From NCBI GenBank assembly GCA_905479395.1, contig CAJQMI010000074.1, positions 1-38,772 of the forward strand: a stretch of DNA of 38,772 nt, read 5' to 3'. Below are positions 1 through 38,772 of this stretch, piece by piece. The notes under the pieces are model-generated. The model saw only the letters and a program-made list of their open reading frames with translations, did no database searches and was not told the origin of the DNA. Every line of letters begins with the position of its first letter. Within the stretch, counting starts at the first letter, position 1. This stretch comes from an uncultured Flavobacteriales bacterium (GTDB taxonomy: Bacteria > Bacteroidota > Bacteroidia > Flavobacteriales_D > Sanyastnellaceae). The translations under genes were made by a program, and so were the position numbers.

Positions 1-849
1 GTTGTCCGCAGCTATGGGGGTCTCTCGGGCTCGGCTTGATTGGATGGAAGTCATCAAGCCACAGGTGCTGCATCGACCTTTGATCGACTGCAATTCGCCA
101 ACGCACTGTTGACTGATAGTTTGGCTTGGTTGCAGCAAAATGCCAGCATCGAGCAGTCGACGAATGCATTGAATCGTCTGATGGGAGAGTTGGCTGAAAG
201 CCAATGGAAGTTTACGACAGCCTTAAATGCACCGAAATCTCGAAACGATTTTGGAGAATTGCGTTCTGAAGTCTTTTCGAATGCGACGGCCATTCAAAAT
301 GCATTGATCGCGCAGGAAATCGCCGGGGTTGGCGTGCAGCAGGCGCGAGCGCGGTTGAGTCCAAACGTGTCGCTCAATGCAAGTCAAAATGAGCAAAGCA
401 GTCGTTTCGAGGCGGGAGATTTGTCGGCAGATGGAGTGACCAAAAACTTATCGGCCAACCTGGCGGTCAATTTTAATTTGTTTAATGGTGGTGCAACGCG
501 CAGGGCCATACAGCAAGCGAAGATGCAAGTGGCTATGGCTGAAATGCAAGCAGAAGACCAACGCAGAGAAGTTGATCGATTGCTTCAGGATGTATGGTCG
601 CGTTGGGGCTCTGCAGAGCAGACCCATTTGATTTCAATACAACTCACTGACAACAGCAGAAGATCGCTTGAAATTGCGCAAGAGAGGCTGACCTCTGGTG
701 CCATCAATTCATTGGATTTTCGCGAAATCCAAATGCAGGTGATCAACTTGCAGCAGCAGCAGCTTCAAACGCTCAATGATTGGCAAGCAGCGGATATTGA
801 GTTGCAGCGACTCAGCGGGGATTGGACAATAGAAACACAGCTTCCGTAA
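1..849 (+). CDS. TolC-family outer membrane efflux protein, 5'-truncated and apparently frameshifted
   Basis: This is the C-terminal part of a TolC-like outer-membrane channel, the exit duct of tripartite efflux or type I secretion. From about base 49 the frame reads a GAAS-x-FD-x-LQ-x-xNALL helix and a LNRLMG turn, then the second half-repeat with FNLFNGG near the middle and helices ending LSGDW, as in this family. In this frame a TGA at 37-39 blocks extension upstream and only a TTG at 40 could start it. In the frame starting at base 2, bases 2-49 read LSAAMGVSRARLDWME, which is the expected helix just before GAAS. The two halves therefore lie in different frames, with a shift near 44-50. 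The 5' end lies outside the window. Either a one-base deletion or an assembly error would explain this. The family call is secure; whether the gene is functional is open. Confidence 0.8.
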
Positions 850-854
850 GTTTG
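847..854 (+). promoter_or_regulatory. Putative -7 box of the GT4 gene overlapping the tolC stop codon
   Basis: TAAGTTTG matches the Bacteroidota -7 consensus TAnnTTTG exactly. Its TAA is also the stop codon of the upstream tolC-like gene. The downstream ATG at 864 is only nine bases away. A TTG at 822-824 lies 22 bases upstream, a weak -33 candidate. This is a consensus match only. Confidence 0.4.
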
Positions 855-863
855 ACAGATAAT

Positions 864-2168
864 ATGGAGCGCAATCCCAAAATCCTCATCATCACTTATT
901 ACTGGCCGCCAGCCGGCGGAATAGCGGTGAAGAGATGGCTTTCGCTTTCCAACGAATTTGCTCAGGCAAGAGCAGAGGTTCATGTGCTGACGTTGGAACC
1001 AAAATCTGCTGAGTACAGCAGCATTGATGAAGACTTGCTTAACACGGTGGATGAACAGATTCACATCCACCGAGTGAGAGCTTGGAACCCATTTCGCATG
1101 ACGAAGCGACTGTTCAAAAAGCATATACCTCCCCAAGGTTTTTCGTCGAACAACGGAGAAGACGAATCAGTTAATCTCCTCACAAGGCTGCGCAGTCACC
1201 TTTTCATTCCAGATCCGCGCAAGACTTGGAATGCTCGGGCGATTAAGAAGGCCATAGAAATCATCGATGCACACTCCATTGAAGCGATGATTACGACAAG
1301 TCCGCCACATTCTGTTCAGTTGATTGGTAGGAAGGTCGCAAAAAAGAGGTCGATTCGCTGGATTGCAGACTTTCGCGACCCTTGGACAGACATTTTTTAC
1401 TACAATCAATTGGGACATTCAGCTGTATCCAATGCGATTGATGAAAGCTTGGAACTGAAGGTTTTGTCTGAGGCGGATGCGATCACCACAGTCAGTTGGG
1501 GTTTCAAAGATCTTTTTGCACGAAAATTGCCAGGAAGAAATCCCAATGACTTTTTTGTCATACCGAATGGAATTGATCGCGCGTTATCGGCATCGAAAGA
1601 GGGGGGTGCGAGTGAAATATTTCGGATGGTTTATACAGGTATGCTCACAGATCTGTATGAAATCGAACCTTTTCTACAGGCGATTAAGGCACACAATTCA
1701 CGGAAGCGGATGCCTCAAATTGAATTCGACTTTTTCGGTTCAGTGCCGGATGCTTACCGAAACACGCTCGAAAAGGAATTTGGATTTGTCCATTTCCATG
1801 GCAACCGTCCGATGCAGGAAATTCCACAGATACAAGACACAGCAGATGGGCTGTTTTTGGCAGGACCAAAGGACTACAACGCGGGCCACATACCCGGAAA
1901 GCTGTTCGAATACCTTGGGGCTGCGCGACCAATTTTCTATTTGGGAGATTTTGCGTCTGATGTGAGTCGGATTCTTGAGGAAACCGAGGCAGGCACTTTA
2001 TTTGACCGGAATGACCCCAATAACTTTATCGAATTGCTACAAGAGCAGGTGGATAAAGGTCCCCAAACGGTGGATGGTGTTCAGCGGGGCGCGTTACTGT
2101 CAGACTATCTTCGTTCAAATCAAGCCAAGGTCTTTCTCGATATCATCCACGGTGGTGCACCCAAGTGA
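864..2168 (+). CDS. Glycosyltransferase family 4 (GT-B fold)
   Basis: This is a 434-residue cytoplasmic glycosyltransferase that probably adds a sugar to a lipid-linked surface glycan. The N-terminus has the KILIITYYWPPAGG segment typical of WbuB-like GT4 enzymes, with a WIADFRDPW motif in the middle. The C-terminal half carries VIPNGID, MVYTGML and the sugar-nucleotide site region HIPGKLFEYLGAARPI, with a conserved K and E. I chose ATG 864 over a TTG at 822 because it avoids overlap with the tolC-like gene and starts directly before the first beta strand. It ends two bases from the convergent gmd gene. The substrate cannot be read from the sequence. Neighbouring gmd suggests deoxysugar-containing glycans, but this is inference. 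Confidence 0.88.
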   Translation: MERNPKILIITYYWPPAGGIAVKRWLSLSNEFAQARAEVHVLTLEPKSAEYSSIDEDLLNTVDEQIHIHRVRAWNPFRMTKRLFKKHIPPQGFSSNNGEDESVNLLTRLRSHLFIPDPRKTWNARAIKKAIEIIDAHSIEAMITTSPPHSVQLIGRKVAKKRSIRWIADFRDPWTDIFYYNQLGHSAVSNAIDESLELKVLSEADAITTVSWGFKDLFARKLPGRNPNDFFVIPNGIDRALSASKEGGASEIFRMVYTGMLTDLYEIEPFLQAIKAHNSRKRMPQIEFDFFGSVPDAYRNTLEKEFGFVHFHGNRPMQEIPQIQDTADGLFLAGPKDYNAGHIPGKLFEYLGAARPIFYLGDFASDVSRILEETEAGTLFDRNDPNNFIELLQEQVDKGPQTVDGVQRGALLSDYLRSNQAKVFLDIIHGGAPK

Positions 2169-2170
2169 TC

Positions 2171-3256
2171 TCACTCATACTGATTGAAAACTTCGTGCCC
2201 GCCGTCCTTCAACAGTTTGTTGCGCTCGAACAAGGCAATGTCACTCTTGACCATTTCGCTACAGAGTTCCTCCAGGGTGTAGGTGGGTTCCCAGTCCAAA
2301 ACGCGTTTTGCTTTTGAGGCATCCCCCACCAACAATTCTACCTCAGCTAGGCGGAAATAACGCGGATCGACACTTACCAAAACGTCGCCTGTTTTGGCGC
2401 AGATGCCCCGCTCGTTGACGCCTTTTCCTTGCCATTCCAGTTTTCGACCTACCTCTGCAAAGGACATGTTTACGAATTCACGGATCGCGACGGTGCGGCC
2501 AGTTGCGAGCACGTAATCATCAGGATTGTCCTGTTGAAGCATGCGCCACATTCCTTCCACATAATCCTTGGCATGTCCCCAATCTCGCTGAGCATCCAGG
2601 TTTCCCAAGTACATCTGATCCAAAAGGCCCAAGTGGATTTGTGCGACTGCTCGGGTGATTTTCCGCGTCACAAAAGTTTCTCCACGCAAGGGACTTTCAT
2701 GGTTGAAGAGAATGCCATTTGAAGCGTGCATTCCATATGATTCACGGTAGTTTTTCACAATCCAAAAGCCGTAGAGTTTCGCCACGCCGTAGGGGCTTCG
2801 TGGGTAGAATGGTGTGGTTTCGCTCTGGGGCGTTTCTTGCACCAAGCCATACAACTCAGAGGTGGAGGCTTGGTAAAAGCGGCATTCCTTTTCAAGGCCA
2901 AGGATGCGGATTGCTTCGAGAATGCGCAACGTGCCAATACCATCTGCATTTGCCGTGTACTCCGGAGTGTCGAAACTCACCTTCACGTGGCTCATCGCGG
3001 CCAAATTGTAAATCTCGTCCGGCTTGACTTCTTGGATGATTCGGATGAGATTGGTGGAATCCGTGAGGTCGCCGTAATGCAATTTGAGGCGGAGATTTTT
3101 TTCGTGCGGGTCTTGGTAGAGGTGATCAATTCGATCGGTGTTCAACAGCGAAGAACGGCGTTTGACGCCATGCACTTCGTAGCCTTTCTCCAATAAAAGC
3201 TCGGTCAAATACGCCCCATCCTGTCCTGTAATTCCGGTAACCAATGCCTTTTTCAT
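2171..3256 (-). CDS. gmd: GDP-mannose 4,6-dehydratase
   Basis: The enzyme converts GDP-D-mannose to GDP-4-keto-6-deoxy-D-mannose, the first step towards GDP-L-fucose. At 361 residues it has the usual family length. It shows the Rossmann motif GITGQDGAY (residues 8-16), [12 protein letters not shown] (about 84-95), STSELYG with the catalytic Thr/Glu (131-137), YGVAK with Tyr156 and Lys160, and the [16 protein letters not shown] segment typical of Gmd. The second pathway enzyme, GDP-fucose synthase, is about 20 kb away on the same strand. The ABC exporter gene lies 51 bases upstream, so co-transcription is possible. A TATTTTTA sequence (one mismatch to the -7 consensus) 18 bases before the ATG could be its own promoter. 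Confidence 0.97.
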
Positions 3257-3307
3257 TCTGATAATGTTCTCATGTAAAAATACGCGTCGCAGACGAAAGC
3301 ATCAAAT

Positions 3308-5143
3308 TCAACCCACTTCCTGATTCTTCACCAGTTTTTGGTACGCTCCTTTTTGCGCAAGCAATTCTTCGTGCTGGCCGATTTCGACGATGGAGCCGTT
3401 GGAGAGTACTGCGATTTTGTCGGCACTTTTGATGGTACTCAATCGATGCGCGATGATCAGGCTGCTTCGGCCTTTCATAAGCGTGTCCAAAGCCAATTGC
3501 ACTTCTTTTTCGCTTGAAGCATCAAGTGCGCTGGTGGCTTCGTCCAAAATCAAGAGATCGGGATCGCGGAGGATTGCACGTGCAATGGCAATGCGCTGGC
3601 GCTGCCCACCTGACAATTGCACGCCGCGCTCTCCGACGAGTGTGTCAAATCCCTCGGGAAAAGACTGGATGAATTCGAAGGCATTGGCTTTCCGGGCAGC
3701 AGCTTCAATTTCGGCTTGAGTCGCATCGAATCTTCCATACGCAATGTTGGTTCTGATGTCGCCGCCAAACAAAATGACCTCCTGTGGAACAAACGCCATG
3801 CGTTTGCGCAGACTGGAGAGCGGGAAATCTTTCAGTGGTGTGCCGTCGATGCTGACGTCGCCACTAACGGGGTCGTGGAACCGCAGCAACAATGAAGCGA
3901 TGGTGGATTTCCCAGCACCCGAGGCACCTACGAGCGCAACTCGTTCGCCGGGAGCGACGCGAAGGGTAATGCCATTGAGCACCGCTACATCTTCTCGATT
4001 CGGGTAATGGAAATAAACGTCTTTGAATGTGACATCTCCTTTGAGATTCACAGGTTTTTGCGCATTGGCTTCGTTGGTTTCCACGACTTCGCGCGGTTCA
4101 TCCATCATTTCCATCAATGATTCGATGGCTCCTAATCCACGCTGCAAAGCTGAGAACTGAGCTGCAATTCCTCCAATGGAGCCGGCCACAAGTCCCGTCA
4201 TAAGCAGGAAGGTAAAGAAGTGTTCACTCGCCAACCCTCCTGTTGTCATGAGTTCTGCCCCTTTGAAAATGACCAAGGTGATGGCGCCAAAAATGAAGAG
4301 GATGATGAAAGATCCGAAGGCTCCACGCCAGATTGCTCCTTTCATTGCCAAAGAGCGAATGTCTCGTATGCTACCGACATAGCGCATCAATTCCCAAGCT
4401 TCGTTTGCGAAACTCTTGACACTCGTAATGCCAGTAAGCGTTTCTTGCACAATGGTGTTGGACTCTGCCACTTGATCTTGCGTGCGTTTTGACAATTTCC
4501 GGATGAATCGGCCAAATAAAATGGCCGCGATGATCATCACCGGCAATGTAGCTAGCATGAGGAGCGTTAGAGTTACTGAGAAGTAAAGCAGCGCTAAAAT
4601 CCCACCGACGATGATGATCAGTTGCCGAAGCAATTCTGAAAGTGTGGTGGTGAAAACATCTTGGATGGAAGTGACGTCAGCAGAAACACGGCTGTTCAAA
4701 TCGCCAACCCGCCGCGTGTCGAAAAATCCCATGGGCATGCTTATGATGGCTTCAAAAGCATCTTTGCGCATTGCCAGCATCATGTCTTCGGTCATTTTTG
4801 CAAAAAGCACAACGCGGGTGAAACTCAATGCCGCTTGAATTCCAAGTACGATGAGAATCAGCCAACCGATTTCGGTAAGGCTATTGAGGTCAAAAGGAAG
4901 GAAATCCAACGAAGCGTCTGGCGCTGCTCCAGCAACGCCATCTTTCATACTGGACGCCGTTCCAACGCCTCCCAGTTGCCCCCAAAGACGAGTGACCATC
5001 AATGTAAGCACACCACTGATGCTGATGATCACGACGCCAATGGCATAACCCCATGCGTGTGGTCTGAGGTAAGCGCCCATGCGCAGAACCGTCTTCCAAT
5101 TTTTCCAACGAAATGAGCGATTTTCGGATATTTCTTTGCGCAT
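3308..5143 (-). CDS. MsbA-like ABC exporter, fused permease-ATPase
   Basis: This is a 611-residue half-transporter of the lipid A/multidrug exporter type, expected to work as an inner-membrane dimer. The N-terminal half carries about six transmembrane helices, with the coupling segment MPMGFFDTRRVGDLNSR. The C-terminal ATPase has Walker A GASGAGKST (about 406-414), signature LSGGQ (510-514), Walker B LLILDE (530-535) and the H-loop histidine in IIAHRLST. The frame stays open to a start at 5197, but that would place the start inside a good -7 box (5195-5202). ATG 5143 is therefore preferred. The transported substrate is unknown. The MsbA-like reading is from overall similarity, and a lipid or glycolipid substrate is inferred. 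Confidence 0.92.
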   Translation of the reverse strand: MRKEISENRSFRWKNWKTVLRMGAYLRPHAWGYAIGVVIISISGVLTLMVTRLWGQLGGVGTASSMKDGVAGAAPDASLDFLPFDLNSLTEIGWLILIVLGIQAALSFTRVVLFAKMTEDMMLAMRKDAFEAIISMPMGFFDTRRVGDLNSRVSADVTSIQDVFTTTLSELLRQLIIIVGGILALLYFSVTLTLLMLATLPVMIIAAILFGRFIRKLSKRTQDQVAESNTIVQETLTGITSVKSFANEAWELMRYVGSIRDIRSLAMKGAIWRGAFGSFIILFIFGAITLVIFKGAELMTTGGLASEHFFTFLLMTGLVAGSIGGIAAQFSALQRGLGAIESLMEMMDEPREVVETNEANAQKPVNLKGDVTFKDVYFHYPNREDVAVLNGITLRVAPGERVALVGASGAGKSTIASLLLRFHDPVSGDVSIDGTPLKDFPLSSLRKRMAFVPQEVILFGGDIRTNIAYGRFDATQAEIEAAARKANAFEFIQSFPEGFDTLVGERGVQLSGGQRQRIAIARAILRDPDLLILDEATSALDASSEKEVQLALDTLMKGRSSLIIAHRLSTIKSADKIAVLSNGSIVEIGQHEELLAQKGAYQKLVKNQEVG

Positions 5144-5194
5144 GATGGTTGCTTTGTAACGGATGTTCAGATTGACTCGCTGGCTACGTAGACG

Positions 5195-5202
5195 CAAAAT
5201 TA
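5195..5202 (-). promoter_or_regulatory. Putative -7 box of the ABC exporter gene
   Basis: On the minus strand this reads TAATTTTG, an exact TAnnTTTG match, about 50 bases before the chosen start codon. No convincing TTTG -33 box is seen at the usual spacing. Its position argues against the longer ORF start at 5197. Confidence 0.4.
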
Positions 5203-5256
5203 AGCGCTCAATCGGCCATTGGAACGTAAAAATCGTGCATCTTTCACGTTCAAGGG

Positions 5257-5287
5257 TTTGGACGCATGAAATCTGTGACTATCTTTG
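5257..5287 (+). promoter_or_regulatory. Bacteroidota-type promoter of rpmH
   Basis: TTTG at 5257-5260 is followed by exactly 19 bases and then TATCTTTG at 5280-5287. This matches the Bacteroidota primary sigma consensus TTTG-N19-TAnnTTTG at every defined position. It lies 56 bases before the rpmH start codon and is the best promoter in the window. Confidence 0.8.
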
Positions 5288-5343
5288 CACTCCCGATTTC
5301 GGGTAGAAGACCAGCGAACGGTTTTCGATTACAATGAAGAGAA

Positions 5344-5511
5344 ATGAAAAGGACTTTCCAACCCTCAGTACGCAAGCGCCGAAACAAGCATGGTTTTCGC
5401 AAGCGCATGTCATCCGCAAACGGACGCAATGTTTTGAGCTCACGTCGCGCCAAGGGGCGTGCGAAGCTGTCAGTTAGTTCTGAGCGTCGCCACAAAGGCA
5501 TTGAACGATAA
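5344..5511 (+). CDS. rpmH: 50S ribosomal protein L34
   Basis: This 55-residue, very basic protein is ribosomal protein L34 of the large subunit. It begins [19 protein letters not shown] and continues [20 protein letters not shown], the unmistakable L34 pattern, ending in a basic tail. An ATG follows a purine-rich GAAGAGAA. It has its own promoter upstream and a strong terminator just downstream, so it looks monocistronic here. The usual partner rnpA is not next to it, and yidD is 29 kb away. Confidence 0.98.
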
Positions 5512-5543
5512 GAATTTTAGCCGCTCTGCGGTTTGTACCATAC

Positions 5544-5572
5544 AAAAAAGGAGTCGTTTGGCTCCTTTTTTT
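5544..5572 (+). terminator. Rho-independent terminator after rpmH
   Basis: AAAAAAGGAGTC pairs with GGCTCCTTTTTT around a GTTT loop (one G-T wobble), followed by a T tract. The A tract on the 5' side means it may also work for the minus-strand gene ending at 5644. Confidence 0.85.
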
Positions 5573-5643
5573 GTGCCCATAACTTTGCGCTAACCGGCCT
5601 TGAAACTCTTTCTTTATTGGTCCTATTCCTTATTGCACATCGG

Positions 5644-6303
5644 TCATACAGGTCCAGCAATTGCATACAATGCATCGGCATCCTTATCCTTTGCGTTGTG
5701 AAACTGGACTTTCCAGATTCGCCATTGAGTAAGCTCGCCTTTGATTGAACCTGTGGCTTCGAAGGGGTTCTCCACAGTCGAGGGGATGGCGTTTACAATC
5801 AGATCAATTCTGAAATCAATCCCATGGCCTATGGTCTTGAACATGCTCTCCTTGATTCCCCAGGCACAACAAAGCAATGGGGTGGTGGTGAAATGGTTTT
5901 GTTCTTGTTGACTCAAAAATCGCTTTGAGATGGCGTGCAATTGCTCCCGCGGCCGTTCGATGTCGCAACCAACGGCATGATTTCCAAGGCAGATGATCAC
6001 AGAGCACAAGGTTCCTTGTGCGTGATGGGAAATGCTGATAAATTTATCATTGGCTAAAAGTGCGGGTTTTCCATTCTCGTCATGTGTGATTTGAGCAGTG
6101 GACCACGGAGCGCTGAGCTCCAACATGGCTTTATCCACAGCAAGATGTTCCAGTTGCCTGTGGTTGGACAGTGAGGCAATGTCTCTTGACGGAAATCTGG
6201 TTTGTTTTTGCGCCCAAGATTTCAGTTCTGAATCGGAAGCAGAAACCTGAGCAATGATCACATCAGGCGAGGATGATTGAGTGAAAATGTTGATTTCGGG
6301 CAT
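5644..6303 (-). CDS. 4'-phosphopantetheinyl transferase superfamily protein
   Basis: The protein is predicted to transfer the phosphopantetheine arm of CoA to a carrier-protein serine. It is about 219 residues, the Sfp-like size class. Seen motifs are NGKPAL (about 77-82), ISISH (89-93), the Mg-binding segment GCDIE (112-116) and WGIKESMFK (148-156). I chose ATG 6303 rather than a TTG at 6330. It is divergent from ahcY. Which carrier protein it modifies cannot be told; fatty acid ACP or a polyketide/flexirubin-type system are both possible. Confidence 0.88.
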   Translation of the reverse strand: MPEINIFTQSSSPDVIIAQVSASDSELKSWAQKQTRFPSRDIASLSNHRQLEHLAVDKAMLELSAPWSTAQITHDENGKPALLANDKFISISHHAQGTLCSVIICLGNHAVGCDIERPREQLHAISKRFLSQQEQNHFTTTPLLCCAWGIKESMFKTIGHGIDFRIDLIVNAIPSTVENPFEATGSIKGELTQWRIWKVQFHNAKDKDADALYAIAGPV

Positions 6304-6364
6304 TGGAGGTGCATTGGCGGACGTGAACAAGGGTTAAATCCCTGGTGACTTGTGGTTTATTGAG

Positions 6365-6372
6365 TATTTTTG
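6365..6372 (+). promoter_or_regulatory. Putative -7 box of ahcY
   Basis: TATTTTTG matches TAnnTTTG exactly and ends 19 bases before the ahcY ATG. No clear -33 TTTG is present at the usual spacing. It would drive the ahcY-xrtF-membrane protein unit. Confidence 0.45.
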
Positions 6373-6391
6373 CATTCGAAATAAGAGCAAT

Positions 6392-7711
6392 ATGAGCACT
6401 ACAATGACTACAGAGTATCTGCCTTACAAAGTAAAGGACATCAGCTTGGCTGAGTGGGGAAGAAAAGAAATTCGTTTGGCTGAAGCAGAAATGCCCGGTT
6501 TGATGGCTCTTCGCCAGAAGCACGCAGCTGAAAAGCCTTTGCAAGGATCCCGAATTGCAGGTTGTTTGCACATGACCATCCAGACAGCAGTTTTAATCGA
6601 AACCCTTGTAGACTTGGGAGCCGATGTGACCTGGTCTTCGTGCAACATTTTTTCCACGCAAGATCACGCTGCAGCAGCTATTGCTGCCGCTGGAATTCCT
6701 GTTTACGCTTGGAAAGGCATGACAGAAGACGAATCTGAGTGGTGCATCCGACAGACGCTTTTCTTTGGAGCAGATCGTCAACCGTTGAATTTGATTTTGG
6801 ACGACGGAGGTGATTTGACCAACATGGTACTCGATGAGTACCCGCAGTTGGCTGAAGGCATCAGAGGCTTGTCTGAAGAGACCACCACGGGTGTCTTGCG
6901 ATTGTATGACCGCATGAAGAATGGCACGTTGCCAATGCCTGCGATCAATGTGAACGATTCAGTCACGAAGTCCAAGTTTGACAACAAATACGGTTGCCGT
7001 GAATCAGCTGTAGATGCGATCCGCCGCGCCACGGACGTCATGATGGCCGGCAAGGTTGCTGTAGTCGCTGGTTATGGTGATGTCGGCAAAGGAACAGCGG
7101 ATTCGCTTCGCAGTGCCGGTTGCCGAGTGATGGTGACAGAAATTGATCCGATTTGCGCACTTCAAGCCGCGATGGACGGATACGAGGTGAAGCGCATGAC
7201 GGATGCCGTCAAAGAATGCGACATCATTGTGACTGCTACAGGTAACAAAGACATCATTGCAGGCGAGCACTTTGAAGCGATGAATGACAAAGCCATTGTC
7301 TGCAACATTGGACACTTCGACAATGAAATTGACATGGCATGGCTCAATGAGAACCACGGTCACACAAAAGACACCATCAAGCCTCAGGTTGACTTGTACA
7401 ACGTGAATGGCAATGATATCATTGTATTGGCTGAAGGCCGATTGGTCAACTTAGGTTGTGCAACAGGTCATCCAAGTTTCGTGATGTCCAACTCATTCAC
7501 CAATCAAGTGTTGGCACAGTTGGAGTTGTGGAATAACAACGATGCGTACGGAAACGAAGTCATCACTTTGCCAAAGCACTTGGACGAAGAAGTGGCTCGA
7601 TTGCACTTGGACAAAATCAATGTTCAACTCGAAAAACTTACCACAGAGCAAGCAGATTACATTGGAGTTCCTGTTGAAGGACCATTTAAGTCCGATTTGT
7701 ACCGATATTGA
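6392..7711 (+). CDS. ahcY: Adenosylhomocysteinase (S-adenosyl-L-homocysteine hydrolase)
   Basis: The enzyme splits S-adenosylhomocysteine into adenosine and homocysteine, recycling the product of SAM-dependent methylation. It is cytoplasmic, NAD-dependent and normally tetrameric. The 439-residue product shows HMTIQTA (about 60), [14 protein letters not shown] (about 82-95), the NAD-binding GYGDVGKG (227-234) and the C-terminal KSDLYRY ending typical of the family. ATG 6392 ([17 protein letters not shown]) is preferred to the upstream TTG at 6350 because it gives the normal N-terminus. The next gene starts eight bases after the stop. Confidence 0.98.
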
Positions 7712-7719
7712 TCCTCGCT

Positions 7720-8313
7720 ATGCGATGGATCCAAAAACTTAGTGAATTCGTCCGGTCTCAGCCGGACGTTTTCCGTTTTTTGGTTTTTGGTTTTGGAGGC
7801 TACATTGTCTGGCATCTCTCGTATGAGGAGTACCTCAAGCCCGCAACGCTTCTCGATGAATATGTCACGCAACATTTGATCACCAGCACCGAGTGGGTCA
7901 TGGAATCGCTCGGTTACCTTGTGAACGCGTATTTTCAGGCAACAGACGGCATTTTCAGGACGCGGGTGGGAATTGCTGGAGCCCAAGGAGTTTTTGTTGG
8001 GCCGTCATGCGATGGTGTTGTTTTGTTTGCCTTGTTTGCCATTTTCATTTTGTCGTTTCCCGGGCATTGGTTGCGCAAAGCTTGGTTTATTCCGTTGGGT
8101 ATCGCGGTCATTCATGCGGCCAATGTGTTCCGTATCATATGCTTGCTTTGGATCCAATTGTATTTCGGCGAAGATGCCATGACGTTCAATCATGATTACA
8201 CTTTTACCTTATTTGTCTACAGCATCATTTTTCTGTTATGGTACTTGTATGCAACGAAGGGCGTGAATGGACTGCTTGAAATGCGGTCAGGCACTGAAAT
8301 GACTTCAACATGA
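7720..8313 (+). CDS. xrtF: Exosortase/archaeosortase family protein, XrtF type
   Basis: This 197-residue polytopic inner-membrane protein belongs to the exosortase/archaeosortase family of putative transpeptidases. The conserved family residues are visible: Cys97 in GPSCDGVVLFALF, Arg138 in HAANVFRI and His158 in FNHDYTF, each at the edge of a hydrophobic segment. Its size and its small membrane-protein partner fit the Bacteroidota XrtF subgroup, whose natural substrate is unknown to me. ATG 7720, eight bases after ahcY, is preferred over a TTG overlapping the ahcY stop. It overlaps the next gene by an ATGA, suggesting translational coupling. Confidence 0.85.
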   Translation: MRWIQKLSEFVRSQPDVFRFLVFGFGGYIVWHLSYEEYLKPATLLDEYVTQHLITSTEWVMESLGYLVNAYFQATDGIFRTRVGIAGAQGVFVGPSCDGVVLFALFAIFILSFPGHWLRKAWFIPLGIAVIHAANVFRIICLLWIQLYFGEDAMTFNHDYTFTLFVYSIIFLLWYLYATKGVNGLLEMRSGTEMTST

Positions 8314-8861
8314 GTGAGGCCGTTCGACCCATGCTTCCACTCCGGCGTCCCACTTGGTTGCTCGTGTTGGCGCTCATGTTGGTTTTTGGATTTTACCAAG
8401 AAAAGGCCAAAATTCAGTTGAATCATTACACACAAGTGGTTCAGCAAAACCCGGAATTGTGCGAAATGTCACCTGAGATGCGGGCAGTTTGGTGGAATGA
8501 GAATCCGCAACCTCAGCGCATTCATTATTACATCATGCGCGGAACTTGGTCGGGCTTTCACGGCATGAGTTTGACTCAGTTAAAAGGCTTCAAATGGGGG
8601 CTGAGCGTTGCAATTCTTCTGATCTTTTTTGCGTTGGATGGGCTCTTTTTGAAGACGACGGGTCACATAGAACGTTGGCCTTGGTTGGTGGTCATGTATG
8701 GCCTAGCAGGTGGCGTCATTGCGGTATTTATTGCCGTGGTTCCGGGCAAGTCTGGTTACGGTGTTGCACATGAATTCCTGGCATTTTTGCAATCACCACT
8801 TCCTTCGCTCTTCATTGTTTTGGTTCCGTCTCTCTTGGAACGGATGAAAGTTAGAAGTTAA
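8310..8861 (+). CDS. Small membrane protein, putative exosortase F-associated protein
   Basis: This 183-residue protein has an N-terminal membrane helix (about 15-31), a polar loop of some 60 residues, and three more hydrophobic segments, ending in a QSPLPSLFIVLVPSLLERM stretch. That layout resembles the small proteins encoded next to XrtF exosortases in Bacteroidota, although the loop here is long. The start overlaps the xrtF stop (ATGA), so the two are almost certainly made together. Family membership is inferred from position and layout rather than a clear motif. No function is known to me. Confidence 0.6.
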   Translation: MSEAVRPMLPLRRPTWLLVLALMLVFGFYQEKAKIQLNHYTQVVQQNPELCEMSPEMRAVWWNENPQPQRIHYYIMRGTWSGFHGMSLTQLKGFKWGLSVAILLIFFALDGLFLKTTGHIERWPWLVVMYGLAGGVIAVFIAVVPGKSGYGVAHEFLAFLQSPLPSLFIVLVPSLLERMKVRS

Positions 8862-8897
8862 CCCGAGTGCATGTTTTGACGAGCATCTCTGATGCAA

Positions 8898-9329
8898 TCA
8901 CAAGTTGTAAACCCGTAAAATTGGGGGGTCCCATTGTGTGCCATAACGGTGCAAGGGATAAGTTGCCGCACCTGAAACCACAGACCCATCGATGATCAAC
9001 CATTCCGAATCGCCACACGGATCGGTCAGAATTAGTCCATCTTCGGCAACTTCGACTTGGCAATTCGAAGGAATGTCGGCGGTAGCATGTCGATCCAAGG
9101 CTACGAATTGATCCAAGGTGTAGCGGTAGAGTACGATGCCTTGAGATCCCCCATTCACAAGGATGTGACCGCTCGGAACAGACAGATCGATGTAAGCCGG
9201 TAAATTCACGTTAACCGAAAAATCTACGGGCACATACGGGATGTATTGTTGCTGTTCATTGCACCTCGATTGAAGGCAAATGACGGGAACAATGGCGCAG
9301 AACAGGACGCGATTCAAGAGGGTTTTCAT
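8898..9329 (-). CDS. Exported Rieske-like fold protein lacking cluster ligands
   Basis: A 143-residue exported protein with an N-terminal hydrophobic segment followed by Cys23. The body resembles small Bacteroidota proteins with a Rieske [2Fe-2S]-like fold: FVALDRH (about 76-81), a cysteine at 90, DPCGDSEW (103-110) and a GSVVSGAATYPLHRY hairpin (115-129). A true Rieske centre needs CxH and CxxH pairs. Here the first pair reads RHAT and the second CGDS, so iron-sulfur binding is unlikely. A lipobox is not convincing. Its ATG overlaps the tsaB stop, placing it last in a long minus-strand operon. Function unknown. Confidence 0.7.
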   Translation of the reverse strand: MKTLLNRVLFCAIVPVICLQSRCNEQQQYIPYVPVDFSVNVNLPAYIDLSVPSGHILVNGGSQGIVLYRYTLDQFVALDRHATADIPSNCQVEVAEDGLILTDPCGDSEWLIIDGSVVSGAATYPLHRYGTQWDPPILRVYNL

Positions 9330-10078
9330 CGGGCTGGTTGTTTTCGAAGTCCGAGAGGGTCACGCGGTGTCCCAGCTTGGAATTCTTTGAGGTACCTCGG
9401 TTCGAAGTAAGCGACATCTTCAAATTTCTTTGATCTGAATGCAGACAATGAGAGCTGATGCATGTGTTTGGCTTGTGGAAAATCGGAGACGAATCTGCAA
9501 TCGTTCAACTGGTCTGCCAACAAACGATGGGTTTTTTCCGCAGCATCTCCGATGATGCAAACGCGATTGAGCTTTTTTGTCCGAGCCAGCACCGGAAAGA
9601 GCGCGGCTGCGTGCATGTTGGAATCAAGGATGAGCGCTCGTGTCTCATCCGCGATTTCAAATTGACTTTTCTGGGGGACGAAACTCGCAGTATAGACTTC
9701 ATCGCGGCGAGCATCCATGACGGCGATGACGGCGTCCCAGTCTCCAGTTGCAGCAGCAGCGAATGCTTGAACATGCAGGCTGTCGAAGGCCATCAAAGCC
9801 AATCCGTGTGCATGGGCAATTCCCTTGGCGGTGGAGACTCCGATGCGCAATCCCGTGTAGCTGCCTGGTCCTGAGGAAACAGCCACACCCTGTAAGTCTT
9901 TTGATACAAGGCTATTTGAACGCAAGAGCGCATCAATCATGGGGAGCAATTGCTTGCCATGCACATGTTGGTCCTCTTTGGCTTGCGTGTCGCCTAACAA
10001 TTGGTCCCCGCGGAACAGCGCAACGGAACACGACAGTGTTGAGGTTTCAATGGCCAGAATCAGTGGTTGATCTGTCAT
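9326..10078 (-). CDS. tsaB: tRNA threonylcarbamoyladenosine biosynthesis protein TsaB
   Basis: TsaB is the non-catalytic partner of TsaD in making the t6A modification at position 37 of ANN-decoding tRNAs. The 250-residue product has the actin-like ATPase-fold start ILAIETSTLSCSVAL, the SSGPGSYTGLRIG motif (about 68-80) followed by KGIAHAHG, and the MDARRDEVY segment, all typical of TsaB. It overlaps both neighbours by ATGA-type junctions: the efflux adaptor upstream and the Rieske-like protein downstream. A housekeeping tRNA gene is thus coupled to an envelope operon. Confidence 0.96.
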   Translation of the reverse strand: MTDQPLILAIETSTLSCSVALFRGDQLLGDTQAKEDQHVHGKQLLPMIDALLRSNSLVSKDLQGVAVSSGPGSYTGLRIGVSTAKGIAHAHGLALMAFDSLHVQAFAAAATGDWDAVIAVMDARRDEVYTASFVPQKSQFEIADETRALILDSNMHAAALFPVLARTKKLNRVCIIGDAAEKTHRLLADQLNDCRFVSDFPQAKHMHQLSLSAFRSKKFEDVAYFEPRYLKEFQAGTPRDPLGLRKQPAR

Positions 10079-11364
10079 TCCTCAGCTGTTCCTTCATCTT
10101 CTTGAACTTCGACTTCATCGCCGTTCGTTAGCGTGCGTGAAACAGCTTGGTATGGGCCAACAATGACATCGGCACTGGCATCAAGCCCGGAGACGATTTC
10201 GATGAATCGGTTGTCTTGAATGCCCGTTTTGACCGGATTCCACTGAGCGATACCATTGTTGAGTATAAAAACACCCAGTTCCGTTTCCTCGTCGTCACCA
10301 ACTTCTTTCTCACGGGTTGTAACCGATTGAATCGGGATGGAAATAGCACCTTCTGCTTGGCGTGTAAGGATGTCAACCTTGGCACTCATGCCTGGGCGAA
10401 ATGGCGATAGGTTAGCCGAATCCTCATCATTTAGCATCGCTGAATAGCTCTCGGAACGGAGACGGACCTTGACTGAGAAATTGGTGACCTGATCCATTGC
10501 AAAACCATTGATTCCTGCGTTCAAGGCTGTATTCCCGATTTCCGTGACCTCGCCTTCAAAGGTCTCATCGAGGTAGGCATCAACTTCAATCTCTGCGGCA
10601 TCTCGCATGCTCACGCGAACGATGTCGCTTTCATTGACTTCCACATCGACTTCCATCACGGATAGGTCTGAAACCTTCATGACCACCTCTCCAGCAGTGA
10701 AGCCATTGCCTTGTACGCTCTCACCGATTTCTTTGACCAACGCTGTCACAGTTCCCGATTGCGGTGCCACAAGGGTTGTACGAGATAAGTTATCGCGTGC
10801 TTCTTGCACGGAAGCCTCCGCACTTGAAATGGCAAACTCTGCGCTGCGAATGGTTTCACGGGCTGAAATCAATGTGGCTTCTGCACTGCGGAAATTTGCT
10901 TGTGCAGCATCGAAATCGGCTTGGGACAGCACGCCCTGTCCAAAGAGTGTTTGCGTGCGCTCCCAGCTTTTTTCTGTTGCAAAGAATTGCGCATCAGCCT
11001 GCGCTTTCTGTGCTCGCGCCGAAGCCAGGTTGGACCGTGCACTATTTGCGGCTGCTTCTGCGCGATTCAATGCCGCATTGTACAGATCAGGATTGATTTG
11101 CACGAGCAGATCACCTTGCGAAACCTGATCCCCCTCTTTTACAGGCAATTCGATGATTTGACCGCTGACCTCGGCAGTGATGTTGACTTCGACTTCAGGC
11201 TGGATTTTACCTGAGGCGGATACCCGCTCAACAATGGTGCGAGTTTCCGCCGTTTCCATTTGCACGGTGACGGCCTCTGTTCCTCCGCCAAACCATTTTG
11301 CTGCTGCTAGCAACGCGACAACGACAACCGAGATTATGACCCAAAATGTTTTGTTGAATTTCAT
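10075..11364 (-). CDS. Periplasmic adaptor subunit of an efflux system (HlyD/MacA-like)
   Basis: This 429-residue membrane fusion protein bridges an inner-membrane pump and a TolC channel. It has one N-terminal membrane anchor (about 7-23), a first barrel-sandwich lipoyl half (VSASGKIQPEVEVNITAEVSG then VKEGDQVSQGDLL), a long Ala-rich coiled-coil hairpin (about 95-205) and the second lipoyl half (TTLVAPQSGTVTALVKEIGE), followed by beta-barrel domains and an acidic tail. It starts eight bases after the TolC-family gene, so the two form a pair. No inner-membrane pump gene (MacB or RND) lies in the window. Confidence 0.93.
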   Translation of the reverse strand: MKFNKTFWVIISVVVVALLAAAKWFGGGTEAVTVQMETAETRTIVERVSASGKIQPEVEVNITAEVSGQIIELPVKEGDQVSQGDLLVQINPDLYNAALNRAEAAANSARSNLASARAQKAQADAQFFATEKSWERTQTLFGQGVLSQADFDAAQANFRSAEATLISARETIRSAEFAISSAEASVQEARDNLSRTTLVAPQSGTVTALVKEIGESVQGNGFTAGEVVMKVSDLSVMEVDVEVNESDIVRVSMRDAAEIEVDAYLDETFEGEVTEIGNTALNAGINGFAMDQVTNFSVKVRLRSESYSAMLNDEDSANLSPFRPGMSAKVDILTRQAEGAISIPIQSVTTREKEVGDDEETELGVFILNNGIAQWNPVKTGIQDNRFIEIVSGLDASADVIVGPYQAVSRTLTNGDEVEVQEDEGTAEE

Positions 11365-11372
11365 GCGTTGAA

Positions 11373-12842
11373 TTATCGGAATGTCAAGGGCTTGCCCATG
11401 TAGAAGTCGAGGATGCGGCTTTTGAAAGCAAGATCGTATTTCGAGCGCAAAGCGCTAACGCGGGCATTATCCAGTCGGGTGCGCGCATCGGCATAATCAA
11501 TCGCAGTGGCAGCTCCAGCTTCGTAGCGTTGCTCGGTGTTGCTGAAGGCTCGTTCCGATGCCACCAAAGCAGATTCTTGAGCAACAGTGTTTTGAGAAGC
11601 TGCTCGCGCATCTGCCCAAGCAGATTCGATGTTTGCGGTCAATGTTTGCCGCACTTGTTCCAATTGATACTGGGAACGGAGCACATTCACTTCGGCTTGT
11701 TCGACAGAAGATTTGACCCCGAAATTGTTGAACAGGGGTAAGCTCATTGAAAAGAAAACACTTTGGTTGTAGTTCTGGTTGACTTGATCGCCAAACGGTG
11801 TGGTGATAAACTGGTAAACCTCTTGCTGGGCCACGAGGTCATATGCTGTGCTGTCATCCACGACCAAAGAGCCGAGCACAAAATCTTCAGTGGTCGGCGT
11901 TCCATCGATGGAACGTGACGCACCAGAGTAGCCGGTTCCTACATTGTAACTCGCGAAAATTCGAGGATATCGAGCGCTTTTCGCGAGATTGAGGCCAATG
12001 CCAGCATCCTCCACCTGGTATTGAGCTTGAACAATCTCAGGGAAGGAGGCCAAGGCATGGCCTACAGCAGCTTCTGGCGAGGAGGGAAGGTTGTTGCGTT
12101 CGAGGTCCTCATCAGATGGCCTTACAACTTGAAACGTGTCGGTCTCAGAAGCTGGAAGTTGAAGGAGTTGGACCAAATTTAGCTTGGATAAGCTCAGTGC
12201 ATTTTGAGTGCTTACAATGGTGGCTTCGTCCGATGCAAGTTGGGCTTCGACATCGAACAAATCAAAAGCCGCTGCTGCTCCGGCTTGGACGAGACTCTGC
12301 ATGCGTTCAACTTGCCGGGCAGTTGCTTCGCGATTGATGACAGCAACGCGCACAAATTCTTCTTGAAAAAGCACATTCAAGTAGGCCGCTGCAATGGTTA
12401 GAACGACATTGTTCTCTGCTATTTCTCGGCTGGATAGAGCTGATTGTTGTGCAAGTTTTGCCCTTTGTAGATTGAGTTGGTTTTGAAAGCCATTGAACAA
12501 GACCATCCCTGTGGAAACGCCGAAACTATTGGAGCGGATGGCGGATGATTCAACAAATTGATTGGTAAAGGGATCGATCGTGCGTCCAAAATTGTATCCA
12601 TGCGACAGATTCGCATTTAAGTTGGGAAGGAAAGCTCCGACGGCAGACTGGGTGCCTATTTCCGCGCTTACTTCTCCCAATTGGCCTAGCTTGATTTGAA
12701 TGTTGTGTTCAAAAGCATGATCCAGGCATTGTTGCAAAGACCAAGTCTTTTGCGCGGTGCACGTTTGGGGCTGGCTGATAAACGTGGCCAAAACAAACAG
12801 AACAAGTGCAGGAACCGAGATGTTGGGGAGTCGCTTGAGCAT
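11373..12842 (-). CDS. TolC-family outer membrane efflux protein
   Basis: The 489-residue product is the outer-membrane channel partner of the adjacent adaptor. It has a signal peptide (MLKRLPNISVPALVLFVL, cleaved near TCTAQ), then WSLQQCLDHAFEHNIQIK, the typical first helix of TolC mature domains, and a two-fold helical repeat with FNGFQNQLNLQRAK and LPLFNNFGVKSSVEQAE as the two strand-to-helix turns. The frame is open to 12950, but starts upstream of 12842 overlap the OmpA-like gene or lack a normal signal peptide. ATG 12878 is the main alternative. It follows the OmpA-like gene in the same operon. Confidence 0.93.
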   Translation of the reverse strand: MLKRLPNISVPALVLFVLATFISQPQTCTAQKTWSLQQCLDHAFEHNIQIKLGQLGEVSAEIGTQSAVGAFLPNLNANLSHGYNFGRTIDPFTNQFVESSAIRSNSFGVSTGMVLFNGFQNQLNLQRAKLAQQSALSSREIAENNVVLTIAAAYLNVLFQEEFVRVAVINREATARQVERMQSLVQAGAAAAFDLFDVEAQLASDEATIVSTQNALSLSKLNLVQLLQLPASETDTFQVVRPSDEDLERNNLPSSPEAAVGHALASFPEIVQAQYQVEDAGIGLNLAKSARYPRIFASYNVGTGYSGASRSIDGTPTTEDFVLGSLVVDDSTAYDLVAQQEVYQFITTPFGDQVNQNYNQSVFFSMSLPLFNNFGVKSSVEQAEVNVLRSQYQLEQVRQTLTANIESAWADARAASQNTVAQESALVASERAFSNTEQRYEAGAATAIDYADARTRLDNARVSALRSKYDLAFKSRILDFYMGKPLTFR

Positions 12843-12882
12843 AGCCAAAAGTAAAGCAATGCAGGCTGTCTGCTCCATTTTC

Positions 12883-13653
12883 TCAATAATTGGTAACACG
12901 CACGGTAATGCGCTGTGCAGCTTCCGCCTCTTCGATGGTTTGTGGCTCACTGATTTCGGATGCTTTTACGGAGTGCTGTTCAATTGCGAGTCGACTCGGG
13001 CCAACACCACTACTGACCAAATATTCATAGACAGCTCGCGCTCGCGCTCTTCCCGACATTTCAGCATCGCGAGATGGCTCTGTGAATCTGAGAGAGCTTT
13101 GGATGGCGACAGCCAACGTTGGATTTACTTCCATAAAGGTGAGAAGAGCCTCAAGGGTGGGAATGGAAGAGAAGTACAGGTCATTCGTGCCGGGGTAGAA
13201 GACGATGGGTTCGAGCTCAACCTTTAAACCTACCGCGAGCGGCTCGAGTCGGAGCGTATCACTCGTCACATCAGGATCGGCGTATATGCGGTCGCTGTAC
13301 ATCATGTAATCGGGTTCAACACATATGCGTGTGTAGCGTCTTTGCGGCTGCAATTGAAGCATTGTGTCCTCGTGTACGCGCAAAGAAATGGGTTTTCGAG
13401 GATTCAGGCCTTCTACCGTGAGCTCAACATCCAACGATTGGTTGCTGTCTGAATCTTGAACCGTCCAGGTTTGTTGAACAGGTTCGTCCGTAACAGCTTT
13501 AGAATCGAGCCAAGGACTCCGTTCGACAGTAAATTGTGCCGTTAGTGCCGTCGAAGAGAGGATGGTGAGGATGCCTAAAATCAGCTTGCACTGAAGAGCA
13601 AGTGCAGAAGCAAAATCAAGGGATTTGGTTGTGGGGTTGGTGTGCATTTTCAA
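12883..13653 (-). CDS. Exported OmpA-like C-terminal domain protein
   Basis: A 256-residue exported protein. A signal peptide (about 20-40, ending STALTAQ) is followed by a beta-rich domain of about 120 residues of unknown type and a C-terminal OmpA-like domain that normally binds peptidoglycan. The domain shows VFYPGTNDLYFSS, a central helix and GRARARAVYEYLVSSGVGPSRL, which correspond to the family's RA-x-x-V-x-x-YL-x-x-x-G-x-x-x-x-R core. The start overlaps the stop of the small CxxC gene (ATGA). It probably anchors the envelope complex to the cell wall, but its partner is not clear. Confidence 0.85.
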   Translation of the reverse strand: MKMHTNPTTKSLDFASALALQCKLILGILTILSSTALTAQFTVERSPWLDSKAVTDEPVQQTWTVQDSDSNQSLDVELTVEGLNPRKPISLRVHEDTMLQLQPQRRYTRICVEPDYMMYSDRIYADPDVTSDTLRLEPLAVGLKVELEPIVFYPGTNDLYFSSIPTLEALLTFMEVNPTLAVAIQSSLRFTEPSRDAEMSGRARARAVYEYLVSSGVGPSRLAIEQHSVKASEISEPQTIEEAEAAQRITVRVTNY

Positions 13654-13904
13654 GAAGCGGAATCAGCCTTCCACTTCTTATAAATTACGAAGAAAAGGGC
13701 GGATAACAAAATGTATGGCACCGCCATCAGGTACAAAATCCCTTTGTTCAAACCAGCCCCCAATCCACCGTCTTTGGCACTGTCCTCGGCCACCGCCTTG
13801 CACATGACACATTGCGCTTCTGCTGGGCTTGCCCATGCAATGAGCACGAAGGTCACGATGAGGGCAAAAGCGATCTTCATTCGGCTTGTATTCTTCCTAT
13901 TCAT
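13650..13904 (-). CDS. Small exported membrane protein with CxxC motif
   Basis: An 84-residue protein with a signal peptide ending ASPAEA. The mature chain would begin QCVMCKA, with Cys32 and Cys35 as a CxxC pair, then a Gly-rich stretch and one transmembrane helix (about 55-76). A good purine-rich site (GAGGG) lies eight bases before the ATG at 13904. It is encoded between DUF420 and the OmpA-like gene at the end of the oxidase cluster, and similar small proteins sit in the same place in other Bacteroidota to my recollection. The CxxC could bind copper or heme or act in thiol exchange, which is inference. Function unknown. Confidence 0.75.
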   Translation of the reverse strand: MNRKNTSRMKIAFALIVTFVLIAWASPAEAQCVMCKAVAEDSAKDGGLGAGLNKGILYLMAVPYILLSALFFVIYKKWKADSAS

Positions 13905-13919
13905 GGCATCCCTCTTGGT

Positions 13920-14459
13920 TTAGTGAGGGTAATAGGGAGAAATCATCAAATACACAATGACTCCAGTGGCCGTTACGTACAGCCAGATGGGCCAGGTGAT
14001 TTTTGCGATTTTGCGATGCTTTTCAACTTGCATTCCCAATCCTCGCACATACGTGAACAAGACCAAAGGAATGATTCCAGTAGACAGCAGGATATGTGAA
14101 ATGAGAATCACGAAATAGACCGTTCGAATCCAGCCCTCGCCTCCAAATTTTGTCGATTCGGTGGTCAAGTGGAAAGCAACATAGCTCACTAAAAATAGCA
14201 TGCTCAGGATCAAAGCTGTCGTGGTAAATGCGCGGTGTACTTTGATGTTTTTGTTCTTGATTGCAACAAACGCACCGATGAGGCAGAGAAAAGCCGTGCC
14301 GTTGAAGATTGCGTTCAGCTTCGGCAGAACATAGAGCGATGCCTTGACTTCATCAGAAAGATTTTCCACAGGTGGGATTAGAAATAGGAGCGCGACTGCT
14401 GCTGGAATTACCACAGCCATCGTCCAAATAAACCGTTTGATGTTGCGTTCGTTTTCCAT
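13920..14459 (-). CDS. DUF420 membrane protein (CtaM/YozB-like)
   Basis: The 179-residue protein has about five membrane helices and matches the DUF420 family by its pattern: PKLNAIFNGTAFLCLIGAF, KVHRAFTTTALILSMLFLVSY and SHILLSTGIIPLVLFTYVRG, with conserved His residues (KVHRA, AFHLT, SHILL). A DUF420 protein, CtaM, is needed for oxidase maturation in Staphylococcus aureus, which agrees with the position here, seven bases after the SCO gene. The exact role in this organism is inferred. Confidence 0.9.
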   Translation of the reverse strand: MENERNIKRFIWTMAVVIPAAVALLFLIPPVENLSDEVKASLYVLPKLNAIFNGTAFLCLIGAFVAIKNKNIKVHRAFTTTALILSMLFLVSYVAFHLTTESTKFGGEGWIRTVYFVILISHILLSTGIIPLVLFTYVRGLGMQVEKHRKIAKITWPIWLYVTATGVIVYLMISPYYPH

Positions 14460-14466
14460 TTGATCT

Positions 14467-15720
14467 TCAAGGCTTTGATTCCGGGGTAATCCAAAGTCGG
14501 TACGTATCCTTCATCAGTTTGTCGACTTCATCTGTGTCTGTGCCATCGTAGTAGCCTCGGATGCGATTTTCCGCATCGATGAGCGCGAAGATATCGCTGT
14601 GGAATATTCCTCCTGCGGCGGTATCACTCTCAAGCGCTGTTAGAAAATATCCGTTGCGAGCCAGGTCAAAGATGTCTTCTTTGTCCCCTGTGAGCATTTC
14701 CCAGATCGCGGGGTTTCGCCCCAGTTTTTGACCATATTGCTGGAGCCTTGCTGGCGTGTCATGTTCAGGATCGACCGAGTGACTCAAAAGCAGAACATCA
14801 TTTTGCATCCCTCGATTGATCAATTGAGCTTGCAGCCTTGCCATTTGACTCGACATGATGGGGCAGATTGTTGGGCAACGCGTGAAGAAAAAATCGACGA
14901 TGCGCAGACGGCCTCCAATATTTCGGTGTGAAAATTCAGAGCTATCTGCAGCCGTTAAGGCAAAAGAAGGGACCGTGTGTTCTGGTGGTCCCAAAATGGG
15001 CAATGGAGGTTCGTCACTGAGCTCTTCAAGAGCCTTTTTCCGCTTGTAAGCGGCCTCGTCCATTTCTTTCTGAAGCAGGGCAATGTCTTCAACAGCATCT
15101 TTGATAGCATCTTCTGAAGCAGCATGATACACTCCTCTCAAGTATCCCTGTTCATCGACCAGCCATAGGGTGGCAATGTTGTTGGGCTCTGCTGCATCTC
15201 GTTGGATCATGAATGACTCCTCGACCAGCGCATCGATGCGGTTTTGATCGCCGGTCAAAAACTGCCACTTTCCAGGAAATCCATTGTAGCGTGTATTCCG
15301 GTCGACATATTTCTTGAGTACTTCTGGCCGGTCGTATGCCGCATCCAGGGTGAAGCAAACTGTCATGATGTCGCTTTCATCTCTGTACCGGAAATTTGGC
15401 CAAAGAAGTTGCTTCGTAAACTGAGCAACATGCGGGGTATTTGTGGGAAAGAAAGCAGCAATCCACACTTTGCCCGCCAGTTCTTCTGAACCGAATGCTT
15501 CTCCGTTTTGGTTGATCAAGGAAAAGGGCTCGACGCGCTGTGCGAGCTCCGACCATTGTTCCGTAGCACCATCAGAAGTGTAGTATGGCAGCGTGTTGAA
15601 ATGATGGTCCCCATCGATGCCAAGGATTAGCAACCCAGTGAGCGGCAGCCCCAGCATGATGCTGAGAAGGTAAACGTATTTCCGGACCGTATTGGTGGCT
15701 TTTTGTTTCACAAGAATCAA
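14467..15720 (-). CDS. Fused double SCO-domain protein, second domain copper-competent
   Basis: SCO proteins deliver copper to the CuA site of cytochrome c oxidase subunit II. This 417-residue protein has one N-terminal membrane anchor (about 15-35) and two thioredoxin-like SCO domains in tandem. The second (about 245-410) is complete, with Cys282 and Cys286 in FFFTRCPTICPIM and His374 in GIFHSDIFAL. The first (about 62-215) follows the same fold pattern (PFSLINQNGEAFGSEELAGK, LWLVDEQGYLRGVY), but FPTNTPHV replaces the CxxxC loop and Asn180/181 stand where the copper His should be. Normal SCO proteins have one domain of about 200 residues. It lies between coxIV and DUF420. Confidence 0.9.
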   Translation of the reverse strand: MILVKQKATNTVRKYVYLLSIMLGLPLTGLLILGIDGDHHFNTLPYYTSDGATEQWSELAQRVEPFSLINQNGEAFGSEELAGKVWIAAFFPTNTPHVAQFTKQLLWPNFRYRDESDIMTVCFTLDAAYDRPEVLKKYVDRNTRYNGFPGKWQFLTGDQNRIDALVEESFMIQRDAAEPNNIATLWLVDEQGYLRGVYHAASEDAIKDAVEDIALLQKEMDEAAYKRKKALEELSDEPPLPILGPPEHTVPSFALTAADSSEFSHRNIGGRLRIVDFFFTRCPTICPIMSSQMARLQAQLINRGMQNDVLLLSHSVDPEHDTPARLQQYGQKLGRNPAIWEMLTGDKEDIFDLARNGYFLTALESDTAAGGIFHSDIFALIDAENRIRGYYDGTDTDEVDKLMKDTYRLWITPESKP

Positions 15721-15759
15721 ACCCTACAATCGAGGGCGAAGTTCACATTCAGATCGAAA

Positions 15760-16137
15760 TCATTGAAACAGGGTGGAGTTGCCGAGATGGGCAAATCCTT
15801 CGGTGATTGCTATGAAGAGCAAATAGCCGATGAACATCATGTAGGGAGCGAGTACAACCTTTTTGAGATTGGGTCGCTCATCACCTAAGTGCATAAACAC
15901 CAAAACGATATAGGCTGCCTTGACCAACGTCAAAATCACAAAACTCCACTTGATCATGCTCCAAGTGAAAGTTTCGGCTCGTTTGAAGTAAATCCCCATG
16001 ATGACCTCAACCGTAGTGAGCAAAGTCAAGATGGCGGTCACCTTCCAAACATTTTTGCGAATGGCGGCACCCTCCTCTTCGCTGTGATGAGAATTCAAAG
16101 AGTAGCTATCGTTCACTATGAGGTCGTCGCGTTCCAT
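15760..16137 (-). CDS. Cytochrome c oxidase subunit IV family protein
   Basis: This 125-residue protein has three transmembrane segments (about 30-48, 61-83, 94-113) and matches the bacterial caa3/aa3 oxidase subunit IV family: WKVTAILTLLTTVEVIMGIYF, then VKAAYIVLVFMHLGDERPNLKK. It is a small structural subunit of the oxidase. It sits directly after the CoxIII gene and before the SCO gene, in the usual Bacteroidota order. The N-terminus carries a cytoplasmic acidic stretch. Confidence 0.92.
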   Translation of the reverse strand: MERDDLIVNDSYSLNSHHSEEEGAAIRKNVWKVTAILTLLTTVEVIMGIYFKRAETFTWSMIKWSFVILTLVKAAYIVLVFMHLGDERPNLKKVVLAPYMMFIGYLLFIAITEGFAHLGNSTLFQ

Positions 16138-16171
16138 GTCTTAAGGATTAGAAGGTTGTGCGTTGGCAGAA

Positions 16172-17152
16172 TCAGATGAGGTAGAAAAACGTGAAGACAA
16201 AGACCCAAACAAGATCTACAAAGTGCCAGTAAAGTCCAATTTTCTCGACCATCTCGTAATGCTTGCGCCTTTCGAAAACACCGCGGTAAGCCATGAAGAA
16301 GATGATGATGTTGATGACAACTCCTGAGAGCACGTGAAAACCGTGAAAACCGGTGATGAAGAAGAAAAAGTTAGCGTACGACTGTTGAACGGCGTATTCG
16401 TTGTCATGCATGTTGGCGCCGAAGGAAAAAGACTCGGAGCGAGCATTCCACAATTTCATCGCTTGATCTCCACTCACGTGGGATTCATTTTCGATGTACT
16501 TGTTGATCGTGAGCGCGTGAAGTTCGGCTTCGTGCGTGTGTTCTCCATTTTGGACCAACTTGATGCCATGCTCGCTATCCTGCAATGAGACCATGGGATT
16601 TCCCTCGCTCCATGGCTCTGCCAGGTGGCCAAAGTCATGGTCCATGTAGATTGCGTCTCCCTTGTTCAAATCGAATGTCTGTCCGTCGTCTGATGTGACC
16701 GAAACATTTTCAGCGAGCAAGTACGATCCGCCGCTTCCGTGGATGAAGTGAGACCACTCCCATGCTTGCGAGCCCAAAAAGATGAACCCACCGATTACGG
16801 TGAGACCCAACCATTTTACAACTCCATTTTTATCATTGCGATGCCCTGATTCTACAGCGAGAACCATGGTGACGGATGAAACAATCAAGATGAACGTCAT
16901 CAAAGCCACATAAATCAAAGGGTACTCACCATCCAATCCGGGCAATGAGCGAAATACTTGTTCTCCAATTGGCCAAGCGTCTGGGCTGCTGGCTCGGACA
17001 AATCCGTAGGCGGTCAACAAACCTCCGAACGTCAAGGCATCCGAGACGAGGAAATACCACATCATCATTTTGCCGTAGCTCACGCTAAACGGAGATTGTC
17101 CTCCCCCCCAAAGTACCTCTTTCGAGATCGATTTTGTTGCTTCTCCGCCCAT
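16172..17152 (-). CDS. Cytochrome c oxidase subunit III (second copy)
   Basis: A 326-residue heme-copper oxidase subunit III. It has the family's helices: WYFLVSDALTFGGLLTAYGF, a TFILIVSSVTMVLAV helix, WEWSHFI, FFFFITGFHGFHVLSGV and the C-terminal YWHFVDLVWVFVFTFFYLI. Between helices lies a hydrophilic insertion of about 100 residues (roughly 148-247), rich in Asp, Glu and His, which is much longer than in mitochondrial CoxIII. The gene starts a new transcription unit: a terminator and a -7 box lie just upstream. The catalytic subunits I and II are not in this window. Confidence 0.94.
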   Translation of the reverse strand: MGGEATKSISKEVLWGGGQSPFSVSYGKMMMWYFLVSDALTFGGLLTAYGFVRASSPDAWPIGEQVFRSLPGLDGEYPLIYVALMTFILIVSSVTMVLAVESGHRNDKNGVVKWLGLTVIGGFIFLGSQAWEWSHFIHGSGGSYLLAENVSVTSDDGQTFDLNKGDAIYMDHDFGHLAEPWSEGNPMVSLQDSEHGIKLVQNGEHTHEAELHALTINKYIENESHVSGDQAMKLWNARSESFSFGANMHDNEYAVQQSYANFFFFITGFHGFHVLSGVVINIIIFFMAYRGVFERRKHYEMVEKIGLYWHFVDLVWVFVFTFFYLI

Positions 17153-17168
17153 GGTTCGAATTTGGCGG

Positions 17169-17176
17169 CAAATTTA
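17169..17176 (-). promoter_or_regulatory. Putative -7 box of the second coxIII gene
   Basis: On the minus strand this reads TAAATTTG, an exact TAnnTTTG match, ending 16 bases before the ATG. No good -33 box is visible. It follows directly on the terminator at 17190-17210, so this gene and those after it can be transcribed independently of cyoE. Confidence 0.45.
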
Positions 17177-17189
17177 TGCAATCAAGGCC

Positions 17190-17210
17190 AAAAAAGCACC
17201 TTCAAGGTGC
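17190..17210 (-). terminator. Terminator between the two coxIII genes
   Basis: On the minus strand GCACCTT and AAGGTGC pair around a very short loop and are followed by TTTTTT. It is a compact, perfect rho-independent terminator inside what otherwise looks like one oxidase operon, and may act as an attenuator. Confidence 0.8.
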
Positions 17211-17267
17211 AATCGAAATCATCAGGCTGATTTGACTGCGGAGCAAAGCGTCAATTCAAACCCTTTC

Positions 17268-18074
17268 TCAATGGTAGTAGAAGAGGAAGGCAAACAAGTA
17301 AAGCCAAAGCGCTCCCATGAAATGCCAGTAGATGCTGAGGCTTTCGAGCCGTACGACGTCGCCGCTGTGAATGGCGCCATTCAATACGCGTATTCCATTG
17401 ACTATCAGGTATATAAACCCGAATGTAAGGTGCAGGATGTGCACGGCGATCAATGCCCAAAGGTACCCACCACCTGAGTTTGAGGTTCGAGCCACGTCCC
17501 GCGTGATGGGTCGAACCATGAGTTCGTCGTTGGCGGCATAGAATTCTGCACGCTCGGGGCTGTATACAAGTGGAAGGCCGTTCCGGTAGACAACGTAGTC
17601 ATCTCCGTACACTGCAGGGCCCTCCATCATGGATTCTATGCTATTCCAGCGGTAGGTTTCCGCGCCCGACTCATGCTCGCTGATGGTCCATCCCATTCCC
17701 ATTTCGGCCAAGCGTTTCCAACCTTCGGCTTGACTCACAGTGAAGCCAATGCCCGTCACAAGGGTCAATGCCAATCCCACGATGGCGTTGTTTTTCTGCC
17801 CCAATCGCATGGATCGAACAGACCACCAAAGTGCAGCTGAGGAAAGAATGAGCAATGCGTTGGAGACCCAAAATGCTGGAGTTGGAGACACATGCACCCA
17901 AAATTGCCCCATGTTTGAAACGATGTATGCGCTTGTAAACCCTGCAAACAGCATCACAATGGCGAATACAATAAAATACATCAGCATTTTTTTCGTCCGC
18001 TCTCGAATTTTCGGATCTAAGCCTTCAAATACATTGGGCTTCCGAGTGGGTTGTTCTGTTGAATTATCGCTCAT
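17268..18074 (-). CDS. Cytochrome c oxidase subunit III-like protein (first copy)
   Basis: This 268-residue membrane protein is a paralogue of the next CoxIII. It starts MSDNSTEQPTRKPNVFEGLD, with helices at MLMYFIVFAIVMLFAGFTSAY, FWVSNALLILSSAALWW and GLALTLVTGIGFTVSQ, then a hydrophilic segment of about 80 residues and two C-terminal helices containing ALIAVHILHLTFGF and IYWHFMGALWLYLFAFLFYYH. The YWHFM-x-x-LW signature fits subunit III. ATG 18074 is preferred over the longer frame to 18131, which would overlap cyoE. It lies seven bases after the cyoE stop. Whether both copies enter one oxidase cannot be told. Confidence 0.92.
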   Translation of the reverse strand: MSDNSTEQPTRKPNVFEGLDPKIRERTKKMLMYFIVFAIVMLFAGFTSAYIVSNMGQFWVHVSPTPAFWVSNALLILSSAALWWSVRSMRLGQKNNAIVGLALTLVTGIGFTVSQAEGWKRLAEMGMGWTISEHESGAETYRWNSIESMMEGPAVYGDDYVVYRNGLPLVYSPERAEFYAANDELMVRPITRDVARTSNSGGGYLWALIAVHILHLTFGFIYLIVNGIRVLNGAIHSGDVVRLESLSIYWHFMGALWLYLFAFLFYYH

Positions 18075-18081
18075 GGTATCA

Positions 18082-18945
18082 TCAAATCTTATCCAAAACA
18101 AATGCAAGTTGCACGATGGGCAGGTAGGCAAAAGAGGCGAACATCAGGGTTCTGGCATGTTTCATGTCCAAGGTCTGATGAAGCCGGAAGGCAGGCACGG
18201 CGAAAAGCAGCCCGCAGAGAACCGCCACGATCAACGCGATGTTCCCAACCATCGGGTCCCCTGTGGGCAAAGCCCAAGGAAGCAAGGAAGCTGGAATGCA
18301 GAAGAGGGTGTAGACAAATATTTGCCACGCGCTTTGCTTGGTCCTTCCTGCTCGAAATGGGAGCATGAAATAACCCGCTTTCTGATAATCGTCGTGAGCC
18401 AACCATGCGATGGCCCAAAAATGAGGGAATTGCCACATGAATTGAACAGCAAAAAGGGTTCCAGGTTCAATTCCAAAATCACCTGTTGCTGCAACGTAGC
18501 CAATCATTGGTGGCAACGCTCCAGGAATGGCTCCGACAAACACGCTCATGGTGGTCTTCGCTTTGAGTGGTGTGTAAATGAATGCATACGACACCAGCGC
18601 GGTCACGCCGAGCCATCCACTCAATGGATTGAGTCCAAAAAGACAGAAGAGGCCTATTCCGCCTGCAATTACGCTGTATGTGAGCGCTGCTCCGGTACCC
18701 ATCCGACCCGTTGGCAGCGGACGGTTTGAAGTTCGAGTCATGAGTCCGTCGACACGTTTCTCGATGATTTGATTCAATCCATTCGATGCTCCTGTCAATA
18801 GGTAGCCTCCGATTGTGAGCATGAGAAAGCTGCGAATGTCCATGGAGTCAACCGCCATGAACCAGCCCAGTATGGCAGAGACCACAACAAAAAACCCTAG
18901 GCGCATCTTAAAAAGCGAGGCGATGTCTTTGATTCGTTCGTTCAT
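18082..18945 (-). CDS. cyoE: Protoheme IX farnesyltransferase (heme O synthase)
   Basis: The enzyme adds a farnesyl group to heme B to give heme O, the precursor of heme A for the terminal oxidase. It is a 287-residue UbiA-type prenyltransferase with about eight or nine membrane helices. The first Asp-rich motif is N58-QIIEKRV-D66-GLMTRT-SNRP, followed by YTPLKAKT and the second loop region FWAIAWLAHDDYQKAG. It is the first gene of the oxidase cluster. A ctaA-type heme A synthase is not in the window. Confidence 0.96.
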   Translation of the reverse strand: MNERIKDIASLFKMRLGFFVVVSAILGWFMAVDSMDIRSFLMLTIGGYLLTGASNGLNQIIEKRVDGLMTRTSNRPLPTGRMGTGAALTYSVIAGGIGLFCLFGLNPLSGWLGVTALVSYAFIYTPLKAKTTMSVFVGAIPGALPPMIGYVAATGDFGIEPGTLFAVQFMWQFPHFWAIAWLAHDDYQKAGYFMLPFRAGRTKQSAWQIFVYTLFCIPASLLPWALPTGDPMVGNIALIVAVLCGLLFAVPAFRLHQTLDMKHARTLMFASFAYLPIVQLAFVLDKI

Positions 18946-18976
18946 GAATGTTTCGTCTGGTATTGACTTCGGGCTG

Positions 18977-18984
18977 CAAAATTA
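18977..18984 (-). promoter_or_regulatory. Putative -7 box of the cyoE unit
   Basis: On the minus strand TAATTTTG matches TAnnTTTG exactly, about 31 bases before the cyoE ATG. It lies between the end of the RemB-like gene and cyoE. No clear -33 box at 17-23 bases. Confidence 0.45.
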
Positions 18985-19006
18985 CACCCGGCTGGTGGAT
19001 ATTGGG

Positions 19007-20644
19007 TCACCAATTACGCTCCTCAAGCACCCTACGCAGTCGAATTCCTGTCTCGAGCCGCCACCAAGTGGTGCTCATCATGCCCCCGCTTAGGTTATTT
19101 TGCGTGCTGCGCACAAACAACTCTTGCCCCTCTAGCTTGGTAATTTGGTAGCTTACATCCACCCATGTTTGAATCTGATTGATGACATCGGTATTGCCTG
19201 CTTGACCATCCCCTGAATAGAACCATTCCACTCCATAATCGGAAGGTCTGGTGACATAAGAAAGCAACGGATCTGAGCCAATCGACACAGCAGGATCTTT
19301 GCCCAGATCAACCGCTTCGTCCAAAGCTTGCTTTCGCATCAGGGCGCCAAGGTGAAATCGGAATAGGCCTTTTTTCCAAATCACATGTGTCCTGGCTTCT
19401 GCAAAATTGCTGCCTGCAGGATGGGCGAGTGGTTGCCGGTTGTGTGTCCACGATTGAGCGGAGGAAGCGTGCGCATAGGTGTAAGGTCGCACTGCGGTTG
19501 CTTCAAGAACCACATTCCAACGTTCATTGGCACTTCCGTAATGCAAGGAACCAAGTGCCCCCCATTTGTTCGCCCACCACTGCGCGTCAGATCGCAACTC
19601 ACTGATCACGAGCTCATCAAGGAGGACTTGACCGTAAATTCGCCAGCGGCCTGTGGAGGTCTGTATTTCTTTGCTCAATGCGGCTCCTAAGAGAGCATTA
19701 TCGGCAGAACCCAATGCATACTCGGTTGGGCGAAAGGCAATGAATGGAATTGCATACGAAGCTTCAAAACGGGAATTGTAACCGGAATCATTGGCCAAAT
19801 AGCTCACAGCACCAAACAATTCGCCACTCCATCCGCGTCCAAAATCTACTTCGACGAGATGGGCAGCGAACCACGATGGACGCTTGATGGCATACGTTCC
19901 CGGACTGCGATCTTGTGCCCCAATAAAGTCTGAGGGGCTCCCGACTGTTCTGTGGGTGGTGCGTGCCAGTAAATGGGTGTACTGGACACGCCCCGCGTCC
20001 GCGACGAATCTAGCGTATGGAAGTGAAGCAGCTTGGCGATCCAACCAGAGGGACCTCCATCCTTTGCCCCAATGATGTTGGCCCTGGCCAACTTCGATCT
20101 GAATGGACGGAGAGATGATGGCAGTCACATGCCCGATTGCACGGGCAAGCGCAACATCGCTCGGATTTGGATTCCAGGACCAACCAATTCCATCCCAGGT
20201 TGCCCATTGCCATGCTTGGTTCCAATCGGATTCGCTTACGTTGCTCAGCCGCCAATGGTCGAGCATTCCGCTCCAGGTAAATCGTTTGTAATGCCCCGCC
20301 AATTCCACCCCTGTTTTCCAGCCAAGTCCTTCAGCGAAGGATCGCGCAGTAGCATTGCCGAACGCTCGGACATTGGGGCTGTGCTGTGCGGAAGCAAATG
20401 CCCTAATCCCAATGTGTGAGGCCCCATACCAGTGCGTGGTATCGGAAGGACTTTCCCAATCTGTTCGAGAAGCTAGAGGCCAGATGGAGGGGCAAACGTC
20501 GGCAATTGGGCCAATTTTCCAGCGCTCGTTTTCGAGTCCCTGACTCCAAGTATTGCTAGTACTGCACAAGAACAGCAGCAACAAAAGGATGGAAGGGGCT
20601 AAAATTTCAGCAATCGAGGGTTTGAAAAGAAACCTTGGAAGCAT
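19007..20644 (-). CDS. RemB/Wzi-like outer membrane beta-barrel protein
   Basis: This 545-residue outer-membrane protein has a signal peptide (about 12-35) and a long run of alternating strands. The segment GQGQHHWGKGWRSLWLDRQA (about 183-202) matches the signature shared by capsule assembly protein Wzi and flavobacterial gliding protein RemB. The later stretch IYGQVLLDELVISE, WWANKWGALGSLHYG and VRPYTYAHASS with HNRQPLAHPAGSNF is the RemB-like pattern. RemB is linked to gliding motility and surface polysaccharide movement. It follows the WecA-like gene by nine bases, which suggests a glycan-linked role here, though this is inference. Confidence 0.8.
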   Translation of the reverse strand: MLPRFLFKPSIAEILAPSILLLLLFLCSTSNTWSQGLENERWKIGPIADVCPSIWPLASRTDWESPSDTTHWYGASHIGIRAFASAQHSPNVRAFGNATARSFAEGLGWKTGVELAGHYKRFTWSGMLDHWRLSNVSESDWNQAWQWATWDGIGWSWNPNPSDVALARAIGHVTAIISPSIQIEVGQGQHHWGKGWRSLWLDRQAASLPYARFVADAGRVQYTHLLARTTHRTVGSPSDFIGAQDRSPGTYAIKRPSWFAAHLVEVDFGRGWSGELFGAVSYLANDSGYNSRFEASYAIPFIAFRPTEYALGSADNALLGAALSKEIQTSTGRWRIYGQVLLDELVISELRSDAQWWANKWGALGSLHYGSANERWNVVLEATAVRPYTYAHASSAQSWTHNRQPLAHPAGSNFAEARTHVIWKKGLFRFHLGALMRKQALDEAVDLGKDPAVSIGSDPLLSYVTRPSDYGVEWFYSGDGQAGNTDVINQIQTWVDVSYQITKLEGQELFVRSTQNNLSGGMMSTTWWRLETGIRLRRVLEERNW

Positions 20645-20653
20645 ACCGAGAAG

Positions 20654-21814
20654 TTACGACCCTGTTAAAGATGATTTTCCTGAGGCCTGCGATTTGTTGT
20701 TGACCTTCTTATCTGCGGCCAATTCTTGTTGGCGCACTGCATTTCTTTGGTGTGCAACCCGCGTTTTCATCAGAATAGGCAAGAACCAAAGGAAAGAGAG
20801 CAAAAGAAGGCCACAAAACATGCCTTCTTCACCAAGTTTTGGAAACAAAATTGGTCGAGCGAAAGCGAGTAGGATGAAGCTCAACGAATAGATGTAAACG
20901 AAAATGGCTGTCTTCCGATGATTTTTGTATTTCATCATCAGCCTGTGGTGCAAATGATTCTGATCTGGGTGAAAAGGGGAAATTCCACGAATTGCCCGCA
21001 AGAAGAACACCCTGAGCGTATCAACAAGGGGATAGGCGAGAATGGCCATGGCCAATACTGGACGAGACAATTGTGCGAATTCTTCCGGAATCATCTCACT
21101 GGGTGTTTGGATGACACGTGTTGCGAGTGCATAACCAACGACTCCTAAAACCAACGAGCCGCAGTCTCCCAAAAAGATCCGCGCCGGTGCGAAGTTGAAA
21201 ATCAAAAATCCGAGGGTCGCTCCGACGAGTGTTAGCGAAAGGATAGCTTGGTCGTATTGTCCAGTCATTACAAACCATGCAGAGAACGCGAGCATGGCGA
21301 TTACAGAATAACCACCTGCCAATCCGTCGATGCCATCGATGAGATTCCAGGCATTCACAACCACGATATAAACGAATAATGAAAAAATTGTGGCCAGAGA
21401 TTCAGGCATGTCCTCGATTCCGAATAGTCCTCCAAACCCGTTGATTCTAAATCCTCCAATGGTCACCAGCATTGCTCCAACGATCAAATGGGCCAGCAGT
21501 TTTTTTGTGGCAGACATTCCGATCAAGTCATCTTTGAGGCCCATTGAAAAGACCAATGATATGCAACTCACGAGAATTGAAAAACTCGTGAATACGCCTT
21601 CATTCGGTGTTTTTCCGAGCGAAAGCCAAAAGAATCCATTCGTCATAATGGTGAAATAAATCATTACCCCCCCAATTGTCGGAACGCTTCGGTGATGGAT
21701 TTTTCGGTGATCTTCTGGGTCGTCCACAAGCCTCTTAAGTTTTGCAATCTTAATCAGGTTGGGCATCCCGAAAAGGGTGATGAAAAATGCAGAAACGGCG
21801 ACGAGTAATATCAT
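20654..21814 (-). CDS. WecA/MraY-family undecaprenyl-phosphate glycosyl-1-phosphate transferase
   Basis: This inner-membrane enzyme moves a sugar-1-phosphate from a UDP-sugar to undecaprenyl phosphate, starting a lipid-linked glycan. It has 386 residues with about ten or eleven helices. The family's cytoplasmic motifs are visible: RKIHHRSVPTIGGV, the Asp pair in GLKDDLIG, NAWNLIDGIDGLAGG, FLGDCGSLVLG, and the histidine motif HPDQNHLHHRLM. The HxHHR-type loop and the non-murein context favour the WecA (GlcNAc-1-P) side rather than MraY. The gene is on the minus strand with a RemB-like gene immediately downstream. A TAATTTAG (21822-21829) seven bases before the ATG is a weak -7 candidate. Confidence 0.92.
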   Translation of the reverse strand: MILLVAVSAFFITLFGMPNLIKIAKLKRLVDDPEDHRKIHHRSVPTIGGVMIYFTIMTNGFFWLSLGKTPNEGVFTSFSILVSCISLVFSMGLKDDLIGMSATKKLLAHLIVGAMLVTIGGFRINGFGGLFGIEDMPESLATIFSLFVYIVVVNAWNLIDGIDGLAGGYSVIAMLAFSAWFVMTGQYDQAILSLTLVGATLGFLIFNFAPARIFLGDCGSLVLGVVGYALATRVIQTPSEMIPEEFAQLSRPVLAMAILAYPLVDTLRVFFLRAIRGISPFHPDQNHLHHRLMMKYKNHRKTAIFVYIYSLSFILLAFARPILFPKLGEEGMFCGLLLLSFLWFLPILMKTRVAHQRNAVRQQELAADKKVNNKSQASGKSSLTGS

Positions 21815-21927
21815 AATTACGCTAAATTAGTTAAACCGCTCTTTGGAGATGAGCTTGGTGGAGCTTTTTGTAAGGGACAGAATGTGAACATCTTCGATCA
21901 ACCTCAATCAAATCATTCGTTGCAAAA

Positions 21928-23382
21928 TCACATCCCGTTTGAAACAGCAGCATTTATGCCGATGCTCAGCCACCGGTAATTGCTCACGAGTTGATTTCGT
22001 GCTTCTGCCATTCCAATAGTGCCATAAAGCTCCAGAGGCCAGGTGGGATGGATGGTATAGCTGGTTTGAAGTTGGCCCCACGATGCGGCATTGTTTTGTT
22101 CGGCGCGCATGGCCACTCGCCACCGTGGGGATAGCTCAAAAGTGCCCTCTATCCTCAGGGATTCATTCCAAATCCCCTGCACATCGATGCCTGCTTGTTG
22201 AAGTGATGCTAGCCGCGGTCCTTCGATTGAAGGGGTCAGTTCCTCAAATTCAAAACAAGTGGAACACACTGCCTCAGATTTTTGGTATGCCTCAACCCGC
22301 AATTCCAATCGGTTTGTTTTCAAATGTATCCCTGCAACAGATGTCAGGGGCTGGATGGACCGGTAAGGGTCAAGTGTTCCACCTACCCGCCTCGATTGAC
22401 CACCGAATCCAATGGATTGTTGGAGGTAGAACAGCCCCTTTCCTGTTCGAAGAAAGCGGAAGTGAATTTGGTTTTCAATGCCAATAACATGCCGCTTGGC
22501 ATGGTACGATTCGCCTTCATGGTAGCCCAATGCCTCCCATCCTGCACTTGCAATGGAAGCCCCTTTTTCGCGGACGAATTGATAAGCACTTTGGACGAGC
22601 CATCGGGGTTTTATTTCGCGGATGTGCTGCACGGTCAGGACATGCGATCGATTCAGCAACGATTCAGCAGTTTCCCCAAGAGGTCCGCGTTCATCCGACA
22701 TCCATTGCGATATGGAAACTTCGGTCCGGTTCTGTTTTTGCTCAAAACCAACACGGGCATATGGGGCAGGAGCTGCAGTTTTTGAAATCAAGGCACTCGC
22801 GCGACCTGCCCCAAAGTGCATCGCATCAATTCCCGTGTCCATGCTCCAGAGGCCGTTGCTCCAACCCGTCCACCCGCGCACCCGGGACGCATCATAATAA
22901 GCTTGCTCAGCGGTGTTCCAGCCATTGTTGCGTCCGAGTTTCGAGCGGCCCCAGCCCGGAATCCTTTGTTGAACGGCCCAAAGTCCGAGCAAAGGATCAG
23001 CTACCCCTTGTCGTTCAAGAAGCTCGCCTCCGATGTGAAATCGTTCATCCAGTTCCGCTTGAAATCTTGCCCCGCGGATGTTGTCCCAAATGATCAAGTC
23101 TGCTTGTCCGTCGTCTTCGAATTGCACGGTTCCCGCCATCACCTGAACGATGGGGTCCACCACGACTTTATTTTGTTCCTCTGAAAAATCCAACAGGTGT
23201 TGTTCCCCAACACGCTCCCACCAAGTTGAGGCATTCGATGGTGGTGTGATGTGGGTGCGCAAAGCCGGAATGTGACCGGTGCTGTCTTGCATGACTTGGG
23301 CCTCGGCGGAGGCGCTGAGGAAGATGACCCAGCCAAATCGTAGAGCACTCAAAGCATTTGATTTGACAAAGGGTTTCTTCAT
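21928..23382 (-). CDS. Second Wzi/RemB-like outer membrane protein
   Basis: A 484-residue exported protein (signal peptide ending ASAEAQ) with a predicted beta-barrel. The N-terminal part has [15 protein letters not shown] and an [23 protein letters not shown] hairpin. The segment [23 protein letters not shown] (about 184-206) resembles the Wzi/RemB signature in which a G-x-x-x-x-F-G-x-G-x-x-S run precedes a polar loop. Similarity is weaker than for the gene at 19007. A CSTC pair occurs near residue 375. It overlaps the fcl stop by four bases, so it is probably translated with GDP-fucose synthase. A role in surface glycan assembly is inferred. Confidence 0.6.
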
Positions 23383-24323
23383 CCGAACGTATCCTTTACA
23401 TCTCGGTAAACACGTTCAATTCCTTCGCGTAGTCCGATTTTTGCTTTCCAGCCCAAGGCGTTTATTTTACTCACGTTCATGAGCTTACGGGGAGTGCCGT
23501 CGGGCTTCGAGGTGTCCCAATTCAAGGCGCCCTCATAGCCCACGATTGAGCAAATCATTTCGGCCAATTCTTTGATGCTGAGGTCTGTACCGGTTCCAAC
23601 ATTGACCCATTCGGTTCCGTCATAGTCGTGCATCAGGTGCACGCATGCTTGCGCCAGATCATCGACATGCAGGAATTCCCGTTTGGGAGATCCCGTTCCC
23701 CAAAGTGGCACTGACGCTGCACCAGTGACTTTGGCCGTATGAATTTTTCGAATCAATGCTGGCAAGACATGGCTGGTTTCTAAATCGTAATTGTCACCCG
23801 GGCCATAGAGGTTCGTGGGCATTGCGCTGATGAAATTTGCACCGTATTGGTCGCGGTAGGTTTCACACAGTTTGATGCCTGCGATCTTGGCAATCGCGTA
23901 AGGTTCGTTGGTGGGCTCCAAAGGACCCGTGAGAAGTGACTCCTCGGTCAAAGGCTGCGGGGCCATCTTGGGATAAATGCAACTGGACCCCAAGAACAAC
24001 AGTTTGTCCACCTTGCTTTCCCAGGCAGCGTGAATGATGTTGGCCTCGATCATCAAGTTCTCGTACAAGAATTGCCCTCGGTAAATATTGTTGGCATGGA
24101 TTCCACCCACTTTGGCAGCAGCGAGGTAAACGTGATCCGGTCGCTCCGCTTGAAAAAAGGCCTGCACCGCTGACTGATTCGTCAAATCGAGTTCACTGCG
24201 CGTATGGGTGACGATGTTGGCATACCCCTTGGCTTTGAGATTGCGAACAATCGCTGAGCCCACCATTCCTCGGTGGCCAGCAACGTATATTTTGATTCCT
24301 ATGTTCGGCGGATTCTGCTCCAT
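23379..24323 (-). CDS. fcl: GDP-L-fucose synthase
   Basis: The enzyme epimerises and reduces GDP-4-keto-6-deoxy-mannose to GDP-L-fucose, completing the route begun by Gmd. The 314-residue product shows the NADP-binding GHRGMVGS (16-23), the LGSSCIYPK loop with Ser114 and Cys115, and the short-chain dehydrogenase pair Tyr142 and Lys146 in [10 protein letters not shown], then [13 protein letters not shown]. It heads a unit of fcl and the Wzi/RemB-like gene and has a perfect -7 box four bases before its ATG. Confidence 0.97.
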
Positions 24324-24327
24324 GGTT

Positions 24328-24335
24328 CAAAGATA
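24328..24335 (-). promoter_or_regulatory. -7 box immediately before fcl
   Basis: On the minus strand TATCTTTG matches TAnnTTTG exactly and is followed by only AACC before the fcl ATG. Transcription would start at or within a few bases of the start codon. No -33 box is evident. Confidence 0.5.
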
Positions 24336-24347
24336 AATCGGATTCGT

Positions 24348-25235
24348 TCAAGATGTTTGTTGGCTTTGCCATTCTCGAATGCCGTCGCCAATGAAGGTAA
24401 ATGCGAGGACGACGCTTACAATAAGTCCACCGGGAGCGAGGGCAAGCCAGGCATGGCGACCAGTGATCAAGTGGTAGTGTTCTTGAACGATATTTCCCCA
24501 ACTGGGGATGGGAATTTGGGCACCATAACCTAGGAAGCTCAGACCCGATTCGATGAGAATGGCGGCTGCAAAGTTGGCCGCTGCGATGACAACGATTGGA
24601 CCAATTGCATTGGGCAGCATGTGGCGGAACATGATGCGCAAGTCGCCATAGCCGATGGCTTTTGCCGCTTCAATGAATTCCATTTCACGCAGGGAAATGA
24701 ATTGCCCTCTGACCACGCGCGCAACGTCAACCCACATCGTGAGGCCAATGGCGAGGAACACTTGCCACAATCCTTTGCCAAAAGCAAGGGTAATGGCAAG
24801 CACCATGAGCAAAGTGGGAAGGGTCCAGACGACTTGTATCGACCAACTGATCAACGCGTCAATGCGGCCGCCCCGGTAGCCTGCCCACGCACCAAGCAAA
24901 ATGCCAATCAGCAAAGAGATCAACACAGAAGATAACCCTACGCCTAAGCTGATGGCTGAACCGGCCATTAGTCTGCTCAACACATCGCGCCCGTATCGGT
25001 CTGTTCCAAGCCAATGATGCTGGGTTTCTCCGTTTTCCAAGACAACGGTTGATCCTGGTTCTAGCAGGGATTGGTTTAAGTTTTGTGCATTGGCATGAAG
25101 CGATTCATCGGGTCGAATCAATGGACCGGCTATGGCCACCATTGCCAGTATCCCAATCCAGATCAGCCCGATGAGTGCGGGCTTATGGTTGCGAAAAGCG
25201 GCAAGCCAGCTGATTTTTTGAGCGGTGGCGTTCAT
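24348..25235 (-). CDS. DppC/OppC-type ABC transporter permease
   Basis: This 295-residue inner-membrane permease belongs to the oligopeptide/dipeptide/nickel importer family. It shows an N-terminal helix, HHWLGTDRYGRDVLSRLMAGS (the DppC-type GTDxxGRDxxSR motif), about five further helices and the ATPase-contacting EAA loop EFIEAAKAIGYGDLRIMFRHMLPNA. ATG 25235 (MNATAQKISW) is preferred over an upstream TTG at 25286. The partner permease (DppB), ATPases and binding protein are not next to it. The gene follows a GT2 glycosyltransferase and precedes fcl. Confidence 0.92.
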   Translation of the reverse strand: MNATAQKISWLAAFRNHKPALIGLIWIGILAMVAIAGPLIRPDESLHANAQNLNQSLLEPGSTVVLENGETQHHWLGTDRYGRDVLSRLMAGSAISLGVGLSSVLISLLIGILLGAWAGYRGGRIDALISWSIQVVWTLPTLLMVLAITLAFGKGLWQVFLAIGLTMWVDVARVVRGQFISLREMEFIEAAKAIGYGDLRIMFRHMLPNAIGPIVVIAAANFAAAILIESGLSFLGYGAQIPIPSWGNIVQEHYHLITGRHAWLALAPGGLIVSVVLAFTFIGDGIREWQSQQTS

Positions 25236-25287
25236 TGTTTTGCTGCGAGATGACGTGGCGACGTGGCATTCAAAATGTGAAGGCAAT

Positions 25288-26442
25288 TTACAATTTCCGG
25301 CCTTTCCATTTGACCTGCCCCCTTAGCAGATGCCACCAAGATCCCCACACGAGCGCTGCATACCGCCAAGGAAATCTGATGAGGTCCAGGCGTTTCAAGG
25401 GCAATGCATACCGATCCACCGCCGTGCTCACCAATCGTCGATCCATCATGCCCTTTGCTGCAAAGAGTGCCAAGATTCCAGCGATGCCTCTGCTGCTGCA
25501 GGCCACGCCACTGATGATGGCCAAAATCAAGGCGAAATGAACAGCTGCAACAATCCACCCAGTCGTTGTGGTTTCACGATCCGAACCATCGACCGTTTTC
25601 GACGCCCATCGCGCACGCTGCTGCCAAAGTTCGGACCACCCTTGAACGGGCTGAGTCGTGACAAATGCGCTACGCTGTGAGTTCCAAATGATTTTTCCAT
25701 TGTTGTTTTTGATGGCCAATAGCGCATAAGCGTCGTCGCCGGAGGCTTGGTTCTCATGCAATTCGTTGGCGGGATAGGTGGAGGTTCGATAGACGCTGTT
25801 TGCGCCGCTTCCCATGGCCAGTGTTCCAGAACTTACTCCCCCTTCAATCCAAGCCATGAGACATCCATACTCGAGTGACTGGAAGCGCTGCCACTGGGAG
25901 TTTGGTTTGGCTTCGATTCGAACAGTTCCGAGAATGGCTTGTGTTTCCTTGTCATCCCCGGATTGGTTGTTTTGAATGCATTGCATCATCGACTTCGCCC
26001 AGTCGGCTCCGATTCGTACATCGGCATCCAAAGTTGCCATCCATGGCGTTTTGACCTTCCCGTGTGCTTGACGCAAAGCTGCTTTTTTTCCGTGGGCTTG
26101 GTTGGAGATGCATTTGACGCCTGCAGTTTTGGCTATCCCAATGGTTGCGTCTGAGCTGTGGTCGTCCACAACCAGTATCTCGATGGGACAGGTTTGCTTA
26201 GCGAGATCACTGAGCAGAGAAGGGAGATTTTCGGCTTCATTTCGGCACGGAATCACCACCGTGATCCATTTCGAAACGTCCGAACGAATCAGCTCTTCTT
26301 GATTTGGTTTTGGCGCCTGACTTAGGCGTTTTGTCCACAGGTGAATTTGACGACCATAGGCCAAAAGACAGAGAGCGTTGATCCCCAATACTCCCCAGAA
26401 AATCATTTCTGGCCACAAGTCCCATGCTATCTCAATGTTCAT
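25288..26442 (-). CDS. Membrane-anchored glycosyltransferase family 2
   Basis: This 384-residue protein has an N-terminal membrane helix (about 12-30) and a GT-A domain. It reads VVIPCRNEAENLPSLLSDLAK (start of the nucleotide-binding fold), VVDDHSSD, the metal-binding TLDADVRIGADW, and the QQRARWASKT segment corresponding to the processive GT2 QxxRW motif. Two or three hydrophobic segments follow at the C-terminus. It is expected to work on the cytoplasmic face. Its start overlaps the flippase-like gene by 11 bases, so they are co-transcribed. The donor and product are unknown. Confidence 0.92.
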   Translation of the reverse strand: MNIEIAWDLWPEMIFWGVLGINALCLLAYGRQIHLWTKRLSQAPKPNQEELIRSDVSKWITVVIPCRNEAENLPSLLSDLAKQTCPIEILVVDDHSSDATIGIAKTAGVKCISNQAHGKKAALRQAHGKVKTPWMATLDADVRIGADWAKSMMQCIQNNQSGDDKETQAILGTVRIEAKPNSQWQRFQSLEYGCLMAWIEGGVSSGTLAMGSGANSVYRTSTYPANELHENQASGDDAYALLAIKNNNGKIIWNSQRSAFVTTQPVQGWSELWQQRARWASKTVDGSDRETTTTGWIVAAVHFALILAIISGVACSSRGIAGILALFAAKGMMDRRLVSTAVDRYALPLKRLDLIRFPWRYAALVWGSWWHLLRGQVKWKGRKL

Positions 26443-27427
26443 CGGCTGTGTTCATTGAATCCGAGCCCACGACTGCTCCGATGATTGCCCCAATAATTGC
26501 GGGAATCACCAAATTTAATGCCCAAATAAAGAATGTTCCGGCGATCAGAGGCACGACCATTTCAGGCGCCGGTTGCAGCACCATCACAATGAGCGCTTCT
26601 CTGACTCCCATTTCTGCGAGTGCAGCAGTGGGGATGATCATATTTCCCCAGTACACCAGCGCGATGGCTGGGAACAATTCCGAAGGATTTGAAAAACCAA
26701 AGGCGATAAGGCCAAGTGCAAACTGGCTTGTGAACACGGCATAGCGTATGGCACTGAGCGCAATGATCAAGGGCAATTGCGGCCGAACGGATTTCAAGGC
26801 ATCCGGACTTTTTGATTCAAGCCAAACAGGGAGAGGAAAGCTTTTTTGCAGCCGAAGGAGCACGCTCTGACCGAATTGAGCATTGGCCCAGCCGAGGGTC
26901 CACCATGCAGCGGCTCCTGCGCAGGCAATCACTGGAATCAACCAGAGGGTTTGGGTTCCTGCAGCGATGGAGAGTGTGTTTAAAAACCATGCAGTGGCTA
27001 AGGCTCCAAAACTCAAGGTCATACCACCCTGTGCCCAAGCACTCCAACCAAAGGATCGAAGTCCGTGGGTGCGTATTTCGGATGGCAGCATCGCCACTCG
27101 AGCCAATGCATCGCCGGTGCGATTTGGTGTCATGAAGCCAAATGTTGACCCTACCAAGACTTCGCGATAGGACTGACCTATGAAACGATTGGTTCGCTGC
27201 AAGAGCAGGTGCCATTTCAATGCTTCGATTCCCCAATTCAAGGGCAACAGGACGGCTGCAAGCACGAGTGGCCAAGCTTGTTTTGGCATGAGTTGCGCCC
27301 ACGCAATTGATTCCGTGTTTAGAGCCTCATGTTGCGCTACCTGCGCAATGATAACCGTCAGCGCGAGCAAGGAGGTGATCCATGCGAGCCATTTGCGCAA
27401 TTGCGGTTGATAATGGGGCGATTTCAT
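26432..27427 (-). CDS. Flippase-like integral membrane protein (LPG synthase TM family)
   Basis: A 331-residue polytopic protein of the UPF0104/lysylphosphatidylglycerol synthase membrane domain family, with about eight helices. The family pattern is seen in LNWGIEALKWHLLLQ, GSTFGFMTPNRTGDALARVAMLP and PTAALAEMGVREALIV. Related proteins help move or modify glycolipids, but no function is proven for this group. The frame is open to 27739, but the extra 104 residues would run into ruvC and look non-protein-like. ATG 27427 fits the divergent promoter. It is followed by an overlapping GT2 gene. Confidence 0.85.
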   Translation of the reverse strand: MKSPHYQPQLRKWLAWITSLLALTVIIAQVAQHEALNTESIAWAQLMPKQAWPLVLAAVLLPLNWGIEALKWHLLLQRTNRFIGQSYREVLVGSTFGFMTPNRTGDALARVAMLPSEIRTHGLRSFGWSAWAQGGMTLSFGALATAWFLNTLSIAAGTQTLWLIPVIACAGAAAWWTLGWANAQFGQSVLLRLQKSFPLPVWLESKSPDALKSVRPQLPLIIALSAIRYAVFTSQFALGLIAFGFSNPSELFPAIALVYWGNMIIPTAALAEMGVREALIVMVLQPAPEMVVPLIAGTFFIWALNLVIPAIIGAIIGAVVGSDSMNTADEH

Positions 27428-27446
27428 CGGTTGGGGGACGCTTTTC

Positions 27447-27454
27447 CAAATGTA
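27447..27454 (-). promoter_or_regulatory. Putative promoter -7 box of the flippase-like unit
   Basis: Minus-strand TACATTTG matches TAnnTTTG exactly. A TTG (27477-27475) lies 20 bases upstream on that strand as -33 candidate. It overlaps the ruvC -7 box on the other strand by two bases (27453-27454). Confidence 0.5.
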
Positions 27455-27460
27455 CCTTCG
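27453..27460 (+). promoter_or_regulatory. Putative promoter -7 box of ruvC
   Basis: TACCTTCG matches TAnnTTTG with one mismatch. TTG at 27431-27433 is exactly 19 bases upstream. It ends seven bases before the ruvC ATG, so the mRNA would have almost no leader. Confidence 0.45.
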
Positions 27461-27467
27461 TTGAGCG

Positions 27468-28049
27468 ATGTCACCAACCCCGAAGCCAAAACCCGTCGAA
27501 CGAATCATTCTCGGCATTGATCCCGGCACCACCATCATGGGATACGGTGTGATCTGCGTGCGCGGCAAATCGGTTGAGTTGGTCGAAATGGGCGCCTTGC
27601 ACCTTTCGAAGTACAAAGACCACGCGGTTAAGTTGAAGCGAATTTTTGATCGATGTTCAGCATTGATTGATGCGCATGCTCCCGACCACATGGCGGTGGA
27701 AGCGCCTTTTTTCGGGAAAAACGTCCAGTCCATGCTCAAATTGGGTAGGGCTCAAGGTGTGGCCTTGGCTGCTGCTCTCTCGAAGGATATTCCGATTGCG
27801 GAATACGCACCACGGAAGGTCAAGCAATCGATCACGGGTTCTGGGGCGGCAAGCAAGGAGCAAGTGGCTGCAATGGTGGCACGTACACTCAGCATTTCAG
27901 TGGCAGATTTGCCCAAAGAACTGGACGCTACAGACGGATTAGCAGTGGCGTTGTGCCATCATTTTCAATTGTCTTCACCTCGCATGCAGGCGGGTTATAG
28001 CGGGTGGAAAGCATTCATCGCTGACCAAGGTGAACGGGTTAGTTCTTGA
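27468..28049 (+). CDS. ruvC: Crossover junction endodeoxyribonuclease RuvC
   Basis: RuvC is the Holliday junction resolvase that cuts four-way junctions with RuvAB. At 193 residues it is slightly longer than usual through N- and C-terminal tails. The four acidic catalytic residues can be placed: Asp18 (GIDPGT), Glu78 (AVEAPFFGKN), and Asp153 and Asp156 (DATDGLAVALCHH). KLGRAQGVAL and APRKVKQSITGSG motifs also fit. The start ATG is 40 bases from the divergent flippase-like gene. A strong terminator follows about 90 bases after the stop. Confidence 0.97.
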   Translation: MSPTPKPKPVERIILGIDPGTTIMGYGVICVRGKSVELVEMGALHLSKYKDHAVKLKRIFDRCSALIDAHAPDHMAVEAPFFGKNVQSMLKLGRAQGVALAAALSKDIPIAEYAPRKVKQSITGSGAASKEQVAAMVARTLSISVADLPKELDATDGLAVALCHHFQLSSPRMQAGYSGWKAFIADQGERVSS

Positions 28050-28141
28050 TTTTCTTCAATTTTGTAACCTTTTTTAAGTTAGTCCGTAATAGGACCTGAA
28101 GTTTTGCTTCAAACAGTTTATTTGTTTTTCATTCAACAGGG

Positions 28142-28170
28142 AAGGGCTGTCCATTTGGGCGGCCCTTTTT
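28142..28170 (+). terminator. Rho-independent terminator after ruvC
   Basis: AAGGGCTGTCC pairs over 11 positions (two G-T wobbles) with GGGCGGCCCTT around an ATTT loop, followed by a T tract at 28166-28170. It separates ruvC from the convergent ddl gene. Confidence 0.85.
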
Positions 28171-28201
28171 GTGCTTAAAAATTGGCGGGAGGGCGATCGA
28201 T

Positions 28202-29188
28202 TTAATCCTTGAGCAGGGTGCTGTCGATGATGTTTGAAATCAAGGTTGATTTCGAAAAACCGGATTTTTCAGCTTGTTGCGGGATGATGCTCACTTCAGA
28301 GAACCCGGGAACGCCGTTGACCTCGATGACTGATGCCTCGCCGGGTTCTGTCCAAATCATATCCACCCGCGCCATTCCGCGGCAACGCGTTGCACGGTAT
28401 ACAGCAAGGGCTTGAGTTTGAAGTGCGTCGCGCTGACTGTCAGGAATGCTTGCAGGCGTGGTTTCTTGCGACGCTCCTTGGTATTTGGCTTCATAATCAA
28501 AAAACACCCGTTCGGTCGTGATTTCAGTGACAGGCAGCACCGTGGGTTCGCCTTGCTCATCAGGCACCACGCCTACCGTAAATTCACGACCCTCGAGCAG
28601 AGATTCTATGAGGACGCCGCTGGTGCTCACAGAGCGGGCGAGTGCGATCGCCGCTGCTACATCAGCTGTGGTTTCTGCCCGCGAAATGCCAATGCTTGAA
28701 CCGGTTTCATTGGGTTTTATGAAACAGGGAATCCCAACGGTTTCAGCAATTTCAATCGCATTCCATGGGTCGGAATGAGTGAGTTCTACGGAGCTTGCCA
28801 CAGCAATGCTTTCTTCTCTAAGCACGGCGTTTGTTCGTCCTTTGTTGAAGGTCAAGGCCATGCAGTCAGCATCACCGGTCGTGTACCGCATGCCCACTTC
28901 ATCGAGTGTGGTTTGCAACTTCCCATCTTCACCAGGTGTGCCATGCACCATGATGAATGCGCCAATGAATGCGCGCGGATCGGCTAGGATTTCTGAAAGG
29001 TTAGTCGCTGTTTTTTCTCCCGTGGCTTCGTTTTCCATGAACCAACCTTTGGGGTCGACGTGGACGAGCACAGGAAGGAATCTTTGCCGGTCAATCTGGG
29101 CCATTACCATGGCCGCGGATTTACGCGAGATTACGGCTTCTCCGGAGTAGCCGCCTGTGAAAACAATCAATGCTTGAGGCTTGGTCAT
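28202..29188 (-). CDS. ddl: D-alanine--D-alanine ligase
   Basis: The enzyme joins two D-alanines for peptidoglycan precursors in an ATP-dependent reaction. The 328-residue ATP-grasp protein shows the early glycine-rich FTGGYSGEAVISRKSA, MVHGTPGEDGKLQ, the lysine-containing PCFIKPNETGSSIGIS loop and the C-terminal ARVDMIWTE with VIEVNGVPGFSEVSIIPQ, which carries the metal-binding Glu and Asn. The length is usual. It is a single gene flanked by a terminator and by purK on the same strand. Confidence 0.96.
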   Translation of the reverse strand: MTKPQALIVFTGGYSGEAVISRKSAAMVMAQIDRQRFLPVLVHVDPKGWFMENEATGEKTATNLSEILADPRAFIGAFIMVHGTPGEDGKLQTTLDEVGMRYTTGDADCMALTFNKGRTNAVLREESIAVASSVELTHSDPWNAIEIAETVGIPCFIKPNETGSSIGISRAETTADVAAAIALARSVSTSGVLIESLLEGREFTVGVVPDEQGEPTVLPVTEITTERVFFDYEAKYQGASQETTPASIPDSQRDALQTQALAVYRATRCRGMARVDMIWTEPGEASVIEVNGVPGFSEVSIIPQQAEKSGFSKSTLISNIIDSTLLKD

Positions 29189-29193
29189 GGTCG

Positions 29194-29201
29194 CAATTCT
29201 A
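29194..29201 (-). promoter_or_regulatory. Putative -7 box of ddl
   Basis: On the minus strand TAGAATTG matches the -7 consensus with one mismatch. It is five bases from the ddl ATG, and a TTG is 18 bases upstream. This is a weak to moderate candidate. Confidence 0.35.
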
Positions 29202-29241
29202 GTTCAAATTACGGGTTCACAAGGCCGCTTAGATCCGGCTG

Positions 29242-30417
29242 TCAGGCATTTCCATTCACCGACAATTGTTCACGAATGTGCATCACCCTTTTTGCGACTT
29301 CCTCATGATTCGATCCGGTAATGGTTACGTGGCCCATCTTTCGAAACGGCTTCACGGTGGATTTTCCGTAGAGATGCGGATGAACGCCAGGGGTGTCAAG
29401 CGCTGCATCCAACCCTGCATAAGCAGGAATTCCATGCGCTTGCGCGCTACCGACCAAGTTGACCATCGCCGAGGCTGGAAACAGCGCGTCAGTTGCCCCC
29501 AGAGGCAGGTCTAAAACGGCACGAAGGTGTTGCTCAAACTGCGAAGTGCGGTTGGCTTCAATGGTATGGTGTCCGCTGTTGTGAGTGCGCGGAGCAAGTT
29601 CATTGACCAAAAGATTGCCCGCTCGATCAAGGAACAATTCCACGGCCAACAGCCCTTCAAAATTCATTGCTTCTGCCACCCGGCGCGCCAAAGCCTCGGC
29701 ATCTTTTTCCTGTTTCGGTGAAATGACTGCAGGTGCGATGAGGTAATCAACCAAATTCGCTACCGGGTCGAAAACAGCTTCCACCACAGGAAAGCAACGA
29801 ATGTCGCCGCTACCATTGCGCGCAACAATCACGCTCAATTCTTTCTCAATGTCCACAGCGTGCTCTAAAACACTGGGGACATCGAATGCTTTTTCCAAAT
29901 CTGATTCCGTTTTCAATACCACGACTCCTTTGCCATCGTAGCCGCCTTTCCGCATTTTCTGGACGATTGGCAATCCCATTTTTTGGACATCACTTGCACC
30001 TTCGATGAGCTCGAAAGGCGATGTGGGGATGTCGTTTTCAGCGAAAAACGCTTTTTGTTTCCCTTTGTCTTGAATGATGGCCAAGTGATCCGGTTTGGGA
30101 ATCACCCGAACACCTTGTGACTCGAGCTGCCTTAAACCTGTGACAGAGACATGTTCAATTTCGATGGTGATTGCATCCAAGTCGGATCCAAACGCCACAA
30201 CATCTGCAGCATTTTGCAGGTCACCTTGAATGAAGCGAGGCGTGAGATGCCTGCATGGCGCGTCTGCGCTGGGGTCCATGACCTCTACCCTCACATCGAA
30301 ATCCACGGCGGATTGGATCATCATACGACCAAGCTGCCCGCCGCCCAGCACCCCGAGGCGCAAGGATGGACCGAATGATACATCGAATTCATGGGAGTTT
30401 TTTGAACCTATTTGCAT
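29242..30417 (-). CDS. purK: 5-(carboxyamino)imidazole ribonucleotide synthase
   Basis: PurK uses ATP and bicarbonate to carboxylate AIR in purine synthesis. The 391-residue ATP-grasp enzyme starts near RLGVLGGGQLGRMM, then has EIEHVSVTGLRQLE, the KMRKGGYDGKGVVVL loop, ELSVIVARN, and the metal-site region VNELAPRTHNSGHHTIEA, all hallmarks of PurK. ATG 30417 is preferred over the open frame to 30480, because a perfect -7 box lies four bases before it. The usual partner purE is not in the window. Confidence 0.96.
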   Translation of the reverse strand: MQIGSKNSHEFDVSFGPSLRLGVLGGGQLGRMMIQSAVDFDVRVEVMDPSADAPCRHLTPRFIQGDLQNAADVVAFGSDLDAITIEIEHVSVTGLRQLESQGVRVIPKPDHLAIIQDKGKQKAFFAENDIPTSPFELIEGASDVQKMGLPIVQKMRKGGYDGKGVVVLKTESDLEKAFDVPSVLEHAVDIEKELSVIVARNGSGDIRCFPVVEAVFDPVANLVDYLIAPAVISPKQEKDAEALARRVAEAMNFEGLLAVELFLDRAGNLLVNELAPRTHNSGHHTIEANRTSQFEQHLRAVLDLPLGATDALFPASAMVNLVGSAQAHGIPAYAGLDAALDTPGVHPHLYGKSTVKPFRKMGHVTITGSNHEEVAKRVMHIREQLSVNGNA

Positions 30418-30421
30418 GGGG

Positions 30422-30429
30422 CAAAGATA
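30422..30429 (-). promoter_or_regulatory. -7 box immediately before purK
   Basis: On the minus strand TATCTTTG matches TAnnTTTG exactly and is followed by CCCC and the purK ATG. No -33 TTTG is evident. The arrangement copies that of fcl. Confidence 0.5.
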
Positions 30430-30436
30430 TTCGCGC

Positions 30437-30444
30437 CATTTTTG
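30437..30444 (+). promoter_or_regulatory. Weak -7 box of the MscS gene
   Basis: CATTTTTG has one mismatch to TAnnTTTG, is four bases before the ATG at 30449, and has TTTG at 30411-30414, 22 bases upstream. It shares the 31-base divergent gap with the purK promoter. Confidence 0.3.
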
Positions 30445-30448
30445 GTCC

Positions 30449-31516
30449 ATGGAATTTTTAGAGACAGAATTTTTGGGCAACCCATTGATGGAGTGGTTGA
30501 TTGCTTTGGCTTGGGCGCTTGGAGGCGTGATTTCAGGCCGATTGGTCTACCGTTGGTTCAGCCGCAGGATGAAGGCATTGGCCGCCAAAAGCGAGACGAA
30601 ACTGGACGATATCATCGTGGACCAAGTTGAAGAACCGTTGTCATTATCGGTTGTTTTGCTGGGATTGTGGTTCGGATATGATCATTTGCATTTTGGCGTT
30701 GAGACCGACGCTTTCATGGATCATGTCTTTGCAATCGCTGTTGCTTTGAATGTCACCTGGATGGCAGCTCGACTCGTGGATAGTGTATTGGGCAATCTCT
30801 TCATGGGTGCAGCCGAAAAGTCATCATCTCAAATGATGTCCCAAGTGGCCCCCATTTTGCGTAAAACCTTGCGGTCCACCGTTTGGATTTTGGGATTCAT
30901 CATGGCGCTCAACAATGCGGGATATGATGTCGCAGCGTTGTTGGCGGGAGTCGGAATCGGAGGTTTGGCCATGGGTTTGGCAGCGAAGGATTTCGTGGCC
31001 AATATTTTTGGAGGGATCACGGTTTTTGTAGATCAGCCGTTTTTGGTCGGCGACCGGGTGCAAGTAGCAGGTGTTGATGGCACAGTGACAGAAATCGGTA
31101 TTCGATCGACGCGAATCAAAACCCTTGCTGGGCGAATCGTGACAATTCCCAATCACAAATTCACTGATAGCCTCGTGGAAAATGTGACGGCGGAACCGGC
31201 ACGTAAGATTCGGTTGGACTTGGGATTGACCTATGACACCAAGCCCGATCAGATACAGCAAGCCATCGGAATTCTCACAGAAATCATTGAGAAGCACATT
31301 GGAACCGAAGACGACACGTTGATCTGGTTCAGTGGCTTCGGGGATTTCTCCTTGAATGTAAGTGCAATTTATTACGTGCGGAAGGAAGCTGATGTATGCC
31401 TGACTCCGGGCATGGTCAACCTCGAAATCTTGAATCGCTTCAATGAAGCATCTTTGGATTTTGCCTTCCCAACACAGACCCTGATTCACGAGGGAACGCA
31501 AAATGTGACAAGTTGA
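30449..31516 (+). CDS. MscS-family mechanosensitive ion channel
   Basis: A 355-residue inner-membrane channel that opens under membrane tension to release solutes during osmotic downshock. It has about four N-terminal helices, then the pore-lining helix LLAGVGIGGLAMGLAAKDFVANIFGG, the beta domain DQPFLVGDRVQVAGVDGTVTEIGIRSTRI and the following VTIPNHKFTDSLVEN, all characteristic of MscS. ATG 30449 is chosen; the frame is open to 30230 but that would run through the start of purK on the other strand. Confidence 0.95.
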   Translation: MEFLETEFLGNPLMEWLIALAWALGGVISGRLVYRWFSRRMKALAAKSETKLDDIIVDQVEEPLSLSVVLLGLWFGYDHLHFGVETDAFMDHVFAIAVALNVTWMAARLVDSVLGNLFMGAAEKSSSQMMSQVAPILRKTLRSTVWILGFIMALNNAGYDVAALLAGVGIGGLAMGLAAKDFVANIFGGITVFVDQPFLVGDRVQVAGVDGTVTEIGIRSTRIKTLAGRIVTIPNHKFTDSLVENVTAEPARKIRLDLGLTYDTKPDQIQQAIGILTEIIEKHIGTEDDTLIWFSGFGDFSLNVSAIYYVRKEADVCLTPGMVNLEILNRFNEASLDFAFPTQTLIHEGTQNVTS

Positions 31517-31580
31517 AAGTTGTTTTTGCGCTGTACATTGCCGCGCGAATATTGCCGAAAGAGCATTTAAAATTACACCA

Positions 31581-32345
31581 TTGAACTGTTACGACGTTGT
31601 TATCCATGCCAATGAAACTCGATATTGGGTTTACATGTTTGGCAGCATTCTTTTTGGAATAGGGGTGGTTCGAATGTTTGCTTCTTTGGATGAAGCCGCC
31701 CGTGAAGCCGCCCTTCGCAAAGCGGGTGTGGTGCTGATCATTGCGAACCTCGTAATGCCTGCTTATGGTTTTCTGAATCCCAAACATGACATGTCATGGC
31801 ACCGAAATTTGCCGCTTCATCTCTGTGGGGTGAATTACGCATTGGTTGGCTTGAATTGCTTTTTCAAGAATGAGAAATTGTTCATGTTTTCGGCTTTTAC
31901 AGGCACCATTGGTGGTGTACATGCCTTGCTTACGCCGCAATTGACAATAGGCGATGCGCCGCTGGTTCTTTTGGATTATTATTTTAAACACTCTGCGATC
32001 GTGGTCATGCCCTTGATCATGGCGCGGTCCTTTGGTTTTCGTTTCCCCAAATATGGTTGGGTCAAGACTTATGTCGCAGTAGCTGTGCTCACCACAGTGG
32101 TGGGACTTTTTAATTGGTGGTTGAACACGTATTTCCCGGCAAGCATTACGGCGAATTACATGTACATGTGGGAGGCGCCGAAGGCAGACAATCCTTTTGT
32201 GGTGGATTTGCCGCGCCCTTGGTACATCTTGCCGTTGCACGGTGGTTTGATTTTGCACTTGATTCTGATCAATGCGCTATATCGTTGGGGGACCCCCATT
32301 GATGAATACACGAGGCAGCCATGGATGCGTCGACATTTCACGTGA
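31581..32345 (+). CDS. YwaF/TIGR02206-family integral membrane protein
   Basis: A 254-residue membrane protein with about seven helices. It has the family signature LPLHLCGVNYALVGLN, FSAFTGTIGGVHALL, YYFKHSAIVVMPL and ANYMYMWEAPKADNPF followed by PWYILPLHG. The function of this family is not known. The only in-frame start before the first helix is a TTG at 31581; the first ATG (31635) would cut into helix one, so TTG is likely but uncertain. It follows mscS by 64 bases and may share its transcript. Confidence 0.8.
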   Translation: MNCYDVVIHANETRYWVYMFGSILFGIGVVRMFASLDEAAREAALRKAGVVLIIANLVMPAYGFLNPKHDMSWHRNLPLHLCGVNYALVGLNCFFKNEKLFMFSAFTGTIGGVHALLTPQLTIGDAPLVLLDYYFKHSAIVVMPLIMARSFGFRFPKYGWVKTYVAVAVLTTVVGLFNWWLNTYFPASITANYMYMWEAPKADNPFVVDLPRPWYILPLHGGLILHLILINALYRWGTPIDEYTRQPWMRRHFT

Positions 32346-32408
32346 ATTAAATTTCGGTACTTTTTCCACGCCCTTTCAACGTGGAGCGAGATTTTCGCGC
32401 ATCTGAAA

Positions 32409-32416
32409 TATCTTCG
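32409..32416 (+). promoter_or_regulatory. Putative -7 box of thyA
   Basis: TATCTTCG matches the -7 consensus with one mismatch and is followed by ATGC and the thyA ATG, so the leader would be four bases or less. No -33 box is clear. Confidence 0.4.
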
Positions 32417-32420
32417 ATGC

Positions 32421-33215
32421 ATGCGAGCATATTTGGACTTATTGGATCATATTCTCTCGAATGGATCGCTGCGGGAAGACCGCACAGGGACAGGGACGAT
32501 TGGCTGTTTCGGGTATCAAATGCGGTTTGATCTCAGTGAGGGCTTTCCTGTGCTGACCACGAAGAAACTGCATCTGCGTTCGATCATCCATGAATTGCTG
32601 TGGTTTTTGAAAGGAGACACCAACATTGCTTACCTCAAGGAAAATGGTGTTCGTATTTGGGACGAGTGGGCCGATGATGCTGGAAATCTAGGTCCTGTCT
32701 ACGGATACCAATGGCGCAGTTGGCCCAATCCCGATGGTTCGCACACGGATCAAATCGTGAAGTTGGTGGATCAAATCAAGAACAACCCGTACTCGCGCCG
32801 CCACATTGTTTCGGCTTGGAATCCGAGCTTCATCGATGACATGGCCTTGCCTCCGTGCCATTGCCTGTTTCAATTTCACGTTGACAACGGCAAGTTGAAT
32901 TGTCAATTGTACCAGCGTTCTGCAGATACGTTCCTTGGAGTGCCGTTTAACATTTCATCTTATGCACTGCTCACCATGATGATGGCGCAGGTGTGCGATT
33001 TGGAACCGGGCGAATTTGTGCACACGTTTGGGGATGCGCACCTTTACACCAATCATGTTGAGCAAGCTCGGGAGCAGTTGACTCGTGAACCTCGAGAGCT
33101 GCCCACCATGCGGATGAATCCGGATGTAAAGGATCTGTTTTCGTTCACCTATGACGACTTCAAGTTGGAGAATTATGACCCCATGCCGCACATCAAGGCG
33201 GCAATCTCTGTTTAA
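32421..33215 (+). CDS. thyA: Thymidylate synthase
   Basis: The enzyme methylates dUMP to dTMP using methylenetetrahydrofolate, which it oxidises to dihydrofolate. It is 264 residues, the same length as the Escherichia coli enzyme. The catalytic Cys146 is in [11 protein letters not shown], preceded by [11 protein letters not shown], and followed by the nucleotide-binding [16 protein letters not shown]. It heads a plus-strand operon with folA 17 bases downstream, a pairing that makes metabolic sense because DHFR recycles the dihydrofolate. Confidence 0.98.
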
Positions 33216-33232
33216 TTTCCAAAGTCAAGAAA

Positions 33233-33751
33233 ATGCGCATTTCCATCATTGTCGCTGTGGCAAGCAACGGTGTAATCGGACGGGACAACGACTTGGTCTG
33301 GCGCTTGCGAGACGATATGAAGTTTTTCTCGGATACCACCAAAGGCCATGCAGTGCTTACGGGTCGCCGGAATTACGAGTCCATCCCTGAGCGGTTTCGT
33401 CCGCTGCCGAATCGAGCGAATATTGTCGTCACCCGAAATCCGAATTATGAGGCGCCGGGAGCGGATGTCGTTCATTCCTTGGAAGCTGGCATTGAATGTG
33501 CAAGGGCTCTGAAAGTGGACGAACTCTTCATCATAGGGGGAGGTCAGATTTATGCGGAGTCCGTGGCCAAAGGATGGGTGGATCGCTTATTCATTACGCA
33601 CGTGGCTGCTGCTCCGGAAGGAGATACCTTTTTTGATGTGAAGGCACTTTCTGCTGGATGGACAGAAAAGGCAGTCATCGCGGAACAGGAAGCCAACGAT
33701 CGGAACGAACACGCTTTTCACATTGCTGAATATCATGCTTCGCAGCCATGA
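33233..33751 (+). CDS. folA: Dihydrofolate reductase
   Basis: DHFR reduces dihydrofolate to tetrahydrofolate with NADPH. The 172-residue product begins SIIVAVASNGVIGRDNDLVW, has the DDMKFFSDTT helix with the catalytic Asp, TGRRNYESIP and the late IIGGGQIYAESV motif of the NADPH site. It sits 17 bases after thyA and its end overlaps hupE by four bases (ATGA). Confidence 0.97.
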   Translation: MRISIIVAVASNGVIGRDNDLVWRLRDDMKFFSDTTKGHAVLTGRRNYESIPERFRPLPNRANIVVTRNPNYEAPGADVVHSLEAGIECARALKVDELFIIGGGQIYAESVAKGWVDRLFITHVAAAPEGDTFFDVKALSAGWTEKAVIAEQEANDRNEHAFHIAEYHASQP

Positions 33752-34317
33752 ACGATTTTTACCTCGGCATCGAACACATCACCGATTTTGCAGGCTATGA
33801 CCACATGTTGTTCTTGTTGTCATTGGTTGCTTGGGGGAGCTTGAAGGATGTGTGGCGGGTGATTGTGTTGGCGACTGCTTTCACCGTTGGTCACAGCATC
33901 ACATTGTTACTCGCTGGGATGGGCTGGGTGCATGCTGATGGCCGTTGGATTGAATTTCTTATTCCCGTGAGCATTGCTTGCACAGCCGCTTGGAACTTGC
34001 GGCGCGGTGCAGGGAAGCGCGAATCTTGGGGAAGGGGTTTGACCTATGCAATAACCGTTGGTTTCGGCTTAATTCATGGCCTCGGTTTCAGTTCATTCTT
34101 TCGGATGATGCGCGAGGATGGACAGTCCATTGTGATGCCGTTGCTCCGATTTAATTTGGGTGTGGAAGCGGGACAATTGCTCATTTTGATGGTTTGTCTT
34201 GGTGCGGCTTCTTTGCTCCGTGCCGTTGGTGTGACCCAGCGCGAGCAGCAAGTGTTTTTGTGCGCGGTTACGGGCACGTTGGCAATAGGCATGGCCATTG
34301 AGCGCATGCCATTTTAA
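33748..34317 (+). CDS. HupE/UreJ-family membrane protein
   Basis: This 189-residue protein has about six helices and matches the HupE/UreJ family, related to nickel and cobalt permeases. It begins GIEHITDFAGYDHMLFLLSL, with the GxxHIxDGxDHxLF-type signature in the first helix, and later GHSITLLL and GFGLIHGLGFSSFF, each with conserved His that may contact metal. The start overlaps the folA stop. Metal transport is inferred from family members in other bacteria. No hydrogenase or urease gene is nearby. Confidence 0.88.
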   Translation: MNDFYLGIEHITDFAGYDHMLFLLSLVAWGSLKDVWRVIVLATAFTVGHSITLLLAGMGWVHADGRWIEFLIPVSIACTAAWNLRRGAGKRESWGRGLTYAITVGFGLIHGLGFSSFFRMMREDGQSIVMPLLRFNLGVEAGQLLILMVCLGAASLLRAVGVTQREQQVFLCAVTGTLAIGMAIERMPF

Positions 34318-34334
34318 CGACGTAAATTGCGGCT

Positions 34335-34586
34335 ATGATGCGAACGGCAATGCTGGCTTTGATTCGACTTTACCAAATGGTGCTGAGCCCACTGTTGGGA
34401 GCCAATTGTCGTTTCGAGCCTACCTGTTCGACGTATGGCCGTGAGGCCATTGAGCGTTTTGGCGCATGGAAGGGTGGCTGGCTTGCTCTAAAACGCATCT
34501 CGCGCTGTCATCCTTGGACTGAACCTGGGTACGACCCTGTCCCTCCTTCTGGAGTGGCGAACGATTCTCAAACTAAAAAACATTGA
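34335..34586 (+). CDS. yidD: Membrane protein insertion efficiency factor YidD
   Basis: An 83-residue protein with an amphipathic N-terminus and the family core [21 protein letters not shown] followed by ISRCHPW and GYDPVP. YidD helps the insertase YidC place proteins in the inner membrane and is usually encoded beside rnpA and yidC. Here it lies inside the thyA-folA-hupE operon, 17 bases after hupE. Confidence 0.96.
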
Positions 34587-34588
34587 TC

Positions 34589-35158
34589 ATGCGATTTGAA
34601 CAAATAGTGACCAAGACGATGGCCTGTCTTTTAACGGCTTTCATTTGGGTGGGTTGCGGCGATGCAGAGCCGAGTGCGAGCTTTCAGGAAGCTCAAAAAA
34701 TTCACGAACAACTGGATCGATTGGCCTCTGGACTTCACGATGAATTGCAAATGACGATTGAGGAGGCAGAAGCACAAATTCAGGCAAGTCTCAACGCGGG
34801 TGATTCGCTTTTGGCCCTTCAGTTGGGCCGCATCGATGGCCAATTGGGGGCATTGGATGTTCGATTTCATGACTGGGAGTCGACCGTGGTAGCGCTGCCT
34901 GGAGCAGCTTGCGACCACGACCACGGACATGACCACGGACATGATCACGACCACGACCACGACCACGGACATGATCACGATCATGATCACGATCATGATC
35001 ACGACCACGGCACCGGAGCATCACTCGAAGGCATGTCGGACGAAGCGATTTTGGAAATTCAACAAGCGCTGCTGTTGGAGTTAACGGCGATGGAAAGTTT
35101 GCTGAAGGAAGCGAAATCAGCGCTGCAAATTCAGGATACGGATGGCGATGCTGAATAA
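34589..35158 (+). CDS. Histidine-rich lipoprotein
   Basis: This 189-residue protein has a lipoprotein signal peptide ending VGC with Cys23 as lipidation site. The mature part begins with a charged helical region, then residues 109-140 form 16 consecutive Asp-His or Gly-His pairs (16 His in 32 residues), and ends with a second helical region. The repeat could bind Zn, Ni, Co or Cu at the envelope, but no family is recognised. The ATG lies two bases after the yidD stop. The neighbouring HupE-like metal permease makes a metal-handling role attractive, though this is inference. Confidence 0.8.
   Translation: MRFEQIVTKTMACLLTAFIWVGCGDAEPSASFQEAQKIHEQLDRLASGLHDELQMTIEEAEAQIQASLNAGDSLLALQLGRIDGQLGALDVRFHDWESTVVALPGAACDHDHGHDHGHDHDHDHDHGHDHDHDHDHDHDHGTGASLEGMSDEAILEIQQALLLELTAMESLLKEAKSALQIQDTDGDAE
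34913..35008 (+). repeat. 96-bp repeat coding for Asp/Gly-His
   Basis: This is an in-frame tandem array of 16 six-base units, mainly GACCAC and GATCAT/GATCAC, with GGACAT variants for Gly-His. It codes for the His-rich tract of the lipoprotein. Variation at the third codon positions shows it is not a fresh simple expansion. The unit length is a multiple of three, so repeat-number change would keep the frame. Confidence 0.95.
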
Positions 35159-36518
35159 GCCTCAAAGCCTGTTGCGAAGAAGATCGACAGCTATGCTGAC
35201 GCTTCAACTGACGCTTATTTTGACGCTGAGTGCGGCATTCGCTTCGGCCCAGCGAGCTCCGGACAATGTTTTGATTTACAAGGGTGCGGAGGACAAGTAT
35301 CAGCCTTGTGAACCTTCCATTGCGATCAGCCCCAAAAATCCCATGTTGATGGTGGCCGGTTCTATTCTGGACAACGTGCATGTGTCCAGCGATGGAGGCT
35401 ATAGTTGGAAAACAGAACAACTCACCTCGAAGTATGGTGTGTTTGGTGATCCTTGCATCGTTGGGTCGCCCAAAGGTGACTTTTATTACCTCCATTTATC
35501 AAATCCAGACAATCAGGCGTGGTCGAGCGATGCTTTGTTGGACCGCATCGTGGTGCAACGGTCGCGTCGGAAAGGCAAACGCTGGAATGCAGGCATAGGC
35601 ATTGGGTTGAATGGGAGCAAAGACCAGGACAAGGAGTGGAGTGCAGTCTCTTTGGATGGTTCGACCTTGCTGACGTGTTGGACACAGTTTGATTTGTACG
35701 GCAGTCCGCTAGCGACCGATCAGTCGATGATTTTGTGCAGCACTTCAAACCGCCGCGCCAAGAAATGGTCTGAGCCTTTGCGAATTAACGCAATTGCGGG
35801 AGACTGCGCCGATGGCGATATGACCGTCGAGGGTGCTGTGCCAGACATCGCTGCTGACGGAACGATGTACGTGGCTTGGGCGCATGCGGATACCATCTGG
35901 ATGGACCGAAGCGATGATGGCGGAACCACTTGGCTCGAGAAAGATTTGCGGGTCGCTGAAATTCAAGGCGGATGGGATCAGGCCATTCGAGGTGTTGGAC
36001 GTGCCAATGGGATGCCTGTGACGCGTGTGGATCGAAGTTCAGGAACGCATCAAGGTCGGGTTTATGTGAATTGGACAGATGATCGCAACGGCCCTGATGA
36101 CAATGACGTCTGGCTGGCCTATTCAGATGACAAAGGCAAGACATGGACCAACCCGATTCGCGTCAATGATGATCCGGCAGGGGCGCAGCAATTTTTCACA
36201 TGGATGGATGTTGATGACGTAACGGGACACGTGCACATCATTTTTTATGATCGCCGTGATGCCATGGCAAAGTATCCAGATGTGCGTTTGAAGCCGTCGT
36301 GGAACACGGAAGTCTATGTGGCATCGTCCTACGACGGAGGAGACACATGGCAGAACTTAAAGGTGAGTCGCAAGTCGTTTCGGCCCGATCCGAAATTGTT
36401 CTTTGGAGATTACAACAACATCAGCGCATACGACGGAGTGGTTCGCCCCATTTGGACGCGAAATGACAAAGGTGTGTTAGGCGTTTGGACTGCTATTTTG
36501 GACGGATACGTCGAATAA
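35142..36518 (+). CDS. Exported sialidase-fold (BNR repeat) protein
   Basis: A protein of up to 458 residues with a signal peptide (about 18-37) and a beta-propeller of the sialidase superfamily. Four Asp-box motifs (S-x-D-x-G-x-T-W) are visible: SSDGGYSW (82-89), RSDDGGTTW (256-264), YSDDKGKTW (327-335) and SSYDGGDTW (395-403). The Arg triad needed for true sialidases is not evident, so substrate and activity are unknown. No T9SS C-terminal sorting domain is seen. Starts at 35142, 35148 or 35193 are all possible; the first two overlap the lipoprotein gene. It ends two bases from the convergent HIT gene. Confidence 0.82.
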   Translation: MAMLNKPQSLLRRRSTAMLTLQLTLILTLSAAFASAQRAPDNVLIYKGAEDKYQPCEPSIAISPKNPMLMVAGSILDNVHVSSDGGYSWKTEQLTSKYGVFGDPCIVGSPKGDFYYLHLSNPDNQAWSSDALLDRIVVQRSRRKGKRWNAGIGIGLNGSKDQDKEWSAVSLDGSTLLTCWTQFDLYGSPLATDQSMILCSTSNRRAKKWSEPLRINAIAGDCADGDMTVEGAVPDIAADGTMYVAWAHADTIWMDRSDDGGTTWLEKDLRVAEIQGGWDQAIRGVGRANGMPVTRVDRSSGTHQGRVYVNWTDDRNGPDDNDVWLAYSDDKGKTWTNPIRVNDDPAGAQQFFTWMDVDDVTGHVHIIFYDRRDAMAKYPDVRLKPSWNTEVYVASSYDGGDTWQNLKVSRKSFRPDPKLFFGDYNNISAYDGVVRPIWTRNDKGVLGVWTAILDGYVE

Positions 36519-36520
36519 TT

Positions 36521-36543
36521 TCACGGGGTTTTTACCCCTGTGA
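36521..36543. other. Inverted repeat at convergent gene ends
   Basis: TCACGGGG and CCCCTGTGA form a stem with one bulged T around TTTTTA. It covers the HIT stop codon on the minus strand and lies two bases beyond the sialidase-fold gene. It may terminate transcription from both sides, although a clear T tract is missing. Confidence 0.4.
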
Positions 36544-36919
36544 TCCGCTCCGCGGTTGCTGCTAGTTCTTGAGCTGAAAAATTCAACTTGGGACGTTCAA
36601 AATTGATGTCTGCAACATTTTGCAAAGGAATGAGGTGCATGTGCGCGTGCGGCACCTCCAATCCGATGACAGCCACACCTATACGCTTGCACGGGATCGC
36701 TGCTTCAATTTTATGTGACACGTCGCGTGCAAATAGATTGATGCGCGCAAGCAGTCCGTCGTCGAGGTCAAAAAAGCAATCAACCTCAGTTTTTGGAATG
36801 ACAAGTGTGTGACCTTCAACGAGCGGGTTGATATCGAGGAAAGCCAAGAATTCGTCGTTCTCGGCGATGCGGTGGCAGGGAATGTCACCGGCGATAATCT
36901 TGCTGAATATGCTGGCCAT
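36521..36919 (-). CDS. HIT family protein (nucleotide hydrolase/transferase)
   Basis: A 132-residue member of the histidine triad family, which hydrolyses nucleotide phosphoramidates or related compounds. It opens SIFSKIIAGDIPCHRI, typical of HIT proteins, and carries the triad HAHMHL (His91, His93, His95) near the middle of the C-terminal half. The exact substrate is unknown. It follows greA by 13 bases, a pairing that suggests a shared transcript. Confidence 0.95.
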   Translation of the reverse strand: MASIFSKIIAGDIPCHRIAENDEFLAFLDINPLVEGHTLVIPKTEVDCFFDLDDGLLARINLFARDVSHKIEAAIPCKRIGVAVIGLEVPHAHMHLIPLQNVADINFERPKLNFSAQELAATAERITGVKTP

Positions 36920-36932
36920 GGTTGTCGTTGAA

Positions 36933-37412
36933 TCAGGAGTTGCGGCTGATTTCCAAAACCTCGAATGGAATCAATCCAGCGGGAACCTGAACTTCTGCGA
37001 CATCACCTACGGCCTTGCCGAGCAAGCCTTTGCCGATGGGTGAATCAATGGAGATTTTCTTCAGGGCTAGATTGGCTTCATTCTCAGCGACCAAGGTGTA
37101 TGTGACTTCAGCGTTGTTCTTCATGTTTTTGATGCGCACAGTGCTCAAAATATACACCTTGGAGTCATCGATTTGGGAGTCGTCTACAAGGCGCGCATTG
37201 GCCAATGTGTTTTTCAACTTTGAGATTTTGGCTTCCAAGAGTCCCTGCGCTTCCTTCGCCGCATCGTATTCGGCATTCTCGCTCAGGTCCCCTTTGTCAC
37301 GCGCTTCGGCGATTTGACCAGAAATTTTTGGTCGCTCAACTGTTTCCATCTGACGGACTTCGTCCTTGAGGTTTTGCAACCCTTCTTTGGTGAAATAGGA
37401 GATATTCGACAT
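36933..37412 (-). CDS. greA: Transcription elongation factor GreA
   Basis: GreA rescues backtracked RNA polymerase by stimulating transcript cleavage. The 159-residue product has the N-terminal coiled-coil domain with the acidic tip DLSENAEYDAAKEAQ (the DxxExxEYxxAK pattern) and the C-terminal FKBP-like domain with DSPIGKGLLGKAVGD. ATG 37412 (MSNISYFTKEGLQ) is preferred over the open frame to 37463. A -7 box lies about 100 bases upstream, giving a leader of that length. Confidence 0.97.
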   Translation of the reverse strand: MSNISYFTKEGLQNLKDEVRQMETVERPKISGQIAEARDKGDLSENAEYDAAKEAQGLLEAKISKLKNTLANARLVDDSQIDDSKVYILSTVRIKNMKNNAEVTYTLVAENEANLALKKISIDSPIGKGLLGKAVGDVAEVQVPAGLIPFEVLEISRNS

Positions 37413-37515
37413 GGTATAGAATTGATTCCCAGGCGGGACGAGTAAATGAAGTTGTTGACCCATGGGTCAGGCGCAAAAAAAGAAAACCCGAAATGAATCG
37501 AGCTTTCTCCTGGTG

Positions 37516-37523
37516 CAAAGATA
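37516..37523 (-). promoter_or_regulatory. Putative -7 box of greA
   Basis: Minus-strand TATCTTTG matches TAnnTTTG exactly, about 103 bases before the greA ATG. The nearest TTG is 26 bases upstream, longer than usual. The leader contains the perfect palindrome GACCCATGGGTC (about 37459-37475). Confidence 0.4.
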
Positions 37524-37583
37524 TAAAAATCAACCGTTAACGGCTTCTACAAGCCTGCTACCGGATGTGAATTTCTGTCAAGA

Positions 37584-38633
37584 TCAGATCGCCAAGTGGA
37601 TTCCGATGCTGTGGTTGCCGTCGAACGGATTGGTGGTACGGTACCCATAATCGATGCCGATGATAGCACCATCTGCATTTGCTGGGACCTTCAATGTAAA
37701 CCCTGCAGCAGGTCCAGTAAATGCAGTTGTGATGGCATCTTCAGTGCCCACGCCGTCTTCCCAAAGGTACCCACCACGCAGTGTGAAATTGTCACCGAGA
37801 TTGAGCTCCACTCCGCCTCCAAATTGGTCTTTGGTGAATGAATTGGAGATGAATTGTCCAGTCAGTGTCGCATTGATGTTTCCGGTGTCATAGACGAGGT
37901 ATCCGAAGCCAATGTTGACCAAAGAAGGAAGCTCATAACGTTCGCTGCGTTGCAGCATGGTGAGTGATGTAGCGGTTCCTTGCGGCGTCGCAGTAACAGT
38001 GAGACCATCACCAGCATAGCGCATCGGAGCTCCAACGTTTCTCAAAGAGATTCCAAAGTTGAGTTTTTCTCCGGATTTATAGCGGATGCCAGCGTCAAAG
38101 CAAATTCCAGAAGAGCGCACATTTGAAATGGATTCACCCACCACACGCAAGGTCATGCCTCCATAAATGGAATTGGAAAAAGCCTTCGCATAGGTTACTC
38201 CAATGTTTGAAAACGCTGGAGAGAAGGTGCCGATTCCGCCTTCAGGAAGATTTTCTGTTGTGATGGGTATGTCACCGAATCCCATGGTCATCACGGTCAA
38301 ACCCAATACACTGCCGTCGCCCACGGAGGTTGCGAAACCAATCGTGTTCAAGGAAATTCCAGAGCCGGACAGATACTGGGTATTGGCAAATCGCAATTCT
38401 GTTTGATTCACGAAGGCCAGTCCTGCCGCGTTGAGGAAGGATCCTTCCAATCCGGCCGTGATGGCCATGTTGGTTCCGGCCAAGCCGTTGGACTGCGCCC
38501 AAGGATTGATGAGCAACTGACCAGCGCCGGCGGAACCGGCACGGTCGGGATTCCCTGCGATTGTTGCAGTGGAAAACATCAAGCACGCTGCAATAGCAAC
38601 GGATGCGAGGATGGTGTGTTGGATATTCTTCAT
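37584..38633 (-). CDS. PorV/PorQ-family outer membrane protein (T9SS-linked)
   Basis: A 349-residue FadL-like beta-barrel protein of the PorV/PorQ family found with type IX secretion in Bacteroidota. A signal peptide ends near IAGNPDRAG; the N-terminus continues GAGQLLINPWAQSNGLAGT and GLEGSFLNAAGLAF, which match the family's N-terminal plug region, followed by many amphipathic strands ending SIGIHLAI. PorV shuttles substrates to the sortase PorU; PorQ-type members are less clear. The gene starts 18 bases after the upstream gene's stop. Confidence 0.85.
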   Translation of the reverse strand: MKNIQHTILASVAIAACLMFSTATIAGNPDRAGSAGAGQLLINPWAQSNGLAGTNMAITAGLEGSFLNAAGLAFVNQTELRFANTQYLSGSGISLNTIGFATSVGDGSVLGLTVMTMGFGDIPITTENLPEGGIGTFSPAFSNIGVTYAKAFSNSIYGGMTLRVVGESISNVRSSGICFDAGIRYKSGEKLNFGISLRNVGAPMRYAGDGLTVTATPQGTATSLTMLQRSERYELPSLVNIGFGYLVYDTGNINATLTGQFISNSFTKDQFGGGVELNLGDNFTLRGGYLWEDGVGTEDAITTAFTGPAAGFTLKVPANADGAIIGIDYGYRTTNPFDGNHSIGIHLAI

Positions 38634-38651
38634 GGTGAATTCGGAATCAAA

Positions 38652-38772
38652 TCAGAAGTTGTCCAAATCGGTTGGGCGCATGATGCCGAACCATTTGAGT
38701 GTTTTGTCGCCGACGTTAGGCACATCGACATGGATGATGTAGACGCCACCAGCGATGGGGACGTTGCGTTCG
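38652..38772 (-). CDS. C-terminal end of an unidentified protein, truncated by the window
   Basis: The last 39 codons of a minus-strand gene are visible, ending with TGA at 38654-38652. They read through IAGGVYIIHVDVPNVGDK to KWFGIMRPTDLDNF. The beta-strand pattern and position directly before the PorV/PorQ-type gene suggest a large exported protein. I recall similar C-terminal ends in such genes of Bacteroidota, but the protein cannot be named from this fragment. Confidence 0.6.
   Translation of the reverse strand, partial: ERNVPIAGGVYIIHVDVPNVGDKTLKWFGIMRPTDLDNF

Follow-up and report, generated by a model that had tools for sequence, protein, structure and literature searches.

The window analysed here is the whole stretch of 38,772 nucleotides of contig CAJQMI010000074.1, from an uncultured Flavobacteriales bacterium of the Sanyastnellaceae. 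It carries a co-directional row of genes, from a UbiA family gene through two COX3-like subunits, COX4_pro, a fused SCO gene and DUF420 to a protein of 84 aa (Table 1). Judged by its family and place, the UbiA member is a probable haem o synthase of the CtaB/CyoE type. Between 14467 and 15720 the minus strand holds a frame of 417 aa, and frame 1 of the plus strand contains several stops. The first codon of the 417-aa frame is TTG, although the GTG at codon 4 (15711-15709) is the likelier start, since AGGG lies upstream of it and it aligns with the ATG of some relatives. Pfam SCO1-SenC matches the protein twice (2.8e-38 overall), covering residues 252-386 and, more weakly yet above the cut-off of 22.8 bits, residues 64-177. 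An initial annotation of this DNA had read the frame as one polypeptide with two SCO-type domains; this holds, with both parts above the cut-off and the gene on the minus strand. An NCBIfam scan of the same protein gave no match.

Table 1. The fused SCO gene, its parts and its co-directional neighbours (positions in the window)
Feature	Position	Strand	Remark
Fused pseudo-SCO + SCO gene	14467..15720	-	417 aa
Predicted N-terminal TM anchor (hydrophobic helix, residues 6-36), then conserved H39-x-F41	15613..15705	-	helix in models, anchor profile
Pseudo-SCO domain (residues 60-218), without CxxxC, Asn181 at the His place	15067..15543	-	SCO fold (predicted)
Linker (residues 219-247): end of long helix 203-234, then Pro-rich stretch	14980..15066	-	
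Active-type SCO domain (residues 248-414)	14479..14979	-	Cys282, Cys286, His374
DUF420 membrane protein, conserved next gene	13920..14459	-	
84-aa protein, hydrophobic N-terminus, CVMC motif	13650..13904	-	without Pfam match
COX4_pro (oxidase subunit IV), conserved preceding gene	15760..16137	-	
COX3-like subunit	16172..17152	-	
Second COX3-like subunit	17268..18131	-	frame overlaps next gene, start uncertain
UbiA family gene	18082..18945	-	family and place

Many SCOs are linked to cytochrome oxidase genes, and the fusion shares this feature, with two COX3 genes, COX4, UbiA and DUF420 as neighbours. The arrangement recurs in relatives: 100 of the 101 loci counted in the window's family have COX4 directly before the N part and 97 have DUF420 downstream, the remaining loci being those at a contig or fetch end or with no match there. 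The 84-aa CVMC protein (13650-13904) also recurs after DUF420, at most loci of the family survey and at about half of the His-less loci of other families described below. Elsewhere in the window, among glycosyltransferase and transport genes, three long frames on the minus strand (19007-20644, 21928-23382 and 26432-27739) found nothing in Pfam at E 0.01.

Fold and copper ligands of the two domains

The C-terminal domain has the SCO fold together with the CxxxC motif and distal His of the SCO family. Scored separately in the genome, this part reaches 90.8 bits against Pfam SCO1-SenC, and its nearest solved structures are SCO proteins both by sequence and by predicted fold (4hde, Z 22.1; BsSco, Z 20.1). 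The codons of the copper ligands lie at 14875-14877 (Cys282), 14863-14865 (Cys286) and 14599-14601 (His374). These three residues, already named as ligands in the initial annotation, are invariant in 25 aligned fusions; across the C parts of the family both Cys are present in 97 of 97 and the His in 96, with the remaining one showing a gap at the His column. The CoxB encoded in the same genome carries the pattern CxxxCxxxHxxM, which we take to be the CuA signature, and the C-terminal SCO would bind copper through Cys282, Cys286 and His374 and serve this site.

The N-terminal domain keeps the fold and has lost the ligands, as had been proposed: FPTNTPHV stands at the place of CxxxC and Asn181 at that of the His. 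Scored separately in the genome, it still matches Pfam SCO1-SenC with 45.6 bits (E 1e-11), and a further scoring gave 44.6 bits. In a whole-protein AlphaFold2 model (pTM 0.70) both parts have a thioredoxin-like arrangement. The N part folded alone, using 23 related sequences (pLDDT 90.9), has its best solved matches in 4hde (Z 21.4, rmsd 2.1 over 162 residues) and BsSco (Z 19.7). Places 1-14 of the structure ranking are taken by Sco entries and two entries for aq_2194, a putative electron transport protein that is presumably Sco-like, and the following row drops to Z 14.8. The likeness to SCO structures is thus far beyond chance, and as far as prediction can settle the matter the N part adopts the SCO fold and its copper site is dead.

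The loss extends throughout the family. Both active-site Cys are absent from all 101 aligned N parts, so that the domain has neither the CxxxC plus distal His of SCO ligands nor the loop Cys pair of a TlpA/ResA-type thiol reductase. At the His column the alignment gives Asn in 87, His in 6 and other residues in 8; a few split members of the family (see below) still carry His there. Redox sensing, one of the roles that had been suggested for this domain, is unlikely in the family for the same reason, the commonest Cys (122) being present in only 70 of the 101. T102, L105, L106 and N109, in the helix after the former copper loop, are near-invariant (99-100% of 101), and at this helix the C part conserves Q292 and R295 instead. 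R195 and Y198 are invariant too, but they have R388 and Y391 as their counterparts in the C part and so are not specific to the N domain.

It is conceivable that new ligands in the N domain bind copper or haem, to be passed on to the live domain or to subunit I (CuB). His39 is invariant (101/101), and His97 (69), Cys122 (70) and His129 (59) are frequent; moreover, a search for PCuAC in the organism's own genome, which is about 90% complete, found no such second copper donor. Such a site is very unlikely, however, given that no set of two or three Cys, His or Met residues is conserved across the 101 aligned N parts besides His39, and His39 itself does not point to a new site because an H-x-F after the anchor also occurs in ordinary TM-type SCOs.

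Nor does the N domain look like a duplicate in decay. Within the window's genus (20 genomes), mean identity is 73% for the N part vs 71% for the C part, and median dN/dS is 0.085 vs 0.058 (37 and 29 usable pairs). In four further genera, two split and two fused, both domains have dN/dS of 0.04-0.11. Only pairs with dS below 3 were counted, 2 to 47 per value, and with dS near saturation these ratios are rough and only the approximate equality of the two parts is to be trusted. On this measure the N part is under purifying selection roughly like that on the live part, and a decaying pseudogene is rejected on this ground. The loss of all three ligands in the window's protein is what would be expected of a functionless duplicate, but the constraint close to that of the live domain, the open frames in 56 fused and 41 split loci and the family-wide retention make that explanation extremely improbable.

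Fused and split pairs in the family and the order

All 60 genomes in a search of relatives, the organism's own among them, match either the protein or one domain of it. Several genera of the window's family encode the two parts in neighbouring genes with overlapping frames. A profile of the N part (A1) was run on 114 genomes of the family and matched 103 at 136 bits or more, two of them as fragments (G076, G077); the latter were left out, giving the 101 loci counted here. Eleven of the 114 have no full match to the dead copy. Two of these, G064 and G097, are at least 92% complete, and G064 has a piece of the dead copy at a contig edge. The 101 loci comprise 56 fused pairs, 41 pairs of neighbouring genes and 4 undecided cases, three of which reach a contig end; in the fourth (G060) the live frame is in two pieces. 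Fused members occur in genera g1 (that of the window), g3, g9, g10, g13 and g14. Fused frames in 56 genomes rule out a sequencing or assembly artefact. Four split first-copy proteins gave at most weak NCBIfam matches, far under the cut-off. The initial annotation had called for the same fusion to be sought in other Bacteroidota; the pair is indeed family-wide, but the picture of a fusion was too narrow, as it often consists of two genes. The 15 named relatives of the fusion are Flavobacteriales or Bacteroidetes MAGs, with one from Crocinitomicaceae (MED692), and a distant Planctomycetales locus has a single SCO.

Outside the family A1 scores are lower. Full-length members inside it score 186-377 bits; outside it the top scores are 136.7 bits in a search of 399 genomes of the order and 120.8 bits in one of 296 genomes of the phylum, both of which contained family members. 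The top matches outside, in G153 and G562, are ordinary single SCOs. The profile favours family members, having been built from them, and seven His-less genes of other families receive just 21-66 bits. Over the genomes searched, these scores reject the idea that this is the phylum's ordinary SCO form. Six cox-cluster SCO sites outside the order, all from one class (L101, L102, L103, L104, L110, L113), likewise hold a single SCO. Neither of the two outcomes that the initial annotation named as refuting its reading, an N-terminal part unlike thioredoxin or an ordinary form throughout the phylum, was observed.

A second SCO-like gene sits between COX4 and the live SCO in other families of the order, filling the same slot. 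At 47 such loci there is no His at the ligand column (47/47), two Cys are present in 46, COX4 lies before the pair in 46 and DUF420 after it in 45. Forty of these loci come from a profile search of 249 genomes of the order and seven had been seen earlier; seven of the 47 had built the search profile. Picked by profile match or by an adjoining SCO, the 47 show presence by family and not an unbiased frequency. A His lies one column further along in members of g42 and in G038, and a Tyr takes that place in members of g46 and g57. In these three genera, which belong to family f3, the His-less gene is itself fused to the live SCO in 14 of 15 fetched loci, with open frames of 398-406 aa; the fifteenth reaches a contig end, and only part of the genomes of the fused f3 genera was fetched. 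Gene order and fusion plan are like those of the window's fusion, but the first domain has retained two Cys, in many cases farther apart than in CxxxC, and the fusion is of separate origin. In further lineages of the order the slot is filled by one TM-anchored SCO (e.g. G037, G039, G041-G043). A single SCO in the cox slot of G145 (L197, f4) has lost both Cys (RSSTNGP) and kept the His region (VLHSN); it is the sole Cys-less case among 12 single SCOs of this slot.

A tree of 73 live domains requires at least 3 changes between the fused and the split state, and an AU test rejects grouping the 24 sampled fusions under a single origin (p 2.8e-127). The trees were built on representatives, with the broken live gene of G049 left out, and the 34 rows of the window's family form one side of a branch with support of 100. 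Two split pairs, in G115 (L164) and G118 (L167), belong to genus g10, which is otherwise fused where seen, and their live SCOs have a lipoprotein-like start. In the tree they are sisters of fused g10 members, which may reflect either one re-split or two fusions within the family. Split pairs within a mostly fused genus indicate that the covalent link is not essential.

The origin of the first copies is less sharply resolved. The dead copies and the His-less copies of other families, whose genes form long branches, stand apart in one tree and together in a smaller one with support of about 10, and a duplication internal to the family is not rejected (AU p 0.27). One old duplication giving rise to both is favoured, on account of the shared slot and TM anchor. 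The live SCO frame is in two pieces in G049 (f3) and G060 (f1), as is the His-less frame in G138 (f10) (loci L065, L267 and L119); these breaks may be real or sequencing errors.

Membrane anchors and a proposed role of the dead copy

A profile of the anchor region (N-part residues 1-59) scores a median of 24.6 bits (10.1-33.5) on the 12 single SCOs, 11.0 bits (2.8-29.8) on 30 His-less copies, and 1.7 (n=41) and 0.15 (n=30) on two sets of lipoprotein-type SCOs, where the highest value is 7.3. By these scores, the anchor of the dead copy is the one that ordinary SCOs have in this slot. SCO proteins are anchored in the membrane with the domain in the periplasm; for the window's protein the hydrophobic helix at residues 6-36 predicts the anchor part of this layout. 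The core domain separates the groups weakly, with medians of 80 for the singles, 65 and 72 for the lipoprotein-type SCOs and 24 for the His-less copies. The split live SCOs start differently. A hydrophobic start followed by Cys is found in 40 of 41 of them in the family and 30 of 30 elsewhere, vs 1 of 12 single SCOs and 3 of 101 N parts; this looser pattern is not clean by itself, as it is also present in 17 of the 47 His-less first copies. A stricter, 4-letter pattern occurs in 32 of 41 and 27 of 30 of the split live SCOs. For the 19-residue stretch of highest hydrophobicity, medians are about 2.5-2.7 in first copies and single SCOs and 1.6-1.7 in split live SCOs, a contrast expected between TM helices and signal peptides. 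On these simple sequence patterns, a split live SCO resembles a lipoprotein, and the partner a TM-anchored protein. The linkers of 9 fusions of the family and 8 of the second family contain no signal peptide or lipoprotein signal, and in the linker of the window's protein (219-247) neither a signal peptide nor a lipobox was seen.

The explanation we prefer, at a probability of about 0.6, gives the dead SCO, as a membrane-anchored partner, the task of holding or positioning the live SCO during CuA assembly of cytochrome oxidase. The two-domain protein would then be an assembly factor for cytochrome c oxidase. Its N domain probably descends from the TM SCO that ordinarily fills the slot, whose anchor it carries by sequence, and with its copper site gone it would act as a membrane-bound docking or scaffold subunit that handles no copper and positions the live domain. 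In many relatives the partners are separate neighbours: the dead one has a TM anchor, and the live one resembles a lipoprotein. They were fused in at least two lineages, upon which the lipoprotein signal would be needless. We infer from the data above that the domains touch, that the dead one positions the live one and that the window's protein has a CuA role. That similar neighbours were fused separately argues for a physical pair and, taken with the similar constraint on both domains, makes a merely decaying domain unlikely. Against the physical pair counts that co-transcribed neighbours may become fused even if their products never touch. Of the roles put forward in the initial annotation, that of holding the active domain is the one now favoured; to the picture drawn there are added the dead copy as a conserved partner and a like pair joined independently in a second family.

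A simpler possibility is that the N domain is a mere anchor or spacer, a dead fold without a specific partner, and that fusion served to re-tether a lipoprotein-type live copy. In both families, the inspected fusions have no lipoprotein signal and retain the first copy's TM helix, just as this would predict, and the loss of Cys and His would be explained. A separate dead copy, however, cannot tether the live SCO unless it binds it, yet it is kept beside the live gene at 41 split loci, is about as constrained as the live copy and has near-invariant residues of its own (T102, L105, L106, N109). We consider the anchor or spacer role rather unlikely.

A wider form of the positioning model would apply to the order as a whole, and here our confidence falls a little short of even. 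Flavobacteriales would possess an obligate two-subunit SCO for CuA assembly, made up of a TM-anchored, His-less pseudo-SCO (in the window's family also Cys-less) and a live lipoprotein SCO. The copy with both the ancestral slot and the ancestral anchor would have become a platform without copper while the other copy took over the copper work, and the pair would have been frozen into one chain at least twice.

Relation to known SCO systems

Sco is described, in excerpts of PMC9145763 and PMC7558416, as a small protein with a CXXXCXnH motif and one TM segment or a lipid anchor. Compared with the SCO/SenC/PrrC family (PF02630; BsSco, human SCO1/SCO2, ScoI), the C domain of the window's protein has the same fold, CxxxC, distal His and place in a cox cluster, and the N domain has the same fold and a significant family match; the protein differs in having two SCO domains per chain, the first without any ligand. 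Human SCO1 and SCO2 are paralogues that divide the work of CuA assembly between them, and both keep CxxxC and His, whereas the pair described here has one dead copy and also occurs in fused form.

Another precedent for two thioredoxin-fold proteins acting on one CoxB, one of them without a copper role, is the TlpA-ScoI system of Bradyrhizobium, in which a membrane-anchored reductase, TlpA, reduces ScoI as well as CoxII, as reported in an excerpt of PMC6696091. By analogy with TlpA/ScoI or SCO2/SCO1, the first copy might be a thiol reductase working on CoxB or on the live SCO, and the second might deliver the copper. The Cys-keeping first copies of other families resemble this system: two Cys are retained in 46 of 47 and the ligand His in none. 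In the window's family, however, both active-site Cys are missing in 101 of 101, so that thiol reduction cannot be the mechanism there, and unlike TlpA the N domain of the window's protein ranks SCO structures first by fold. As an account of the pair this division of labour is therefore quite unlikely, although thiol reduction may be the ancestral job of the first copy.

How SCO proteins share out thiol reduction, copper delivery and CoxII docking is still argued. Here a copy with neither copper ligands nor a thiol pair is nevertheless kept, and in the window's family joined to a working copy; if it is needed at all, the need must be for binding or positioning. This makes docking by SCO open to testing in isolation, and the separate fusions predict a heterodimer in the split species. 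Among the matches listed, titles and abstract openings in the openly licensed literature contain no description of a dead SCO partner or an SCO-SCO fusion; an earlier description may exist in the subscription literature, genome-wide SCO surveys included.

Two further loci of the window's genome deserve mention. The CoxB gene (L199:1357-2820, minus strand) encodes a long His-rich insert (HGHGGHGHDHDHSDHDHSD...) ahead of the CuA domain; as no PCuAC was found in this genome, the insert might buffer copper. A second, ordinary SCO lies at L001:1312-1995 (plus strand), outside the cox cluster and downstream of what by eye is an amidohydrolase-like frame; it keeps CxxxC and His and has, also by eye, a TM-like start.
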